In this document: piece after piece, positions 1 through 64,000 of the stretch
Position numbering within the stretch: the stretch's first letter is position 1
Layout of the letters: every line of letters begins with the position of its first letter
Program-made: the position numbers and the translations under genes
Notes under the pieces: model-generated
Told to the model about the DNA's origin: nothing
The model's database searches: none
What the model saw: the letters and a program-made list of their open reading frames with translations, nothing else
NCBI RefSeq assembly: GCF_000221185.1
Contig: NC_015865.1
Span: 1,674,001 to 1,738,000 of the forward strand
Length of the DNA stretch: 64,000 bases
Origin: Thermococcus sp. 4557
GTDB lineage: Archaea; Methanobacteriota_B; Thermococci; Thermococcales; Thermococcaceae
Direction of reading: 5' to 3'

Positions 1-12
1 GCGAGAGGTTTT

Positions 13-1518
13 GTGTTTCCAAGCGCTACCTCTAGGGTCAAATACAGAGAATGGGGAGAAACTACCCCATTTAGATATACACTATTTAAAAAATCTGTGG
101 ACTTTTCAGAGGCATGCTTTTCGTCTGATACTCTGTTTTTTGGTCCGCCTGCGCTTTTTGATAGTGTAACTTTCGAAAGCCATGTATATTTTAATGACTC
201 CAACTTTAGAGAAGCCAGGTTTTGTAAGGTCAAATTTTTCAAAGGAGTTAATTTCGAAGGAATTGAATCTCATGGAAGAATGATCTTCGAAGAATGTCAG
301 TTTGTATCCGGGCAGAAAATCAATGATGTACTTGATGTTAGATTTAAGGGGGCGAACTTCTATGGCCCTGTGATATTTGATCATTGTGTATTTACCACAG
401 ATATAAACTTTGAAAGTGTTCATTTTCATTCTGATGCTATTTTTGGAGATGAAGAAATGTTATTTAGGTCTAGGGAGGAATATCCTGGGGGATTTCCATT
501 TAAAACTCATGCTTCAGAATTTCATGCTGAAATGGATTTCCACAATTCTGAATTTAAAGGAAATGTTAATTTTGAATCTTGCATCTTTGATAAAAAGGTT
601 AATTTTCAGTATTGCTTGTTTAGTGAGGAGAGAGGAGAGACGAATTTTTCAAGATCAAGGTTTAAGGACACTTCCTTGTTTGATTCTGCCCAGTTTAGAA
701 ACGTCAGCTTTAACTCCGTGGTGTTTGAGAAGGATGTGAGTTTCAACAATGCAACCTTTCACGGTGATACAACCTTTGAAGGCTCTGTCTTTGAAAGAGT
801 GGCAAGCTTTGTTAATACAGGGTTCTATGATGAATTAAGCTTTGCCAACTGTGACTTCAAAGAGGGGGCCGACTTTTTGGGGAAGTTGAAGAACGAAACT
901 GATACATCCCAACTCTGGAACTTTTTCAAGTCTCGTTTTTCAAACATTCAAGCTCTAATCGAAGTTGCTCGTGTTCAGCGCCTGAGTTTCGAAAAAGAAG
1001 GCAAACGCGACGAAGCCGACAGAATGTTCGTCCTTGAAATGCGTGCCAAGAGGAAACTTCGTCTTCTAAATTCAAAGGAACATCTAGCCGAATCTAGAGG
1101 ACTCAGTAAACTAAAGGCATATTTTGGGTATCTTGGAACGTGGCTCGGTGTTCAAACTGAAAAAGTCTTAGCGGATTGGATAACGCAATATGGAACAAGC
1201 TGGCGTAGGATTTTAATATCATCAGGAGCCGTCATTGGCATTATAGGATTTGTTTATTGGATTCTTTCAATGTTCTCCGAGAAAGTCTTTCTTGGAATTC
1301 CTGTTGGCACGATTTACACTTGTGAACACTGTGCAACTGGTGGAATTTTGGGCTTTCTTAACGCCCTCTACTACTCCCTTGTCACCTTCACCACCCTCGG
1401 CTACGGCGACATGCATCCGACCGGCTGGCTCAAAGCCCTCAGTGCGATCGAAGCCCTGACCGGGGCCGTCTTCATGGCGCTCATCGTCGCGGTCATAGCT
1501 CGTAAGTGGATGCGCTGA
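13..1518 (+). CDS. Pentapeptide-repeat protein fused to a two-TM potassium-channel pore
   Basis: Residues about 20-300 are phenylalanine-rich repeats with F at roughly five-residue steps, the pattern of Pentapeptide_3-type right-handed beta-helices. A linker (about 300-395) leads to two membrane segments (about 397-420 and 475-498) bracketing a pore loop with the filter TLGYGD, so this looks like a K+-selective Ion_trans_2 pore with a large soluble N-terminal domain. A CEHC pair lies in the turret loop. The frame is open to base 1, so GTG at 13 may not be the real start and the gene may begin outside the window. The repeat part is strikingly AT-rich, whereas the last 150 bases have the GC-rich codons of the neighbours. 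The channel call is from the filter motif; gating ligand and function are unknown. Confidence 0.8.
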   Translation: MFPSATSRVKYREWGETTPFRYTLFKKSVDFSEACFSSDTLFFGPPALFDSVTFESHVYFNDSNFREARFCKVKFFKGVNFEGIESHGRMIFEECQFVSGQKINDVLDVRFKGANFYGPVIFDHCVFTTDINFESVHFHSDAIFGDEEMLFRSREEYPGGFPFKTHASEFHAEMDFHNSEFKGNVNFESCIFDKKVNFQYCLFSEERGETNFSRSRFKDTSLFDSAQFRNVSFNSVVFEKDVSFNNATFHGDTTFEGSVFERVASFVNTGFYDELSFANCDFKEGADFLGKLKNETDTSQLWNFFKSRFSNIQALIEVARVQRLSFEKEGKRDEADRMFVLEMRAKRKLRLLNSKEHLAESRGLSKLKAYFGYLGTWLGVQTEKVLADWITQYGTSWRRILISSGAVIGIIGFVYWILSMFSEKVFLGIPVGTIYTCEHCATGGILGFLNALYYSLVTFTTLGYGDMHPTGWLKALSAIEALTGAVFMALIVAVIARKWMR

Positions 1519-1576
1519 ACCTAAGGTTAAAGCCAACTTTTTATACCTCCTCACCCTTCTCCCTCCGGTGGTGCTC

Positions 1577-2896
1577 ATGAAAATCGTCGTTGTGGGTTCT
1601 GGCACAGCCGGAAGCAACTTCGCGCTGTTCATGCGCAAGCTCGACAGGAAGGCCGAGATAACCGTCATCGGAAAGGAGGGGACCATGCAGTACTCCCCCT
1701 GCGCCCTGCCGCACGTCATCAGCGGCACCATCGAGAAGCCCGAAGATGTTATCGTCTTCCCGAACGAGTTCTACGAGAGGCAGAAAATCAACCTCATGCT
1801 CGGAACGGAGGTCAAATCCATCGACCGCGAGAGGAAGGTCGTGATCACCGATAAGGGCGAGGTTCTCTACGACAAGCTCGTTCTGGCGGTTGGCTCCAAA
1901 GCTTTCATCCCGCCGATAAAGGGCGTCGAGAACGAGGGAGTCTTCACCCTCAAGAGCCTCGACGACGTGCGCAGGATCAAGGCCTACATCGCCGAGAGGA
2001 AGCCGAAGAAGGCCGTCGTCATCGGTGCTGGTTTAATCGGTCTCGAAGGGGCCGAAGCCTTCGCGAAGCTCGGCATGGAGGTCCTGGTCGTCGAGCTTAT
2101 GGACCGGCTCATGCCGACGATGCTCGACAAGGACACCGCCAAGCTCGTCCAGAAGGAGATGGAGGGGCACGGCGTCTCCTTCAGGTTTAACGAGGGAGTC
2201 AGCGAGATCATCGGCAGTCCCGTCGAGGCGGTTAGGATAGGCGACGAGGAGGTTCCAGCCGACCTCGTTCTCGTCGCTACAGGCGTGAGAGCCAACACAG
2301 ACCTCGCAAAGGCGGCCGGGCTTGAGGTGAATCGCGGTATAGTCGTGAACGAGCACCTCCAGACCAGCGATCCGGACATATACGCGATAGGCGACTGCGC
2401 AGAGGTCATCGACGCGGTAACCGGCGAGAGAACGCTCAGTCAGCTGGGAACGAGCGCGGTGAGGATGGCGAAGGTTGCCGCTGAACACATAGCCGGAAAG
2501 GACGCCTCCTTCAGGCCGGTCTTCAACACGGCGATAACCGAACTCTTTGGCCTCGAGATAGGCACCTTCGGAATAACCGAGGAGCGGGCGAAGAAGGCGG
2601 GGGTTGAGATAGCCGTCGGCAAGTTCAAGGGCTCCACCAAGCCGGAATACTATCCGGGTGGAAAGCCGATAACGGTCAAGGTTATCTTCAGAAAGTCAGA
2701 CAGGAAGCTCATCGGAGCGCAGATAGTCGGCGGCGAGCGCGTCTGGGGCAGGATAATGACCCTCTCCGCTCTGGCACAGAAAGACGCGACGGTGGAGGAC
2801 GTCGTTTATCTCGAGACCGCCTACGCCCCACCGGTGAGCCCGACGATAGACCCGATAACCGTTGCCGCCGAAATGGCCCTCAGGAGGTTCCGCTGA
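1577..2896 (+). CDS. FAD/NAD(P)-dependent disulfide oxidoreductase, CoA-disulfide reductase / NADH oxidase family
   Basis: Predicted cytoplasmic flavoprotein of about 439 residues. The N-terminus has the FAD-binding GSGTAGS; a single redox Cys lies in SPCALPH, where this family has its CoA-disulfide/NADH oxidase active-site Cys. An NAD(P)-binding GAGLIGLEGAEAF is near residue 155, the FAD-binding AIGDCAE near 275, and a C-terminal dimerisation domain follows. In Thermococcales such enzymes act as NAD(P)H oxidases, CoA-disulfide reductases or NAD(P)H:sulfur oxidoreductases; sequence alone does not separate these. ATG 1577 is chosen over GTG 1568/1571 because GGTGGTG stands just in front of it. 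An AT-rich stretch with tttttatacc at about 1539-1548 upstream is a plausible promoter. Confidence 0.85.
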   Translation: MKIVVVGSGTAGSNFALFMRKLDRKAEITVIGKEGTMQYSPCALPHVISGTIEKPEDVIVFPNEFYERQKINLMLGTEVKSIDRERKVVITDKGEVLYDKLVLAVGSKAFIPPIKGVENEGVFTLKSLDDVRRIKAYIAERKPKKAVVIGAGLIGLEGAEAFAKLGMEVLVVELMDRLMPTMLDKDTAKLVQKEMEGHGVSFRFNEGVSEIIGSPVEAVRIGDEEVPADLVLVATGVRANTDLAKAAGLEVNRGIVVNEHLQTSDPDIYAIGDCAEVIDAVTGERTLSQLGTSAVRMAKVAAEHIAGKDASFRPVFNTAITELFGLEIGTFGITEERAKKAGVEIAVGKFKGSTKPEYYPGGKPITVKVIFRKSDRKLIGAQIVGGERVWGRIMTLSALAQKDATVEDVVYLETAYAPPVSPTIDPITVAAEMALRRFR

Positions 2897-2982
2897 GCGC
2901 TTTTCTCTCTTCTTCATCTTTCGGTTGAAACATCAACAAAGTTTAAGTGTTCTCCCAACAACTTGGGTTTTAGGTGATGGAT

Positions 2983-4728
2983 ATGAAGGTGGACGAGAGG
3001 GATAAAATACTGCTCGGTCTTGGAACTGGGGTGCTGCTGGCCTCGTCCCTCAGGGTCTTTGTGGCCGGAGCGTACTCAAGTCTGGAGAAGACTTTCTTCT
3101 ATGGAATGAACTTCCCATCCGGACTGGGAATTCTCCTGCTCCTTCTGGCCGCCTTTCTCGTGGGGAGAATTGCCCGGAAGGGCGGAGCGGCAATAATGGC
3201 GGCCTACGCCCTCGCACTCCTCGCCACCGATGCCACGGAGTACGTCCATCTATTAGCGGCCTTCGCCCTGCCCGTTGCGCTCGCCCTCGTCAAGGAGCTT
3301 GACGTCAAGTACCTCGCCATGGGTCTCGTGGCGGACCTCTCGCTCCGCGTGCTGGCCGTTGGAGCCGAACCGGCCGACTTCCCGTACACGAGGGTTGTTC
3401 TGGCGCTCTTCCTGCTTCTAGGAGCTTATGCTCTCTGGAAGGAACCGGGAACGCTCAAGAAGCCCGGCTTCGGTCTCTACGCCTTCGCGGCCTTGCTCGA
3501 ACTGGGGCTGATTTACCCCAACGCGGTGATGCGCTACTCCGGAATGACGGTCTATTACCTTCCGGGGTTCGTGGGTTTCTCCCTGCTCCTCGCCCTGGCG
3601 ATACTGCTCGGCCCGTACCTCGCGAGGAAGCCGACGGTCGCGATGGCGCTCCTGATAATCGGCTCGGCGAAGCTCTTCCTCAAGCCCCTCTCGCTGGTGG
3701 GTCTCCCAATAGCTCTCGCCTCTGCCATCGCCCTCGTTGAGAACGCGAAGGGCAGCAGAGGGGGAGTCATCGGGGCCGTTTACCTGTTCCTCGTCGCCAC
3801 GCTCGCCCTCGGAGCCTACGTCGGCAGGGACATAGGCCTGCCCTTCATGGAGGACAGGCTTGAGGCCCTCATTCTGGTTGTATCTGTCATCTACGCCCTC
3901 AGCGCCTACAGGAAGAGCGCCGAGGTAAGCCTTCCGAGCGTAAAGGAGATTGCTGGTCCACTCCTCGGCGTTGTGGTGGCCTCGGTCATCGTCCTCGCCC
4001 TCTTCAACGCGGGACCGACCTACGTCGAGGCCAAGAAGGACGTTCTCGTGTGGACCTACAACGTCCACCAGGGATTCGGGCCGTACGACGGAACGTTCAA
4101 CGGCTACGAGGTTGTGAACCTTCTCGCCGAGCAGAAGCCCGACGTGTGGCTCGCCCAGGAGGTCGTCGGGGGAATGATAGGCAACGGCTACCAGGACGTT
4201 CCGCTCTTCGTCTCGGCCCACCTCGGCTACGCCTACGAGTACAAACCGGCCGTCGAGGGAACCTACGGAATAGCGGTCTTCTCCCACTGGCACATGGAGA
4301 CGGAAAGCGAACTCAACCTCGAGAGCGTCGGCCAGGCGAGGCCGGCCCAGAAGGTCTCCATTGAGGAGCTTGGAATAACGGTGGTGAACGTCCACATGGG
4401 ACTCAGTGAGGAGGAAAGGGCAATGCAGGCAGAGGAATTACTTAAGTTTGCCGAGGCCTCGCCGGTGGCCCAGGTGATAGCCGGCGACACCAACGCCGAG
4501 CCGGACGAGAAGGCGATAGAGATACTCACCCGCGACTACCGCGACGCCTTCCCCGAGAGGCCGCCCTACACGTTCCTCTGGGAGCGCAACGGCGTGGTCG
4601 ATAAGGAGAACATCGACTACATACTGCTCAAGAACGGCTGGCCGGCCGAGGTTAAGGACCACGGCTGCCTCTGCGACGTCCTCGTGTCCGACCACAGGCC
4701 GGTGTGGGCGGTCATTGAACTGCCGTGA
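2983..4728 (+). CDS. Multi-pass membrane protein with C-terminal endonuclease/exonuclease/phosphatase domain
   Basis: The first ~345 residues are a run of about 10 hydrophobic segments. The last ~230 residues are an EEP (DNase I-like) domain: WTYNVHQGF at its start, QEVVGG with the metal-binding Glu, [16 protein letters not shown], and SDHRPVW at the end, so the catalytic Asn, Glu, Asp and His positions appear present. EEP enzymes cleave phosphodiesters in nucleic acids, phosphoinositides or sphingolipids; fusion to a membrane domain suggests a lipid or membrane-linked substrate, as in eukaryotic CWH43-like proteins, but that is inference. ATG 2983 is 6 nt after AGGTG; ATG 2977 overlaps the Shine-Dalgarno. 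The next gene (kptA) follows by 31 nt. Confidence 0.8.
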
Positions 4729-4759
4729 GGTTTTTTATTTCCCTCTCCCACTTTTCTCC

Positions 4760-5299
4760 ATGCCGCCGAGGGTCAAGGTTGGCAGGCTGATGGCCTACAT
4801 TCTCCGCCACTCGCCGGAGGAGTTCGGGCTTAAACCCGACGTTGAGGGCTTTGTGCCGCTGAGCGAACTCGTCAGGGCGCTCCGAACGGTTTACCCGGAC
4901 GTTACCGAGGATTTTGTGTGGGAGATCGTCGAGAGGGACTCCAAGGGGCGCTACGAGATAAGGGGGGATAAAATCCGCGCCCGCTACGGCCACAGCTTTC
5001 CAGTCTCTTTGAACCACGAGGAGGACAGGGAGTCGAGGGTTCTCTACCACGGCACGCCGAGGAGGAACCTTGAGAGGATTATGCGCGAGGGACTCAAGCC
5101 GATGAGGAGGCAGTTCGTCCACCTGAGCACGAGCAGGAGCGAGGCCCTCGAAACCGGCAGGAGACACGGAAAAGATGTGGTTCTGCTAATCATAGATGCG
5201 GAATGCCTGAGGAGAAAGGGTTTAAGGGTTTACAAAGCCGGAAAGAACGTGAGGATAGTGGAGAAAGTCCCGCCTGAGTGCATCACCCTGGCAGTTTGA
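4760..5299 (+). CDS. kptA: RNA 2'-phosphotransferase Tpt1/KptA
   Basis: About 179 residues, the usual size for the family. The start [19 protein letters not shown] corresponds to the conserved family N-terminus with the LRH motif, followed by the helix-turn-helix-like lobe and then the ADP-ribosyltransferase-like lobe with LYHGT, HLST and a run ending in VLLIIDA. Tpt1 transfers an internal RNA 2'-phosphate to NAD+, giving ADP-ribose 1''-2''-cyclic phosphate and nicotinamide. In archaea its substrate is less clear, since splicing there uses RtcB. The longer open frame from 4715 would overlap the preceding gene and lacks family similarity, so ATG 4760 is preferred. The 3' end overlaps the converging MFS gene by 17 nt. 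Confidence 0.92.
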
Positions 5300-6518
5300 G
5301 GGCCAAAACGAATGCCAGCCCGAGGGGAATCAGTGTGCTGACGAAGTTCAGCGTGAAGCTTATTCCAGAGAGGTAGCCCCCGATTAGCGGCCCTACCACC
5401 CAGCCGAGGCTCATCATGGCGTTTAGAAGGCCCATCGCCTGGCCGCGTTCGCTCACCTTCACCCTCTCGGCGACGTAGGTGGAGGATGAGTTCAGCGTCA
5501 TCGACCACTTCACGCCCGAGATGAAGGCGACGGGGAGCATCAGGTAGATGTTCTTCGCGAAGGCGTAGCCGAGGAAGGCTATACCGTAGCCGGCTATGGA
5601 GAGCAGGTAGAAGTTCCTGGCGCCGTGCCTGTCTATCAGCTTCCCGATGTAGTAGCCGCTGAGGGCAGCCGCGAGGGAGTCTATGCCGAAGAGAATCCCG
5701 ACCCACTCCTCGCCGAAGGTCTCGCCGAAGTAGACCGAGACCACCGAGTAGACCTGCCCACTCGCTATCATCGCCAGCAGGACGCTGAGGTAGAACAGAC
5801 CAAGCTCGCCCCTCATGAGCTTCCCGAGGGCTGTTTTCCTGACCGTCACCCTTTCGCTCTCCCTTCCCTCCTGGGGGATAAGGAGCAACCTGGGGGCCCT
5901 CCTCCCCCTCGGCCTCTCGCGCATGGCCAGGGCTATCGCAGTGGAAATCACCAGCAGGACACCTGAGAACACGAATATCCCATCTATCCCAGTTCTCTTC
6001 ACGAGGAAGCCGCCGAGGAAGTTGCCCACCATGAAGCCCGAGTTCTCGACGGTGGAGAAGATACCGTAGGCCGAGCCTATCCTCGTGGATAGCTCCGCTA
6101 TGAGGGCAGACTTGGCCGGCATCATCGCCGAACCCAAAGCTCCCTGGGCCGTTCTGAGGGCGAGGAGGGCGAGGGGAGTGGATACGAGCGCCATTGCTGT
6201 GTAGAACACGCCGGTCGAAAACAGACCGAGGGCTATGAAGCCCTTCCTGTTGCCGGTCGAGTCCGACAGCCAGCCGAATGGGTACTGGAAGACCGTCGAG
6301 GTCAGGTTGAAGGCAACGCTCAGGAGGCCGACCATCAGCATCGTTCCGCCGAGGAGGCGCATGTAGACGCTCAGGTAGGGGAAGGCCATTCCGAAGGCGA
6401 CGTTGGCGAGGAACATGGAGACGGCTAACAGGAGGACGTTCTTCCTCTTCACCTTCAGCCTCCTCAGCTTCCCCGCCTTCTCCCTGCGTCCCTGGAGTAC
6501 CGTCAGCTCCCTCCTCAT
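5283..6518 (-). CDS. MFS transporter
   Basis: About 411 residues with 12 predicted membrane segments and the MFS motif-A-like loop [11 protein letters not shown] after TM2, and a second half starting near residue 220. The central cytoplasmic loop is basic ([12 protein letters not shown]). The substrate cannot be named; family relatives export drugs or carry sugars. Two starts are possible. ATG 6518 sits about 27 nt from TTTTATAAG and would be leaderless. GTG 6452 has a strong AGGAGG 6 nt upstream and would remove a basic 22-residue extension. It is divergent from the C69 peptidase gene and converges on kptA, with a 17-nt overlap at the stops. Confidence 0.85.
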
Positions 6519-6542
6519 CGGCCGGCCCTAACGGAAAGCCTC

Positions 6543-6551
6543 TTATAAAAC
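6543..6551. promoter_or_regulatory. Bidirectional TATA box
   Basis: The 60-bp gap between the divergent MFS (start 6518) and peptidase (start 6579) genes holds ttataaaac. Read in either direction it is an acceptable archaeal TATA box, about 25 nt from the minus-strand ATG and about 30 nt from the plus-strand ATG. This fits one promoter region serving both genes. Confidence 0.5.
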
Positions 6552-6578
6552 TTCTCCCAATGATTCACGGGTGAAACC

Positions 6579-7853
6579 ATGTGCGATATTCTCGTGGCCA
6601 CTCCCGAGGCCACCAGGGAGGGAACAACTCTCTTCGCCAAGAACAGCGACCGCGAGCCGAACGAGGCTCAGGTACTTGAGTTCATACCGAGGACCAGGCA
6701 CGAGGAGGAGAGAGTCCGGTTAACCTATGTGGAGTTCCCGCAGGTGAAGGAGACCTACGCGGTAATCCTCTCCCGCCCCTGGTGGATGTGGGGGGCAGAG
6801 ATGGGTATGAACGAGTTCGAGCTGGCGATAGGCAACACCGCGGTCTTCACGAAGGTCAAGGTGCCGGAGAAAGGAATAACCGGAATGGACATGATACGCC
6901 TCGCCCTTGAGAGGACGAAGAGCGCGAGAGAGGCTCTGACATTCATAACCGGCATCGTTGAGCAGGGTTTGCAGGGTGGAAACGGGAGCAAAAGCCACAA
7001 GCTCTACTACTTCAGCTCCTTCATAATAGCCGACCCCAAGGAGGCGTGGGTTCTTGAGACGGTTGGGAAGGAGTGGGCCGCAAAGAAAATCGAGGGTGTT
7101 TACTCCATCTCCAACGCCCTCACGATAGAAGGCGACTGGGACATGGCATCCGAGGGCGTCGAGAGGCTCGCGAGAAAGGGTTCTTTCAGCTTTGCGAGGC
7201 ACTTCTCGGACCGCTTTTACACCCACTTCGCCCACGGCAGGGAGAGGAGGGCCTTCACGCTGAAGAAGCTGAAGGAACGTGAGGGCGAGATAACGCTCGA
7301 GTACATGATGTCCCTTCTTCGCTCCCACTCCTTTGAGCCCTACCGCCCGGAGAAGGGCTCGATGAGGGACATATGCATGCACTACGGCGGCCTAACGAGG
7401 CCATCTCAGACTGCCTCTTCTCAGGTTTCCGAGCTTGGAAAGGGCCTCCACTGGTTCACGGGTACTTCAAACCCCTGTCTGAGCATCTTCAAGCCGGTGA
7501 CCTTCGAGGGCGGCCTCCCAGACCTCGGAAAGGAACCCACCAACCGCTACGATCCCGATGCATACTGGTGGCGCTTCGAGGCCTTCCACAGGAGGTTCCT
7601 GACGAACTACCGCACCTACATCGAGGACTTCGCCCGCGAGAGGGATAGACTGCAGGCCGAGATAGTGGAGAAGGCAAGGGAGATTGAGAAGACGCCGGAG
7701 GATTTGAGAGCTTTGACGGAATGGGCCTTCAGAGAAGAGGCCAAACTCCTCGAAAGGTGGGAGAAGATTGTGAAGCCCGGAAGGCTTCCCCTCCTCTTCG
7801 GGCGGAGCTGGAGAAAGGTTAACGAGGAGGCAGGACTCAATCTGGAGGGTTGA
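6579..7853 (+). CDS. C69/secernin-family peptidase (N-terminal nucleophile dipeptidase)
   Basis: About 424 residues beginning MCDILVATPEATREG. Cys2 directly after the start Met is the expected Ntn-hydrolase nucleophile, freed by Met removal, and FAKNSDREPNEAQ is the typical following strand of the U34/C69 family. Further family-like motifs are NTAVFTKV, GNGSKSH, TSNPC and a helical C-terminus. Members are amino dipeptidases or secernin-like proteins of unknown substrate. A GGGTGA Shine-Dalgarno precedes the ATG. The stop abuts the GH1 gene, whose ATG lies 2 nt downstream, so the two are probably co-transcribed. Confidence 0.85.
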   Translation: MCDILVATPEATREGTTLFAKNSDREPNEAQVLEFIPRTRHEEERVRLTYVEFPQVKETYAVILSRPWWMWGAEMGMNEFELAIGNTAVFTKVKVPEKGITGMDMIRLALERTKSAREALTFITGIVEQGLQGGNGSKSHKLYYFSSFIIADPKEAWVLETVGKEWAAKKIEGVYSISNALTIEGDWDMASEGVERLARKGSFSFARHFSDRFYTHFAHGRERRAFTLKKLKEREGEITLEYMMSLLRSHSFEPYRPEKGSMRDICMHYGGLTRPSQTASSQVSELGKGLHWFTGTSNPCLSIFKPVTFEGGLPDLGKEPTNRYDPDAYWWRFEAFHRRFLTNYRTYIEDFARERDRLQAEIVEKAREIEKTPEDLRALTEWAFREEAKLLERWEKIVKPGRLPLLFGRSWRKVNEEAGLNLEG

Positions 7854-7855
7854 AG

Positions 7856-9109
7856 ATGCTCAGGTTTCCGGATGGATTTCTCCTCGGAACGGCAACGTCT
7901 TCCTACCAGATAGAGGGCGACAACGTCTGGAGCGACTGGTGGTACTGGGCTGAAAAAGGAAAGCTTCCCCCCGCCGGAAAGGCCTGCAACTCCTGGGAGC
8001 TGTACGAGAAAGACATCGAACTGATGGCCGGGCTGGGCTACAGGGCCTACCGCTTCTCCATCGAATGGGGACGGGTCTTTCCGGAGGAGGGAAGGCCGAA
8101 CGAAGAGGCCTTAATGCGCTACCAGGGCATCATCGACCTTCTCAACGAGAACGGGATTACCCCTATGCTCACGCTCCACCACTTCACCCTGCCCACGTGG
8201 TTCGCCCTCAGGGGTGGCTTCGAAAAGGAGGGTAACCTCGAGTACTGGAGGAGCTACGTTGAGATGATAGCCGACAACATTGAAGGGGTTGAACTAATAG
8301 CGACGTTCAACGAACCGATGGTCTATGCGGTCGCTTCCTATGTGGAGGGTATGTGGCCGCCCTTCAGAAAAAACCCGCTGAAGGCGGAGAGGGTCGCGGT
8401 AAACCTGATTAAAGCCCACGCCATCGCCTACGAGATCCTTCGCGGCAAGTTCCGGGTCGGGATAGTGAAGAACCGCCCGCACTTCATTCCGGCGAGCGAT
8501 TCCGAGAGGGATAAAAAGGCGAGGGACGAGATAGAGTACACCTTCAACCGTTCTATACTGGACGGAATCCTGACCGGGAGATTCAGGGGTTTCATGAGGA
8601 CCTTCGACGTTCCCGCGAGCGGCCTCGACTGGCTCGGGATGAACTACTACAACATCATGAAGGTCAAAGCTGTGAGGAACCCGCTCAAACGCTTCGCCGT
8701 TGAGGACGCCAACGTGGGCAGGAAAACCGATATGGGCTGGAGCGTCTACCCACGGGGCATCTACGAGGGGCTGAGGGCCTTTTCGGAGTACAACCTTCCG
8801 CTCTGCGTCACCGAAAACGGCATAGCGACGCTCGACGATGAGTGGCGGGTGGAGTTCATAGTCCAGCACCTCCAGTACGTCCACAGGGCCTTGGAAGAGG
8901 GCATCGACGTTAGGGGCTACTTCTACTGGTCGCTCATAGACAACTACGAGTGGGCCGAGGGTTTCAGGCCGCGCTTTGGGCTGGTAGAAGCCGACTACGA
9001 GACCTTCGAGAGGAGGCCTAGGAGGAGCGCCCACATCTACGGCGAAATCGCGAAAAATGGGGAGATAGATGACGAACTGCTTGGAAGATATGGGATATCA
9101 GGTGGCTGA
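7856..9109 (+). CDS. Glycoside hydrolase family 1 beta-glycosidase
   Basis: 417 residues, GH1 (beta/alpha)8 barrel. TFNEP carries the general acid/base Glu and VTENG the nucleophile Glu; LHHFTLP and FYWSLIDNYEW are other GH1 signatures. The sequence closely resembles, from memory, the short membrane-associated Pyrococcus horikoshii GH1 enzyme (BGPh, about 423 aa), which prefers alkyl-beta-glucosides, rather than the ~480-aa soluble beta-glycosidases. ATG 7856 is chosen because GGAGGGT stands 6 nt before it; TTG 7850 overlaps that site. It probably forms an operon with the peptidase upstream. The stop overlaps the converging MFS gene by 12 nt. Confidence 0.92.
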   Translation: MLRFPDGFLLGTATSSYQIEGDNVWSDWWYWAEKGKLPPAGKACNSWELYEKDIELMAGLGYRAYRFSIEWGRVFPEEGRPNEEALMRYQGIIDLLNENGITPMLTLHHFTLPTWFALRGGFEKEGNLEYWRSYVEMIADNIEGVELIATFNEPMVYAVASYVEGMWPPFRKNPLKAERVAVNLIKAHAIAYEILRGKFRVGIVKNRPHFIPASDSERDKKARDEIEYTFNRSILDGILTGRFRGFMRTFDVPASGLDWLGMNYYNIMKVKAVRNPLKRFAVEDANVGRKTDMGWSVYPRGIYEGLRAFSEYNLPLCVTENGIATLDDEWRVEFIVQHLQYVHRALEEGIDVRGYFYWSLIDNYEWAEGFRPRFGLVEADYETFERRPRRSAHIYGEIAKNGEIDDELLGRYGISGG

Positions 9110-10432
9110 ACCCCTCGTCAGTTCTTCTGCCCTTTTTCTCAGGGTCTCCTTTATTCTGTCCCTGTCCTCGGGGTACTGCTTCCTTATCCAGAGCCACACA
9201 AGGGCGCAGGGAATCCAGAAGAGGGCACCTATTATGAGTGTGTACTCGTAGGCCAGGGCGTTCGAGTACCCCATGCTCCGGAGGGTCTCTATCAGGAAGC
9301 CGCCGAAGAGCGGGCCGGTCGCCTTTCCTACGTTGTCGAGGATGTTGAAGAGGCCGAAAACCGTCCCCCTGTCCTCGGGGAGGTTTACCTGGGAGACTAT
9401 CGCCCTCACGTTCGGCCCGGCATAGGAGACGAACTGGAGGAAGGCGAAGGAGTAGAGTGTTATCCCCACCCAGTGTGCGGGCGTCAGTTCACTCGGGAGA
9501 GGGTAGAGGATTATCCCTATCGCCGCCAGCATGCCGAGGAATATCGCCGCCCCCGTGATAAGCGCCCTTCCACCCCTCTGCCTCGCCTCGAAGTAGTCGC
9601 CCACGAATCCGCCGAGGAGGCTTCCTATAACCGTGGAAACACCCACGATGAGTAGCACGAAGGTTGCGGTGTCCTTGCCCATTCCCCTCGTAACGATGAA
9701 GAAGGACACCAGCCAGTACATTATAATGCCCCAGGGGACCGTACCGATGATTCCTTGGATGAAGATCAGGATGTTCGTCTTCGTTTTGAGCGACTTTTTG
9801 ACCACGTCCCAGCTGATCCGGTACGTGTACTCGTAGCCCTTCTCGAGGACCTCCCTCAGCTCCTTCTCGCCTTCCCCTCTCTTGGGCTCCTCGGCAATGA
9901 GATAGAAGAGCGGTGCGAGGATAAAGTTGGGGACAGCGGCTATGATGAACGGTGTTCTCCAGCTCGCGATGAGGCCGGCGATTATCATGCCGAAGAGCGT
10001 TCCAAAGCCGAAGGCCGTTTCAATGTAGGAGTAGCCCCTTCCCCTCTTCTCTTCCTCGAACATATCGGCTATGAGCGAGTATCCGATGGGGATTATTGAC
10101 CCTATGCCTATACCGGTAAGCAGACGCATCGCCAGAAGTTCCCAGTAGCTCGTGACGTAGGCCGTCAGGAAGCAGGGTATCTCCCCGAGAAGGACGCCTA
10201 TGACGAGGAGCTTCTTCCTCCCCTTGATGTCGGACAGAAAGCCCCAGACTATCGTTATCAGTGCGCTCGTGGCGACGAAGATCGTTGAGACGAGACCCAT
10301 CTGGGTTTCGGTTATCCCGAACTCCTCCATTATCTGCTGATAGTTCGGTGGGAGCAGGTTCTGGTCTGCCATGAGGAAAGCGGCCATCAGAACGAGCAGG
10401 ACTATCGAGACCTTCCTCCTAAAGTTCTTCAT
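9098..10432 (-). CDS. MFS transporter (sugar/spinster-like)
   Basis: 444 residues with about 12 membrane segments; motif A appears as GFLSDIKGRKK after TM2, and FEEEKRGRGYSY and LPEDRGTVFGLFN lie in conserved MFS loops. ATG 10432 has GGAGGGG 5-6 nt upstream; a longer frame from 10510 lacks such a site and would run deep into the upstream gene. It overlaps the alpha-galactosidase gene by 14 nt and so is the third gene of the galK-galA operon. A role in uptake or export of galactosides is inferred from position only. Confidence 0.85.
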   Translation of the reverse strand: MKNFRRKVSIVLLVLMAAFLMADQNLLPPNYQQIMEEFGITETQMGLVSTIFVATSALITIVWGFLSDIKGRKKLLVIGVLLGEIPCFLTAYVTSYWELLAMRLLTGIGIGSIIPIGYSLIADMFEEEKRGRGYSYIETAFGFGTLFGMIIAGLIASWRTPFIIAAVPNFILAPLFYLIAEEPKRGEGEKELREVLEKGYEYTYRISWDVVKKSLKTKTNILIFIQGIIGTVPWGIIMYWLVSFFIVTRGMGKDTATFVLLIVGVSTVIGSLLGGFVGDYFEARQRGGRALITGAAIFLGMLAAIGIILYPLPSELTPAHWVGITLYSFAFLQFVSYAGPNVRAIVSQVNLPEDRGTVFGLFNILDNVGKATGPLFGGFLIETLRSMGYSNALAYEYTLIIGALFWIPCALVWLWIRKQYPEDRDRIKETLRKRAEELTRGSAT

Positions 10433-11510
10433 CCTTACCCCTCCAGGCTTCATAAACCGCCCTAAATGCGTCAAGCCTCCTCTCGGGCAGGGGCTCCCAG
10501 CCCCTCGCATCGCTGTTCTCAGCCAGAAATGCCTTCTCTCCCCGCAGGTTCCAGGAGAGGGCGTTCAGCCTGGCGTTGCCTTCGTCGAGCCGCCATATGT
10601 CAAGGCTTTTATCGGGCGCCCAGCTTGAGGTTCTTAGGTATAGCTTCCTGCCCGAGTGCGGCAGCTCGCTGGGGAGCCGTGTCTCGCTGCCGAGGGCATC
10701 GAAGACCTCAAGGAAGGAATCGACGGTTATCAGGTAGTCTGCCAATGGACGGTATCCTAAGAACTCTATGTCGGTGCCGTAGAGCACTATATCATCAAGG
10801 TTCTTCAGCCACCTGGCGCTCTTTCTCGGGTTCATCAGCGGAAACCTCCCGGCACCGAGCATGACAACGGTGTTCACGTTCACCCATACCGGTATCGCCT
10901 CTATCTCCTTAACCGCTTCGAGGATCACTTTGCCCGGAAAGACAAGTTTGAGCGACTTTTTCAGCTCCCTCAGGCCGAGAAGGTAGTTGAGGTACCTGTT
11001 GCCCTCACCCCGCTGGGCCTTGATGAGGTGGGGGTAGAGGGGCTTCACAGGCTTTATCGCCCTGTTGAGGTGGTTTGAGAGAAGGAGGGCTTCGCCGTCA
11101 ACGAAAACCGTCCCGTAGCCGTTGTCCCTGAGTATGGCCGGCAGGATCGGGTCGTAGGCCAGCTCCGGCGGGAAGAAGAGCCTCGGGGAGACTTCAAGGA
11201 GGGTCTCCTTTACCTCCCTGTCCCTCCTCACCTGGGCCTCAACCCCCTCGAGGCTCAGGAGGGGCAGTATCGCGTGGCTGTAGGCAGTTCCGGTTATCTC
11301 TATCAGCCCCGACTCGATACCCTCGCGCACGAGCCTCAGCACGTCCTCGGGAAGGATTTCGAGCGTGAAGCCAGTTATGTTGAGGGCGAAGGGGATTTCC
11401 CTTTTGAGGAGCGCCGAGAGAACCGGAACGTAGGCCTTCTCGATGACCCTTCCTATCTCCGCCTTCGGTATCTCAGCGTACTGCAGGTTGCCGTGGAGGA
11501 GGAGAGCCAT
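10419..11510 (-). CDS. galA: GH57 alpha-galactosidase (GalA type)
   Basis: 363 residues, much shorter than GH57 amylases and matching the length of the Pyrococcus furiosus GH57 alpha-galactosidase that lies next to galactokinase. The first GH57 motif appears as HGNLQY; GTAYSHAILP and RLFFPPELAYD are the second and third. Glu116 in FFPPE falls where the P. furiosus enzyme has its nucleophile. It would release galactose from alpha-galactosides for GalK. ATG 11510 lies 4 nt past the galK stop with AGGAGGG upstream; the preceding TTG is less likely. The galactose-specific assignment rests on length and on the galK neighbour; another GH57 specificity is possible. Confidence 0.85.
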   Translation of the reverse strand: MALLLHGNLQYAEIPKAEIGRVIEKAYVPVLSALLKREIPFALNITGFTLEILPEDVLRLVREGIESGLIEITGTAYSHAILPLLSLEGVEAQVRRDREVKETLLEVSPRLFFPPELAYDPILPAILRDNGYGTVFVDGEALLLSNHLNRAIKPVKPLYPHLIKAQRGEGNRYLNYLLGLRELKKSLKLVFPGKVILEAVKEIEAIPVWVNVNTVVMLGAGRFPLMNPRKSARWLKNLDDIVLYGTDIEFLGYRPLADYLITVDSFLEVFDALGSETRLPSELPHSGRKLYLRTSSWAPDKSLDIWRLDEGNARLNALSWNLRGEKAFLAENSDARGWEPLPERRLDAFRAVYEAWRGKDEEL

Positions 11511-11514
11511 CAAC

Positions 11515-12576
11515 TCAGACCCTCCTCACGCTCACTCCGTCGCTCGGACTGACGAGGTGGTAGTCCGGCTCCCAGTTGAAGTGTCTGACGTACTCGTCGG
11601 TGACCCTCATAGCGATATCCAGGGCCAGCTCCTCGGGCACTATGGCCACCGCGGAACCGCCGAAGCCGGCACCGGTCAGTTTGGCACCGTAGGCGCCGAG
11701 TTCGGCCGCCTTCCTCACGAAGAAGTCGAGCTCCTCGCTTGAGACGTCGTAGTTTCTGGCCAAGTCCCAGTGCGAGGCGGTCATCAGCTCGCCGAAGGCC
11801 CTGACGTCGCCGCTCCTCAGGGCGTCCCTCGCCTCGAGGACGCGCCGGTTTTCTCTCACTATGTAGCCGAAGAAGCGCCGGTAGAGCGAGGGAAGGCTCC
11901 TCAGATCCTCCTCTTCGACCTCCTTGGAGGTTCTCTTTCCGAGGAGCCGAAGGGCTTCCTCCGCGACCTTCCTCCTCTCGGCGTAGGCCGACCCTGAGAT
12001 TTCCCTTTTGACCCCGGTGTAAAACACGAGAACCCTGACATCGCTCGGGAACCCGATGTACTCGTGCCTCAGTGTGTCTGTGTCCAGGAAAATGACGTGC
12101 CCTCTCTTTCCGTGGACGATCGCGAACTGGTCGAGTATGCCGCAGGGGACACCGACGAACTCGTTCTCCGCCTTCTGGGCCAGGAGTGCCATCTCTATCG
12201 GAAGGAGGTTCAGCTCGTAGGCCTCGTTCAGGAAGGCCAAAACTGCCAGCTCCAGGCTCGCTGAGGAGCTCAGTCCGGAACCTATCGGCAGGTCTCCGCC
12301 AAGGATTCCCTTCATTCCCCCGACGTCGTGGCCTTCTTCCTTCAGAGCCCAGAATATTCCCCTGACGTAATCCGCCCAGTCGCCGGCTCTCTGGATTTTG
12401 TCGAGGTCGAACTCCTTCACTTCCCGAAAAATCTGGGAATAAACCCTTGCTTTTTCGTCCTCCTGGGCGTGCAGGACCGTGTAGAGGTTTATGGCCATAG
12501 GCATAACGTAGCCGAGCGCGTAGTCAGTGTGCTCCCCGATCAGGTTGACCCTTCCGGATGAATCAACGCGGTACAC
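11515..12576 (-). CDS. galK: Galactokinase
   Basis: 353 residues, GHMP kinase. The N-terminus has the galactokinase signature GRVNLIGEHTDY, followed by the ATP-binding LPIGSGLSSSASLE near residue 95 and the C-terminal KLTGAGFGGSAVAIV. It phosphorylates galactose to galactose-1-phosphate in the cytoplasm. The start is GTG 12576, reading VYRVDSSGRVNL, with GGGTGG upstream; no ATG fits the family N-terminus. It is the first gene of galK-galA-MFS, and the TATA-like element at 12603-12614 lies about 30 nt upstream. Confidence 0.95.
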   Translation of the reverse strand: MYRVDSSGRVNLIGEHTDYALGYVMPMAINLYTVLHAQEDEKARVYSQIFREVKEFDLDKIQRAGDWADYVRGIFWALKEEGHDVGGMKGILGGDLPIGSGLSSSASLELAVLAFLNEAYELNLLPIEMALLAQKAENEFVGVPCGILDQFAIVHGKRGHVIFLDTDTLRHEYIGFPSDVRVLVFYTGVKREISGSAYAERRKVAEEALRLLGKRTSKEVEEEDLRSLPSLYRRFFGYIVRENRRVLEARDALRSGDVRAFGELMTASHWDLARNYDVSSEELDFFVRKAAELGAYGAKLTGAGFGGSAVAIVPEELALDIAMRVTDEYVRHFNWEPDYHLVSPSDGVSVRRV

Positions 12577-12602
12577 GATTCCACCCGTGGGGGTTAGGCT
12601 CG

Positions 12603-12614
12603 AAAATATTTAAG
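12603..12614 (-). promoter_or_regulatory. galK: Putative TATA box of the galK operon
   Basis: The minus strand reads CTTAAATATTTT here, about 27-38 nt before the GTG start of galK, in the only AT-rich spot between the operon and the end of the proline dehydrogenase beta gene. Confidence 0.45.
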
Positions 12615-12638
12615 GATAACGAGGGAGAAAAGGAAAGT

Positions 12639-13799
12639 TTAGCCCATTTGAATCGCAGTCGTTCTCAGTTCCCCCCTTTCGAAGCGGTAGGGGTCGTACC
12701 ACGCTGCCGGGAGGTCGGTTCTTCCCTTCGTCACCAGGTCCGCTACCATCTCAGCTACCGCAGGCGCCATCATGAATCCGTGACCGGAGAAGCCCGCCGC
12801 TATGTAGTAGTCGCTCAGCTCCTCGATCTTTCCTATGGCGGCGTTGCTGTCCGGAGTCTTCGCGTAGTAACCTGCCCACGTCCTCAGTATGAGGAGCTCT
12901 CTCAGTGCCGGGATAATCTTGGTGAAGTAGTAGCTCACCTCGCGGAGGAACTCGTAGGTCGGGTTGAGGTCGTAGGTCGGGCCCAGCTCGTAGCCGACGC
13001 CGCCAACGACGCCTCCGTGGGCGGTCTGGGTGAGGTAGGCGTGGCCGTACTTGAAGGAGATGACCATCGGGTTTATCGAGCCCTTCTTTATGGGCTGGGT
13101 GATGACCGCCTGGTGCTTGTAGGGCTCTATGGGTATCTGGGTCTTTATCCCAGCCATCGCGTTGATGAGCTTGGCCCAGGCGTTGGTGGCGTTGATGACG
13201 GTGCCGGTCTTAATGGTTCCCCTGTTCGTCTTCAGCCCCTTTATCTCACCGTTCTCGGTGATGAAGTCCTTAACTTCCGTGTACTCGACGAATTTGGCTC
13301 CAAACTCTTCCGCGTGGAGGGCGAACTTGGCCGTGGAGTGGAAGGGGTCCGCCTTTCCGTCGGTCGGGTTCCAGGATGCCGCTATAACCTCGCTGATGTC
13401 GAGGAGCGGGACTATCTCCTTTGCCTCCTCAGGCGTTATGAGCCTCGTTGGAACTCCGAAGCGGTTCTGAATCGCTATGTTGCGCTTGAACTCCTCGACC
13501 TCATCGTCGTCGTAGAGAAGGAAGAGGTAGCCGGTCTGCTCGAAGGAGAAGCCGTACTCCTCGCTGTACTTCTTCCACAGCTCGACGGAGCGCTTCATGA
13601 CCTGGACGTTCGCCTCATCGTTGAACTGCTGCCTTATTCCGGTTCCGCAGCGGAAGGTGGAGCCGGAGCCGATGAAGCGCTTCTCTATGACGGTGACCTC
13701 CTCCCCGCGCTTGGCGAGCTCGTGCGCTATGGTGACTCCGATTATTCCCCCACCGATGATGACGATTTCACTCCTCTCGGGAAGCTCTTTGCTCGGCAT
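12639..13799 (-). CDS. pdhB: L-proline dehydrogenase, beta subunit (FAD-dependent, DAO family)
   Basis: 386 residues of the DAO/sarcosine oxidase beta superfamily. The Rossmann motif IIGGGIIGVTIAHELAKRG is at residues 12-31, FRCGTGIRQQF follows, and AAGFSGHGFMMAPAVAEM is the conserved C-terminal FAD contact. In Thermococcales such a protein with the alpha subunit encoded next door makes the dye-linked proline dehydrogenase that oxidises proline to pyrroline-5-carboxylate. It starts 1 nt after the alpha-subunit stop, in tandem with a symporter operon. Glycine oxidase or sarcosine oxidase are alternative names for single homologues, but the pair plus transporter favours proline. Confidence 0.85.
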   Translation of the reverse strand: MPSKELPERSEIVIIGGGIIGVTIAHELAKRGEEVTVIEKRFIGSGSTFRCGTGIRQQFNDEANVQVMKRSVELWKKYSEEYGFSFEQTGYLFLLYDDDEVEEFKRNIAIQNRFGVPTRLITPEEAKEIVPLLDISEVIAASWNPTDGKADPFHSTAKFALHAEEFGAKFVEYTEVKDFITENGEIKGLKTNRGTIKTGTVINATNAWAKLINAMAGIKTQIPIEPYKHQAVITQPIKKGSINPMVISFKYGHAYLTQTAHGGVVGGVGYELGPTYDLNPTYEFLREVSYYFTKIIPALRELLILRTWAGYYAKTPDSNAAIGKIEELSDYYIAAGFSGHGFMMAPAVAEMVADLVTKGRTDLPAAWYDPYRFERGELRTTAIQMG

Positions 13800-13800
13800 T

Positions 13801-15291
13801 TCAATCCCTCCCTGCGGTGACCTTCATCTTAACGTTCTTGAGCGGCGGTCTCGCGACGGGTATGTCCAGCTTGTCCATCGGCGTCCCCGCCCTCTGCGAA
13901 ACCACAACCGCGCCGTTGAACAGGCAGAAGCGGCCCTGGCAGAAGCCCATCGCGAGGTGCGTTAAGCGCTTGATTATCTGCAGGTCCGTTATTCCGGCCC
14001 TGACCACGTCGTCCACCTTCCTCAGGGAGACGTCGCAGCCGCATATCTGGACGTCCTCAAGGTTGAGGCTTCCAAAGTCTATGCTCTGAACCTGCACCGC
14101 CTCCGGTTCGTACTCCTCCAGTTTCTCAGCGTAGATGCACGGCTCAGTGTCGAAGCCGAACTCCCTGAGGATGTACGCCCCGACGAGCCTGCCCTCAAGG
14201 TAGTTCGCGTAGTGCGGCTTTATTGAAGCGGCGCTACCGGCGACGTAGATTCCGTCGCGGATCCTGTGCTGGGAGTCGAGAACCGGAACGTAGTAGCCGT
14301 GCTTGAACGCCAGCTTTCCACCTGCCTGGGTCGGCGGGTTGATGTCAGGCCTTCTTCCCTCGGCCATTATGACGGCATCGACCTCGTAGACGTTGCCGTT
14401 CGTGTCGATGAGCCTCTCGACCTTCTCATCCCCCTCAACGCGCTTCGGGTTGGGGACGACGATGTACTCGATGCCCCAGCGGTCGAGCTCCGCCGTTATC
14501 TCCCCCGGTTTGCTCCCCACGACCGCGACCTTCCTTCCCGGGGCAACTCCCCAGACGTTGAGAACCTCCAGGAGGTCGGAGCGCCTGAACACACCAGGCA
14601 TGTCGTTGTTCTCGAAGAGGTGGATGTTGTCAACGGCTCCAACCGCCAGAACGACGCGCTTGGCCATTATCTCAATGAGCTGGTTTTCCCCGGTGACTAT
14701 CGGCACGAGGAAGTACTCGCCCTTGTCGAAGACTCCGAGGGCTATTGTACCCCTGAAAACGCTGACGTTCTCGTTGAACTTTCCGGTGAGCTCCCTAACG
14801 ACTTCCTGGGGGGACTTCTCCCCAAAGCCCTCCTGGGGAAGCCCCTTGAGCCAGAGGTCGCCTCCGAGCCAGCCCTTCTCCTCCACCAGGGCGACGGTCA
14901 GGTGATCCTGAACCTCGAGAACGGTTCCGATTCCAGCCGGGCCGCCTCCTATGACGGCCACATCAACGACCAGCCTTTCAACGGGCTTGCCCTCGTCGAT
15001 CTCCACGGTCTCCTGGAAGTCCCCGTAGCCCTGCCTCTCCAGCCGCATGCCGTCGCGAACCTTGGTCTTCCTGGCGTTGACGTTCCTCTTTCCGTTCACT
15101 ACCATGGGGACCGGGCCGAAGGTGAAGGCACCGCGCTTTCTGCCCTCGGTACTGCTCGTGAGCCAGTAAATCCCGTTCGCAAGAAGGGCGACGGTTATTT
15201 TTTCACCTTCGTAGGCTTCATATTCCTTGCCTTCAAAATAGATTGCGACCTTCCTGGAAGGCTCCTTTTCGGTCAGGTCGAGCGGTCTCAT
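13801..15291 (-). CDS. pdhA: L-proline dehydrogenase, alpha subunit (pyridine nucleotide-disulfide oxidoreductase with BFD-like domain)
   Basis: 496 residues. The N-terminal ~90 residues look like the 2Fe-2S domain of sarcosine oxidase alpha, but the cluster cysteines are absent (GAFTFGPVPM). Next comes a two-dinucleotide flavoprotein domain: AVIGGGPAGIG near residue 113, VAVVGSKPGE near 255, and YVAGSAA near 347. The C-terminus has CGCD and CQGRFC, a BFD-like cysteine set that may bind an iron-sulfur centre and pass electrons from proline oxidation. It is the first gene of pdhA-pdhB. GAGGTGGGAGC stands before the ATG. Confidence 0.85.
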   Translation of the reverse strand: MRPLDLTEKEPSRKVAIYFEGKEYEAYEGEKITVALLANGIYWLTSSTEGRKRGAFTFGPVPMVVNGKRNVNARKTKVRDGMRLERQGYGDFQETVEIDEGKPVERLVVDVAVIGGGPAGIGTVLEVQDHLTVALVEEKGWLGGDLWLKGLPQEGFGEKSPQEVVRELTGKFNENVSVFRGTIALGVFDKGEYFLVPIVTGENQLIEIMAKRVVLAVGAVDNIHLFENNDMPGVFRRSDLLEVLNVWGVAPGRKVAVVGSKPGEITAELDRWGIEYIVVPNPKRVEGDEKVERLIDTNGNVYEVDAVIMAEGRRPDINPPTQAGGKLAFKHGYYVPVLDSQHRIRDGIYVAGSAASIKPHYANYLEGRLVGAYILREFGFDTEPCIYAEKLEEYEPEAVQVQSIDFGSLNLEDVQICGCDVSLRKVDDVVRAGITDLQIIKRLTHLAMGFCQGRFCLFNGAVVVSQRAGTPMDKLDIPVARPPLKNVKMKVTAGRD

Positions 15292-15330
15292 GCTCCCACC
15301 TCTAGGATTTCACAATTGGCGTCCTTCTTT

Positions 15331-15350
15331 ATACACTGATGTTTATAAAC
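15331..15350 (-). promoter_or_regulatory. pdhA: pdhA promoter with 12-bp element shared with the symporter operon
   Basis: The plus strand reads atacactgatgt at 15331-15342, immediately followed by the perfect palindrome gtttataaac (overlapping, 15341-15350), the best TATA candidate for pdhA about 50-60 nt before its ATG. The 12-mer matches 11 of 12 bases of atacaccgatgt at 17252-17263 in front of the proline symporter operon, in the same orientation. A shared regulator is inferred. Confidence 0.4.
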
Positions 15351-15441
15351 GTTAGGTTGGCCAAAAATGGTGTAAAACCATTGGTTAAATACTCCGGCGA
15401 ACTGGGACGATGAGTACACAAAGGAAATGAAAAAGGGGAAC

Positions 15442-17061
15442 TCAGGCGGTTCCCTTGGTGAGAACGAAGTCAACGACGTTCTCGATCTGGCTCTTGGCCC
15501 TGGTCTCGGTGATGCTCTTCTTGCCGGTGCCCTCGATGGAGACCTTCTTGAAGATGTCCTCGTGGAGCTTGACGACGTCCTCGGGCGGCTTGGTGAACAT
15601 GCTGACTATCGCGATCACTATCAGGGTCACGAAGAAGTTGATGAAGAACACCGGTATGCCGTTGAACCAGCCGCCGATGGTGCCGAAGAAGCCAGGGGCG
15701 TCCGGGTTGAAGGCCCAGCCGTATATCTTTGCCTCGAAGATGACCTCGCTGATGAGACCGTAGGCCATTCCGACTATCGCTCCCTCCTTGGTCGTCTTCT
15801 TCCACCAGAGGCTCAGGACGAGGATCGGACCGAAGCCGACCGCCAGGCCACCCCATGCGGTGGCGACCATCTGGTAGATGACCTTTGGCCCGCTGATGGC
15901 GAACCAGAGGCCGACGAGGGCAACCGCAGCGACGACGAGCCTCGATATGTTGACCATCTGCTTCTTGCCGAGCTCCTTGCCGAGGACCTTGTGGTAGAAG
16001 TCCCTGGCTATGGCGGAGGACGCGACGAGGAGCTGGGAGTCCGCGGTGCTCATGACTGCCGAGATTATACCCGCGATGACGAAGCCCGCGAGCCAGCTGG
16101 GCATGAGCTCAACCGCCATGGCCGGGATGATCTTCTCGGGGTCGCTGACCTGGAGCATTCCGGCGTGGTACATCGCGAAGCCCAGGAATCCGGCGAAGAA
16201 CGCACCCCAGAGGACGATTATGGTCCAGGTGCCGCTGATGAAGATACCCGGCCTTCTGAGCTTCCTCGGGTCCTCAACGCTCATGTAGCGGGTGACGATG
16301 TGGGGCTGGCCGAGGTAGCCGACTATCCACGAGGCGTAGCCTATCGCGAAAACTATTGCCGCCATTCCGGTGGCGCCGCCGAACGGGTGCAGCAGGTTGG
16401 GGTCGGCGCTGGCTATTATCGCGGTGGCCTTGTCGAAGCCGCCTATCTTTGAGAGCGCAAGGAACGGCACTATAATGAGCGTCAGCAGCATGAACATTGC
16501 CTGAACGACGTCGGTCCAGACGACCGCGAAGAATCCACCGGTGATAACGTATGCCGTCAGGATGATGACGGTTATGATGATTCCGGTGTTGTCGCTTATG
16601 CCGAAGCCCTCGGCGAAGGTCTTTCCACCGGCGGTGAACTGCGCTGCAACGTAGGCGGTCATGAAGATGACGATTATCAGCGCACTCAGAACCCTAATCA
16701 GCTTGGTGTCGTCCTTGAGCCTTGCCTCGAGGTAGTCCGGCACGGTTATTGCCCTGAATTTGCCGGCGTAGATTCTCAGCCTGGGCCCGATAAGGACGTA
16801 ATCGGCGAGGGTACCGAAGAGACAGCCGATTCCGGCCCAGAATGCACCGAGACCGCTGGAGAACGCTGCACCCGGATAACCGAGCATCAGCCAGCCGGAG
16901 AAGTCGCTCGCCTTGTCGGAGAGGGTCGCGGCGAGGACGTGCACCTTTCTTCCGCCAACGAAGTACTGGTCCTCCGTTTTGGTGTAGCGGTTGGCCCACC
17001 AGCCTATGTAGGCCAGGAGGGCGAGGTACACCAGGAATCCGAGGAGAATTCCGCTGTTCAT
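15442..17061 (-). CDS. putP: Na+/solute symporter, SSS (PutP) family, probable proline permease
   Basis: 539 residues with about 13 hydrophobic segments. SSS features are present: YFVGGRKVHVLAATLSDKAS in the first third, SGWLMLGYPGAAF, and the sodium-site stretch ISAVMSTADSQLLVASSA near residue 330. It catalyses sodium-coupled uptake; proline is inferred from the adjacent proline dehydrogenase genes. The ATG overlaps the stop of a 59-residue membrane protein (ATGA), so the two should be translationally coupled. The C-terminal tail, facing the cytoplasm, is about 60 residues and polar. The 150-nt gap to pdhA contains a separate promoter. Confidence 0.88.
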   Translation of the reverse strand: MNSGILLGFLVYLALLAYIGWWANRYTKTEDQYFVGGRKVHVLAATLSDKASDFSGWLMLGYPGAAFSSGLGAFWAGIGCLFGTLADYVLIGPRLRIYAGKFRAITVPDYLEARLKDDTKLIRVLSALIIVIFMTAYVAAQFTAGGKTFAEGFGISDNTGIIITVIILTAYVITGGFFAVVWTDVVQAMFMLLTLIIVPFLALSKIGGFDKATAIIASADPNLLHPFGGATGMAAIVFAIGYASWIVGYLGQPHIVTRYMSVEDPRKLRRPGIFISGTWTIIVLWGAFFAGFLGFAMYHAGMLQVSDPEKIIPAMAVELMPSWLAGFVIAGIISAVMSTADSQLLVASSAIARDFYHKVLGKELGKKQMVNISRLVVAAVALVGLWFAISGPKVIYQMVATAWGGLAVGFGPILVLSLWWKKTTKEGAIVGMAYGLISEVIFEAKIYGWAFNPDAPGFFGTIGGWFNGIPVFFINFFVTLIVIAIVSMFTKPPEDVVKLHEDIFKKVSIEGTGKKSITETRAKSQIENVVDFVLTKGTA

Positions 17062-17237
17062 GCCTTACCCTCCTCCTTGAGCTGTTCGATAAGGTCCTCG
17101 TCGTAGGCCAGAATCTCGTCGTCCACGTAGTACTCCTTGCCGGTTATTCTGTCCCAGTAGCCGTAGACCAACATCGTCAAAATCCCAAGAAACGTTGGCA
17201 CAAGCAGTGTTGCCCAGGCTTCACCACTCAATCCCAT
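17058..17237 (-). CDS. Small membrane protein coupled to the SSS symporter (59 aa)
   Basis: The ATG at 17237 has GAGGTGG about 7 nt upstream and opens a 59-residue frame beginning MGLSGEAWATLLVP. One hydrophobic helix spans residues about 8-27, followed by YWDRITGKEYYVDDE and an acidic tail. The stop TGA overlaps the symporter ATG (ATGA). Several bacterial SSS transporters have a short partner (DUF485, DUF4212 and DUF997 types) encoded directly upstream; this looks like an archaeal counterpart, but homology to those families was not shown. A single-helix accessory subunit or a leader that couples translation are both possible. Confidence 0.8.
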   Translation of the reverse strand: MGLSGEAWATLLVPTFLGILTMLVYGYWDRITGKEYYVDDEILAYDEDLIEQLKEEGKA

Positions 17238-17258
17238 TCTAACCCACCTCGATACACC

Positions 17259-17278
17259 GATGTCAATTAAAGGACATC
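17259..17278 (-). promoter_or_regulatory. Inverted repeat, candidate operator of the proline symporter operon
   Basis: GATGTC, 8 bp of AT-rich spacer, then GACATC form a perfect 6-bp inverted repeat, placed between the probable TATA box (17301-17312) and the ATG at 17237. That location over or just after the transcription start fits a repressor site. Its left arm is part of the 12-bp element shared with pdhA. Confidence 0.5.
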
Positions 17279-17300
17279 AGCTCACTAATATGTGTTTGAC

Positions 17301-17312
17301 GAATATAAATTT
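17301..17312 (-). promoter_or_regulatory. Putative TATA box of the symporter operon
   Basis: The minus strand reads AAATTTATATTC about 65-75 nt before the ATG of the small membrane protein; this would give a 5' leader of roughly 40 nt that contains the inverted repeat. Confidence 0.45.
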
Positions 17313-17416
17313 ATTGGTTTAACTATTCCGGAACATAGATGTGACGTTCTGAAATTGTGACAAAACCGGCGCAACCGTTAATAACATATCCAATGTATAT
17401 TGAACGGTGCTGGAAT

Positions 17417-17902
17417 ATGAAGGTCAGCATAATGAGGCCTATATTCAGACCGGAGGATGTCTCGAATCCCGGCTTTGTGCTGTACCCGTACCACATCTTC
17501 CACCTGAAGCTCTTCTACAAGCGCCTGGGCAGAAGCGACCGCGTTCTCGATTACTTTGCCTACGTGGACCTCTACCGTCTGGGCGCGGAGAGGGGGGAAG
17601 GGTTCATAGACCTCTACGAGTGGGACGTGGAGGAGAGGAGCATTATGGAGCCGCTCGTTGATTACGAGGAGGCGAGGATGAAAGCCTTTGAGAGCGCGAT
17701 AACCTGGGGGAACTCGAGGATCGTCTCCTGGTGGCTTCCCAGGATAGAGATAGTGCGGGAGGCGCGGGCCTACAAGGTGTTCTGGCTCTACGAGCGGGAT
17801 GGTGAAAAGCTCATCATGGACAGTCTCGACGGGAAGGAGTTCAGCCTCGACGCGGTGACCGGAAAGGGCGGGGGGAAGTGCAGGGGGCCGTGGTGCAGGT
17901 AG
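17417..17902 (+). CDS. Conserved hypothetical protein, 161 aa
   Basis: Not recognised. From ATG 17417 the protein is 161 residues, soluble, rich in aromatic residues (YPYHIFHLKLFYKRLG, WLPRIEIV), with a C-terminal KGGGKCRGPWCR whose two cysteines could be a metal or redox site. The longer frame to 17357 crosses the probable promoter and is rejected; ATG 17417 follows a weak GGTGCTGG. It stands alone, divergent from the symporter operon and convergent with the toxin-antitoxin-like genes. Confidence 0.7.
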   Translation: MKVSIMRPIFRPEDVSNPGFVLYPYHIFHLKLFYKRLGRSDRVLDYFAYVDLYRLGAERGEGFIDLYEWDVEERSIMEPLVDYEEARMKAFESAITWGNSRIVSWWLPRIEIVREARAYKVFWLYERDGEKLIMDSLDGKEFSLDAVTGKGGGKCRGPWCR

Positions 17903-17927
17903 GCGAAAACTCCGCGAGAACCTGTGA

Positions 17928-18360
17928 CTAACACTCTCCCGCCGCCTTGAGTATGAACTCGATAACGTCATCAGAAATCCTAAAACCCCTGTCCACAAGT
18001 GACCCGAGGAGTAGCTTCACTTCATCAACAACTCCCCTTTTCTTTGCGAGCAACAGAACGCCCGCGGTTCCGATGACTTTAATTCCCATCTCCTTTGCGA
18101 TTTTCCTTGCCTTTAGATCGTCGAGTATCAGAAAATCGGCATTGAATTCGCTGGCAAGGGCTATCGCCTCGGATTCACCGTCCCCAAGGAGTTTTGAAAG
18201 GGCGCTGACAAGGGGCCTGTCTTCTGGAGGTTTAACCTTTATCCACTCTGGAAGACTTTCGCCAAATTCTCTGGCAACTGCGGGTGGGACGAAGAGCTCT
18301 CCAAAAAGTCCGTGGAGGATTTCAAGCTTTCCGATATTTGACGTTTGATACTACGGTCAT
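17928..18360 (-). pseudogene. Frame-disrupted DUF3368 (PIN-like toxin) gene
   Basis: The ATG at 18360 overlaps the UPF0175 stop (ATGA) and begins MTVVSN, as DUF3368 proteins do, but the frame ends after 12 codons. From 18335 a second frame gives the rest of a DUF3368 protein without a stop to TAG 17928: IGKLEILHGLF, FVPPAVAREFG, GDGESEAIALA, FLILDDLKARKIAKEMG, GTAGVLLLAKKRG. The strand-1 segment (normally like NTSPLIYLAK) is missing: 7 nt stand where about 27 would be expected, consistent with a deletion of about 20 nt that removes part of the first catalytic strand. The encoded PIN-type RNase should be inactive. Confidence 0.82.
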
Positions 18361-18590
18361 TCCAGACCCTCAACGAGCTTTACGTCCTCCTCAGCGTTCT
18401 CCATCGTGTAGTTTATCGGCACGTCCCTCTTCCTCAGCTCGTATAGGAATTCCCTCACGCTTAGGCCGGCGAACTCGGCCGCCTTTCCAAGGCTCAACTT
18501 CCCCTCGCGGTAAAGCTCTATGGCGGCAAGAAGAACGAGTTCCCTCTCCGGCTTCGGGCCGAGGAAGTCACGGAACGCCTTGGGTGTCAT
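18357..18590 (-). CDS. UPF0175 family antitoxin-like protein
   Basis: 77 residues, small UPF0175 protein: ELVLLAAIELYREGKLSLG then a helix-turn-helix-like AAEFAGLSVREFLYELRKRDV. Such proteins are encoded directly before DUF3368 PIN-domain proteins and are taken as their antitoxins. Here the frame is intact and overlaps the disrupted DUF3368 start by ATGA. GGGAGT precedes the ATG. Confidence 0.85.
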   Translation of the reverse strand: MTPKAFRDFLGPKPERELVLLAAIELYREGKLSLGKAAEFAGLSVREFLYELRKRDVPINYTMENAEEDVKLVEGLE

Positions 18591-18631
18591 ACTCCCATGC
18601 CCTCACCTGAACTACGTTGGCGGTGAGATAT

Positions 18632-19020
18632 TTAGGGTTTCAGCTTTTCAGTCTCTCCAGGACGAACACGAACTTTTGAGGCCAGTTCAATGGCCTCTCT
18701 GGCCTCATCAATATCGGGCTCAAAGAGACCCGGATACCTCGTCTCGACAGCGTACTCAGTGAGCCGGTCAACCTCTTTCTTCAGCAGGTCTCTGAAGGAG
18801 GGATCTATCTTGGAGCACTCCAGAACAAGGGCCTTGATGTCATGCGTTTTTGAAACCGGCTTGTAATGATGATGAGGAACGCCTTCAGGAACTTCTCTGC
18901 AGCCTGCTGCGCGTGGAAGCATATTATCCAAGGTGCAGGCTTCTTAAAACTTAGGAGTGTCTCCGCTGTGAACAGGTCTTCCTCAGCCTGCTTTATCCAC
19001 GCCGCCACGTCGGGTCTCAT
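18632..19020 (-). pseudogene. Frameshifted HEPN-domain protein (MNT partner)
   Basis: Frame one (ATG 19020) gives a HEPN N-terminus: AAWIKQAEEDLFTAETLL, WIICFHAQQAAEKFLKAFLI. It loses register at 18864-18876 in a CATCATCAT run, after which another frame continues with HYKPVSKTHDIKALVLEC and a normal helical C-terminus to 18632. One missing base would restore a protein of about 129 residues. The ATG overlaps the stop of the upstream nucleotidyltransferase (ATGA). A real mutation or a sequencing error in the short repeat are both possible. Confidence 0.8.
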
Positions 19021-19337
19021 ATCTTTACTCCCTCCCTGGCGGCGTAGTAGTATATGAACCCCGGAGAACTCACGTATTTTTCAAATGCCTCTTTTGATAC
19101 TATCATGAGATCAAGGGGAACATCAACATGCCTGTAAACGCTGTACCATAACTCCCTGTATTTCTTTCTGTCTATGTCTTCTGAAATTACGACGAGAACG
19201 TCCCAGTCTGAGCCCTCTCTGAAGTCTCCCCTGGCCCTGGAGCCAAAGAGGAGAACCTCTTCTACGTTAACTTCCCTCTTCGAGAACTCCTTCATAATAA
19301 CGTTTTTTATTCTCCTTACAACTTCCCTGCTCTCCAT
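19017..19337 (-). CDS. mntA: MNT-type minimal nucleotidyltransferase (antitoxin of a HEPN/MNT pair)
   Basis: 106 residues. The polymerase-beta-like signature is complete: LLFGSRARGDFREGSDWDVLVV, with GS, RG and DxD, and a third acidic position in VPLDLMIV. MNT proteins of HEPN/MNT modules inactivate the HEPN RNase by adding AMP to it. The HEPN gene follows with an ATGA overlap but is frameshifted. The element ATAAATAATC at about 19361-19370 lies 27 nt upstream, so the mRNA may be leaderless. Confidence 0.88.
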   Translation of the reverse strand: MESREVVRRIKNVIMKEFSKREVNVEEVLLFGSRARGDFREGSDWDVLVVISEDIDRKKYRELWYSVYRHVDVPLDLMIVSKEAFEKYVSSPGFIYYYAAREGVKI

Positions 19338-19396
19338 CAGTGGAACTTCTCTACCTTAGATTATTTATGGGTTTCGCAGGGAGAGAAAAGGAACCC

Positions 19397-20563
19397 TTAC
19401 CTCGCGTGAATCTCCACTATGTCTCCGTCCTCGAGCACGTGGTCTGCACCAACCCTCTGGCCAGGGAACTTCACGCTCTTGCCCCAGACGCGGGCGTAGC
19501 GGAAGTTCTTGGCGAAGTCCTTGTGGATCCTCTCGGCCAGGTCCATAACGGTTGAGCCCTTTTTCAGCGGCACCGGCGGGTAGGCCGGATCCTCCCCAGG
19601 ACTCTTAGTGAAGACGCGGATAATCCCTGCCAGCTCGTAGAGTTCGTCCTTCAGCTTGTCCAGCTGTATCTTCCTCTTCGCCGAGACGGGGATTATCTTG
19701 AACCGGTCCCCGTAGGCTTCCACGAGCTTCTCGTAGTTCTCCTTGCTCCCGGGGGCGTCGCCCTTGTTGGCGATGATTATTGCCCTCCTCCAGACGAGGC
19801 TCTCGTCGAGTGCATCCGCGAAGTCCTCGAGCGTCACGGGTTCTTTCACCGTTATCTCCGCGGAGTGAATCCTCTCCTCACGGAGCATCTTCATGACCTC
19901 GCTTATGTCGCCCTTGATGTTCTCCTGGCCGTTGATGACGATTCCGCCCATCGCTGTCCTCTTTATCTCCACCCTCGGGCGGCGCTTGTTGAGCTTTATC
20001 CCCGCCCTCTCGAACTCCTTGAGGAGGGTTTCCAGCTGCTTTACCGCATCCTGGGACAGGTCAACGACTATGGCCACGGCGTCGGCGTTTCGGATAACAC
20101 TGAGAAGCTGCGGCCCCATGCCCTTTCCGAGGGCGGCGCCCTCAACGAGGCCCGGGACCTCGACGAGCTGTATCTGGACGTCTTTGTGGTGCATCATTCC
20201 CGGGATGGGCTCGACGGTGGTGAAGGCGTAGTCCGCGACGTCGGCGTCGACGTTTGTGAGGGCCTTCATGAGTGAGCTCTTTCCAACGTTCGGGAGGCCA
20301 GCGAGGACTATCTGTGCCGCGCCCTCCTTCCTGACGCTCAGCGACGGGCCGCCACCGCCCTTCTTCATCTGGCGCTGTTTCTCCAGTTCCTTCCTCAGTT
20401 CGGCGAGCTTTCGCTTTATCTGGAGTCTGAGCTTTTCCGTTCCCTTGTGCTTGGGGACGGTGGCGTACATCTTCTCAAGGGCGCGGATCTTCTCTGGAAT
20501 AGTCTTGGCGTTCCTGTATTCCTCTTCCGCCGCCAGATACTCCGCTGTGACGTTCGTTGGCAT
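19397..20563 (-). CDS. DRG-family GTP-binding protein with TGS domain
   Basis: 388 residues. A basic N-terminal coiled coil (residues 25-75, KLRLQIKRKLAELRKELEKQ) precedes the G domain: G1 GLPNVGKSS near residue 90, the DRG-typical YAFTT as G2, VEVPGL as G3, IANKGD as G4. The last ~75 residues are a TGS domain ending in GDIVEIHAR. DRG GTPases associate with ribosomes and translation in archaea and eukaryotes. It is divergent from the Lrp-type regulator gene. Confidence 0.92.
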   Translation of the reverse strand: MPTNVTAEYLAAEEEYRNAKTIPEKIRALEKMYATVPKHKGTEKLRLQIKRKLAELRKELEKQRQMKKGGGGPSLSVRKEGAAQIVLAGLPNVGKSSLMKALTNVDADVADYAFTTVEPIPGMMHHKDVQIQLVEVPGLVEGAALGKGMGPQLLSVIRNADAVAIVVDLSQDAVKQLETLLKEFERAGIKLNKRRPRVEIKRTAMGGIVINGQENIKGDISEVMKMLREERIHSAEITVKEPVTLEDFADALDESLVWRRAIIIANKGDAPGSKENYEKLVEAYGDRFKIIPVSAKRKIQLDKLKDELYELAGIIRVFTKSPGEDPAYPPVPLKKGSTVMDLAERIHKDFAKNFRYARVWGKSVKFPGQRVGADHVLEDGDIVEIHAR

Positions 20564-20605
20564 CGCTGACCCTCCCAGAACTTCTAGAGGTAAAAGATGA
20601 GCGGC

Positions 20606-20668
20606 GTTTTATAAAAGTATGGTTCTCCAGAATCGGCAAGTTTATAAAATCTTTCGAAAATTTTTTAC
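20606..20668. promoter_or_regulatory. Divergent drg / lrp promoter region with FFRP-like site
   Basis: gttttataaaag (20606-20617) is a TATA candidate for the minus-strand DRG gene and tttataaaat (20641-20650) for the plus-strand regulator. Between the latter and its ATG, tcgaaaattttttac (20654-20668) resembles the TGAAAnnnTTTCA site described for the Pyrococcus FL11 protein, to which the regulator is similar, so autoregulation is plausible. Confidence 0.4.
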
Positions 20669-20682
20669 CGGCGGTGATGCTC

Positions 20683-21135
20683 ATGCGAATGGGTTTGGAC
20701 GATACCGACAAGAAAATCCTCTCCATCCTCCAGAAGAACAGCAGAACGCCCCTGAGGGAGATTTCCAAAGAGGTAGGGCTTGCGGAATCAACGGTCTATG
20801 AGAGGATCAAGAAGCTGAAGGACCGGGGCATAATAAAGAAGTTCACGGTCATACTTGACCCCGACTCCCTCGGTTTCCAGATTCTGGCGTTCATCCTCAT
20901 AAAATCCAAGGCCGGCATGTACTCCCACGTTGCCAACGAGCTCAAGCAGCATCCCCAGATCGTCGAGATATACGAGACCACCGGCGACTACGACATGCTG
21001 GTCAAAATCAGAACCGGCGGGAGCGACGAGCTCAACGAGTTCCTCGACACCATCGGGGAGATCGACGGCGTCGTGGCGACCCACACCATGGTCGTCCTCA
21101 AGATACACAAGGAGACCACGGAGCTTCCCCTCTGA
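20683..21135 (+). CDS. Lrp/AsnC (feast/famine) transcriptional regulator, FL11-like
   Basis: About 150 residues. The N-terminal winged helix has LDDTDKKILSILQKNSRTPLREISK and the recognition helix LAESTVYERIKKL; the RAM/AsnC effector domain follows with YETTGDYDMLVKI and ends HKETTELPL. It is strongly reminiscent of Pyrococcus FL11, an amino-acid(lysine)-responsive regulator. ATG 20683 has GGTGAT 4-5 nt upstream; ATG 20689 is also possible. Confidence 0.9.
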   Translation: MRMGLDDTDKKILSILQKNSRTPLREISKEVGLAESTVYERIKKLKDRGIIKKFTVILDPDSLGFQILAFILIKSKAGMYSHVANELKQHPQIVEIYETTGDYDMLVKIRTGGSDELNEFLDTIGEIDGVVATHTMVVLKIHKETTELPL

Positions 21136-21209
21136 ACACTCCTGCCCGGAAAGGATTATAAGTGTCCTTTTTCTATTTCCCTCTAAGCGTTTGGATGGAG
21201 GTGTTCCGA

Positions 21210-21710
21210 ATGAGGGTGCTGTTTCTGAGCGCCGACGGTTTCGAGGACCTGGAGCTTATATACCCCCTCCACAGGCTCAGGGAGGAGGGGCACGAGGTCT
21301 ACGTGGCGAGCTTCGAGAGGGGCAAGATAACCGGCAAGCACGGCTACTCCGTCGAGGTTCAGCTGGCGTTTGAAGAGGTTGACCCGGACGAGTTCGACGC
21401 CCTCGTTCTGCCCGGGGGAAAGGCGCCCGAGATAGTCAGACTCAACGAGAAGGCCGTTGAGATAACCCGGAGGATGTTCGAGGCAGGAAAGCCGGTGGCG
21501 AGCATCTGTCACGGCCCGCAGATACTCATCTCGGCCGGCGTTCTGAGGGGCAGGAAGGGGACGAGCACGGTAACCATCAGGGACGACGTGAGGAACGCGG
21601 GGGCGGAGTGGATAGACTCGGAGGTCGTGGTTGACGGCAACTGGGTCAGCTCGAGGCACCCCGGCGACCTCTACGCCTGGATGAGGGAGTTCGTCAAGCT
21701 CCTCCGGTGA
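21210..21710 (+). CDS. pfpI: DJ-1/PfpI family intracellular protease / deglycase
   Basis: 166 residues, the exact size of the Pyrococcus PfpI/PH1704 family. FEDLELIYP carries the catalytic-site Glu and SICHGPQ the nucleophile Cys100-His101 elbow; SSRHPGDL is the conserved C-terminal loop. The enzyme forms cytoplasmic hexamers with peptidase and possibly deglycase activity. ATG 21210 is chosen since GGAGGTG stands just upstream; the longer frame from 21162 is not family-like. Confidence 0.95.
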   Translation: MRVLFLSADGFEDLELIYPLHRLREEGHEVYVASFERGKITGKHGYSVEVQLAFEEVDPDEFDALVLPGGKAPEIVRLNEKAVEITRRMFEAGKPVASICHGPQILISAGVLRGRKGTSTVTIRDDVRNAGAEWIDSEVVVDGNWVSSRHPGDLYAWMREFVKLLR

Positions 21711-21819
21711 TGTCTACCCCATTTTCTGTTTCCTTTGGTGCCAGCTGCAATACACGAGTGACTTTCTACGGGCGTAACCTTTATACGGGCTGGTGGTGAT
21801 ACAGTTCCGGTGGGATGGA

Positions 21820-22548
21820 ATGAGAAGAAAAGGTGGTTTCTCCACGGTTCTCCTCGGTGGGGTTCTGCTCGTACTCCTGGTCGGGACTATAGTGGTCGCC
21901 CTCGCCCTCAGTGGTCATATCCAGATGGAAGGTCTGTCCCCCAGCAGGAAGGCCGCCGGGAAGCTCGTGGAGGTTGGCAGGTTCAATGCCGGTGCGATAG
22001 TTGTAAAGAACGTAGTCGGCGACGTCCGCCTAGTCGAATCGAACGTCAGTGGGGTGGTGGTCAGGAGCAACATCCCGCTCAACACCAGCTACCGGGACGG
22101 TCTCCTGACCGTGTACTGTCCCGACAGGAAGATCATTCTGGGGAGACACAACGTGTGCTCCGACTACCGGAACGGGACGGTGGTCATCGAGGTCGGCTCT
22201 TCCCTCGCGGACGTCTGGTTCCGTGGACTGGTTGGGAACGTCGAGATTGAGGCCGATGCCACCAGGGTCCTCGCCGAGGACGTGGTGGGGGACATCGTCG
22301 CTGCCCCCGCGGCGGAGTACCGGCTTGAGAACGTAGTGGGGGACGTCTCTATCGTAGCTGGAAACGACGTCGTTATACGGGACGTAGTCGGCGACGTGGC
22401 CATCGCCGTTCCCGCCAACCTCTCGGTCCAGCTCAGCGCCGAGGACATCGTTGGGGACGTCAGGAACTCCCACTCCGGGGATGGTATGCCGATCCTCATC
22501 AGCGTCTCGGACGTGGTTGGCGACGTCACCGTGGGGAATGGCTTTTAA
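21820..22548 (+). CDS. Membrane-anchored toastrack/DUF4097-like protein with VVGDV repeats
   Basis: 242 residues. An N-terminal membrane helix (about 10-31) is followed by an extracytoplasmic region in which VVGDV or a close variant recurs seven times (NVVGDVR, GLVGNVE, DVVGDIV, NVVGDVS, DVVGDVA, DIVGDVR, DVVGDVT) at about 13-25-residue steps in the second half. This periodicity fits a beta-solenoid such as the toastrack (DUF4097-like) fold often encoded beside PspC. GGTGGGATGGA leads the ATG; TATA-like ctttatac lies at about 21779. PspC and a further small membrane protein follow. Confidence 0.75.
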   Translation: MRRKGGFSTVLLGGVLLVLLVGTIVVALALSGHIQMEGLSPSRKAAGKLVEVGRFNAGAIVVKNVVGDVRLVESNVSGVVVRSNIPLNTSYRDGLLTVYCPDRKIILGRHNVCSDYRNGTVVIEVGSSLADVWFRGLVGNVEIEADATRVLAEDVVGDIVAAPAAEYRLENVVGDVSIVAGNDVVIRDVVGDVAIAVPANLSVQLSAEDIVGDVRNSHSGDGMPILISVSDVVGDVTVGNGF

Positions 22549-22581
22549 GTTCCCACAACTTTCTATTCTCCGGTGAGTGAG

Positions 22582-23013
22582 ATGGTGAGAAAACTCGTGA
22601 GGTCCAGTCGGAACAGGATTCTCCTCGGCGTCCTCGGAGGTATAGCCGAGCATCTTGAGATCGATCCCACGATAGTCAGGCTGCTCTTTGTGGTGCTCCT
22701 CGTGTTCAATCCCGTTGCCATGACGCTCCTCTACTTTGTGGCGGCCCTGGTGATACCGGAGGAGAGGGAGGAGAAAGAAAAGCCCCTCTCTGACAGGTTC
22801 AATGAGCTCGTGGACGAGACTGAGGAAAGGCTTGGGGAGGTCTTCTCCGGCGATGAGAACTCGAAGGCGATAGCGGTGGTCCTTATAATCCTCGGCTCTG
22901 TACTCCTGGCGGGGCCGTTCATGCCGCTCCTCCTCCCAGCCATGGACTTCAGGACGCTATTGGCCGTTGCATTCCTGGTGATAGGAATCATCCTGCTCGT
23001 TAGGGGGGACTGA
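22582..23013 (+). CDS. PspC-domain membrane protein
   Basis: 143 residues. The N-terminal PspC domain shows SRNRILLGVLGGIAEHLEIDPTIVRLLF, then hydrophobic helices (about 40-60), an acidic cytoplasmic-like linker (about 65-95), and two more helices in the last 50 residues. PspC proteins sense membrane stress. ATG 22582 is preferred over GTG 22573, which overlaps its own Shine-Dalgarno. It lies between the toastrack-like gene and a small membrane gene, 1 nt from the latter. Confidence 0.88.
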   Translation: MVRKLVRSSRNRILLGVLGGIAEHLEIDPTIVRLLFVVLLVFNPVAMTLLYFVAALVIPEEREEKEKPLSDRFNELVDETEERLGEVFSGDENSKAIAVVLIILGSVLLAGPFMPLLLPAMDFRTLLAVAFLVIGIILLVRGD

Positions 23014-23014
23014 G

Positions 23015-23242
23015 ATGAGGACGCTCGGCTGGCTCTTCGTGTTCCTGGGCCTCCTTCTCCTCCTGAAGGAGTTCCACCCCTCTTTCCTTGACTGGCTGAG
23101 GCCGTACGCGCCGTACATAAAGGACGCCTTCTGGGGTGTGACTTTGGTGGCCTTCGGCCTCTACATGCTGACGAGAAGGGCCCTCAGAAGGGCAGTGCTG
23201 GTGCTCTACCTCATCTATCTACTCCTCTACCTGGTGGTCTGA
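23015..23242 (+). CDS. Small membrane protein, 75 aa
   Basis: Not a named family that I recognise. It has helices at about 3-18, 36-53 and 60-75, separated by polar loops such as KEFHPSFLDWLRP; its last residues are hydrophobic. It is one nucleotide after the PspC stop and its own stop touches the next ATG (TGAATG), so it belongs to the PspC operon and may be a membrane partner of PspC or of the toastrack protein. Confidence 0.75.
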   Translation: MRTLGWLFVFLGLLLLLKEFHPSFLDWLRPYAPYIKDAFWGVTLVAFGLYMLTRRALRRAVLVLYLIYLLLYLVV

Positions 23243-24169
23243 ATGGAGAGGTGGAGAATAGTCCGCGCCTTCACCCTCGGTCCGCTCCTCGAGGCGGCGG
23301 TTCCGAAACCGGGCAACGTGAGCCGCCTCAGGGACTTCGACGACCTCACCTTCTACCACTTCCTCTTCGCCGACACGGCCGTCACGGGGGTTTACTACGA
23401 GGCCGTGAAGACGGCGGAGCTTCTGCGAAAGGGCATCCTCGAGCCCCGGGAAGCGGGACTCGGGGAGCTGATAAAGCGGGCCGTTCAGGCATCGCGCGAG
23501 GCCCAGGACGCCAACCCCAACTTTGGCGTCGTGGCCCTCTCGCTTCCCCTCGTAATGGGGATGACGATTGGGAGGAACATGCTCGATGCGAGGAAAAAGG
23601 CGAGGCTGCTGATAGAGGAATCAACGGTCAGGGACACGATGGAGCTCTACCGGGCGATAAGAATAGCCAACCCCAAGGGAATCCCCAGCGGCGTCAAGTA
23701 CGACGTCTACTCCGACGATTCCTTCAGGGAGCTTTTCCAGGACGGGGTCAACCTCGCCAGGCTCGCCGAGATAAGCTGTGAACGAGAGCTGATATTCTGC
23801 GAGTGGCTCAAGGAATACGAGCTGAGCTACTCCACCTTCGGAAGGCTCTACGAGCTGATAAAGGAGCTCCCGCTGGAGGATGCCGTCGTGAGGGCCTTCG
23901 TTGAGCTGCTCGCAACCAACCTCGACACGCTGATAGTCAGAAAGGCAGGCCTGGAGGAGGCGAAGCTCGTTCGGGAGAACGCCGGGAAGGTTCTCGCCGG
24001 GGAACTCGGCGTTGAGGAGTTCGACGCCTTCATGCGCGAGAGGGGCGACCTGAGAAACCCGGGCAGCCTGGCGGACGTCATGGCCGTCTCGCTCAGCCTG
24101 CTCGTTCTCAGGGGATTAAGGATAGAATTGAGAAACGGGAGGGTCTGGGGGGTTATAGGACGACCTTGA
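23243..24169 (+). CDS. CitG/MdcB-like triphosphoribosyl-dephospho-CoA synthase family protein
   Basis: 308 residues. The family signature KPGNVSRLRDFDD is near residue 22, with conserved acidic/Asn stretches QDANPNFG and NPKGIPSG later. Bacterial CitG makes the prosthetic-group precursor of citrate lyase from dephospho-CoA and ATP, but no citrate or malonate lyase genes are seen here and the archaeal role is unknown. The ATG follows the preceding stop directly, so it is the fourth gene of the toastrack-PspC operon. The 3' end overlaps the converging encapsulin-like gene by 17 nt. Confidence 0.82.
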   Translation: MERWRIVRAFTLGPLLEAAVPKPGNVSRLRDFDDLTFYHFLFADTAVTGVYYEAVKTAELLRKGILEPREAGLGELIKRAVQASREAQDANPNFGVVALSLPLVMGMTIGRNMLDARKKARLLIEESTVRDTMELYRAIRIANPKGIPSGVKYDVYSDDSFRELFQDGVNLARLAEISCERELIFCEWLKEYELSYSTFGRLYELIKELPLEDAVVRAFVELLATNLDTLIVRKAGLEEAKLVRENAGKVLAGELGVEEFDAFMRERGDLRNPGSLADVMAVSLSLLVLRGLRIELRNGRVWGVIGRP

Positions 24170-24434
24170 AGCGCTTCGCTCCGCCCAGACCGAGGCCCAG
24201 CGCCTTGCTGTCAATGACGACGGCGTCGCCGCCGAGTTCGTCGAGGGTGCGTATCTTTAGGCCGGAGAGCTCGAAAACCTCCTCCTCGTCGCCGAACTCC
24301 TCGTTTATCTGCGCCTTTATAAACTCGTAGGCCTCTTTTCCAAGGAGGACCACGTCTGGCTCGTATCCGTCGAGCTTCAGCTCGTTTGCCTTCTCCTCCG
24401 CGGTGCTCAGAACACGGATCAGGTCGCCTCTCAT
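24153..24434 (-). CDS. Encapsulin A-domain-like small protein (family 4 encapsulin candidate)
   Basis: 93 residues: an N-terminal helix (MRGDLIRVLSTAEEKANEL), the phrase PDVVLLGKEAYEFIKA, an acidic loop, a beta segment LSGLKIRTLDELGGDAVVID, and a C-terminal strand. From memory this matches a short Pyrococcus protein (PF0899) whose structure resembles the HK97/encapsulin A-domain and which has been grouped as A-domain-only 'family 4' encapsulins of hyperthermophilic archaea. That identification is by recognition only. Shell assembly and cargo are unproven; no obvious cargo gene is in the same transcript. GGTGTAAGCC precedes the ATG. Confidence 0.7.
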   Translation of the reverse strand: MRGDLIRVLSTAEEKANELKLDGYEPDVVLLGKEAYEFIKAQINEEFGDEEEVFELSGLKIRTLDELGGDAVVIDSKALGLGLGGAKRFKVVL

Positions 24435-24482
24435 GGCTTACACCGAAAAAAGTTGTCGTGAGGGACTAAAAATGTGCCGGTC

Positions 24483-25388
24483 CTAACTTTCACCGGAACC
24501 GTTCCCCTCGACGGCGGTGAAGGCTTCCGCGTAGGCCTTCACGACTTTCTCATCGCCCATTATCATAAGAACCCTGACTAGGTCCATTTCCTCGACCTTG
24601 GCCAGTTCGACGTACAGGTATTCATTGTCCCTGCGGTAGAGCTTCACCTCCACGCGCTCGAACATCTGCCCACCCGTTCTCTCTGAGCCTATCTCCTCGA
24701 ATCCCCGGGATTCTATTTTTCCTTTGAGGGCTTTCAGAACCTCGTCCAGGGAGTTGTGGCACGGGGAAGTTAGGTTTTTCAGCCACAGCTCCGGGTGCCC
24801 GCACACACTTTGGTAATCTATGACCCTGCCGCAGTAGACGTGGTCCCACCGGTCCCAGGTCGCGCTGGAGGTGGGAACGGCGTAGGTCGCCATGCTGACC
24901 CGTCCAGGGGGCAGTTCGGTCTTGAATGATGCACGCTCCTTTCTGAGGCAACCCGCGTACGTGAGGCCGATTTCAGACGAATTCGCAATGCAGAGGCTTA
25001 AGTCGTGGAATCCCTCTGCCGTCACGTTGTTCTCCAAGATCGCGGCGCCTCCCTGGATAGTGCAGGGAGGGGTTATACCAAGCCCCTCCGTCCAGTTTAT
25101 GAGGTACATCTTCCCCGAGGCTGTGGAGTTGTTGCCCGGTCCCGGGAACGCGAGAACGTTTTCGGTGAATCTGACCACCGAGCCGTTGGGGAGGTGTTCG
25201 AGCACCATGATGTTTCCGAAGGAATTCAGACCCCTGATTGGAGAGGGGGAATCCCGGAGAGAATCGTTGTGGGGATAACCGGGAACTTCCTCCTGCGGGC
25301 CGATGCTCATATACCCAATTGCTAAAAAAAGAATGAACATAGTGGCCACGGTGGCTGCGATGACCGTTCTGTTATCCCTTTTCCCCAT
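24483..25388 (-). CDS. Membrane-anchored extracellular protein, paralogue A
   Basis: 301 residues: a short basic start, one membrane helix (about 8-28), then an extracytoplasmic domain with many Asn-X-Ser/Thr sites and several cysteines (SLCIANS, YAGCLRK, CGRVIDY, VCGHPE). The C-terminal ~60 residues (YLYVELAKVEEMDLVRVL) recur in the next gene. No lipobox is seen. Function unknown. GGAGGGG stands before the ATG. Confidence 0.78.
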   Translation of the reverse strand: MGKRDNRTVIAATVATMFILFLAIGYMSIGPQEEVPGYPHNDSLRDSPSPIRGLNSFGNIMVLEHLPNGSVVRFTENVLAFPGPGNNSTASGKMYLINWTEGLGITPPCTIQGGAAILENNVTAEGFHDLSLCIANSSEIGLTYAGCLRKERASFKTELPPGRVSMATYAVPTSSATWDRWDHVYCGRVIDYQSVCGHPELWLKNLTSPCHNSLDEVLKALKGKIESRGFEEIGSERTGGQMFERVEVKLYRRDNEYLYVELAKVEEMDLVRVLMIMGDEKVVKAYAEAFTAVEGNGSGES

Positions 25389-25440
25389 CTACGCACCCCT
25401 CCGGTGGATCGGGGACGTATTCAGGTGGAGTGGAGGAGTC

Positions 25441-26307
25441 CTAACCCCCGGTGCTTTCCGCGCTGAAGGCTTCCGCGTAGGCCTTCACGACTTTCTCATC
25501 GCCCATTATCATGAGGACTCTAACCAAATCCATGCCCTTGACCTCAGAGAATTCGACGTAGAGGTAATCACCGCCCCTGTGGTAGAGTTTTGCACTCAAC
25601 GGCCTGAAATACTCGTTCTCGGCGGGGTTTTCCTCCAGGGTGACTTCCTCAAACCCTTTTGCCTTTATTGCCTCGTCGAGCTGGGCAATTACCGCTTCAA
25701 CGGGGCAGGTGCAGGTCCCAGTGAGCCCTGTTCTCCTTCTCTCCGAGATGCCGCCGCTCATCAGAAAGTCCGTCCCGTTCGAGTTCGCGAGGTTCTCCGT
25801 TACCTCCCAGGTGGCGTTCTTCACTGGTATCACGTAGTGGGCGAAGTAAACGTCCCCCGCGGGCAGTTCGATGTCCTGCCTTTTTATCGCGCCCCTGTTT
25901 CCGGCAACCACCGGGTAGTACATTCCCCTCGCGGTGTCGTTGTTCTCGAAGAAGACGGCACTGCCGGCCAGGGTGCACTTTGGTGCTATCCCCATCTCAG
26001 CCGGCCAGTCCTCCGCGTGCAGGAAACCACTGCTCGTTCCTTCACTCAGCGATACCTTTGGAACGAACTCCAGAAAATCGGTGAACTCCACCATGCGGTT
26101 GTCCACGAGCTCCCTGACGCTCCAGCCGGTCCAGGCGTTTGCGTGGGTGAACTGGGGCTCCGTCTCGAGTGTGCAGGTTACGGTGGAGTAGTCCACCCCG
26201 TCGCTGGAGTCCTGGCTTGGTAGCTGGTTCCCGGATATGTAGTAACCCAGCGTGAGAACCACAACAACGGAAAGAACCATGACGGCAACCTTCACGTTCT
26301 TATCCAT
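25441..26307 (-). CDS. Membrane-anchored extracellular protein, paralogue B
   Basis: 288 residues with the same plan as the downstream gene: KNVKVAVMVLSVVVVLTLGYY membrane anchor, then an extracytoplasmic region sharing phrases (MGIAPKCTL versus LGITPPCTI, YFAHYVIPVKNATWE versus MATYAVPTSSATWD) and the same C-terminal block. The two are tandem duplicates, transcribed in the order B then A with a 52-nt gap. A 49-bp stretch near both 3' ends is identical (25464-25512 and 24518-24566). Function unknown. Confidence 0.78.
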   Translation of the reverse strand: MDKNVKVAVMVLSVVVVLTLGYYISGNQLPSQDSSDGVDYSTVTCTLETEPQFTHANAWTGWSVRELVDNRMVEFTDFLEFVPKVSLSEGTSSGFLHAEDWPAEMGIAPKCTLAGSAVFFENNDTARGMYYPVVAGNRGAIKRQDIELPAGDVYFAHYVIPVKNATWEVTENLANSNGTDFLMSGGISERRRTGLTGTCTCPVEAVIAQLDEAIKAKGFEEVTLEENPAENEYFRPLSAKLYHRGGDYLYVEFSEVKGMDLVRVLMIMGDEKVVKAYAEAFSAESTGG

Positions 26308-26430
26308 CTTGGAGCCACCCTATTACACGGTGGGCTATTCTCCTATTTAACTCTTCCTATCGCCAAAAGTGAAAGCCTGGCCAAAATCAAGTATAAAAAT
26401 TTAAGTCCCGGGCGATAAAATCATGAAACT

Positions 26431-27072
26431 CTAAAGCCCGAACGCCCCCTTGATGCCGTTTATTATCATCTGGACGGCCATCGAGGTGAGTATGAGACCC
26501 ATCATTCTCGTCATGACCTTTATTCCCACCCTGCCGAGCCTCTCCTGTATCCTGTTGGAAGAGCAGAGTATCAGCCAGACGGTCAGGCCTATCGCGAGAA
26601 TGCTCGCCACCACCGTCGCCTTCTCCGGAACGGAAGTGCTTTTGGCCATGTAGAGCATGACCGTAGTTATCGCACCGGGCCCCGAGATGAGGGGTATGGC
26701 GAGCGGGATTATGGCGACCTCCTCCAGCGTAACCACTTCCTCGCTGAACTCCTCCGTCTCCTCTTTACTTATCTTGACCGTCGAGAGCCGGCCCGAGAGC
26801 ATGTCCATCGCCATTTTGAAAAGCAGTATGCCGCCCGCTATCGCGAAGGCATCGACGCTCGAGCCGAAGAACTTGAATATCCACTCCCCTATGAGGGCGA
26901 AGACGACGAGGGTCGTGATAACTGTGATGGCGGTTTTTTGGGCTATCTCCCGTCTCTGGCTCCAGGAGAGGTCGTGGGTGACCCCTAGGAACACCGGAAC
27001 CGCTCCGACCGGGTTCGTTATCGCGAACAGTCCGCCGTAGAGTATCACGAAGTACTTGACCAGCTCTATCAC
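26431..27072 (-). CDS. snatA: MarC/SnatA-family small neutral amino acid transporter
   Basis: 213 residues with six hydrophobic segments; family markers are ITNPVGAVPVFLG near residue 20 and PLISGPGAITTVMLYM near 125. The Thermococcus sp. KS-1 homologue SnatA was shown to carry glycine and alanine. The start is GTG 27072 with GGTGGTGAC just before it. Confidence 0.88.
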   Translation of the reverse strand: MIELVKYFVILYGGLFAITNPVGAVPVFLGVTHDLSWSQRREIAQKTAITVITTLVVFALIGEWIFKFFGSSVDAFAIAGGILLFKMAMDMLSGRLSTVKISKEETEEFSEEVVTLEEVAIIPLAIPLISGPGAITTVMLYMAKSTSVPEKATVVASILAIGLTVWLILCSSNRIQERLGRVGIKVMTRMMGLILTSMAVQMIINGIKGAFGL

Positions 27073-27111
27073 GTCACCACCCGAAGGCGGGAAGAAGAGG
27101 GGGTTAAAAAC

Positions 27112-27519
27112 CTAACCCTTGATTATCTCGAAGGAGTACGTAACCTCGGCACCGCTCAGTTTAACGTGTGCGCTGGCCGAGCAGTATTTGTCCTGGCTCA
27201 GCTCTATCGCGCGCCTGGCCTTCTCCTCCTTCACGTCGCCGTATATCCTGTAGTGGAGGTGGATTTTCCGGTATATCTTCGGGTGCTCCTCTCTCCTCTC
27301 ACCGCTGATCTCGACCTCCAGCCCCTCGATCGGCTCGCGCATTTTCTGGAGAATCATAACGACGTCGTAGGCGGTGCAGCCGGCAACGCTCAGAAGAAGG
27401 AGCTTCATGGGGCTTATCCCGCCCTCCCCAAGTATGACGGAGCATTTGTCGCTCTCCACCCTGCCGATGAACTGATAGTCCTTGAACCACTCAACCTTTC
27501 CCCGCACAGGTTCGGTCAT
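27112..27519 (-). CDS. OsmC/Ohr-family protein
   Basis: 135 residues. The two redox cysteines of the OsmC/Ohr family are visible in SVAGCTAYDVV and SQDKYCSASAH, so a thiol-dependent peroxidase active with organic hydroperoxides is likely. ATG 27519 or 27525 can serve; the former has GGTGAT at a suitable distance. It diverges from the radical SAM gene across a palindromic CCTTTAAAGG. Confidence 0.88.
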   Translation of the reverse strand: MTEPVRGKVEWFKDYQFIGRVESDKCSVILGEGGISPMKLLLLSVAGCTAYDVVMILQKMREPIEGLEVEISGERREEHPKIYRKIHLHYRIYGDVKEEKARRAIELSQDKYCSASAHVKLSGAEVTYSFEIIKG

Positions 27520-27548
27520 GAGCATCACCGGTTCCACCTCGGGCAAGG

Positions 27549-27558
27549 CCTTTAAAGG
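27549..27558. promoter_or_regulatory. Palindromic bidirectional TATA-like element
   Basis: CCTTTAAAGG is a perfect palindrome about 30 nt from the OsmC start and about 25 nt from the ATG of the radical SAM gene. It can act as TATA box for both; the radical SAM mRNA would then be leaderless. Confidence 0.45.
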
Positions 27559-27578
27559 GGTTTCTGAAATCGGAGGTG

Positions 27579-28421
27579 ATGTACATACGTCCCTTTGACC
27601 CCTGGAAGGCTAAGCTCTGCACCTGCCCGTTCAAGTACACGCTGAACGTCTACACCGGCTGCGACCACGCGTGCGTTTACTGCTACATAACGGGCTACAT
27701 TCCCAACGCCTTCCGCGTACGGACGAAGGAGGGGCTCCTGCCGAAGCTGGAGCGCGAGCTGAGGCGTTTTGACCGGCGCCACATAATAGCGCTCTCCTAC
27801 TCCTCCGACCCGTATCCAACGATTGAACGTGAGCTGGGCATAACCCGGAGCGTTCTCAAGCTCTTCAGGCGCTACGGCGTCCGCTGCCTGATCCTCACGA
27901 AGTCGGAGGTCTTCGAGCGCGACCTGGACGTTCTGAGCGAGCTTAAGTGTGCCGTCGGGATAACGGTGACCACGGTGGATGAACGGAAGGCGAAGCTGCT
28001 GGAGCCGAACGCCCCTTCCCCGAGGGCGAGAATCCGGGCGCTTGAGAGGGCAAAAGATGCAGGTATTCCAGTTTACGCCCGCATCGACCCCATAATACCG
28101 TTCTACACCTGGGAGGACTTCGAGGAGACTCTCGATGCCCTGAGCTTCGTGAGTCACATAACCGTCTCGACCCTCAAGCTCAGGCCCGATTCAAAGAGGA
28201 GGATGTTTGCCAAGTTCCCGGAGCTGATGGAGAGGCTCTGGCCCCTCTACGAGAATGGGGAGAAAATAGGGGGCTATTACTATCTGCCCCGCGAGCTGAG
28301 GTTTGAAATCCTACGGGAAGCGGAGAGGAAGATTCTGGAAAGGAGAATCACGTTTGGGTCGTGTCGGGAGGGTTATCGGTCGTTTCCGAGCTGTGATGGC
28401 TCTCATCTTGTCCCCCCGTGA
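27579..28421 (+). CDS. Radical SAM protein (SPL-like)
   Basis: 280 residues. The cluster motif CDHACVYC (CxxxCxxC) is near residue 29 after an N-terminal NVYTG, and SYSSDPYPTIE, ARIDPIIPF are typical of SPL/Rv2578c-like radical SAM proteins. Two further cysteines (CTCPF) lie before the motif. Substrate unknown. ATG 27579 is directly against GGAGGT, so the leaderless reading from the TATA 25 nt upstream is favoured. The 3' end overlaps the converging GATase-like gene by 74 nt, longer than other overlaps in the window. Confidence 0.85.
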   Translation: MYIRPFDPWKAKLCTCPFKYTLNVYTGCDHACVYCYITGYIPNAFRVRTKEGLLPKLERELRRFDRRHIIALSYSSDPYPTIERELGITRSVLKLFRRYGVRCLILTKSEVFERDLDVLSELKCAVGITVTTVDERKAKLLEPNAPSPRARIRALERAKDAGIPVYARIDPIIPFYTWEDFEETLDALSFVSHITVSTLKLRPDSKRRMFAKFPELMERLWPLYENGEKIGGYYYLPRELRFEILREAERKILERRITFGSCREGYRSFPSCDGSHLVPP

Positions 28422-29238
28422 TGGCGGGGGCTTCTTCCTCGGTTTCCGCCTTCCAGAGCTTTTCCCTGAGCTCCGCCTCTATCTCGACCCTCTCAAGCTC
28501 GAGCCGCCTCGCCCGGTACTCGGCCGCAGCCCTTACGAAGGCCTCGTACAGTCTCTCCATCTCGGGCAGGTATTCGGGCTGCCACTGGACCCCCATGATG
28601 AAGCCCTCGGCATCCTCGGTGCCCTCTATTGCCTCGATCAGTCCATCGACCGCGTACGCAACCGGCCGGATTCCTTCGCCCACCCTCTTGACGGCCTGGT
28701 GGTGGAAGCTGTTCACCCGGAGGTAGACCTCGTTGGTGCCCTCTATGTCCAGCTCGTCCTTGAGTATCCCGTAGAGCTTTGAGCTCATCTTTATCCTGAC
28801 CCCGTGGACGCGCTGGCTTGGCCCTATGAGGTTGAGCTCCCAGTCGTGCTTTATCGCCTTGGGTATCTCGTTGAGGTCCTGGTAGAGGGTTCCGCCCAGG
28901 GCCACGTTTATGACCTGCATGCCCCTGCAGATGCCGAGTATCGGAACGCCCCTCTCAACGGCCTTTCTCACGAGGCTTATCTCGAACTCGTCACGGTCAA
29001 CATCGACGTACTTGATGGCACCGGAGGGGTCCTCCCCGTAGAAGTGGGGGTGAACGTCGGGCCCCTCTATGAGGAGTATCCCATCGACGTGCTCCAGAAC
29101 CTCGTCGGGTGAGGTGGCGGTGTTGAAAACCGCGGGGATTCCGCCGACCGCCGCGATCTTCTCGATGTGGGTTCTGTCCAGAAACAGCCTGTTCCTCGAG
29201 TGGTCAATCTGACCGATTATACCGATCAGCGGTTTCAT
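28348..29238 (-). CDS. Class I glutamine amidotransferase-like protein (peptidase C26) with His-to-Gln change
   Basis: 296 residues. The fold is that of gamma-glutamyl-GABA hydrolase/PuuD-like GATases: LLIEGPDVHPHFYGE, and the nucleophile elbow GICRGMQVINVALGGTLYQD. The final triad segment, normally QWHPE, reads QWQPE, so the catalytic His is replaced by Gln while the Glu is kept. A 40-residue Glu/Thr-rich tail follows. It may be a non-hydrolytic or altered enzyme. GGTGATAGTC leads ATG 29238. Confidence 0.82.
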   Translation of the reverse strand: MKPLIGIIGQIDHSRNRLFLDRTHIEKIAAVGGIPAVFNTATSPDEVLEHVDGILLIEGPDVHPHFYGEDPSGAIKYVDVDRDEFEISLVRKAVERGVPILGICRGMQVINVALGGTLYQDLNEIPKAIKHDWELNLIGPSQRVHGVRIKMSSKLYGILKDELDIEGTNEVYLRVNSFHHQAVKRVGEGIRPVAYAVDGLIEAIEGTEDAEGFIMGVQWQPEYLPEMERLYEAFVRAAAEYRARRLELERVEIEAELREKLWKAETEEEAPAITGGQDESHHSSETTDNPPDTTQT

Positions 29239-29304
29239 GACTATCACCTTAACTGCAGTTCTAAGAAGGGGATAAAAAGCTTTGCGAAAGGAAAAGAAGA
29301 GTGG

Positions 29305-31768
<2,464 letters not shown>

Positions 31769-31864
31769 GGCTCTTCTCCTTTTCTTCCACTTCGTTCCAC
31801 CGATAGGGCTTAAAAGGGGTATGCCTTTTATACTTCGGAAACAAAAACTGAAAGGGTGATGATA

Positions 31865-33142
31865 ATGAAAGCTTACGTAGCGGAGAACGTCAGGGGCATC
31901 TACGCCTTTGACGAGAGCGGTAATCTCATTGATCAGAGGGTCTTCTCCGGAAGGCCGGAAGCGAGCCTTGACAGGCTTCTGAAGGGCGAGCCAAGCGATG
32001 AGCTGGTTTCTTTCCTTGACGAGCTCATGGAGAGGGGCTACGACGAGTTCGTGGTGGAAGACTCCGAACTGGGAAGGGCGCTGAAGGAGCTCGGCTACAA
32101 CGCAACCGCCGAGTTCCCGAACATCGCCGGAGAGAAGCTCCGCTCAAGCCCGGAGGAGTTCCTCGGCGAGAACTGGTTCGACGAGTACTTTGGGGTTGGC
32201 GTTGCCCTGACCAGGCTCCGCATACAGGAGCAGAGCGGCGCGCGCGACAAGATGATAATCCAGGCCATCGAGGCCCTCGACGACATAGACAAGGTCACCA
32301 ACCTCCTCGTCTCCAGGCTGAGGGAGTGGTACGGTCTGCACTTCCCCGAGCTCGATGAGATTCTGCCAAGGCACGAGCAGTACGTGGCTTTCGTCAAGAC
32401 CGTTGGCTCGAGGGACAACGTCAGCGAGGAGAGGCTCAGGAGCCTTGGCTTCCCGGATTCCAAGGTGGAGAAGATACTGAAGGCTGCGGAGACATCCATG
32501 GGTGCTCCGCTCGGTAAGTTCGACAGCGACATCATAATGAAGCTGGCCAGCGAGATAAACGACCTCTACAAGCTCAGGAAGGAGATAGAGGACTACCTGG
32601 AGACGGCCATGGACGAGGTCGCACCGAACCTGAAGGCTTTAGTCGGCGCCAAGCTAGCCGCTCGCCTTATGAGCCTCGCTGGAGGCCTCAAGGAGCTCGC
32701 CATAATGCCAGCATCGACCATACAGGTTCTCGGTGCCGAGAAGGCGCTCTTCAGGCACCTGAGGAGCGGTGCCAAGCCGCCGAAGCACGGCGTCATCTTC
32801 CAGTACCCGGCCATAAACCGCTCGCCGTGGTGGCAGAGGGGTAAGATCGCGAGGGCTTTGGCAGGAAAGCTCGCCATAGCTGCCAGGGTTGACTACTTCT
32901 CCGGCGAGTACATAGCTGAGGAGCTGAAGCAGGAGATAGAGCAGCGCATCCAGGAAATAAAGCAGAAGTATCCGAACCCGCCCAAGAGGAAGGCCAAGCC
33001 CGAAAAGAAGAAGAAAAAGAAGAAGTTCAAGGGCAAGGAGAAGAAGGGCAAGGGCTTTGGCGGTAAGAAGAAGGAGAAAGCCGGAAAGGGTAAGAAGGGC
33101 GAGAAAGGCGGAAAGAAAAAGAAGAAGGGCGGCAAGAGGTGA
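31865..33142 (+). CDS. Nop5/Nop56-58 C/D box sRNP core protein
   Basis: About 425 residues. An N-terminal fibrillarin-binding domain is followed by the coiled coil and the Nop domain (IMPASTIQVLGAEKALFRHLRSG, PKHGVIFQYPAI), with a final ~55-residue run of almost only Lys, Gly, Phe and Glu. Nop5 bridges L7Ae-bound guide RNA and fibrillarin for 2'-O-methylation. Fibrillarin follows 5 nt later. GGGTGATGATA precedes ATG 31865. Confidence 0.96.
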   Translation: MKAYVAENVRGIYAFDESGNLIDQRVFSGRPEASLDRLLKGEPSDELVSFLDELMERGYDEFVVEDSELGRALKELGYNATAEFPNIAGEKLRSSPEEFLGENWFDEYFGVGVALTRLRIQEQSGARDKMIIQAIEALDDIDKVTNLLVSRLREWYGLHFPELDEILPRHEQYVAFVKTVGSRDNVSEERLRSLGFPDSKVEKILKAAETSMGAPLGKFDSDIIMKLASEINDLYKLRKEIEDYLETAMDEVAPNLKALVGAKLAARLMSLAGGLKELAIMPASTIQVLGAEKALFRHLRSGAKPPKHGVIFQYPAINRSPWWQRGKIARALAGKLAIAARVDYFSGEYIAEELKQEIEQRIQEIKQKYPNPPKRKAKPEKKKKKKKFKGKEKKGKGFGGKKKEKAGKGKKGEKGGKKKKKGGKR

Positions 33143-33147
33143 GGTAG

Positions 33148-33828
33148 ATGAGGATTAAGAAGCACAAGTTCCCCGGCGTTTACGTCTTCGTTGATGAGGA
33201 CGGCAGCGAGAAGATAGCCACCAAGAACCTCGTTCCGGGCCAGAAGGTCTACGGCGAGAGGCTGATAAAGTCCGAGGGTGAGGAGTACAGGATATGGAAC
33301 CCGAGCAGGTCGAAGCTCGGTGCGGCCATACTGAACGGTCTCAAGAACTTCCCGATAAAGCCGGGCTCAAAGGTCCTCTACCTCGGAGTCGCGAGCGGAA
33401 CCACCGCCAGCCATGTCAGCGACGTCGTGGGCTGGGAGGGCAAGGTTTTTGGCGTTGAGTTCTCCCCGCGCGTCCTGAGGGAGCTGGTGCCCCTCGTGGA
33501 GGAGCGCAGGAACCTCGTCCCGATACTCGGCGACGCCACCAAGCCAGAAGGCTACCGCGCGCTCGTGCCGAAGGTTGACGTTATCTTTGAGGACGTTGCC
33601 CAGCCGACCCAGGCGAAGATACTCATAGACAACGCCAGGGTCTTCCTGAAGAGCGGCGGCTACGCCATGATAAGCGTCAAGAGCAGGAGCATCGACGTCA
33701 CGAAGGAGCCCGAGCAGGTCTTCAAGGAGGTCGAGAAGGAGCTTTCTGAGTACTTCGAGGTCGTTGAGAGGCTTTCGCTTGAACCCTACGAGAAGGACCA
33801 CGCGCTGTTCGTTGTGAGGAAGCCGTGA
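33148..33828 (+). CDS. flpA: Fibrillarin-like rRNA/tRNA 2'-O-methyltransferase
   Basis: 226 residues, the standard archaeal size. The SAM-binding [20 protein letters not shown] is near residue 78, with [14 protein letters not shown] and [13 protein letters not shown]; the catalytic Lys/Asp/Lys set appears in FEDVAQ and ISVKSRS. It is the catalytic subunit of the C/D sRNP. GAGGTAG before ATG and a 5-nt gap to nop5 show an operon. Confidence 0.97.
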
Positions 33829-33910
33829 GGTGGTGTGTACCTACCCCTCTCCCTTTCTAATTGAACTTTTTTTGAGATCTTTAAAGGAGTGGAAAGAAAT
33901 AAAATTCTTA

Positions 33911-35875
33911 TTACCCACGCCTTTTGAGAATGGGGATTAGTGCAAGAGCAATTATCAGCGCAGGCCCGCAGATGCCGTTGTCATTGTTGGAGTCGGTTGT
34001 CGTGGTCTTGTTCTCGAATTGAACAGTGATTCCTACAGTTTCCCCTGCTTCGAGAGTTACGTTCATTACGTACTCTTTGTAACCATTCTTGGATATCGTC
34101 AGTGAATGAGTTCCTGGAGAGAGTTCGAGCGTTAAAGGCGTCGTTCCCCTGTATTTTCCGTTAATGTAAACATCAGCCCCGGAAGGATTGGAGGATACTT
34201 TGAACGTTGCAGGGATTGCAGATAATGTGGCCTCAACTTTAGTCGTTTTTCCAAGTTCGATATTTATTGTTTTCGTGTACTCCTTGTAATCTTCCATCTT
34301 GACTTTAATCGTATGCTCTCCCAAGGGAAGCTTATGATCAGTTATCGGAGTCGTCCCAAGGTAGTCTTCATCAACGTAAACCTCAGCACCTGGAGGGTTG
34401 GAGTAAGCGTCCAAATAACCAAACTTTGGCGTTAACGTTGCCGAGATGGTCTTCGTCTCTCCAGTTTCAAGGGTCACATTCACCGTATAGTCCTCGTAGT
34501 TAGTCCTAGAAAGCTCCACTGTGTAATTGCCGGAAGAGAGTTCAAGCGTTAGGGGAGTTGTTCCTCTGTACTTGCCGTTAATATAAACCTTCGCCCCAGA
34601 AGGTTCTGAAGAGACTTTCAGAGTAGTTTGCGGCCATTGTGTCTCCACAGTTGCCTCCGTGTTATGAACCTCAGCGTTCGAGGTGTTGATATTAACATTT
34701 GGTATTCCCCCTTGAGGATTAATCCACTCCACTTCAGCGTTACTGTCATGCACTTCTAGGGTTGCATTTTTCCATCCCCAGCCAGAATATTCTGGCGCTT
34801 CATCCACGTTAAACCTTGCGACGAGAAAATTTCCGCCAACTAAAACTGTAGTCCCATCAGGGAGAATCTTAATATCCTCTCCTCCTACCCGCTTAGCCCA
34901 CTTGAGCTTTCCGTCTGGGTTCAATCTTAGTAAATCACTTCCAACCACAATAATATCCTCATTCGGTGCAAGGACGACCGCATAAGCAATGTCTTGATAA
35001 TTTCCACTGTAGGTTTTCTGCCATCTTGCGTTGCCGTTGGAATCAAGCCTAAGAACCCATGTGGCACCACTAGAATCACCAAAGCTGCGGGTATGCCCTG
35101 CCACAATTATGTCCCTGTTCTCAGCAATGGCAACTGCATTAGCCACATCTGAAAGTCTACCTGAGTAGGTTTTCTGCCATTTTATATTACCCGTAGAATC
35201 AAGGCTGAGAACGGAAACATCCCCACCGGCATTACCCACCACAATAATATCCTTATTTGGATCCAGAGCAACCTCAGTAGCCCACTCTTCACCACTTCCT
35301 CCGTAAGTTTTTTGCCAGTTCACATTACCACCAGAATCAAGTCTGAGGACCCAAATATCGCTCATCCCAGCCCCGAAGCTTCTAGTGCCTCCAGCCGCAA
35401 TTATGTCCCCGTTCGAAGCTATTGCAACCGCTCTACCCCAATCTGAGTTCCGGCCACCATAAGTTTTTTGCCATTTCACATGACCTTCCTTGTCTAAACG
35501 GAGAACCCACAGATCGCTCTTTCCAGCGCCGAAGCTTGTATCACCCACTACAATTATATCCCCGTTCTCGGCAATGGCAACTGCATGGGCCCTATCCCAA
35601 CCTTTTCCTCCGTACGTCTTCTGCCATTTCACATTACCCTTGGAATCAAGCCTGAGGACCCAAACGTCGTAACTGCCAGCGCCGAAGCTTTCGGTATAAC
35701 CCACTACAATAATATCCCCATTGTCGGCGATTGAAACAGCACGCGCATAATCTTTGGCATATCCTTCGTATGTCTTGGCCCAATATTCTGTGGTTTCAGC
35801 GTTGACACTCCCTGACGTTATCATCAGCGCCCCTAGAATGAGGGCAATCTCAATCAATACAAGAATTTTTTTCAT
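33911..35875 (-). CDS. Secreted beta-propeller protein with PEGA domains and CGP-CTERM-like anchor
   Basis: 654 residues. A signal peptide (MKKILVLIEIALILGALMI) leads to about seven ~55-residue repeats of the form WVLRLDSKGNVKWQKTYGG...AVAIAENGDIIVVG (about 30-370). Three PEGA domains follow (each with SNPSGADVYINGKYRGTTPL or like, about 420-630). A Thr-rich linker and CGPALIIALALIPILKRRG close the protein, matching the CGP-CTERM sorting signal of Thermococcales, so it is likely surface-anchored. The gene is notably AT-rich against its neighbours, suggesting acquisition. ATG 35875 has GAGGTGCAAAA upstream. Confidence 0.88.
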   Translation of the reverse strand: MKKILVLIEIALILGALMITSGSVNAETTEYWAKTYEGYAKDYARAVSIADNGDIIVVGYTESFGAGSYDVWVLRLDSKGNVKWQKTYGGKGWDRAHAVAIAENGDIIVVGDTSFGAGKSDLWVLRLDKEGHVKWQKTYGGRNSDWGRAVAIASNGDIIAAGGTRSFGAGMSDIWVLRLDSGGNVNWQKTYGGSGEEWATEVALDPNKDIIVVGNAGGDVSVLSLDSTGNIKWQKTYSGRLSDVANAVAIAENRDIIVAGHTRSFGDSSGATWVLRLDSNGNARWQKTYSGNYQDIAYAVVLAPNEDIIVVGSDLLRLNPDGKLKWAKRVGGEDIKILPDGTTVLVGGNFLVARFNVDEAPEYSGWGWKNATLEVHDSNAEVEWINPQGGIPNVNINTSNAEVHNTEATVETQWPQTTLKVSSEPSGAKVYINGKYRGTTPLTLELSSGNYTVELSRTNYEDYTVNVTLETGETKTISATLTPKFGYLDAYSNPPGAEVYVDEDYLGTTPITDHKLPLGEHTIKVKMEDYKEYTKTINIELGKTTKVEATLSAIPATFKVSSNPSGADVYINGKYRGTTPLTLELSPGTHSLTISKNGYKEYVMNVTLEAGETVGITVQFENKTTTTDSNNDNGICGPALIIALALIPILKRRG

Positions 35876-36002
35876 TTTTGCACCTCGAGACGACATTAAA
35901 CAAGTGTGCCTTTAATCACACTCACTTAATTATGCTCATACGGTGCTAATAGTCTTTTCCATCGCTAATCGTCGAAAAAACCTTTCACTTTCACCGAAAG
36001 AC

Positions 36003-36010
36003 TTTTATAA
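36003..36010 (+). promoter_or_regulatory. TATA box of the HMG-CoA synthase operon
   Basis: ttttataa lies about 55 nt before the ATG; a leader of roughly 30 nt would carry the AGGTGAT ribosome binding site at 36052-36058. Confidence 0.5.
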
Positions 36011-36063
36011 CTCGCTCATGAACCTTAGGCGAAGTTACGTTCAACTTTTGTAGGTGATGCCCC

Positions 36064-37116
36064 ATGAAAAAGCTCCTGAAGCCAAGGCGCGAAGTCGGCA
36101 TCGTCGGCTACGGTGCCTACGTCCCGATGTATAGAATCAAGGCAGAGGAAATCGGAAGGGTGTGGGGGATTTCGAGCTTCCCTATCCAGGAGAAGTCCGT
36201 TCCCGGTCTCGACGAGGATACCATCACAATAGGCATTGAGGCAGCGAGAAATGCCCTTAAGAGGGCTAAAATCGATCCCAAACTCATCCGTGCAATCTGG
36301 CTCGGCACCGAGAGCAAGCCCTACGCGGTCAAGCCGAGCGGGACCGTTATAGCAGAGGCGATCGGGGCCACCCCCGACCTGGATGCAGCTGACTTCGAGT
36401 TTGCCTGTAAGGCTGGAACCGAGGCACTCCAGGCCGCCATAGGCTTCGTCGGCTCCGGAATGGCCGACTACGCGATGGCCATCGGTGCGGACACATCACA
36501 GGGAAGGCCCGGCGACCACCTGGAGTTCACGGCTTCCGCCGGAGGTGCCGCCTACATCATCGGCCCGAAGAGCTCCGACACCCTCGCTTACTTTGAGGCA
36601 AGCTACTCCTACGTTACAGACACCCCCGACTTCTGGAGGAGGCAGCACGAGCACTACCCGAGGCACGGCAACAGGTTCACCGGCGAGCCGGCGTACTTCC
36701 ACCAGATAATAAACGCCGCCAAGACCCTCATGGAGGAGCTTGACTACTCCCCGAACGACTTCGACTACGCGGTCTTCCACCAGCCAAACGTCAAGTTCCC
36801 GCTCACCGCCGCCAAGATACTCGGAATCCCGAAGGAGAAAGTCCTCCCTGGACTGCTCAGCGGAATAATCGGCAACACTTACAGCGGTGCGACCCTTGTC
36901 GGCGTTTCGGCCGTTCTCGACATAGCCAAGCCTGGCGACAGGATCCTCTGGGTGAGCTTCGGAAGCGGTGCCGGAAGCGACGCCTTCAGCCTTGTCGTCC
37001 AGGACGCCATTGAGGAGAAGCGCGACCTCGCCCCGAAGACCATGGATTACGTGAACAGGAAGAAGTACATAGACTACGCCCTCTACGCGAAGGCGAGGAG
37101 GAAGTACATCCTGTGA
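36064..37116 (+). CDS. Hydroxymethylglutaryl-CoA synthase
   Basis: 350 residues, archaeal [19 protein letters not shown] at the N-terminus, [14 protein letters not shown] with the acyl-accepting Cys, and [11 protein letters not shown] with the catalytic His are present. It condenses acetyl-CoA with acetoacetyl-CoA in the mevalonate pathway for isoprenoid lipids. In archaea it works in a channelled complex with the thiolase and DUF35 protein encoded next. AGGTGATGCCCC precedes the ATG. Confidence 0.95.
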
Positions 37117-37126
37117 GGTGGTTGAG

Positions 37127-38287
37127 ATGAGGAAGGCGGTCATAATTGGTGCCGGAATGGTTCCGGTTGGCGAGCACTGGAAGCTCTCACTCAGAGATAT
37201 AGCGGTTGAGGCCCTTCTCAACTCGATGGACGACGCTGGAATCGACAAGGTGGATTCCCTCTACGTTGGAAACATGGCCTCCGGCTCCTTCGTCGAGCAG
37301 GAGAACCTCGGGGCCCTCATAGCGGACTGGGCGGGCCTTGGCCACATACCTGCGGTCAAGGTAGAGGCCGCCTGCGCCAGCGGCGGTGCCGCGGTCCAGG
37401 AGGGTGTTAAGGCCGTCCTCAGCGGCCTTGAGGATGTGGTTGCCGTCGTTGGAGTCGAGAAGATGACCGACGCATGGCCGAGCGACGCGACTCGCTATTT
37501 GGCCTACGCGGCAGATGCCGACTGGGAGCTCTTCCACGGGGCGAGCTTCGTCGCCCTCAACGCGCTCATCATGAGGCTCTACATGAAGGAGTACGGCTAC
37601 ACAGAGGAGGACCTCGCCCTCTTCGCGGTCAACGCCCACGCCAACGGTGCTAAGAACCCCTACGCGATGTTCAAGAGGTCGATCACCGTTGAGACCGTCA
37701 TGAAGAGCCCGTATGTGGCGGACCCGCTCAAGCTCTTCGATGCATCGCCGGTCTGCGACGGTTCCGCGGCGGTTATAATCACTACTCCTGAGAAGGCGAA
37801 GGAGCTCGGCGTTCCGAAGGAGAAGTGGGTCGAGGTTGCCGGAATGGGGCGCGCCATAGACACGATCAACCTCGCCAACAGGGAGGACTTCCTCACGCTC
37901 AAAGCCGCCAAGGTCGCCGCCGAGAGGGCCTACAAGATGGCCGGCGTTGAGGCCAAGAACATCGACTTCTTCGAGGTTCACGACGCCTTCACCGTCATGG
38001 CGGCACTCAGCCTCGAGGCCCTCGGCGTTGCGAAGAAGGGTGAGGGAGCGAAGCTGGCCAAAGAGGGACAGATAGCCATCGACGCCGACTACCCGATACA
38101 GACCATGGGAGGTCTCAAGGCTCGTGGTCACCCGGTCGGAGCCACGGGAGTTTACCAGACCGTTGAGGCCGTCCTTCAGCTCCGCGGTGAGGCGCCGAGC
38201 CAGGTGCCTGACGCGGAAATCGGCCTGACTCAGAACATAGGTGGAACTGGTTCGAACATAACCGTTAACGTCTTTAGGAGGGTCTGA
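37127..38287 (+). CDS. Acetyl-CoA C-acetyltransferase (thiolase)
   Basis: 386 residues. KVEAACASGGAAVQEG holds the nucleophile Cys, DFFEVHDAFTVMAAL a conserved His, and GGLKARGHPVGATGVYQ the active-site His; the final Cys of bacterial thiolases is replaced, as in other archaeal thiolases of this operon. It makes acetoacetyl-CoA for HMGS. ATG 37127 has GAGGTGGTTGAG upstream; GTG 37118 overlaps it. Confidence 0.93.
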   Translation: MRKAVIIGAGMVPVGEHWKLSLRDIAVEALLNSMDDAGIDKVDSLYVGNMASGSFVEQENLGALIADWAGLGHIPAVKVEAACASGGAAVQEGVKAVLSGLEDVVAVVGVEKMTDAWPSDATRYLAYAADADWELFHGASFVALNALIMRLYMKEYGYTEEDLALFAVNAHANGAKNPYAMFKRSITVETVMKSPYVADPLKLFDASPVCDGSAAVIITTPEKAKELGVPKEKWVEVAGMGRAIDTINLANREDFLTLKAAKVAAERAYKMAGVEAKNIDFFEVHDAFTVMAALSLEALGVAKKGEGAKLAKEGQIAIDADYPIQTMGGLKARGHPVGATGVYQTVEAVLQLRGEAPSQVPDAEIGLTQNIGGTGSNITVNVFRRV

Positions 38288-38288
38288 A

Positions 38289-38693
38289 ATGGCGCGCCCG
38301 ATGCAGGTTTCCCGATACTGGAGGCACTTCCGTGAGAAGTACAGGCTCATCGGCGGGAAGTGCGAGAACGGCCATGTGCACTTCCCGAAGAGGTCCGTCT
38401 GCCCGGTCTGCGGCTCGAGGGAGATCGAGGAAATCGAGCTGAGCGGCAGGGGCAAGGTTCTCAGCTGGACCATCGTCAGGAACCCGCCCAGCGGCTTCGA
38501 GTACTACAAGCCCTTCCCGCTGGCGCTCGTGGAGCTCGAGGAGGGGCCTGTCGTCCTCGCCCAGCTGACCGACGTTGATCCTGAGGAGATAGACTTCGGC
38601 ATGGAGGTCGAGGTCGTCACCAGGAAGATAATGGAGTTCGAGGAGGACGGAATAATCCTCTACGGCTACAAGTTCAGGCCTCCGCTGAAGTGA
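38289..38693 (+). CDS. DUF35 (zinc ribbon/OB fold) scaffold of the thiolase-HMGS complex
   Basis: 134 residues. The zinc-ribbon residues are seen in GGKCENGH and CPVCGS; the OB fold follows (GKVLSWTIVRN, EEGPVVLAQLTD). In methanogens the homologous protein holds thiolase and HMGS together and shapes a shared CoA site. It begins 1 nt after the thiolase stop. Confidence 0.92.
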   Translation: MARPMQVSRYWRHFREKYRLIGGKCENGHVHFPKRSVCPVCGSREIEEIELSGRGKVLSWTIVRNPPSGFEYYKPFPLALVELEEGPVVLAQLTDVDPEEIDFGMEVEVVTRKIMEFEEDGIILYGYKFRPPLK

Positions 38694-38710
38694 GGCTTTT
38701 TCTGCTTCTT

Positions 38711-38968
38711 TTATGCCTTTTCTATCCTCATCCTGTCCCCGTTCTCGAACTCCATCTCCAGCTTTCCGCGCTCCATTCTGACCCTGACGCCATCAACGGT
38801 GGCTTCCAGCCTCCCCTCCTTCGCCTCGACGCCCAGCATCTCGGCTATCTCCTTAACGCTCTTCAGGGAGCCTTTAACGGTCGTTTCCAGGGTCTCGCCC
38901 TCGCTCTCTATGACGACCTTCAGCCTGCCTTTACCCTCACGTATGAAACTCTCCTCTTTCAACTTCAT
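38711..38968 (-). CDS. Small conserved hypothetical protein, ~85 aa
   Basis: Not recognised. From ATG 38968 (or TTG 38962, which is better spaced after GGTGATG) the protein is a charged beta-rich chain: RLKVVIESEGETLETTVKG, EMLGVEAKEGRLEATVDGVRV. The upstream extension to 39076 overlaps the GNAT gene and is unlikely. It is transcribed after the GNAT gene (53-nt gap) and converges on the DUF35 gene. Confidence 0.65.
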   Translation of the reverse strand: MKLKEESFIREGKGRLKVVIESEGETLETTVKGSLKSVKEIAEMLGVEAKEGRLEATVDGVRVRMERGKLEMEFENGDRMRIEKA

Positions 38969-39021
38969 CACCTTCTCTGGACTCGGGGGGCTTATGCAGG
39001 GCATCCACACCCCTCCACACT

Positions 39022-39522
39022 TCATTCGGAAGCGTTCCCCTCTTTTCTCTTCAGGTCTTTCACCATGCGCACCCATATCCCGCTCTGGCCGACTTTCTTA
39101 AAGCCGTAGTCCTCGTAGAATCTGATGGCACCCTCGTTTTTCTCCCCGACCCACAGCTCCACCCGGTCGGTGCGTTCCCCGAGGTACTCCAGGCACTTCT
39201 CCATCAGCATGTGGCCTATGCCGTGTCCCTGGAACTTCTTGTCGAGCACGAACTCGTGGACTGCCCCGACGGTTCTCCCCTCGTACTTGCTGTACCAGTC
39301 CGCGTCGCAGACTATGAAGCCCGCTATCTCGTCGCCGATCTTGGCGATGAAAAAGCCGTCCTTTGCCTTGTTCCAGCACCACCGGAGGTAGCGCTTCGCG
39401 TAGCCCTCTCCCTCGCCGCCGTACTCGCGCATACCCTCGTAGCCCCTCATGTATATCTCTATGAGCCTTTCCAGCGTCTCTTGGTCAAGCTTGGGGAGCC
39501 GCTCTATCTTCACTTCCGCCAT
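39022..39522 (-). CDS. GNAT-family N-acetyltransferase
   Basis: 166 residues. The acetyl-CoA-binding stretch is LDKKFQGHGIGHMLMEKCLEYL (Q/RxxGxG/A), followed by the conserved NEGAIRFYEDYGFKKVG. Substrate unknown; protein or small-amine acetylation are options. ATG 39522 lies about 27 nt from TTTTTAAA, suggesting a leaderless mRNA. The longer frame to 39606 would cross that promoter. Confidence 0.88.
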   Translation of the reverse strand: MAEVKIERLPKLDQETLERLIEIYMRGYEGMREYGGEGEGYAKRYLRWCWNKAKDGFFIAKIGDEIAGFIVCDADWYSKYEGRTVGAVHEFVLDKKFQGHGIGHMLMEKCLEYLGERTDRVELWVGEKNEGAIRFYEDYGFKKVGQSGIWVRMVKDLKRKEGNASE

Positions 39523-39592
39523 CGATATAAGCTCATCGTGGGGTTTAAAAAGCATGACTCCCAGCCTTAAGTGGAGCAAGAAGGTGATTGAG

Positions 39593-40135
39593 ATGGGGAA
39601 GGCCAAGCCAAGGTACTGTGAGATATGCGGGGCGCCGATAAGAGGTCCCGGTCACAGGATAAGGATCGAGGGGGCGGAAGTTCTCGTCTGCGACCGCTGT
39701 TATGAGAAATACGGTGGAAAGAAGCCCGGAACCTTCAGCATCATGCCGACCGGCAGGCAGCCGACGAGGAGAACCTATTCACGGCCGGCCAGACCGAGGC
39801 CCGCTCCGAGGCCGAGGACGGAGAGGCCGCTCTACACCGAGGAGATAGTTGAGGATTACGCCGAGAGGGTTTACAGGGCAATACAGCGCTCGGGGAAGAG
39901 CTACGAGGAGCTCTCCCACGAGGTCGGGCTCTCAATGAACGACCTCCGTGCCATCGCCCACGGCCACCGCGAGCCGACGATAAAGGAAGCGAAAAAGCTG
40001 GAGAAGTACTTCAAAATAAAACTCATCGAGACCTCCGGGGAGGAGGTTCTAGAGAAGAAGAGCATCCCGAGGGACTACGAGCCGACGCTCGGTGACATAG
40101 CCAACATCAAGATCAAGAAGCGGAAGAAGAAGTGA
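39593..40135 (+). CDS. mbf1: Archaeal multiprotein bridging factor 1 (aMBF1)
   Basis: 180 residues. An N-terminal zinc ribbon (YCEICGAPI and CDRCYEKYG) leads into a Pro/Arg-rich linker and a C-terminal Cro-like helix-turn-helix (ELSHEVGLSMNDLRAIAHGHREP). aMBF1 binds small ribosomal subunits and may act in translation initiation. ATG 39593 follows AAGGTGATTGAG. Confidence 0.93.
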   Translation: MGKAKPRYCEICGAPIRGPGHRIRIEGAEVLVCDRCYEKYGGKKPGTFSIMPTGRQPTRRTYSRPARPRPAPRPRTERPLYTEEIVEDYAERVYRAIQRSGKSYEELSHEVGLSMNDLRAIAHGHREPTIKEAKKLEKYFKIKLIETSGEEVLEKKSIPRDYEPTLGDIANIKIKKRKKK

Positions 40136-40136
40136 G

Positions 40137-40559
40137 TCAGAGTTCATCCAGTTCTTCGTTCTCCATCTCTTTCTCGCGCTTCTTCCTCAGCTCCTCCGCT
40201 CTGGTTCTCTTCGGCGGGTGGAAGCCTTTGAGCTTCTCGAAAGTTCCCCAGAGGCGCATCAGTTCTTCCCAGACTTCGGTATCGGGGGGAATCACGAGGA
40301 CGTGCGCGGGTGGGTGTATGTCCATAAGCCTGCCTATTGCCTTCGCCGGCGCGAGGTCTATCTGGGCGATCACGTGGGCCCTGAAGCGCCTCCTCGGCTT
40401 CTCGCCGCTTATCTTCTCAAAGGCCCAGTCCGAGAGGGCGGGGGGAATAATCCTCGGGTCGCCGCGTATCTGCATTCCCCCGTAGCGCACCAAGTCTGCG
40501 AGGGCTATGCTGGCCTTCTGGAAGTTGTCGGTCCTTACTAAAACCATCGTGTTTCTCAT
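40137..40559 (-). CDS. DUF356 family protein
   Basis: 140 residues. Starts MRNTMVLVRTDN; the body has GDPRIIPPALSDWAFEK and IHPPAHVLVIPPD, and a basic/acidic C-terminal helix. I recall this as the archaeal DUF356 family, usually found near TBP in Thermococcales. Function unknown. GGTGAGACC precedes the ATG; it diverges from the TBP gene and converges on mbf1 with a 1-nt gap. Confidence 0.75.
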   Translation of the reverse strand: MRNTMVLVRTDNFQKASIALADLVRYGGMQIRGDPRIIPPALSDWAFEKISGEKPRRRFRAHVIAQIDLAPAKAIGRLMDIHPPAHVLVIPPDTEVWEELMRLWGTFEKLKGFHPPKRTRAEELRKKREKEMENEELDEL

Positions 40560-40718
40560 GGTCTCACCACCCCCAGCTCTGCCCAACACCTTTTAAGCCT
40601 TCTTGATTTTTAGTTACCAGCACTTAAGAAATTTTCAACCCCTGCCTGAACACTTGTGTGCATTTTCTCCGCTCCCCTGGCCGTTGTGACCTAAACCTTT
40701 AAAAACTCAATCCGCCTC

Positions 40719-40731
40719 ATTTATAAAGGGT
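40719..40731 (+). promoter_or_regulatory. tbp: TATA box of the TBP gene
   Basis: catttataaaggg stands about 35 nt before the TTG start of TBP. A second tttttaaac at 40732-40740 is too close for a TATA box of this gene. Confidence 0.5.
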
Positions 40732-40761
40732 TTTTAAACCCACCATCTGGAGGTGTAAGCC

Positions 40762-41334
40762 TTGGTCGACATGAGCAATGTAAAGCTCAGGATTGAAAAC
40801 ATCGTCGCTTCTGTGGACTTATTCACCCAGCTCAACCTTGAGAAGGTTATTGAAATCTGCCCCAACTCCAAGTACAACCCCGAGGAGTTCCCCGGCATAA
40901 TCTGCCGCTTCGAGGAGCCCAAGGTTGCTCTTCTGATATTCAGCTCAGGTAAGCTCGTCGTCACCGGCGCAAAGAGCGTCGAGGACATAGAGCGCGCCGT
41001 CAACAAGCTCATCCAGATGCTCAAGAAGATAGGCGCCAAGTTCGCCCGCGCCCCGCAGATAGATATCCAGAACATGGTCTTCAGCGGCGACATAGGCATG
41101 GAGTTCAACCTCGATGCCGTCGCTCTGAGCCTGCCGAACTGTGAGTACGAACCCGAGCAGTTCCCCGGCGTTATCTACCGCGTTAAGGAGCCGAGGGCTG
41201 TGATACTGCTCTTCTCTTCGGGCAAAATCGTCTGCTCCGGAGCGAAGAGTGAGCACGACGCCTGGGAAGCCGTTAGAAAGCTCCTCCGCGAGCTGGAGAA
41301 GTACGGTCTCATCGAGGAAGAGGAGGAGTGGTGA
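40762..41334 (+). CDS. tbp: TATA-box-binding protein
   Basis: 190 residues with two direct repeats of the saddle: [20 protein letters not shown]...[19 protein letters not shown]...[16 protein letters not shown], then [15 protein letters not shown]...[17 protein letters not shown]...[15 protein letters not shown]. The acidic EEEEEW tail is archaeal. The start is TTG 40762 (MVDMSN), the spacing after GGAGGTG being right and the N-terminus matching the Pyrococcus protein. The stop overlaps the deacetylase start. Confidence 0.98.
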
Positions 41335-42269
41335 AGGCTTTGGCCTTCTCCGTTATCTATTCTCCCGTTTTTCTGGAGCACAAACCGGAGAACTACCATC
41401 CCGAAAACCCTGAAAGGCTGCTGAGGGCCGTCAAGGCTCTCCAGCGGCTGGACCTCTGGAAGCCGGTCGAACCGGTTCCCGTTCCCGGGGAGGAGCTTCT
41501 GAAAGTTCATTCAAAGGAATACGTTGAGCTCGTGAGGGAACGGAGTAAGGGCTTCTCATACCTCGACCCCGATACCTACGTCTCCCCTGGCACGTGGGAA
41601 GCGGCTTTGAGGGCCTTTGGCGCTGCTAAAAAGGCGGTAGAACTAGCGCTCAATGAGAAAGGACTTTACCTGGCACTCGTCAGGCCGCCGGGCCATCACG
41701 CTGGGAAATCTGGAAGGGCTTTCAACGCCTCGACTTTGGGCTTCTGCATCTTCAACAACGCCGCATACGCCGCGAAGGTTGCGGAGGATCTGGTTGGGAA
41801 GGTTTTGGTCATAGACTTCGACGCCCACCACGGCAACGGGACGCAGGAGATACTCTGGGACGATGGGGAAGCCGTTCACATAGACCTGCACGAGCGTGAG
41901 GTCTTTCCCTGGAGCGGCTACGAGCACGAGGTTGGTGGCAAAGGTGCTGAGGGGACGAAAATCAACCTGCCGATGCCCCACTATGCGGGAGACGATGACT
42001 TCATCTACGCCTGGAACGAAGTCGTCCTGCCGGTTCTTGCCCAGTTCAGGCCGAAGCTCGTGATTATCTCGGCGGGCTTCGACGGCTTCCTCGGCGAGAA
42101 CCTGACTACTCTTCGCCTTAGCGAACTCTTCTTCGCCTACGCCGGCTCTACACTATCGCGCTACCCGCTCGCGGTGATTTTCGAGGGTGGCTACTCCGTC
42201 GGCCTCGACCGGGGTTTGCCCGCCTTCATCAGGGGTACCTCAGCGGTGAAATCCGTGAGGTTCCTGTGA
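41328..42269 (+). CDS. Histone deacetylase-superfamily amidohydrolase (class II/AcuC-like), C-terminus frameshifted
   Basis: 313 residues as read. All HDAC motifs are there: RPPGHHAG (His pair), [13 protein letters not shown] (zinc Asp and His), SAGFDG (second zinc Asp), and EGGYS (transition-state Tyr). Archaeal members deacetylate proteins or polyamines. The end looks shifted: an in-phase alternative frame from about 42242 continues [16 protein letters not shown] to a TAG at 42340, a natural-looking tail that one extra base near 42240 would join. Starts GTG 41328, GTG 41331 or TTG 41340 are all possible, overlapping the TBP stop. Confidence 0.85.
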
Positions 42270-42340
42270 GTCCGTCCTACGAGGCCCTCAGAACAGTCGC
42301 GCGGGTGAAGGAGATAGGGTCTGAGTGGTGGGAGCTGTAG
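42266..42340 (+). pseudogene. Detached C-terminal tail of the deacetylase
   Basis: Read in the other frame, this stretch encodes [18 protein letters not shown] and SEWWEL, ending at TAG 42340. It has Thermococcus-like codons and a sensible helical sequence but no start of its own; it reads best as the lost end of the preceding gene. The first 16-bp palindrome begins at the very next base. Confidence 0.55.
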
Positions 42341-42375
42341 CTTACCCGGGGGTAAGGAACTTACCCGGGGGTAAG
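42341..42375. repeat. Two tandem copies of a 16-bp palindrome
   Basis: CTTACCCGGGGGTAAG occurs at 42341-42356 and again at 42360-42375, separated by GAA. The second copy encodes the last residues and stop codon of the minus-strand ATPase gene. The same unit recurs at its 5' side. Confidence 0.9.
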
Positions 42376-43467
42376 TTGGAGGCCCTTAATGACCTCCTCA
42401 ACAACCGGGTCGGGAATGACGTACCCATCGGCGCTTTTATCCAGGTAGCCGTACTTCACCAGGTTCTTCAGGAGACTGGAGAACTTTGAGTCGTTTATCC
42501 TGCCCACTTTGAACTCCAGATACTCCTTTATATCGCTCCACCTTTCGTTGCCCATTGCAACGGCCTTAAGTATGAGCCCGTATCGCTTGCTGTGTGAAAG
42601 CAGGGAGGAAAGTTCATCCAATACCAGAGCCTGTGCTCTGTGGAACAGCTCATTCAAGGCATCCCTTTCCGGGAGCTTTCGGATTCCCCTGAGGTAGCCG
42701 TACATGCTCAGCCAGCCCACGATTCCGTCAAGTTTATCAACGGCTCGTTCGAGCTCCGAAGGGCTTATATTGATTCCAAGCTCTTTGAAACCCGTCTCCA
42801 GGAACTCGATGCTCCGTTCCCGGCTGAATCTCTCCAGCGTTATTTCCCTGGCGTACCTGCCGAAAAGCGGTTTCTTTGGATTATCAAGGCCAAGGAAGTC
42901 GTGGAGCATTCCAACCTCCGAACCCGTTAGAACGAAGGTTAAGTTTGGAAGGTTATCAACGGCATACGCTATCAGCCCATCGTACTGTATGCCGGAGAGC
43001 CGGAGATACTGGGCTTCGTCAAACGCTATGATAACCCGTTTTCCTTCACTCTCCGCCCAGGAGTCTACCTTTTCAAGGATTTCAGCTAGGTCGGGCTTCT
43101 TCTCGAACTCCACGTGAACTCCCGAGAGACGAATTCCCCGGATTGATGAAATTGCCTCCGTCATGCCGAGCCTGAGCTTTCCACTTGGGGGAAGGGATCC
43201 GATGAGCGAACTCAGGATTCTTTTCGCGAGGATTTCCTGCGGAATGGAACCGTGAGTGAAGTACAGGGAGCGAACGTCTATTTTGGCGTAAGGATAGCTT
43301 GATTCTGAGAGGGCCACGTTGAGGAGGGAGCTCTTTCCAAGACGTCGTATGCCCAGGATGAGAACCAGCCTCTCTTTGAGCTTCAAGGCCTCGTTAAACG
43401 CCTCAAGTTCTCTTTCTCTATCGTACAGGTCCTCTTTCCTTGTTTTAGGTTGAAGGTCGAACAGCAA
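42361..43467 (-). CDS. Archaeal AAA/STAND-type ATPase
   Basis: 368 residues from TTG 43467 (MLFDLQPKTRKEDLYDRE, the usual start of this family). Walker A appears as LGIRRLGKSSLL near residue 44, Walker B as VIIAFDEAQYL near 150, and FVLTGSEVGML as sensor region; a winged-helix-like C-terminus follows (YGLILKAVAMGNERWSDI, YGYLDKSADGYVIPDP). These archaeal ATPases are common, often mobile, and of unknown function. GGTGGGG is the Shine-Dalgarno. Palindromes flank both ends. It lies downstream of the McrB-like gene, with 59 nt between them when the TTG start is used. Confidence 0.85.
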   Translation of the reverse strand: MLFDLQPKTRKEDLYDRERELEAFNEALKLKERLVLILGIRRLGKSSLLNVALSESSYPYAKIDVRSLYFTHGSIPQEILAKRILSSLIGSLPPSGKLRLGMTEAISSIRGIRLSGVHVEFEKKPDLAEILEKVDSWAESEGKRVIIAFDEAQYLRLSGIQYDGLIAYAVDNLPNLTFVLTGSEVGMLHDFLGLDNPKKPLFGRYAREITLERFSRERSIEFLETGFKELGINISPSELERAVDKLDGIVGWLSMYGYLRGIRKLPERDALNELFHRAQALVLDELSSLLSHSKRYGLILKAVAMGNERWSDIKEYLEFKVGRINDSKFSSLLKNLVKYGYLDKSADGYVIPDPVVEEVIKGLQLTPG

Positions 43468-43502
43468 CTTACCCCACCGTAAGTTACTTACCCGGGGGTA
43501 AG
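43468..43502. repeat. 5' copies of the 16-bp palindrome at the ATPase promoter
   Basis: A diverged copy, CTTACCCCACCGTAAG (43468-43483), and a perfect copy, CTTACCCGGGGGTAAG (43487-43502), lie directly before the TTG start, the latter touching the TATA-like CTTATAACTT on the minus strand. The placement fits an autoregulatory operator, and the flanking of the gene also recalls an inserted unit. Confidence 0.85.
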
Positions 43503-43526
43503 TTATAAGGGTTTTGGAAAAAAGAA

Positions 43527-45806
43527 TCAACTGAAGCTCGCGAAGCCTATCTCGTAGAGCTGGCGAAGCATGCGAAGGGCTTTTTTAGCCGTGTGCTTGA
43601 AGCGGAAGTTCTCCTTTTGGGTTTCCCAGTTTTTGAGGAGGTCCATAACCTCCTCTCTCCTGAGCTCCCGGACGTCAATTCCTGCGTTCTCTGAGAGACA
43701 CAGCCCCAAAACGGCCTTTAGTGGTTCTTCGAGCTTCTTTCTGTTCCCGTGGAACTTGGGAAGAACCTTCATGAGAAGTGCAAGGTCGAAGATTTCGTCG
43801 TCACTCTCAAACTCGACGATTCCGTTTTCCCAACTCTCCCTGGCGCTCTGGACAAACAGTGCAATCTCATCAACGACGCGGTAGCCGAAGTGCATGTCGT
43901 ATGGCTCGAGGGCTTTGTTCAGTTCAGTGAGAATCCTCCAGTACTCCCTGTTTTTAGCGTCCCTTAGCTCCTTAACCGCTTCGTTTATCCCCTCTTTCGA
44001 ACGCGCGAGGAACTGGCCGCTCTTACCGCGGAGGTCTTCCAGTATTGAGGCCCTTAGAGCTTCAACGGCTTCGTTGGGCAGTCTACTTTCCCCGCTCTCC
44101 GGTGGGTATCCCTCAAGCTCGACATCGTGGAACTCTATTGTGAAAGCCCTGTCGAGAACCTTTGGGCTGAACGAGTAAGTGGTCTCGTCCATGTTCACCG
44201 TCCCGATGATGTAAAGGTTGGGCGGGAGGAAGAGTTCCTTGGGGATGCCCTCTTCTTCAATCTCATCAACGTCGTGGAGCCTCAGGGGCTCCCTTGTGAA
44301 TCCGTCCTCGTCTCTTCCGCTCTCGAGAACGCTGAGGAAGTCGGCGAAGTAGTACTCAACGTGGGCGAGGTTCATCTCATCGAGGATTACGAAATATGGG
44401 GTAGCATTGCCCCTGTTGTTTTCATAGTCTTTGATGGCTCTCATGATGAACTTCAGGAGGCTGGTTTTGTGGTATCCTCCCGTCAGGGGATTGTAGTAGC
44501 CGAGCAGTGGTTTGGAATCACGCCAATCAGGGCGGACCGAGAGGAACAGGAAGTTTTCCTTTGAATGATCCAGAAGCTCCGCCAGCTCCTGAACGATCTT
44601 TGTTTTACCTGTGCCCGTGAGGCCGGAGAGTATTATGAAGCCCTTGGTTTTGAGGGCGGTGTAGAACTGGGAGACGAGATGGAGTGGGTAGAGGTAGCCT
44701 CTTTTGACAAGATACCTGGTGAGGATCGATTCATGTTTATGCTCCTCATTGGGGTGGCGTTGTGAAGTACTTGTAATCATACGATTTCCCACCTCCCCTA
44801 ACATCTCAAGAAGTTTCCCTGTCGTGTCAGGATCCAACAGGTTACTAAACATAGGTCTGGAATACCATTCGCCGTTCTCTTTAATGAGGGCATCTAACCC
44901 AGTAATGCCTTCGGTGGGAATGGGTTTCAGAAGAAAAACCTTTCTATATCTTCCAGTTTTGCCCCAATACTTGAAGTCAAATTCGTTACAGATAACTGAC
45001 CATGAAGAAGCGTACAGACTCAATAATTTTTTCTCTTTTCTAATTCCAAAGAGAACGATGTCACCAATGCTGGGGACTTTTTCATCAACTTTTCTTCCCC
45101 AAGCTCTCGTGAATCCTGCATTATAGAGCTCCGGTCCCTTGTCTCCAAAACACTCTTTGATGACGTTTATGTCCACTTCTTGGTTCACGGTTTGTCTGTA
45201 ATTCTTTGAGGGTTGTGATTTAAATGTCTGTATGAATATCTTCCTGTCCTTGAGCCACCAGCCAAAATGGTCAGCTTCTAGAAGAGTTACCTTTTTCCCA
45301 CAAATTTGAAACATAATGTTCCTAAGCAATTCCAATCTCTTCAATACCTCTGAGTATCTCTTTGGTTGTCCCCAGCCAAATAACTCAAAGTACCAATTTG
45401 TTGTGTTGTTCCAAGGAGCAAAGTATTTCGGGTAATAAAAGGCTAAGGCTTCTGTCAATGACCCTTTCCCTAGTCCCTCAATTCCTTCTTGCCATGTTTC
45501 TAAAATTTTGTCAATGTCCTTTCTAATGTCCTCGGGTGATGTTGAAATGAGAATTGATACAAACTTCTCCATGATTACATCTAGTCTTTCTTTGTTTCGA
45601 AGGTGAAATCTCTGGAGATTTCTGCCAGAATACAAAAGACTAAATGCCTTCTTAAGCAGGTTATAGTCTTTATTTCTCGCTGCCTGTTCTATCAATTCTT
45701 TAAATTCTCTTGGACTGTTATTCAGCCAGCCTAAATTTTCTTTGTCAATGTCGAGATGCAGACAGTATAATCTTATCAAACCCCTAAGAGTTTTTTCGTT
45801 AATCAT
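43527..45806 (-). CDS. McrB-like AAA+ protein with large N-terminal region
   Basis: 759 residues. The C-terminal half is an McrB-type AAA+ domain: Walker A SGLTGTGKTK near residue 396, Walker B FVILDEMNLAHVEYYF near 480, and the McrB hallmark GTVNMDETTYSFSPKVLDRAF near 540. The N-terminal ~340 residues have an alpha-helical part (1-200) and then a possible EVE/YTH-like ligand-binding domain (SIGDIVLFGIRKEKKLLSLYASS...YRKVFLLKP), as reported for another Thermococcus McrB that binds N6-methyladenine. The N-terminal coding region is AT-rich. The ATG overlaps the nuclease stop (ATGA). Confidence 0.88.
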   Translation of the reverse strand: MINEKTLRGLIRLYCLHLDIDKENLGWLNNSPREFKELIEQAARNKDYNLLKKAFSLLYSGRNLQRFHLRNKERLDVIMEKFVSILISTSPEDIRKDIDKILETWQEGIEGLGKGSLTEALAFYYPKYFAPWNNTTNWYFELFGWGQPKRYSEVLKRLELLRNIMFQICGKKVTLLEADHFGWWLKDRKIFIQTFKSQPSKNYRQTVNQEVDINVIKECFGDKGPELYNAGFTRAWGRKVDEKVPSIGDIVLFGIRKEKKLLSLYASSWSVICNEFDFKYWGKTGRYRKVFLLKPIPTEGITGLDALIKENGEWYSRPMFSNLLDPDTTGKLLEMLGEVGNRMITSTSQRHPNEEHKHESILTRYLVKRGYLYPLHLVSQFYTALKTKGFIILSGLTGTGKTKIVQELAELLDHSKENFLFLSVRPDWRDSKPLLGYYNPLTGGYHKTSLLKFIMRAIKDYENNRGNATPYFVILDEMNLAHVEYYFADFLSVLESGRDEDGFTREPLRLHDVDEIEEEGIPKELFLPPNLYIIGTVNMDETTYSFSPKVLDRAFTIEFHDVELEGYPPESGESRLPNEAVEALRASILEDLRGKSGQFLARSKEGINEAVKELRDAKNREYWRILTELNKALEPYDMHFGYRVVDEIALFVQSARESWENGIVEFESDDEIFDLALLMKVLPKFHGNRKKLEEPLKAVLGLCLSENAGIDVRELRREEVMDLLKNWETQKENFRFKHTAKKALRMLRQLYEIGFASFS

Positions 45807-47539
45807 TGTACCACCTCCGGAATAAAACTCAAGTATCCAACTCCTTTCATCTTTAACAGCTCATCAAGACTAAACGCATGGGAAGATACGTGAAAGCTAA
45901 AAAATGGATATAATTTAAATCTAAAATCTTTTTTGTCATTTTTTCTTAATCTATGCTCAATCATGGTGAAAAGCCCACTAATTGTTCCAATATCCGCAAA
46001 GCCATTTCTACGGTGTTTAGATTCCTCAAAAAACACACTCTTCCTTCCAGGATACAGCACCACCGCAAACCTGCATCCCTTCAAGGCGTCCCGGTATGTG
46101 TGCATCTTGTAGATGTCCTCCAGCTTTGCCCACGTTTCGTATCTCCCGGTTTTCTCGGCGTTCTCGTCCAGTTCATCGAAATTTTCAATTTCCATGCTTT
46201 CGTCCACGGCATCAAGCTTGAACTTGGCGTCGAAGACCCCCACGAGCTGTGTGCCTTTGCTACTTGGATTGCCTGTGAAAAGCGAGAAATCTGGCCTGAG
46301 CGTCACCGAGTAGCTCCACTTTCCTGGAGTCAGCCGCTTGTTGTAGTAGAGCCGCCAGCCGTTGTCGAACTGGGCGTAAACGTCCCCCCTTTCTGAGAGT
46401 TCGCCTGCAGGTGTAACGACAATCCTGAGTCTCTTTTCTCCAAGGACCTCACCAAGTTCCTCAACAAGCCTGAAGAAAGCCCAGTACTCGTAAAGCTTCG
46501 CTACGTCCCTGCTGTCTACGGCCCTCTTCACTTCCTCAAAGAACGGAACGTAAGATGTGAACTCCCTGTAAAGCTCAAGCAGGTCGCGGTAGCCGTCGCC
46601 CTTCAAAAGCGTCTGGGAGGTGTACGGGAAGAGCGTCATCTCTCCAATGTCTTCCCAGACCCCGTCGCTTTTAATGAACTCAAGCTCTTTGAGGAGTTCA
46701 TTAACGGGATCAAGTTCTGCCGTGGGGTTGCTTCCAAAGGTCTCAACGACGCGCTCGCTCCATTCAACGAGCATGTTGAGGAAATATTTGACAAATCGAT
46801 TTTCCCGCGTGTCTGTGCTCTCGTACCGCCGGAATCCAATAACCTGTGTCGGGATGTAGCCGTCGAGGTGTTTCCGGAGCAAAACGTCTCCTCCCGCGGG
46901 GGCGAGGTATTCCGGGTGCTGGGCAATGGATAGGAGCGTTTCTGGAGTCACTTCATCGATCTCGTGGGGCCTCAACCATTCCTCCTCCGCCACCAGCTCC
47001 CTCTTCATGCGGTGCTTTACCGTTTCAAAGGCTCCGATGATTCGTTCACCGTTTGTTTGGAGGTAGTGGTAGGCAAAGAGTTCGTTGATGGGTTCATCAC
47101 TCTCAATGACCGTGAAAGCCGTTGGTGATTCCAGCTGGAAAGGCATGCTGACTGAGTACCTTACAACGTCTCCCGTGAGGAGCTCTATAAAGGAGTCCTG
47201 AATCTCCGCGAGCCGTTCTACCCAGTGACCGTCCAAGGACGAGAACCTTTTGGGGTACATCTTTGAGAGCTTGAGGGAGAGGACCTTTGCTGGGCGTTTA
47301 AAACAGATTTCTCCGTTTTTGATTCCCACTACCTCGGTGTCCCCGATAAAATTGCCGATTGACACTAGGAATGACCCGTTCTTCAGCTTTCTTGCCTTTG
47401 CCTTGCCGATAAAGACCTCGTCCGCGTCAATCTTCAGGATGTAACTGATCCATTCAAAGAGGTACCATCTCTCCTCATCCGAAAAAGCCCAGCACGCACT
47501 TTTGGTGGAGGTTATTACATCTCCATCCGCACACCTCAA
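45803..47539 (-). CDS. McrC-like PD-(D/E)XK nuclease (DUF2357 / PDDEXK_7)
   Basis: 578 residues. The N-terminal ~260 residues match the DUF2357 pattern (VERLAEIQDSFIELLTGDVV, FAYHYLQTNGERIIGAFETVK). The C-terminal nuclease domain begins with KLYEYWAFFRLVEELGEVLG and has LRPDFSLFT and VGVFDAKFKLDA, giving the D...DxK metal site. It should form a motor-nuclease complex with the McrB-like partner. Order is nuclease first, unlike E. coli mcrBC. The start is TTG 47539 with GGTG upstream and a TATA-like TTTTTATTAAT at about 47572-47581. Confidence 0.85.
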   Translation of the reverse strand: MRCADGDVITSTKSACWAFSDEERWYLFEWISYILKIDADEVFIGKAKARKLKNGSFLVSIGNFIGDTEVVGIKNGEICFKRPAKVLSLKLSKMYPKRFSSLDGHWVERLAEIQDSFIELLTGDVVRYSVSMPFQLESPTAFTVIESDEPINELFAYHYLQTNGERIIGAFETVKHRMKRELVAEEEWLRPHEIDEVTPETLLSIAQHPEYLAPAGGDVLLRKHLDGYIPTQVIGFRRYESTDTRENRFVKYFLNMLVEWSERVVETFGSNPTAELDPVNELLKELEFIKSDGVWEDIGEMTLFPYTSQTLLKGDGYRDLLELYREFTSYVPFFEEVKRAVDSRDVAKLYEYWAFFRLVEELGEVLGEKRLRIVVTPAGELSERGDVYAQFDNGWRLYYNKRLTPGKWSYSVTLRPDFSLFTGNPSSKGTQLVGVFDAKFKLDAVDESMEIENFDELDENAEKTGRYETWAKLEDIYKMHTYRDALKGCRFAVVLYPGRKSVFFEESKHRRNGFADIGTISGLFTMIEHRLRKNDKKDFRFKLYPFFSFHVSSHAFSLDELLKMKGVGYLSFIPEVVQ

Positions 47540-47595
47540 TCAGGAACACCAGAAAGTTACTAACGCTCGAAATTAATAAAAATTGTGGAAGGGCA

Positions 47596-48204
47596 TCAGA
47601 GCCCCAGCATCTCTTTTGCGGCCTGGACACCGAGGTCGAAGGCCTTCATGTTCACATCGACGGCCTTCGGCGGGACGCTGACGCGGATGACCTCCTTGAC
47701 GTGCTCCGCGGAGAGCGGGAAGCCGGGCGTCTGGGTCAGCGCTCCTATGAGAACGACGTTGGTCGTTATCACGTGGCCGGCCTTGACCGCGAGGTCCTCT
47801 GCGTCGAAGGCCATGAACTTGGCCTGGAAGTCCTCCTCGACGACCTTCTTTATCTCGTCGAGGCTCGGATAGGTGGCCAGGCCCATCGAAACCTGGACCG
47901 GCGGTATCGGCCTGGCGTTCGTGAAGACAAGGCCACCCTTCTTGAGGTAGTTGATGTAGCGGAGCGCCTCGACCGGCTCGAAGGAGAGGATAACGTCCGC
48001 CTTCCCCTCGGGAACCATTGCGCCGTAAACCTCCTCTCCAAAGCGGACGTAGGCGATGACCGAACCAAAGCGCTGGCTCATTCCGTGGACCTCTCCCATC
48101 CTGACCTTGTAGCCGGCGCGGAGGGCGGCCCAGCCGAGAAGGTTGGCGGCGGTGAGGATTCCCTGGCCGCCAACTCCGGTGATAACGATGTTGTACTCCT
48201 TCAT
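47596..48204 (-). CDS. iorB: Indolepyruvate ferredoxin oxidoreductase, beta subunit
   Basis: 202 residues, gamma-domain-type 2-oxoacid oxidoreductase subunit: [20 protein letters not shown] at the N-terminus, [18 protein letters not shown], and [14 protein letters not shown]. With IorA it oxidises arylpyruvates to aryl-CoA, reducing ferredoxin. The ATG overlaps the iorA stop (ATGA). Confidence 0.96.
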
Positions 48205-50147
48205 ATCTCTCCCTCCCTGACCTTCTCAAAGGCATCGAACGGACAGATCTGCGCACATCCGCCGCAGCCCCAGCACATGAGCTCGTCTATCTTGGCCTTT
48301 CCGGTCTCGGCGTCCCAGTAGATGGCCGGACAGCCGTAGGCGTTGATACATATCTTACAGCCGGTACACTTCTCCTCGTTGACCTGATAGAGCGGCCACT
48401 GTATCCTGGCCCTCCTGAGCTCTCCTATCCTGTGGAGGGCACAGACGCGCCTGCTGACGACGACGCTCACTCCCTCGACCTGGAGGGCCCTCTTCATGGT
48501 CTCGACGGTCGACTTGATGTCGTATGGATCGACGACCTCGACGAAGTCGGCGCCGAGCGCCTTGGCGACCTCCTCGATCTTTATCTGCTTGCCTGGCCCG
48601 TGCGGTGTATCACCGGTTCCCGGGTTCGGCTGGTCGCCGGTCATTGCAGTGACGAGGTTGTCGACAACGACTATGAGGACGTTGGAGCGGTTGTAGATCG
48701 CGTTGGCAAGGGCCGGAAGTCCGGTGTGGAAGAACGTCGAGTCACCTATCGTTGCCACGATGACCTTCTTCTCCTTGCCGGTCTTGCGCTGCTCCTCAGC
48801 AACGGAACCGTTGAGGGCTATGCTGAGGCCGTGGGCGACACCGATTGAACCGCCCATCGCGACGGTCGTGTCAACGGCCTTGAGCGGCGGGAGGACACCG
48901 AGGGTGTAACAGCCTATGTCGCTCGGGAATATGGCGCGCGGCGTGGCGGCCTTCTTTATGGCGTAGAAGGTGTTCCTGTGCGGACAGGCGGGACAGAGGC
49001 TCGGCGGCCTCGGCGGAACCATGGCCTGGACCTTCTTGTACTTCTCGTCGAGCTCCTCGAAGTTTATCGGGGTCTCAAGGCCGAGGAACTTGGCTACGGC
49101 CTCGACGGCCCTCCTGGTGGTCATCTCGTAAATCCTCGGCACGAGGTCCTTTCCGTGGATCGGGATCTTCAGCCCCTTGTCGTAGGCCCAGGTCTTGACC
49201 TGCTCCTCAACGACCGGCTCGAGCTCCTCAACGATGAGGACCTTCTCGAGACCGTCGAGGAACTTCTCAAGAAGGCCGTACGGGACCGGGAACGGGGTTC
49301 CGAGCTTGAGAATCTTCACGTTCTCGACGCCGAGCCAGTGAAGGGCTTCCTTCACGTAGGAATATGCCAGTCCCGGAGCGATGATACCGACCTTGGCGCT
49401 CTCGTCGCCCTCTATCCAGTTGAACGGGCACTCGTTGAGCTCCTCGCGGATCTTCTCTATCTTCTCGAGTATCTGCGGGTGGAAGCGCCTCGAGTTGGCG
49501 GGTATGTCGACGAACCTGCTCGGGTCCTTCTTGAAGTTTCCAAACTTCCTCTTGCCCTGCTTTATCTCCTCTGGCAGCTCTCCGAGGACTATGTCTCCCC
49601 TGGCGTGCGACGTTCTCGTGGTCGTCCTCAGGATGACGAAGTGCTTGAACTTCTCGCTCAGCTCAAAGGCGTACTTAGTCATCTCCTTGGCTTCCATCGG
49701 GTCGCTGGGTTCGAGAACGGGGACGTTGGCGAACTTCGCGTAAACCCTGGTGTCCTGCTCGTTCTGGCTGCTCCACATGCTCGGGTCGTCGGCGACCATT
49801 ATGACGAATCCGCCCTCAACGCCCATTCCAACGGCGCTCATGAAGGTGTCGGCCGCGACGTTCAGTCCAACGTGCTTCATGGCCGTCATGGCCCTGAGGC
49901 CGCTCCAAGCGGCGGAAAGGGCAGTTTCAAAGGCGACCTTCTCGTTGGTGGAGTACTCCATGTAGACTCCTGCCTTCTTTGCCACCATCGCCATCGTATC
50001 GGTAAGCTCTGAACTGGGGGTTCCCGGGTAGGCCGCGTAAACCGCTATGTTGGCCTCGAGGGCACCCCTCGCTATGGCCTGGTTGCCGAGGAGTATGACC
50101 TTCTCCCCGGGCTTGTCCCACAAAACCATGTCGGTAACCTTCGCCAT
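48201..50147 (-). CDS. iorA: Indolepyruvate ferredoxin oxidoreductase, alpha subunit
   Basis: 648 residues. The pyrimidine domain is N-terminal ([15 protein letters not shown]), the TPP/Mg site lies at GDSTFFHTG...[14 protein letters not shown], and the last ~70 residues form a two-cluster ferredoxin domain ([14 protein letters not shown] and [12 protein letters not shown]; the first has a longer last spacing). SLCPACPHR is a further family motif. It lies 11 nt after acdA. Confidence 0.97.
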
Positions 50148-50158
50148 CCAAAATCACC

Positions 50159-51538
50159 TCACTCCTCTTCCTTCAAAACTCCCTTAGCCTTTGCAAACTC
50201 CACGAGGGCATAAGCCGCGGCGGCCGCGTCCTCCGGCCTCTCGTAGCTCGGAATGCCTGCCTTCTCGAGAACCTCCTTCGCGGGCTCGCTCACGTAGCCT
50301 GCCATGAACAGACCGAGAACCGGCTTGCCGTTGTTGACCTCCTTAACCGCCTTCACGACGCCCTCCGCGTGCTCGGTTGGCGTCATGCCCGCGAAGGTCG
50401 GAACGACACAGATGCTGATGAGCATGTCAACGTTGGGGTCTTCGAGGAGAAGCTTTGCGGTCTTGTAGTAGTCCTCTCCCCTTGCAGAGGCTATCATGTC
50501 AACGGGGTTCTTGACTGCTGCCATCGGCGGGAGGAACGAACGGAGTTCCTCAATGGTTTTCTCCTCGAGGTCTGCCAGCTTCAGCCCGCGCTTGTCTATC
50601 TCGTCCGCGGTGAGGACTCCCGGTCCACCGGCGTTGGTCATTATGGCGACGCGGGTTCCCTTCGGCAGCGGCTGGGTGAAAGCGCGAGCCATGCTTAGCA
50701 TGTCGTCTATCGTGTCCGCGACGATTATTCCGCTCTGCTTGAAGGCCGCCTCGTATATCTTGTACGAGCCGGCGAGTGAACCCGTGTGGCTTGAAGCCGC
50801 CCTAGCCCCGCTCTCGCTCTTTCCTGCCTTGAGAACTATGACGGGCTTCTTCTTGGTAACGCGCTTGGCTATCTCCATGAAGGCCCTTCCGTCCTTGAGA
50901 CCCTCTATGTAGAGCGCGATTGCCTTGTCCTCCTTGGTGTCTGCCAAATACTCCATGAACTCGGAGAAGTCAACGTCCGCCATGTTGCCGATGCTGACGA
51001 ACTTGGAGAAGCCTATTCCCTCCTTGACGGTCTTGTAGATTATTCCCGCCCCGAGGGCGCCGCTCTGGCTTATGAAGGCTATATCGCCCCTCTTCGCGTC
51101 CATCACGAAGGTGGCGTTCATAGAGTTGTGGGTGTTCATTATACCAACGCAGTTGGGGCCGACTATGCGCATGCCGTACTTATGGGCTATCTCGACCAGC
51201 TCGCGCTCCTCCCTCTTGCCCTCCTCGCCGACCTCACCGAAGCCGGCCGTGATTAGGATTATTCCCTTGACGTCCTTCTCTCCGCAGTCCTCTATGGTGC
51301 CCTTGACGAAGCGCTTCGGAACGACGACGACCGCCAGGTCAACTTCGTCCGGGATGTCCTTCACGTTCTTGTAAGCCTTGACGCCCTGAACGACCTCGTC
51401 CTTGACATTCACCGGGTAAACCTTGCCGTCCCTGTAATCCTTAAGGTTCTTGAAGACCTCGTAGCCGAGCTTGAGCGGGTCGTTGGATGCTCCGATAACC
51501 GCTATAGCCTTTGGCTTGAAGAAGTAATCAAACGTCAT
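50159..51538 (-). CDS. acdA: ADP-forming acyl-CoA synthetase, alpha subunit
   Basis: 459 residues. The CoA-binding domain has AIAVIGASNDPLKLGYEVF, the ligase domain GPNCVGIMNT and SQSGALGAGI, and the phosphorylated His is in ASSHTGSLAGS. It converts acyl-CoA, ADP and phosphate to acid, CoA and ATP with a separate beta subunit, not seen in this window. Position in front of iorAB points to aryl-CoA use (the ACS II type). ATG 51538 follows GGTGATGTG. Confidence 0.93.
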   Translation of the reverse strand: MTFDYFFKPKAIAVIGASNDPLKLGYEVFKNLKDYRDGKVYPVNVKDEVVQGVKAYKNVKDIPDEVDLAVVVVPKRFVKGTIEDCGEKDVKGIILITAGFGEVGEEGKREERELVEIAHKYGMRIVGPNCVGIMNTHNSMNATFVMDAKRGDIAFISQSGALGAGIIYKTVKEGIGFSKFVSIGNMADVDFSEFMEYLADTKEDKAIALYIEGLKDGRAFMEIAKRVTKKKPVIVLKAGKSESGARAASSHTGSLAGSYKIYEAAFKQSGIIVADTIDDMLSMARAFTQPLPKGTRVAIMTNAGGPGVLTADEIDKRGLKLADLEEKTIEELRSFLPPMAAVKNPVDMIASARGEDYYKTAKLLLEDPNVDMLISICVVPTFAGMTPTEHAEGVVKAVKEVNNGKPVLGLFMAGYVSEPAKEVLEKAGIPSYERPEDAAAAAYALVEFAKAKGVLKEEE

Positions 51539-51568
51539 CACATCACCGGCCTAAACTCGGCGGAATTC

Positions 51569-51578
51569 TATATAAGCT
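51569..51578 (-). promoter_or_regulatory. acdA: TATA box of the acdA-iorA-iorB operon
   Basis: The minus strand reads GCTTATATAG about 35 nt before the acdA ATG. Confidence 0.5.
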
Positions 51579-51672
51579 TTCCTAAAAAGGACAGCGAGGT
51601 AAATATGGGCATGGTAGAGGAAAAGTAAAGCCCCGATGGGCTAAAAAGGACATCAATGGATAAAAACAAAAC

Positions 51673-53139
51673 TCAGGCGGTGGCGGCTGCCTCCTTGGGT
51701 TTCAGAGCGTAGGTCGCTATCACCGCAACCACGGCGGTCACGATGAAGGTCATGAGCCTCGCCGAGACGACCTTCTCAAGCCCCGAGCTGATCCAGAAGA
51801 TGGTGAACAGCAGTCCCGTTACGATGGTCGGCGGGACGGCCCTTCCGTGGAACCTCTTCCAGAACAGCGTCATTATGACTATCACGGAGAAGGTGTCGCC
51901 TATTCCGGCCCAGGTGTAGCCAACGATGGTGTAGATGAGCTTTGACGGCACGAGGTATGCGGTAACGAGCGCTATGACGCCCAGGGCGACGGTGGTAATT
52001 CTCGAGAGCTTGAGGCTCCTCTTCGGGTCGAATTCCTCCTTGTAAACGAAGGGCTTGAGCAGGTTTTCAGAGAGCTCGGTGGCGGAGAGTATGAGCAGCG
52101 AGTCAGCCGTCGAGAGCATGGCCGCTATCGCACCGGTTATGAATATCGCCGCGAGGAAGGGCGGGAACAGCTTCAGCATGACCGAGGGCATAACGGCCTC
52201 CTGATCCTCGAGGCCAGTCGGGCCGAAGATGGCTATTCCAATCCATCCTATGAGGAGGGCACCGATGTAGGCCAGTATGGTCCAGCTGACGCCGACGTTC
52301 CTGGCGAGTTTAGCGTTCTTCTCGTCCTTGATTGCCATGAACCTGATGCTGAGCTGGGGCATTCCACCGAGGTAGCCGAAGAACCAGGAGAACTCGGCTA
52401 TGACGAAGACGAACGCCGCGCCACCAACGAGGCCGCCGAGGATCGTGGAGTACTCGGGCCCGGACATCTCCAGGGCGCTGGAGACCGAGTGGGCGAAAAC
52501 ATCCGGGTGGTTGGCGATGTAGACGAGACCGACTATTGGTGCTATGGTGAGGGTGAGTATCATGACTATCGCCTGGACGGTGTCGGTGTAGGCGACGCTC
52601 TTGAGGCCTCCGAGGACGGTGTAGGGCAGGATTATCACCGCGGTTATCAGCATTCCGATCTTTGGATCAACGCCGAAGAGGGCGCTCAGAGTCTTTCCGC
52701 CGCCGAGGAACTGGGCACCGACGTAGAAGAAAAAGAAGAACACCACTGTAACGCTGCCGAGGATTCTTATCCACTTCTCGGCGTCGGAATGGCGCCTGGC
52801 GATGTAGTCGATGAACGTGGTAGCGTCGTACTTCTCGGCCTCCCTCCTGAGCCTTCCGGCGAAGACGGTCCACGCCACGATGATACCGGCCACACATCCG
52901 ACCGCAACCCATATCGCCGAGAGACCGGCGGCATAGGCGAAACCTGGGAGGCCCAAGAGTGCCCACGCCGACTCACCGGTGGCGCGCTCTGAGAGAGCCG
53001 CTATCCAGCCCGGAAGCTGTCTGCCCGCGATGGCGAAGTCCTTGCCGCTCTTTGCCTTTCTTCCCTGGTAAACCCCGAACCCTATCAAAAACGAAAGGTA
53101 CAGAACCAGAACAATCAGTATTTGAGTCTGGCCCTCCAT
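51673..53139 (-). CDS. Na+/solute symporter, SSS family (second copy)
   Basis: 488 residues from ATG 53139, which has GGTGATTCAATA upstream. About 13 membrane helices; FAIAGRQLPGWIAALSERATGESAW near residue 38 and GAIAAMLSTADSLLILSATELSE near 320 are SSS sodium-site features. It resembles the PutP-like protein at 15.4-17.1 kb but lacks the small upstream partner. Substrate unknown; location beside acdA-ior suggests an amino or organic acid. Confidence 0.87.
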   Translation of the reverse strand: MEGQTQILIVLVLYLSFLIGFGVYQGRKAKSGKDFAIAGRQLPGWIAALSERATGESAWALLGLPGFAYAAGLSAIWVAVGCVAGIIVAWTVFAGRLRREAEKYDATTFIDYIARRHSDAEKWIRILGSVTVVFFFFFYVGAQFLGGGKTLSALFGVDPKIGMLITAVIILPYTVLGGLKSVAYTDTVQAIVMILTLTIAPIVGLVYIANHPDVFAHSVSSALEMSGPEYSTILGGLVGGAAFVFVIAEFSWFFGYLGGMPQLSIRFMAIKDEKNAKLARNVGVSWTILAYIGALLIGWIGIAIFGPTGLEDQEAVMPSVMLKLFPPFLAAIFITGAIAAMLSTADSLLILSATELSENLLKPFVYKEEFDPKRSLKLSRITTVALGVIALVTAYLVPSKLIYTIVGYTWAGIGDTFSVIVIMTLFWKRFHGRAVPPTIVTGLLFTIFWISSGLEKVVSARLMTFIVTAVVAVIATYALKPKEAAATA

Positions 53140-53393
53140 TATTGAATCACCACTCATATTCAACACTGTTCATGTTCATAAATCTTGTCCTTTTTTGTAC
53201 AGGAATGCATTTTTATGTCTCACTAAAGCGCGTTCCGTTACATTGTACTTCGGTTACTACCCCAGTTCTCATAATCTACTGCCCTCGTAATTTGGGCTGA
53301 GGGGAAGTGGTCGTACCGTTCGGTGACGGTCTCTGAAGCCGCAACCCGAAAGACTTAAGTTAGTCCAGGTTATTATATCCGCGGGGTGGTTTC

Positions 53394-54068
53394 ATGGTGA
53401 AGGTGAAGTTTCTGGGCCACGCTGCCTTTCTGATCGAGGGGAGCAAGAGGATTCTGATAGACCCCTTCCTGACAGGCAATCCAGCGGCCGCAGCCAAGCC
53501 CGAGGAGGTTGAGGCGGACCTGATACTCGTGACCCATGCCCACGGCGACCACATCGGCGACGCCCCCGCGATAGCCAGGAGAACCGGGGCGAAGATAGTT
53601 GCCATGTACGACATAGCCAACTACCTCGTTGAGAGCGAGAGCGGCATAACGACCATCGGCATGAACTACGGTCCGACGGAGGTTGACGGGGTCAAGATCG
53701 TTCAGGTTCCGGCCTGGCACTCCAGCAGCGACGGCAAGTACAGCATAGGAAGCGCCTGCGGATACATAATCGAGCTCGACGGCGTCAGGATTTACCACGC
53801 CGGCGACACCTTCGTCTTCAGGGACATGGAGCTCTTCGCCGAGCTCTACGGGCCGATAGACGTTGCCCTGCTGCCGATAGGCGGCCACTTCACGATGGGA
53901 CCGCGCGAGGCCGCCAAGGCCGTGGAGTTCCTGAGGCCGAAGAAGGTCGTGCCGATGCACTACAACACCTGGCCCCCGATTTCAGCCGACCCCGAGGAGT
54001 TCAGGAGGCTGGTCGGCGACAAAGCGGAGGTCGTAATCCTCGAACCCGGCGAAACCCTGGAGCTTTGA
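53394..54068 (+). CDS. UPF0173 metallo-beta-lactamase-fold hydrolase
   Basis: 224 residues. THAHGDHIGD is the metal-binding HxHxDH motif; GHAAFLIEG, YHAGDTFVF, GGHFTMGPREAA and PMHYNTWP add the other ligands in the UPF0173 pattern. Substrate unknown. TTATTATATCC just upstream (53371-53381) is a TATA candidate. Confidence 0.93.
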   Translation: MVKVKFLGHAAFLIEGSKRILIDPFLTGNPAAAAKPEEVEADLILVTHAHGDHIGDAPAIARRTGAKIVAMYDIANYLVESESGITTIGMNYGPTEVDGVKIVQVPAWHSSSDGKYSIGSACGYIIELDGVRIYHAGDTFVFRDMELFAELYGPIDVALLPIGGHFTMGPREAAKAVEFLRPKKVVPMHYNTWPPISADPEEFRRLVGDKAEVVILEPGETLEL

Positions 54069-54113
54069 AAAACCTTTTAAGGGCCTTTTCCCACCCTTTT
54101 TTCAGGTGATGGA

Positions 54114-55118
54114 ATGGTTAAACGGGCCGTTGCTCTGATGCTCATCCTGCTGGTGTTCTCATCCTTCATGCTTCCGCTCTCCTCCGCACAGGATACGAAG
54201 GAGGGGCCAAAGTACGACCTTATAATCGTGAGAAACGATGATTTAATCGATTACATCATCGCCCTCCCCTACGCCAAGATGCTGGACGTCCCGATACTGC
54301 CCGTGAACCGCGAGGAACTCGATCCCGGAACAATCGCCCAGCTCCAGAGCTACGCCCAGTTCGGCTGGAACCACGTCCTTATAATCGGTGACTCCCAGGC
54401 CATCAGCGACAAGGTCCAGGATGAGCTCCTTGAGATGGGCTTCGTAGTCGAGAGGATAGGCGGTGCGGTTAGGACGGAAACGGCGGCAAAGCTTGCACTG
54501 CACTTCTATCCCAACGGACACGACACGGTCGTCGTCGCCAGCTCCAGCGACTACGGCTCGGCCCTCGCCGCCGCGAGGTGGGCCATGATATACGGATACC
54601 CCTTCCTCCTGACCCAGGAGGATGCCCTCTCCGACTCAACCGCCGACGCCATACAGAAGCTCCACCCTGACCTCGTCGAGCTCATGGGAGCCGGCATGTC
54701 CAAGGACGTCCAGAAGAAGATAGAGGCGATGGGCTACCAGACCTACTGGGTCCGTGAGAACCTTGAGATAGAGATACCCGCCCAGCCCAAGGAGACCAAC
54801 TGGGTGATGATAGCGGCCGCGGTGCTGCTCTCACTGGCCGTGGCGGTTCCGGTTTCGCTCTACTACGCCAAGAAGAAGTGGTCCGCCAACAGGGTGCCCA
54901 TCGAGGTGCTGACCGAGAAGGAGCGCATAGTTGTGAACGCCATACTCGAGAAGGGCGGTACGGTCAAGCAGGAGGAGCTGCCGGAGCTGACGGGCTACTC
55001 GAGGCCGACGATAAGCAGAATCATCCAGGAGCTGGAGAAGAAGCAGCTGGTCGAGAGGGAGAAGGTGGGGAAGACCTTCATCGTGAGGCTCACGAAGGAA
55101 ATAATAATCAGGGACTAA
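54114..55118 (+). CDS. Membrane-tethered winged-helix regulator with CW_binding_2-like ectodomain
   Basis: 334 residues: signal peptide ending about LPLSSAQD (residue 26), an extracellular part with the cell-wall-binding repeat 2 look (YDLIIVRNDDLIDYIIALPYAKMLDVPILPV, VLIIGDSQAISDKV, VVVASSSDYGSALAAARWA), one membrane helix at about 228-248, then a cytoplasmic winged helix (TVKQEELPELTGYSRPTISRIIQELEKKQLVEREKVG). It appears to be a one-protein envelope-to-DNA sensor. GGTGATGGA leads the ATG. Confidence 0.82.
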   Translation: MVKRAVALMLILLVFSSFMLPLSSAQDTKEGPKYDLIIVRNDDLIDYIIALPYAKMLDVPILPVNREELDPGTIAQLQSYAQFGWNHVLIIGDSQAISDKVQDELLEMGFVVERIGGAVRTETAAKLALHFYPNGHDTVVVASSSDYGSALAAARWAMIYGYPFLLTQEDALSDSTADAIQKLHPDLVELMGAGMSKDVQKKIEAMGYQTYWVRENLEIEIPAQPKETNWVMIAAAVLLSLAVAVPVSLYYAKKKWSANRVPIEVLTEKERIVVNAILEKGGTVKQEELPELTGYSRPTISRIIQELEKKQLVEREKVGKTFIVRLTKEIIIRD

Positions 55119-55225
55119 CGGTCGGAAAGCCCTACCGCTCATCACTTTTTTCAGCCCTGGCTGTTCTCCTCATCCCGGGGGATGTTAAAGAACCGAAACC
55201 GGGAAAATGGCGGAAGAACAGGGAA

Positions 55226-55369
55226 TCACTTCCTGAACAGGTGCCCGTGGGCCCTGTTCACGTGCCTGGTGTAGTCCTTAGACGTTCTGAAGAGCCTTCC
55301 GCAGCGCGGGCAGCGGTAGTAGCGGGTGCCGTCGCGGTCGTAGAATATAACCGCCTTCAGCTCCGCCAC
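55226..55369 (-). CDS. C2H2 zinc-finger protein, 47 aa
   Basis: GTG 55369, preceded by GGAGGTGGTGGAA, opens a 47-codon frame: [20 protein letters not shown] then [19 protein letters not shown]. Two cysteines (CPRC) and two histidines (HVNRAH) in C-x2-C-x12-H-x4-H spacing form one C2H2 finger flanked by basic residues. A DNA- or RNA-binding role is likely. It stands alone, divergent from nothing and convergent with the membrane regulator. Confidence 0.85.
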
Positions 55370-55442
55370 TTCCACCACCTCCGGACCTAGGTGAGAAAAG
55401 TCCTTTTAAAATTTTACGGAGGGATAGGGGAGGAGAGGGGAA

Positions 55443-56264
55443 TCAGACCCATATCCTGTTGCCCTTCACCTTCAGGTAGCCGAGGCTCTGGAGCTCCTTG
55501 AGGAAATCCTCTACGGCATCTTCGTCGAAGTATATGTTCACCCTCTCGCGCTCGCCCTCAACGACTATCGGTTCCCTCTCCATTATGGCCTCCATCAGCT
55601 CGTTCTTGCGCCTGTGCCTCTCGGCCAGCTCCAGTATGACGTCCGCCAGAACCGACCGGGCTATGCCGTCGAACATCGCCTCGACCACGCTCTCCTCCGT
55701 GGCGTACTCCTCCGCTATCTCAAGCGCCGCCTCGACCAGTTCCCTGTCGACCTCCATAACCTCGACGAAGTACCTCTTTTCGAGGGTGTACTCCGTCACC
55801 ATGCCCGTTTTGAAGCGCTCCTCTATATCCTCCAGGTACTCCTCGATATCGTCTATGGGGAAGCGTAGCTCCACCTTGAGGACGTCCAGGGGCACCGTTT
55901 CGTTCAGAACGAGCGTTCCGTCTTCCTCGGCAACTGCCCCGGCCTCCATAAGGGCCGTGACCACTATCAGCTTTCCGAGGTCCGATTCGTCAAAGAGCCT
56001 CTCCAGGCTCTTCTTCTCCCCTACTTTCCAGTCTCGGGTTATCTCTTCGTACGCCAATCTGAGCTCATCCAGGGCGGCCTCAACGGGCTCTATCCCCTCC
56101 GCTTTCTCAAGGAGCTCGGCGTAGGTTCCCTCTATGACGACGTAGTGTGATATCTGGGGGGAGACCTCCTCCCGGGTTCTGTTCATTATCCCCGCCCTGC
56201 TCAGCTCCCTGGAGAGGGCGTTCATATCCTCCCTGCTAAGGACTTCCAGCCTCAATCGCCTCAC
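55443..56264 (-). CDS. Conserved hypothetical protein, 273 aa, acidic helical
   Basis: Not recognised. A soluble, Glu-rich protein, with an N-terminal ~75-residue domain (SHYVVIEGTYAELLEKAEG), a helical middle, and a C-terminal winged-helix-like end (EDFLKELQSLGYLKVKGNRIWV). GTG 56264 lies about 27 nt after GGTTATAACC, so a leaderless mRNA is likely; TTG 56255 with GGTGAGG is the alternative. Confidence 0.7.
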   Translation of the reverse strand: MRRLRLEVLSREDMNALSRELSRAGIMNRTREEVSPQISHYVVIEGTYAELLEKAEGIEPVEAALDELRLAYEEITRDWKVGEKKSLERLFDESDLGKLIVVTALMEAGAVAEEDGTLVLNETVPLDVLKVELRFPIDDIEEYLEDIEERFKTGMVTEYTLEKRYFVEVMEVDRELVEAALEIAEEYATEESVVEAMFDGIARSVLADVILELAERHRRKNELMEAIMEREPIVVEGERERVNIYFDEDAVEDFLKELQSLGYLKVKGNRIWV

Positions 56265-56295
56265 CGAAAAAAGAACGGCGAAATGGTTATAACCT

Positions 56296-56946
56296 TTAGC
56301 CCGCGCTTCCCCCCACCAGCTTGGAGAGGAGGGCTTTCAGGGGTTTGTTGCTGAGCCTCTCCGCCGTCTCCCTAACCTCCTCCACCAGCTCCGGGGAGTA
56401 GTTCGAGTAGAGGTAGAGTGCGTAGGCCATGAGCTTCGGGTCTCCCTCGGCCATCTCCTCAACTGAGCCCGCAAGAACCGGGTTGTTCAGCAGCTCCTCG
56501 GCTATGGCCCGCATCATCTCCCGATCATCCTTTTCGACGGCCTCCCTCAGCGGCCGGTAGAACAGCGTTAGAACGTCCCTTGCGAGCCGTGCCCTCTCCT
56601 CGAACTCCTCCGTTGGGGTTTTCGGCTTCTCCCTCCCGCTCCAGAGCAGATACACCGCGGGCGCGGCCAGGAGGACCAGGGCGATGACGATGTAGGGGAG
56701 CAGGGGGACGTTGAAGTAGTAGGGGAGGCGGTTCCTCATGAGGAGCAGGGCCAGCGTGCCGATGAGAATCCAGACCCCCATGAAGACGAGGTAGTAGGCC
56801 GTGTAGTCCTTCCTCTGAAGGGCGCGGTACCTCACGGGGGCACCTATCTCCTCCAGGTATCTAATCCTGTCCTCCGCCATTTGAATTTCCGCTTCGAGGC
56901 GCTTTATGCGCCTGTCTATCTCGGTGAGGACTTCTTCATTCCCCAT
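56296..56946 (-). CDS. Membrane protein with N-terminal coiled coil, 216 aa
   Basis: Not a family I recognise. Residues 5-38 are a coiled coil (ADRIKRLEAEIQ type heptads), two membrane helices follow at about 50-70 and 82-103, and the rest is a helical cytoplasmic domain (ARLARDVLTLFYRPLREAVEKDDREM). It begins just after the creatininase stop (3-nt gap), and is the last gene of the UbiA operon. ATG 56946 has GGTGGGTGAATG upstream. Confidence 0.72.
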   Translation of the reverse strand: MGNEEVLTEIDRRIKRLEAEIQMAEDRIRYLEEIGAPVRYRALQRKDYTAYYLVFMGVWILIGTLALLLMRNRLPYYFNVPLLPYIVIALVLLAAPAVYLLWSGREKPKTPTEEFEERARLARDVLTLFYRPLREAVEKDDREMMRAIAEELLNNPVLAGSVEEMAEGDPKLMAYALYLYSNYSPELVEEVRETAERLSNKPLKALLSKLVGGSAG

Positions 56947-56948
56947 TA

Positions 56949-57662
56949 TCATTCACCCACCAGCAGGCGGGCTATCTTCTCACTCACCACGCTGAGTATG
57001 GCCTCCCCCTTCTCGGCGGTGGCGGGGGAAGGGTCGTCGTTCACCCCGTCGGGGAACAGCTCCAGGCCTATGTCCCTCCTTATGCGCCTTACCTTTGATT
57101 TGCTCTTCCTCCCTGTGGCCCTCTCCATCTTGACGAGCTCCGGCCTTACCGCCAGGATGACGGAGGTCTCGTCCTGGCCGGCGTGCCCCTGGCTGGAGCA
57201 TATGCTCAGGATGTCCTCCCTGAAGTCTATCCACCAGTTGATGAGCCAGACCTCAACCTCCGGAAACTCCTCCGCCACCTCTTCCGCCGCCAGAACCAGG
57301 GGTGAGTGGTTGCCTCCGTGCCCGTTGAGGAGGACTATCCTCCGGAACCCCTCTGCCGCGAACTCGCGCATTATCTCCCGCATGTACGCTTTGAATGCAT
57401 CGGCACCCACGTTTATCGTTCCCGGGTAAGCGTTGAGGGCAAAGGTGTGTCCGTACCAGACTGGAGGGGCTATCAGAACATCGCGGCCGAGCTCCCTAAC
57501 CCTCTCGTCCACGCGCTTCGCTATTTCGAGCGGGGCGAAGGTGTCTGTCCCCAGCGGGAGGTGCCTCCCGTGGGCTTCAACGCTCCCAACGGGTATAACA
57601 ACTGTATCGACCCGTCGTTTAACCCCTTCAAAATCCGGCCAGGTGAGTTCTTCGAGCCTCAT
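56949..57662 (-). CDS. Creatininase/creatinine amidohydrolase family protein
   Basis: 237 residues. IPVGSVEAHGRHLPLGTDTF near residue 25 holds the conserved metal-binding Glu/His/Asp residues, VLLNGHGGNHSPL near 110 and SSQGHAGQDETS near 160 complete the site. Family members cleave cyclic amides (creatinine, FAPy in riboflavin/F420 synthesis, mycofactocin). The specific substrate is not evident. ATG 57662 follows AGGGGATGAGA; it overlaps nothing but is 9 nt from the GT4 stop. Confidence 0.88.
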   Translation of the reverse strand: MRLEELTWPDFEGVKRRVDTVVIPVGSVEAHGRHLPLGTDTFAPLEIAKRVDERVRELGRDVLIAPPVWYGHTFALNAYPGTINVGADAFKAYMREIMREFAAEGFRRIVLLNGHGGNHSPLVLAAEEVAEEFPEVEVWLINWWIDFREDILSICSSQGHAGQDETSVILAVRPELVKMERATGRKSKSKVRRIRRDIGLELFPDGVNDDPSPATAEKGEAILSVVSEKIARLLVGE

Positions 57663-57671
57663 TCTCATCCC

Positions 57672-58826
57672 CTACAGGTTTTGCATCACGTTCTCATAAG
57701 CCTTTTCTATGCCCTCGGTGACCTTTTTCCATGAGTAGCGCTCCTCGACGGCCCTCCTGCCGTTGTTTCCGAACCGTCTCCTGAGGTCTTCATCAAGGAG
57801 GAGCTTCTGAATCGCGTTTCTCAGCTCGAGTTCGTTGCCAGGGGGTACCAGAAGTCCGCTCTCGCTGTTCATGATTATCTCGGGGATTCCCCCAACGTCC
57901 GTGGCGACCACCGGGACCCCCGCGGCCATGGCCTCCAGGATGACTATCCCGAAGGCCTCCGCCGTTGTGGAGGGAAGGACAAAGACGTCGGCCATGCCGA
58001 AGAGCCTCGGGAGGAGGGAGTCCTCGACGTAGCCCAGGAAGCGAACCCTGTCTTCTATCCCGAGAAACTTTGCCTGTGCCCTAAGGAACGGGAGCATCTC
58101 CCCGGAACCCGCCATGACGAGGGTAACATCGTCCATCTCCTTTGAAAGGTTCTGAAACGCGTTGAGGAGAATGTGAGGGCCCTTCCTTGGGGACATCCTG
58201 CTCACGTAGAGGACAACTCGCCCCTCGATGCCGAGCTCCCCCTTAAGGCGCTCTTTCTCCCCCTCGCTTAGGGGCCTGAAAACGTCATCATCAACTCCAT
58301 TGGGGATGACCCTTACAGGAGCGTCCGTGAAGTGCCTTATAAACGCCTCCGCCGCCCTACTGACGGCTATTATCTCGTGGGGGAAGCCCAGGTAGTGGCT
58401 GAAGAGGGGTATGGTTATTCCAAGGGCCTCCCAGAGTCGGGATTCATGGGAAAATGATATGCTGTGCGTCGTCAGGAGCGTGGCCTTTCCGAGGTTTCTG
58501 CCGGCCTTCACAGCCTTGAGGGCGAGGGGGGTGAATGCGTGGTGGGAATGAATCACGTCGAAATCTTTCAGGTACTCACCGAGCTCCCTGTTCGACTTCA
58601 GGCCGTAGGTCAGGTTTATACCCAGGATTGGGCTTACCACCCCCGGGACCTTCACCAGCTCGATTCCCAGCTTTTCAAGCTCTTCCTCCTTCCCGGTTTC
58701 GAGGTCGTTCGTCACGATTGCGACCTCGTGGCCCCTCTCCCTCAGGTGTATCGCCAGGTGGTGCATGTGGCTCGCAACGCCACCGACCTTCGGGTAGTAC
58801 CAGTCGCTCACGAGGGCTATCCTCAT
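57672..58826 (-). CDS. Glycosyltransferase family 4
   Basis: 384 residues, GT-B fold. The N-terminal YPKVGGVASHMHHLA, the middle VIPNGVDDDVF, VSRMSPRKGPHILL and the donor-binding ELFVLPST region AEAFGIVILEAMAAGVPVVATDVGGIPEII are GT4 signatures with the E-x7-E pair. It resembles PIG-A-like enzymes. Co-transcribed with a UPF0104 membrane protein and a UbiA prenyltransferase, so it may glycosylate a lipid; acceptor unknown. The ATG overlaps the upstream stop (ATGA). Confidence 0.92.
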   Translation of the reverse strand: MRIALVSDWYYPKVGGVASHMHHLAIHLRERGHEVAIVTNDLETGKEEELEKLGIELVKVPGVVSPILGINLTYGLKSNRELGEYLKDFDVIHSHHAFTPLALKAVKAGRNLGKATLLTTHSISFSHESRLWEALGITIPLFSHYLGFPHEIIAVSRAAEAFIRHFTDAPVRVIPNGVDDDVFRPLSEGEKERLKGELGIEGRVVLYVSRMSPRKGPHILLNAFQNLSKEMDDVTLVMAGSGEMLPFLRAQAKFLGIEDRVRFLGYVEDSLLPRLFGMADVFVLPSTTAEAFGIVILEAMAAGVPVVATDVGGIPEIIMNSESGLLVPPGNELELRNAIQKLLLDEDLRRRFGNNGRRAVEERYSWKKVTEGIEKAYENVMQNL

Positions 58827-59719
58827 GACCTACCCCCCACTGCCCTGTAGAACTCGACCGCCCCGGCAAACGACCAGACGTACTGGTAGATGAACTTGTA
58901 CGTGAAGGCCAGGAGGGTGCTCTTCGTTGACGAGCCGAGGGCCAGGGTTATGCCGAGCTCGTTCGCCCCTATTCCAGAGGGGATACCGCTCAGGCTCGCA
59001 AAAAGCGTGCTGAGTATGAAGGCCTTGAAGGCATCCAGCAGGCCAACAGGAAGTCCAAAGGCCCTCCCAGCGGCGATTATCCCGACAACCTGCAGGAGCA
59101 CCGCGAGCACAGAGAGGAGAAGCGACAGCGTGAAGGTCGTCGGGTCTCTCCTGGAGCGCCTCCACCCCGAATACGTCCTCTCAAGGTAGTTTCCAAGCCT
59201 TTCGGCGAGTTTGGGGCTGAGCCTTTGGGTTATGGCAATCGCCTTAGTGAGGAGAATGTAGGCACCCTTGTCGTAAAAGAGGGCCAAGAAGAGAACTCCA
59301 AGCAGAAGGAGGCCCCACTTGGTGGCCCCGAATACGAGGAGGGAGATGCCAGCGATGATTAGGAACTCCAGGGAAATCCCAAAGGCGAGGGCAGAGAGGG
59401 CCCTGAAGTAGTCCCCCCCGACGAGCTTCACCTTGGCAGCGTGCCCCACACTCGGGGGGAGGAAGGCCATCATGTAAAAACCGCTCAGAACAGCGGTAAA
59501 GGTCCTCCTGAAGCTCGTCTCCTGGAGCTTCCTAAGGACGATGTACCACCTCAGAGTTGAGACCAATATGGCCGAAAACGCCATCCCAAACGCCAGGAGG
59601 AGAAACCTCGGGTCGGCCGTCGAGATGGCCTCCCCCAGCTCCTCAACATCGATTGTGTGGGCAATGTAGCCTATCGAGAACAAGAGGGCGAGGATTGAAA
59701 GGAGGGTTCTTTTCATCAT
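58823..59719 (-). CDS. UPF0104/lysylphosphatidylglycerol-synthase-TM-like membrane protein
   Basis: 298 residues with about eight membrane helices. LRWYIVLRKL near residue 58, GFYMMAFLPPSVGHAAKVKLV near 90, and FASLSGIPSGIGANELGI near 240 are typical of this family (AglD-neighbour/UPF0104 proteins), thought to be flippases or accessory proteins for lipid-linked glycosyl transfer. It overlaps UbiA upstream and GT4 downstream by ATGA. Confidence 0.88.
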   Translation of the reverse strand: MMKRTLLSILALLFSIGYIAHTIDVEELGEAISTADPRFLLLAFGMAFSAILVSTLRWYIVLRKLQETSFRRTFTAVLSGFYMMAFLPPSVGHAAKVKLVGGDYFRALSALAFGISLEFLIIAGISLLVFGATKWGLLLLGVLFLALFYDKGAYILLTKAIAITQRLSPKLAERLGNYLERTYSGWRRSRRDPTTFTLSLLLSVLAVLLQVVGIIAAGRAFGLPVGLLDAFKAFILSTLFASLSGIPSGIGANELGITLALGSSTKSTLLAFTYKFIYQYVWSFAGAVEFYRAVGGRS

Positions 59720-60525
59720 AGCACCGTCCCTCCCGCCGCTAAAACTGCCCCGACCATCGCCATGTCGAAGATGCGGTAGACGGTTCTCTGATCAACCCCC
59801 AGCCCGCGCCCCGCGAACATCAGAGAGGAAGCGATTATCAGGTGGGGCTTGAGGGCGTACAGAGTCACTGCTATGGCGAGGACTGAGAAAACCTCCACGA
59901 GGAGCTCGCTCCTCCCTTTCCCAATGACTATCGGGGTTGTCCTGAGTCCGGCCCTTAGGTCGCTCTCGTAGTCCCCCAGGTGATTCCTCAGCTCGAGGGC
60001 GAAGGAGTAGAGGGTTATCCCAGTGGCGATTAGGATTTCCACATCTGAAAGGTTCCCATCGATGAGCGCCCCATAGATGAATGGCAGGCCCCCGAAGAAC
60101 AGCCCGTGGGACAGCACGTCAACCAGGGGCCTCGCTTTGAGCCTCGGCGGGGCCGAATAGAGCGTGGCGAGGAGTAGCATTGCGGCATAGACGGCAAAGG
60201 CTCCTCCCTTCGTCGTCAGGGCAAGTCCGAGCCCCGTCACCGCGAGCAGAGCAGATATCGCCAGCCCTTCTCTAAACGACAGCTCTCCGGAGGCTATGGG
60301 GTTCTTCTTAACCTTCGCGGGGTTCTTGGAATCTGTATCAACGTCGAAGCAGTTGTTTATCGAGAACGCGTACCACACGAAGAGAACTCCTGCCAGGAAC
60401 GCTGTAACGAGCTCATACACTTCCGTATTCCTCCAGTTCATCAGAAGGGCGAACCCAATCAGTGCTATGTAGGCCCTCCCCTCCAGTGGCCGGAGGTTTC
60501 TAACAACGGCTGAAATCGATGTCAT
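59716..60525 (-). CDS. UbiA-family prenyltransferase
   Basis: 269 residues with eight or nine membrane helices. The two Asp-rich motifs are NNCFDVDTD near residue 60 and NHLGDYESD near 180. It would transfer an isoprenyl chain to an unknown acceptor; DGGGP synthase is an alternative, but the gene neighbours (GT4, UPF0104) favour a glycolipid or lipid carrier. ATG 60525 has GGTGGTAGCG upstream. First gene of the five-gene operon. Confidence 0.88.
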   Translation of the reverse strand: MTSISAVVRNLRPLEGRAYIALIGFALLMNWRNTEVYELVTAFLAGVLFVWYAFSINNCFDVDTDSKNPAKVKKNPIASGELSFREGLAISALLAVTGLGLALTTKGGAFAVYAAMLLLATLYSAPPRLKARPLVDVLSHGLFFGGLPFIYGALIDGNLSDVEILIATGITLYSFALELRNHLGDYESDLRAGLRTTPIVIGKGRSELLVEVFSVLAIAVTLYALKPHLIIASSLMFAGRGLGVDQRTVYRIFDMAMVGAVLAAGGTVL

Positions 60526-60589
60526 CGCTACCACCGCTCACCCTCTTGAAGAAAGTGTTATAAACCTTTCCACGAATTCATAGCAAGGT

Positions 60590-60946
60590 ATGAAGAAAAA
60601 TCTTCAGGGGATTGAAATGGAAGACGTGCTCCGCGCCCTCTCCAAAACCCTCAGGGTCTTTGAGCTCGGGGAGTCCGAGATAAAAATCTACTCCCTCCTC
60701 CAGCGGGAGTCACTGACGCCGAGGCAGATTGCGAAAACCCTTGGCTTGTCCGAGAGAATCGTCAGGGAAAAGCTGAAGCACCTCCTCGAGCTGGGCCTCG
60801 TTGAGAGAACCCTCGTGAACAGGGGATGGCTGGGCTACGTTTACTACGCCAAGGCCCCCAAGGAGGCCCTCCAAGCGCTCTTCAGCAGGCTGGAGTCCAC
60901 CCTAAGGGCCCTGGAGAAAGAGGGAGAAACTAGAATCGAGGGATAA
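60590..60946 (+). CDS. Winged-helix transcriptional regulator (TrmB-like)
   Basis: 118 residues. ELGESEIKIYSLLQRESLTPRQIAKTLGLSERIVREKLKHLLELGLVERT is a TrmB/MarR-like winged helix; the short C-terminus is helical with no ligand domain. ATG 60590 is about 30 nt from tgttataaacc (leaderless), ATG 60617 has CAGGGG and would give 109 residues. Divergent from the UbiA operon, which it might control. Confidence 0.82.
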   Translation: MKKNLQGIEMEDVLRALSKTLRVFELGESEIKIYSLLQRESLTPRQIAKTLGLSERIVREKLKHLLELGLVERTLVNRGWLGYVYYAKAPKEALQALFSRLESTLRALEKEGETRIEG

Positions 60947-60958
60947 CGGCTCGAAGCC

Positions 60959-61825
60959 TCATGATTCTTCGAGGAGCTTTCTGACGTAGCGCGGCATCTG
61001 GAAGAGGGTCTCGTGCCTCTCCGGGTCGTAGTAGTAGAGCTCGAGCTCCCTTCCCCTCTCGACATCAACCTTTCTAAAATCGATGTCGCCCTTCACGCCG
61101 ACCAGGAAGCTCCAGGGCGATGCGTAGCCTATCACGGGGAAGCTGAAGTAGTAAACCCTGTCGAAGACCTTCTTCATCGCCCTGTATGCGTCGAGGAGCT
61201 CGTTCGTGAAGAGGTAGACGCTCCCCGCCTGAGTTATGTAGATTCCCGGGTCGCTGAGCTTCTCGTAGGCGCTTCTGTAGAACTCCTCGCTGAACAGGAG
61301 CTTCGCCGGGCCGACGGGGTCTGTGGAGTCAACTATTATGACGTCGAAACGCTCGTCGGTCTCCCCCAGGTACCTCACTCCGTCGCCGATGATGAGCTCC
61401 CCCCTGGGCTCCTCCTTCTTTATGAGTTTGTCCAGGAGCTCGGAGGCAACGTCGAGGTAGAGGTAGGAGGCCTCGACGACGCCCTCGTCTATCTCCACCA
61501 TCGTGGCCTTTTCAACCGTTTTATGCCTGAGGACTTCCCTCAGCGTTCCTCCGTCGCCTCCCCCTATGACGAGCACTCTCCTCGGGTTCGGGTGGGCGAG
61601 CATGACCGGGTGGACGAGGGTCTCGTGGTAGCTCTCCTCCCCGACCTCGACGAGCTGGACCGTGCCGTCGAGGACGAGCAGCTTGCCGAAACCCTCCGTT
61701 TCATAAATTTCGAGGCGCTGGTACTCCGTCTGCGTCTCAAAGAGGCGCTGCTTGACCTTGAAGCCAACGCCGTAACCGCGAGGGTACCATTCGATGAAAG
61801 CCCTTTCCTTCTCGTTGTATCCCAT
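60959..61825 (-). CDS. speE: Aminopropyltransferase (spermidine synthase family; agmatine/triamine type)
   Basis: 288 residues. [18 protein letters not shown] is the dcSAM-binding loop, [15 protein letters not shown] its Asp/Glu, and [14 protein letters not shown] the catalytic [15 protein letters not shown] ends the protein. It is nearly colinear with the T. kodakarensis enzyme that makes N1-aminopropylagmatine and longer amines. ATG 61825 has GGTGAGACTC upstream; the 9-codon longer frame is not needed. Confidence 0.95.
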
Positions 61826-61923
61826 GAGTCTCACCGCCCTTAGGTAGGGCACGGGGTTTTAAAGCTTAAGGTTCTTCCCCACCGAAGAAATTTTTATAAG
61901 AGGCCGCCTGGAGACTACGGGTG

Positions 61924-62430
61924 ATGAATCCGAGAATAAGACGCGAGCTGGCTCGAAAGCTCGAGCTGGCGAGGGATGAAATCGAGGATGGACTCAGATA
62001 CGGCGTTCCCCACCTAGTGGGTGAGATAAGGAACGCCCACGATGACAACGGTGGTTCCCCCGATTTGAGTCTCTCCGTGGTGGTTTTTGAGAGCGCTAGG
62101 CACAGCTTTGTCATCCGGGAGGACGGGAGCACCTTCTTCATGTATCCCGCAGAGAACTCAAACCACAGAAGACTGTTCTTCAACCTATGGCGCTTCCTGG
62201 ATGGTAAGAACCACAGTGAGGGCCGCTTTGAGCCGGGAATGCACATCAGGGGAATACTGAGGAGTGCCATTCAGAGGGCGGGGTTTGAGGTTCTGTGGAT
62301 AAACGTTCGCCCGGCCGGCAGGGGGGAGTACATCGACGTCTGGGCCACGAAGGACGGTGTCAGGTACAACATGCTTTTCGAGAAAATCGCATCCGGAGAG
62401 TACGTCCTCCTGGAAATTGAGAAAGTATAA
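61924..62430 (+). CDS. Conserved hypothetical protein, 168 aa
   Basis: Not recognised. A basic-helical start (PRIRRELARKLELARDEIE) then beta-rich segments (LSLSVVVFESARHSFVI, GMHIRGILRSAIQRAGFEVLWI, YIDVWATKDGVRYNMLF). It lies between the aminopropyltransferase and PdaD on the opposite strand. TTTTTATAAG at about 61890 is 25-30 nt from ATG 61924. Confidence 0.7.
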   Translation: MNPRIRRELARKLELARDEIEDGLRYGVPHLVGEIRNAHDDNGGSPDLSLSVVVFESARHSFVIREDGSTFFMYPAENSNHRRLFFNLWRFLDGKNHSEGRFEPGMHIRGILRSAIQRAGFEVLWINVRPAGRGEYIDVWATKDGVRYNMLFEKIASGEYVLLEIEKV

Positions 62431-62435
62431 AGGGC

Positions 62436-62909
62436 TCAGTAGGGGAACATCACCACGACTGCCAGGGCCGCGGCGGGCTTGTCCTTAACGGTTATGCTCG
62501 CGCTGGCGACCTTGAACTCCGCCAGCTTCCAGCCGCGGACGGCGAAGCCCTCCTCAACCATCTTCCTGACCATCTCCTCGGCCTCTTCCTTCGTGCAGTA
62601 GCCGCTGTACTCGTAGATGAGGCCGCCCTCGTTGTTCTCGCTGATGCCGATTCCAAGGGCAGCGCTTATGGTCATTCCCGGCTCGTCGCTCTCGATGTGC
62701 GCGTAGACGGTCGGGAGGAGCATGCCTATCGGCACGTCGTGAACCTCGTCGATCCACTCTATGTGCGCCGGAATGACGCTGCTCAGCCTGACGAGGTTAA
62801 CGTTCCCTATGCCCAGCTTGAGGAGCGCGTTGTCAAATGCGTTCAGCTTGGTTCCGCCCTCCGCGGCGGCGGCACCTATAAAAGCCCTCTTGGGGGTTGT
62901 CCAGCTCAT
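62436..62909 (-). CDS. pdaD: Pyruvoyl-dependent arginine decarboxylase
   Basis: 157 residues. The precursor self-cleaves at the serine pair in VRLSSVIPAHI, making the pyruvoyl group on the alpha chain; IYEYSGYCTKEEAEEMV and VASASITVKDKPAAALAVVVMF are family features. It decarboxylates arginine to agmatine, the substrate of the neighbouring aminopropyltransferase. ATG 62909 has AGGAGGAAGCTG upstream. Confidence 0.95.
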   Translation of the reverse strand: MSWTTPKRAFIGAAAAEGGTKLNAFDNALLKLGIGNVNLVRLSSVIPAHIEWIDEVHDVPIGMLLPTVYAHIESDEPGMTISAALGIGISENNEGGLIYEYSGYCTKEEAEEMVRKMVEEGFAVRGWKLAEFKVASASITVKDKPAAALAVVVMFPY

Positions 62910-62934
62910 CTCAGCTTCCTCCTTTCTTCTCTCA

Positions 62935-62943
62935 CTTATATGG
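62935..62943 (-). promoter_or_regulatory. pdaD: TATA box of pdaD
   Basis: The minus strand reads CCATATAAG about 27-30 nt before the pdaD ATG. Confidence 0.5.
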
Positions 62944-63022
62944 TGATTATACAGCAAAGCAACGGTTCACTTACTCGCTACTCTGCGGGCGGCTTAAAAA
63001 CGTTTCGCTATATCTAAAAGAA

Positions 63023-63058
63023 CCTCTGATGGCCCGCCTCGTGGCCAGCCCTCAGAGG
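63023..63058. other. Two-part hairpin between the antiporter and pdaD
   Basis: CCTCTGA (63023-63029) pairs with TCAGAGG (63052-63058), and TGGCC (63030-63034) with GGCCA (63043-63047), leaving a 4-nt bulge and an 8-nt loop. A terminator, a processing site or a small RNA are all possible; no canonical C/D or H/ACA boxes were found around it. Confidence 0.35.
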
Positions 63059-63075
63059 TAACGCAGGATTGAGCA

Positions 63076-64000
63076 CTATGCGGCACTGCTGGACCTCTTT
63101 TTCTGGTGATGGTTCACGACCCTCCCCAGGGTTGCGGAGGCGAATATGCCGAGCACGCTGGCGAGGGATGCCATGGCGTACATGTGCTCGCTTAGAACCC
63201 CCGATACGAAACCTATTTCGCCTATGAGGAGGCCAAGGACACCGAAGCTCGCTATGCCAGCGCCCCTGACGAGGCTCGTGGGAATGCCGTCCTTCCTGAC
63301 CGCGATGGCCGAGAGGACCAGCCTGACCGTGTAGATGACGGCGAAGAACTCTATCACCACGAAGGACAGCTCCGTCTCGAAGTTCAATCCGCGCCAGGCG
63401 AAGAATATCGGGGCAAAGATGCCGTAGGTGACGCCGCTGAGTATCGTGGTGAGCCTGTCGTACTGCTTGGTTCCGAGGAGGTCGCTGTGCATGAGCAGGC
63501 CGGCGAGGAAGCCTCCTATCGTGAAGTGCATCCCTATCTCCTCGCTTATGAAAGCGAGGGACGTCGAGAGCACCATGAAGAGGCCGAAGACCGCCTCATC
63601 GCTCTTGAGCCTGCGGAGGAAGCGGATGAGCATCACCTTGTGCTTTATTCCTATGAGGTAGTTAACGTAGAGTATCCCGCCTATGAAGACGGCATCTTTG
63701 AAGATGTCCCATAGGATGGGGGCGTAGTTCCCGGGGCTCTCATGAAACCTGACCATCATGTAGACGATGAAGAGCCCCATGACCTCGCTTATGACGGCGT
63801 AGGAGAGGGCAACGTGGAGGAAATCGCTCCCGAAGAAGCGCTTGAGCCTGAGCACTATCGGCGCCGACGCTATAGACAGTATAGCCGCGGAAATGACGTT
63901 GTCCGGGCCAACGCGTCCCCCGGTGAATGGAATCGTCGTGAGGAGCATTACCCCGTACGTGATGATGTAAAGGGGCAGGGTCCTCCTCCCCGCGTAGTGA
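63076..64000 (-). CDS. Cation/proton antiporter (CPA2/KefB-like), 5' end outside the window
   Basis: The frame stays open to base 64000, so only the C-terminal part (about 308 residues) is present, with eight or so membrane helices. FLRRLKSDEAVFGLFMVLSTSLAFISEEIGMHFTIGGFLAGLL is the CPA2-type core with an acidic residue, and AGIASFGVLGLLIGEIGFVSGVL another family stretch. It exchanges Na+ or K+ for H+ at the membrane. Confidence 0.85.
   Translation of the reverse strand, partial: HYAGRRTLPLYIITYGVMLLTTIPFTGGRVGPDNVISAAILSIASAPIVLRLKRFFGSDFLHVALSYAVISEVMGLFIVYMMVRFHESPGNYAPILWDIFKDAVFIGGILYVNYLIGIKHKVMLIRFLRRLKSDEAVFGLFMVLSTSLAFISEEIGMHFTIGGFLAGLLMHSDLLGTKQYDRLTTILSGVTYGIFAPIFFAWRGLNFETELSFVVIEFFAVIYTVRLVLSAIAVRKDGIPTSLVRGAGIASFGVLGLLIGEIGFVSGVLSEHMYAMASLASVLGIFASATLGRVVNHHQKKRSSSAA

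Follow-up and report, generated by a model that had tools for sequence, protein, structure and literature searches.

An archaeal ATPase gene bounded by subfamily-specific palindrome pairs: a putative self-regulated, removable cassette of Thermococcaceae

Introduction

The archaeal ATPase_2 families are large, and their functions are mostly undescribed. The protein family considered here is already known and has solved structures. Two of its members, PABY2304 (2qen) and SSO1545 (2fna), resemble our ATPase over the full length, including the C-terminal winged helix. Searches of the openly accessible literature turned up no account of palindrome pairs specific to subfamilies, of copies at the 3′ end, or of scars consisting of a solo pair.

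Among regulators, a comparable described system is Stf76 of pSSVx, an autoregulated archaeal winged helix-turn-helix (wHTH) repressor with two sites in its own promoter (PMC4027180). Repressors of the Stf76 type share the two own-promoter sites with the ATPase cassette. The cassette, however, encodes an ATPase of 368 aa, and further operator copies lie at the 3′ end of its gene. The Orc1/Cdc6 proteins (1w5t and 2qby), the next structural neighbours after 2qen and 2fna, also combine an AAA+ domain with a winged helix. However, their identity to the ATPase is 12–16%, and the repeats described here form a pair that overlaps the promoter of a dispensable gene; nothing about them points to an origin. 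Long terminal repeat (LTR) elements and solo LTRs are comparable by analogy only: both ends carry direct repeats, and loss leaves one copy in register. Unlike LTRs, the cassette repeats are operator pairs of approximately 37 bp, and the cassette has no transposition gene and occupies one locus.

Results

The window, i.e., the whole stretch of 64,000 nucleotides of Thermococcus sp. 4557 that was analysed, contains an ATPase gene that had been proposed in a preliminary description to be bracketed by four copies of a 16-bp motif, two at each end. The coordinates (Table 1) and dinucleotide shuffles confirmed this arrangement; seven matches with at most three mismatches were observed against 0.61 in the shuffles, and none of the 100 shuffles reached seven. 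Three of the copies had been called perfect palindromes. P1, P3, and P4 are indeed identical to one another, but they are near-palindromes, symmetric at seven of the eight pairs, and P2 is weaker (five of eight). In the 2.01-Mb genome, the three CTTACCCGGGGGTAAG copies are the sole sites with two or fewer mismatches. The motif is therefore confined to the ATPase locus and is not scattered through the genome without the ATPase, which rules out a genome-wide repeat family. The shuffles, the search of this genome, and a pattern search of 94 genomes together exclude chance palindromes.

Table 1. Positions of the features of the ATPase locus in the window
Feature	Position	Strand	Sequence and remarks
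3′ palindrome, outer copy (P4)	42341..42356	.	CTTACCCGGGGGTAAG; abuts the TAG stop codon (42338–42340) of the HDAC-like reading frame, which is convergent
3′ palindrome, inner copy (P3)	42360..42375	.	CTTACCCGGGGGTAAG
ATPase gene	42361..43467	-	368 aa/codons from TTG 43465–43467; stop codon TAA 42361–42363, inside P3
5′ palindrome (P2)	43468..43483	.	CTTACCCCACCGTAAG; in gene sense CTTACGGTGGGGTAAG, conserved across orthologs; immediately precedes the start codon and lies roughly over the expected start of transcription
5′ palindrome (P1)	43487..43502	.	CTTACCCGGGGGTAAG; 19-bp register to P2; downstream of the TATA box and ahead of the expected start of transcription
Promoter	43503..43518	-	TATA box CTTATAA (43503–43509), BRE-like CCAAAACC upstream

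In archaea, transcription is expected to start about 25 nt downstream of the TATA box. At this locus, the box CTTATAA abuts P1 (the copy at 43487), and the 5′ pair fills the stretch from the TATA box to the start codon, so that the proposed overlap with the promoter was verified. The 5′ end reads, in gene sense, CCAAAACC-CTTATAA-CTTACCCCCGGGTAAG-TAA-CTTACGGTGGGGTAAG-TTG. Ortholog conservation places the start at the TTG directly after P2 and not at the upstream TTG 43530. The 3′ end reads CTTACCCCCGGG[TAA]G-TTC-CTTACCCCCGGGTAAG, followed by the stop codon of the convergent HDAC-like frame. The earlier claim that the 3′ pair supplies the stop codon of the ATPase gene holds here, but it does not describe a constant feature (17 of 26 orthologs).

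The HDAC-like (acuC-type) gene (41328–42340) has an apparent 1-nt deletion near 42236 relative to its orthologs (ATCAGGGG-TACCTC versus ortholog ATCAGGGGCTACCTC). Its ORF stops early at 42269, and the homologous frame runs on to the TAG beside the palindrome. On the other side, positions 43527–47539 encode an McrB-like AAA protein (PADLOC PDC-M26A, E = 3e-53) and a DUF2357/PD-(D/E)XK protein. These genes are a candidate McrBC-type restriction pair, and they lie directly upstream of the ATPase gene in the same direction. About 11 of the orthologous ATPases have the McrB-type flank next to them, and others lack it.

The protein belongs to PF01637 (ATPase_2, E = 1.8e-14), and its C-terminal winged helix (residues 292–349) matches PF21100. 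Residues G39, G44-K45, and D150-E151 are invariant, and Walker A and B motifs and an AAA-type core are present. The closest solved structures by sequence are 2qen (E = 1e-67) and 2fna (E = 2e-52), both matched at full length. These two are also the closest folds (TM 0.85 each) to the AlphaFold2 model of the ATPase, which was predicted with a mean pLDDT of 93.8. With regard to a possible place among the STAND NTPases, a DGI[VP]GWL motif is conserved, and structural matches were found with CED-4 (4m9s) and a maltose-system structure (8bob), but the Orc/RuvB matches are as good as these. Profiles of anti-phage defence gave only weak candidate matches (PDC-S27, E = 8e-7; PDC-S01, E = 8e-5). The genome contains 20 PF01637 matches. 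Relatives at E ≤ 1e-10 are encoded in 84 of the 94 Thermococcaceae genomes. The family profile, applied with a cutoff of E ≤ 1e-50, matches 76 genomes, none of them from outside the Thermococcaceae, and one Thermoproteota MAG encodes a relative at 40% identity.

About 110 loci were read, and nearly all of the genes have palindromic sites between the TATA box and the start codon. The usual layout in the 94 Thermococcaceae genomes is a TATA box, two palindromes in a 19-bp register, and the start codon. The Thermoproteota relative has a matching layout, with CTTGTGGTACTACAAG-TAGG-CTTGGGGTGCTACAAG-CA-ATG after the TATA box. The palindrome sequence is constant within a subfamily and different between subfamilies, the motifs being CTTACC (the gene in the window), CTTGCA, GTATCG, GTAAYG, AACTACTG, CTTCTGG, and CCACCAGT. 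In a strict tally of 5′ and 3′ copies, which covered four subfamilies, at least two 5′ copies were present in 26/26 CTTACC, 17/18 CTTGCA, 24/24 GTATCG, and 11/11 GTAAYG genes. The CCACCAGT group has a single 5′ palindrome, and some members lack a clear pair. The operator copy number can be higher: at one locus (L085, genome G063), a 19-bp GTATCGGGGGCGATAC unit is repeated four times in tandem ahead of the ATPase.

Copies at the 3′ end are limited to three subfamilies (22 of the 26 CTTACC genes, 6 of the 18 CTTGCA genes, and several CCACCAGT genes), and their motif is always that of the subfamily itself. The CTTACC 3′ copies are kept as palindromes even at loci whose stop codon lies ahead of them (L040, L043, and L048). 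Another locus of G063 (L195) has three 3′ CTTACC copies.

Operator distance tracks protein distance (r about 0.80), and the operator-protein partial correlation was reached by none of 500 permutations. The wHTH consensus differs by operator class, with class-specific helix residues. Covariation specific to the wHTH was not favoured, since the partial Mantel value with the operator was 0.28 for the wHTH and 0.33 for the ATPase domain, so that the covariation does not single out the wHTH as the recognising part. Because the palindrome is subfamily-specific, self-recognition and autorepression are the best inference, and each ATPase would recognise its palindromes through its own wHTH. The layout is that of an autoregulated repressor, in which the operator overlaps its own promoter and is conserved with the gene. 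The features of autoregulation noted at the outset for this locus are thus supported across the family by the subfamily-specific pairs between the TATA box and the start codon, as far as the sequences indicate.

The pattern CTTACCNNNNGGTAAG matched ATPase loci or orphan sites in the 94 genomes, apart from one apparently chance site (G006), and a reversed-pattern control was near zero. Empty sites lacking the gene, for which the preliminary description had proposed a search, were found in three subfamilies. This result and the restriction of the palindrome to its locus both speak for the preliminary description. In the CTTACC subfamily, ten genomes without the ATPase keep palindromes at the corresponding locus (G016, G023, G041, G070, G051, G043, G062, G019, G036, and, in degenerate form, G058). 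In G016, G023, and G051, the TATA box runs directly into a pair in which the 3′ copy forms the outer half. The clearest losses (L191, L192, and L200) are exact in-register fusions of the 5′ and 3′ copies, with the promoter TATA retained beside the solo pair; the site is present twice at intact loci and once at these three. Alignment of L192 (G023) with the intact L164 (G044) gave colinear flanks of 93% and 91% identity. Their 37-bp overlap coincides exactly with the pair, and about 1.09 kb including the ORF is missing. L191 and L200 show a similar pattern. The orphan sites of G043, G062, G019, and G036 are less clean, and the junctions at L197–L199 and L202 are not cleanly in register. By flank clustering, intact and orphan CTTACC sites are syntenic (TBP – HDAC – [ATPase] – (McrBC) – next gene), and nearly all Thermococcus copies of this subfamily lie at one syntenic locus.

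In the CTTGCA subfamily, nine genomes, among them the one studied here, keep an orphan pair without the gene. The GTATCG subfamily has ten solo pairs, located beside argS in the place that the ORF occupies in relatives. At the GTATCG solo sites, the alignment breaks at the pair end and resumes at the argS stop, and a spacer of 20–70 nt at these sites is absent from intact loci. No 3′ copies are present at intact GTATCG loci, which contradicts the idea that solo pairs need 3′ copies. Therefore, one simple mechanism is insufficient for all losses. In L238, L239, and L240 (G066–G068), the GTATCG solo pair has the opposite orientation with respect to the TATA box, a hint that inverted 3′ copies once existed there. 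More distant genomes contain single or decayed palindromes, pseudogenes, or nothing.

The solo and intact states are interleaved on both the HDAC and argS trees. The solo state needs six changes on the HDAC tree, five of them forced by starred branches, and eight on the argS tree, five of them forced; these counts are approximate, as L195 was scored as having no gene despite an ATPase C-terminus at the contig edge. The upstream DNA diverges at solo sites, while the pairs stay 90% identical. We do not claim selection on the solo pairs because an independent recent origin could explain the identity, and decayed solo pairs exist.

Among GTATCG loci, distances in the gene and in its neighbour have a correlation of only r = 0.575. 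Between genomes G044 and G016, the divergence is 3% in argS and 32% in the ATPase; between G071 and G014, it is 15% in argS and 5% in the ATPase. In the identity profiles, the change lies close to the pair and at the end of the ORF. This uncoupled divergence of gene and flank sequences indicates horizontal exchange of the GTATCG ATPase, and it disfavours a strict loss-only model for this subfamily. In the CTTACC subfamily, the genome studied here (G000) and G044 are 94–98% identical from pair to pair, and the immediate neighbours are unrelated on both sides. Breakpoints at the pairs are suggestive, but the intergenic gaps are short and this is not proof.

Discussion

The reading that we consider reasonably probable is a self-repressing, removable ATPase gene cassette. 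The C-terminal winged helix would bind its own palindromes as adjacent dimers, and the bound dimers would cover the start site and block TBP, TFB, and RNA polymerase. An ATP-dependent conformational change may relieve this autorepression. The 3′ copies may be secondary sites of the same ATPase. As these copies repeat the 5′ ones in direct orientation, end-to-end recombination is possible; by whatever agent, it would remove the gene and leave a solo pair, and this outcome is seen at the empty sites. The GTATCG solo pairs argue against it as the sole route. Either the ancestors of these loci had 3′ copies, or solo and occupied sites may be old alleles swapped by homologous recombination. Horizontal exchange would re-supply the gene to some lineages. 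A self-regulated, removable cassette is thus supported, while active mobility and DNA binding are unproven.

Two alternatives assign a lesser or a different role to the 3′ copies. In a plain autoregulated gene, these copies would be functionless products of chance or duplication, and the losses would be ordinary deletions. Such a gene is rather unlikely. In its favour, nearly all genes have the 5′ pairs, only some clades have 3′ copies, and pseudogenes and ragged losses also occur. However, the retention of the 3′ copies as palindromes in most CTTACC orthologs, even after the stop codon, and their agreement with the subfamily's own operator in three subfamilies argue otherwise. According to the other alternative, the 3′ pair would act as a terminator or roadblock that insulates convergent genes, and bound ATPase would stop read-through from the neighbour; this appears highly improbable. 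The stop codon of the convergent HDAC-like neighbour touches the 3′ pair in the CTTACC subfamily, and Pyrococcus-like orthologs with a co-directional neighbour (L049–L051) have no 3′ copies. Family-wide, 3′ copies do not track the orientation of the downstream gene: a coarse ORF test counted 22 convergent genes with and 40 without them, and 12 co-directional genes with and 36 without. GTATCG loci are mostly convergent, yet they lack 3′ copies.

The preliminary description also suggested a compact mobile unit bearing terminal repeats. This holds only in part: the gene does come and go, and horizontal exchange is real, yet the repeats seem to be chiefly regulatory. The ATPase is the single ORF of the unit, between the HDAC-like and McrBC-like neighbours, and neither a transposase nor an integrase was found in it. 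An insertion sequence or transposon does not agree with the missing transposase, the one palindrome locus in this genome, and the mostly syntenic copies. An integrase element would account for two sites when occupied and one when empty, yet the unit contains no integrase gene. Carriage on plasmids, phages, or viruses was not supported, as no relative matched in the plasmid, phage, and viral-contig collections searched. In a further alternative, the ATPase pairs both ends, and a host recombinase excises and inserts the element at palindrome pairs acting as attachment sites. The pair present twice when intact and once when empty has the architecture of attL/attR versus attB, and the solo pairs in three subfamilies and the uncoupled GTATCG histories would fit. 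We regard such an active element as improbable, because the unit contains no recombinase, has no relatives in the collections, and in Thermococcus stays almost entirely at one locus in the CTTACC subfamily. Moreover, the TATA boxes that accompany solo pairs resemble leftovers of the gene promoter, and decaying solo sites suggest scars, not maintained targets. Little credence is given to a new class of recombinase-free mobile unit, whose ATPase would bridge its own end repeats and promote excision and re-insertion at solo operator pairs; if it were true, the same sites would serve as transcriptional operator and attachment site across Thermococcales.

Returning to the self-repressing cassette, turnover, patchiness, and neighbours suggest that the ATPase probably acts in conflict or in regulation. 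By the exchange data, the GTATCG genes are fast-turnover cassettes, as expected for defence or selfish genes. If each family member recognises an operator pair of its own, sequence would directly reveal which DNA is targeted by dozens of uncharacterised proteins, and their function would become testable. Solo pairs would be a fossil record of gene loss. In the genome studied here, a solo CTTGCA-type pair with no ATPase nearby lies at G000:C1:928071-928107 (L209, 2573–2607), and it is a probable scar of a lost paralog.

Follow-up and report, generated by a model that had tools for sequence, protein, structure and literature searches.

Introduction

In the McrBC type IV restriction systems of E. 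coli and Thermococcus gammatolerans, McrC combines a DUF2357 domain with a PD-(D/E)xK nuclease, and McrB combines a variable N-terminus with an AAA+ motor. Such systems cleave modified DNA in a GTP-dependent manner, the modification being read by an N-terminal domain. In E. coli, mcrB precedes mcrC. The McrB of T. gammatolerans carries a reader of the YTH type, according to two reports (PMC12707154, PMC7641849). A different branch is described in PMC11090510, which presents a variant of McrB with an NxD signature, usually followed by E or D, states that no NxD McrB has been characterised so far, and reports insertions in the GTPase domain in general. The same paper describes the CoCoNuT systems, in which the McrC nuclease is often, though not always, missing or inactive, with a HEPN domain or another nuclease alongside. 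Long coiled coils in McrB are a further mark of a CoCoNuT.

The window analysed here, a stretch of 64,000 nucleotides that forms part of a 2.01-Mb single-contig genome (G000), contains a pair with the same McrC and McrB architecture as the E. coli and T. gammatolerans systems, followed by a gene for an ATPase of family PF01637 (Table 1). Unlike E. coli McrBC, this pair has mcrC before mcrB and an NxD rather than an NxxD signature.

Table 1. Positions of the genes and sequence elements in the window.
Feature	Position	Strand	Remarks
McrC-like gene	45803..47539	-	578 aa; DUF2357 + PDDEXK_7 nuclease; RPDFSL...GVFDAKF active site
McrB-like AAA+ gene	43527..45806	-	759 aa; PADLOC PDC-M26A 3e-53; AAA_5/AAA_22
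McrB N-terminal half, exchangeable module (residues 1-345)	44772..45806	-	
NxD signature N538 M D540, then E541	44187..44195	-	replaces NxxD
TATA-like CTTATAA	43503-43509		overlapped by the 5' double palindrome
5' double palindrome, proposed operator	43465..43504	-	40 nt; ends on start codon TTG
ATPase gene: ATPase_2 (PF01637) + C-terminal winged helix (MCM_C)	42361..43467	-	368 aa; proposed TTG start
3' double palindrome	42340..42378	-	contains the ATPase stop; its edge coincides with the end of the last frame of the convergent deacetylase-like gene

Results

An McrC–McrB pair with an NxD motor

The McrC-like protein is encoded by the first of the three minus-strand genes and gave profile matches to DUF2357 (5e-27) and PDDEXK_7 (5e-15), bearing out the preliminary description of the locus, which had placed a DUF2357/PDDEXK_7 nuclease gene first. 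The PD-(D/E)xK residues within RPDFSL...GVFDAKF are intact in all of the McrC relatives matched (16/16), and the protein has both the DUF2357 domain and the PD-(D/E)xK nuclease of McrC in type IV restriction. The ATG of mcrB overlaps the stop codon of mcrC by 4 nt. Its product carries the motor motifs GLTGTGKT and FVILDEMN and, at the sensor-1 position, NMDE, that is, an AAA+ motor with Walker A, Walker B and the signature asparagine of McrB. NMDE aligns opposite NTAD of E. coli McrB, which was matched weakly in the PDB (2e-5), and it recurs in 14 of the 16 McrB open frames compared, the other two (L075, L097) being interrupted frames. The McrB-type motor proposed earlier is upheld by the AAA_5/AAA_22 domains, with the E. 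coli McrB match weak, and domains, active site and motor motifs together support the earlier claim of an McrC/McrB-like defence pair with McrC first. By analogy with known McrBC systems, McrC and McrB probably form a two-gene McrBC-type system that cuts foreign modified DNA.

The window's McrB has NxD followed by E, like the CoCoNuT/NxD branch in PMC11090510, and its relatives L076 and L095 have motor insertions, of a kind also reported in that paper. The nuclease sets the locus apart: unlike what is often the case in CoCoNuTs, the McrC active site is intact here and in the relatives noted above, and a profile search of the three proteins hit neither HEPN nor Hsp70, nor any further domain of CoCoNuT partners. 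The NxD signature of a CoCoNuT is thus present; a lost or inactivated McrC nuclease accompanied by HEPN or by another nuclease is not. In L076 and L095 the inserted segments comprise roughly 150-170 residues and lie soon after Walker A.

A constant motor and an exchangeable N-terminal half

By the genus we mean the 61 genomes, that of the window among them, in which relatives from its own genus were sought. McrB matches at E<=0.001 were obtained in 29 of the 61, many of them weak AAA matches, and 21 represent recognisable relatives or remnants. In the Genome_contigs set, a scan with McrB gave a single locus only. Across the genus relatives, identity in the motor, which spans residues from about 350 to 759, is about 67-93%, with a fragment in G057 lower. 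Residues 1-345, among the genus genomes, are shared over their full length only with G013 (88%); in the other relatives, similarity either is confined to the first ~190 to 285 residues (35-46%) or is missing from this part altogether. A phylum-wide search with residues 190-345 found no homologue beyond G000 and G013 (2/115 genomes). Since the motor is conserved and the front halves differ at one locus, these alignments indicate that the McrB front halves are swapped between species while the motor stays constant and the chromosomal position fixed.

Unlike in McrBC systems with a known reader, the front half of McrB in the window could be assigned to none of the known reader families. Residues 1-345 matched no Pfam family and residues 193-345 no credible PDB chain, so the modified-base reader of the preliminary description is a candidate only. 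Single-sequence structure prediction of residues 1-345 gave a mean pLDDT of 36.5, an unusable model, and the front of another allele (L092) showed a weak resemblance to PDB 6n0s (E 0.0018). The closing part of this McrB is also encoded, with 79% identity, on a contig of 4 kb assigned to an Archaeoglobaceae MAG (L219), by transfer or by contamination.

An ATPase gene with its own start region and palindromes at both ends

The third gene encodes a protein with matches above cut-off to ATPase_2 (PF01637, 2e-14; 54.3 bits vs 33.2) and to the MCM_C winged helix (1e-11; 44.7 vs 27), and an nSTAND match far below cut-off. Like the PF01637 ATPases 2qen and 2fna, it can be aligned over its full length, and sequence matches to these PDB entries reached 3e-67 and 3e-52, respectively. 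The longer open frame runs from 43530 down to 42361 on the minus strand; we place the start, probably, at the TTG at 43467 rather than at 43530, because the alignment pairs the first residue of 2qen with residue 22 of the longer frame and because the upstream extension would be translated operator DNA. With this start the gene no longer overlaps mcrB, and a gap of ~59 nt, containing the TATA-like box and palindromes, follows mcrB. The three genes do run in one direction on the minus strand, as previously described, and this gap, rather than an overlap, separates the ATPase from McrB. The gene itself had been recognised in that description, and the palindromes at both of its borders had been overlooked.

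The ATPase frame reaches from one double palindrome to the other and has its start codon within the first and its stop codon within the second. A genome-wide scan allowing up to 3 mismatches found this palindrome nowhere except at the ATPase borders (control 0), and thus none in front of mcrC. Conservation differs between operator and gene (about 97% for the 5' operator vs 70% for coding DNA): the 5' operator is identical at 36-40 of 40 positions in 23 of 24 relatives, L046 being cut by a contig end, and the coding DNA has identities of 0.64-0.96 in those 23 and a median of 0.70 over all 24. L055, with a displaced start, was excluded from the operator count. The 3' pair is identical at a median of 31/39 positions, falling to 22-23/39 in five relatives. 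Two ATPases of genus g3 (L249, L250; 66-68% identical) lie at other loci, where this 5' pair is again found and a 3' pair is lacking. Because the 5' pair is constant and travels with the gene and the 3' pair decays, sequence comparison indicates that selection acts on the 5' pair, which is part of the ATPase gene, and that the 3' pair resembles an insertion-like relic of how the gene reached this locus. The ATPase alone lies between the repeats, with no recombinase of the kind that terminal repeats enclose in a transposon or insertion sequence, and a search against Rfam gave no match to the palindromes at the gathering threshold.

The deacetylase-like gene (41328-42340), convergent with the ATPase gene, is frameshifted near its end: its body and its last ~34 residues are in different frames, and L079 reads straight through. 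The frameshift could be real or a sequencing error.

Separate distribution of the ATPase and McrBC

The usual gene order at the locus is ACS, iorA, iorB, then McrC-McrB where present, the ATPase where present, the deacetylase-like gene and TBP; the names iorAB, TBP and deacetylase-like are those we presume from sequence, and genes of this kind agree with Thermococcus. An ATPase orthologue, near full length and 68-96% identical, was found in 24/61 genus genomes, and all 24 copies lie at the iorB-TBP locus, the criterion being a neighbouring iorB, deacetylase or TBP gene, or more than one of these. McrB lies within about 80 nt of the ATPase in 11 of these genomes and 8.6 kb away in G030, is a remnant in G040, and is missing from 11; with a broken copy in G044, the ATPase thus stands alone at the same place in 11 genomes plus one. 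G052 has a piece of the gene at a contig end. Recent roaming of the ATPase within the genus was considered and dropped, since all 24 copies occupy one locus. The 8.6 kb in G030 (L069, 3717-12280) separate McrB from the ATPase and hold what we take to be an MBL-fold-like gene, two ADP-ribosylglycohydrolase-like genes and others, with a similar MBL-like gene in L088 (G040).

McrBC without the ATPase at the locus was found in G015, G018, G034, G039 and G047. Across 56 genomes, 13 have both, 12 the ATPase only, 5 McrBC only and 26 neither; too few data were available for G041, G049, G051, G052 and G053 to be counted. The association is positive by Fisher's test, in which kinship is ignored (odds ratio 5.6, p 0.0086), and the states are intermingled on a tree built from iorB of 52 genomes, with 25 changes vs 30.6 when labels are shuffled.

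Beyond the genus the pattern is different. The ATPase adjoins McrB (in G040, a remnant) at 12/35 McrB loci, comprising 12/21 in the genus and 0/14 outside it, where the downstream flank is present at all 14. In L238 and L244, McrB is followed directly by the deacetylase and TBP genes, with no palindrome and no ATPase, as if, on the sequence, the ATPase had never been there. A conserved three-gene order, expected of a three-component system, was therefore not found; most of the 35 McrB loci have no ATPase beside McrB, and the three-component system of the preliminary description, which was to fall if most homologous loci lacked the ATPase, is left unsupported.

Junctions resembling excision scars

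Eight genomes (G004, G011, G007, G031, G050, G029, G058, G003) have no ATPase at the iorB locus and yet retain an intact double palindrome, and G039 has McrB, the promoter and a single intact palindrome. The junctions of G004 and G011 agree with the 5' flank of G032 in 47/50 positions and with the 3' flank of G030 in 46/50, and that of G039 matches the window's 5' flank at 50/50, its right side entering the end of the deacetylase gene. These three junctions look like fusions of both ATPase borders, that is, excision scars. Only the right side matches an ATPase-bearing genome well in G007, G031 and G050, and neither side does in G058, G029 and G003. Decayed palindromes were found in G015, G018, G047, G059, G019, G046 and G024, and a palindrome fragment in G042. 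The search pattern detected no palindrome in thirteen genomes and none within the short contig of G034.

Different palindromes in front of sister ATPases

Six genomes contain 16-24 PF01637 matches each. Among the 28 ATPases alignable from their start in these genomes, which include orthologues and are hence not independent, a perfect inverted repeat with arms of at least 7 lies within 70 nt upstream in 22/28 vs 20/153 control ORFs, six of the 28 lacking one. The median upstream arm is 8 for ATPases vs 4 for control ORFs, and in 20/28 the upstream palindrome beats dinucleotide shuffles of its own sequence at p<0.05. The palindromes are the same within groups and different between groups, at a position that is alike among sister genes. 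L167, L277 and a second group (L058, L060, L169) likewise have copies at the 3' end, and in some of these (L058, L169, L277; also L167) the stop codon lies in or touches the palindrome. This second group, of the TTGCACCC type, occupies two loci. L277, a PF01637 ATPase of G107 in genus g5, has its stop inside its own palindrome and is an independent two-ended case. In the window's genome, tandem PF01637 matches (L142, G000:C1:188991-190878) include a first one with TGTCGTACGACA upstream.

A test of whether operator similarity tracks the winged helix more than the ATPase core was positive with the initial setting (partial r 0.22, p 0.006) and not significant at the two stricter clustering thresholds, 0.50 and 0.55; co-variation was therefore dropped as proof, since it fails stricter clustering. 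PF01637 ATPases of ~460 aa, which we take to be of the DUF234 type, showed by eye no such consistent tandem palindromes. Sister ATPases mostly have promoter palindromes of their own that differ from one another, and they may regulate themselves via private operators. A function for the PF01637 ATPase family was not found in this analysis. Nor did our literature search, with most subscription journals outside its reach, find anything on operators or palindromes of this family, and the paralogue-specific palindromes and excision scars are observations of the present analysis.

Discussion

Judging from sequence comparison, we consider it probable (roughly 0.7) that the locus holds two independent units, an McrBC pair and a self-controlled ATPase, which share one iorB-deacetylase/TBP hot spot, because the ATPase comes and goes without McrBC and has its own promoter and palindromes. 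The ATPase is independent of McrBC in its distribution, its operator is conserved and the junctions at the locus are excision-like. By analogy, the N-terminal half of McrB would recognise a feature of foreign DNA, the NxD AAA+ motor would assemble and translocate, and McrC would cut the DNA. The ATPase would most likely be transcribed from its own promoter, with the TATA-like box, and would bind the double palindrome over its own start, thereby controlling itself; the different palindromes of its sisters would prevent cross-talk among these regulators. The 3' pair may be a relic of the gene's arrival at the locus, and several lineages may have lost the ATPase when the 5' pair recombined with the 3' pair, leaving one pair.

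A selfish, operator-bounded cassette is an alternative that we regard as unlikely. The palindromes would then be recombination sites, brought together by the ATPase protein, and the mobile form a circle of the ORF plus one pair, integron-like without a recombinase of its own. The palindrome-to-palindrome ORF with start and stop within, the 3' copies in other ATPase groups, where the stop codon in part lies within or against the palindrome (L058, L169, L277; also L167), the clean excision junctions and the orthologues at other loci in genus g3 are all consistent with such a cassette. The ATPase unit, however, encodes no recombinase, near-full-length copies in the genus occupy one locus and the second group two, the decaying 3' copies and constrained 5' copies are what a relic would leave, and simple recombination between repeats accounts for the loss of the ATPase. 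The wider proposal, that the ATPase family consists of operator-bounded cassettes in which each protein recognises a palindrome of its own and this palindrome regulates, bounds and permits excision and re-insertion, is equally doubtful. If it were true, regulation and mobility would share one site, and the neighbouring McrBC would be the host of such a cassette.

Less probable still is a three-component defence system in which the ATPase senses infection or regulates McrBC. The ATPase and McrB are adjacent and co-directional in 11 genomes, and their association at the locus in the genus is positive (odds ratio 5.6, p 0.009); given this co-occurrence, a functional link between the ATPase and McrBC keeps a low probability. 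Against a three-component system, the ATPase has its own TATA-like box and operators, occurs without McrBC in 12/56 genomes and is absent at 14/14 McrB loci outside the genus, and no palindrome lies in front of mcrC. On distribution, promoter and operators, we dropped the three-component operon as the leading reading. That the palindromes are hairpins, terminators or RNA elements rather than operators is highly improbable: those at both ATPase ends could fold as RNA, but the palindromes lie between the TATA-like box and the start codon, have no Rfam match, and differ among sister genes in sequence, not position.

With two independent units as the preferred reading, a three-component defence system that is probably false is replaced by two testable things. 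What is new is an NxD McrB with an exchangeable front and an ATPase with private, gene-bounding palindromes. The McrB series, with one NxD motor, swapped N-terminal halves and one locus, is a testable natural series, and it belongs to a branch that has no characterised member according to PMC11090510. For the ATPases, having a promoter palindrome private to each group suggests that members with the winged helix act as switches that bind DNA and control themselves; the scars offer a route to learning how these ATPases come and go.
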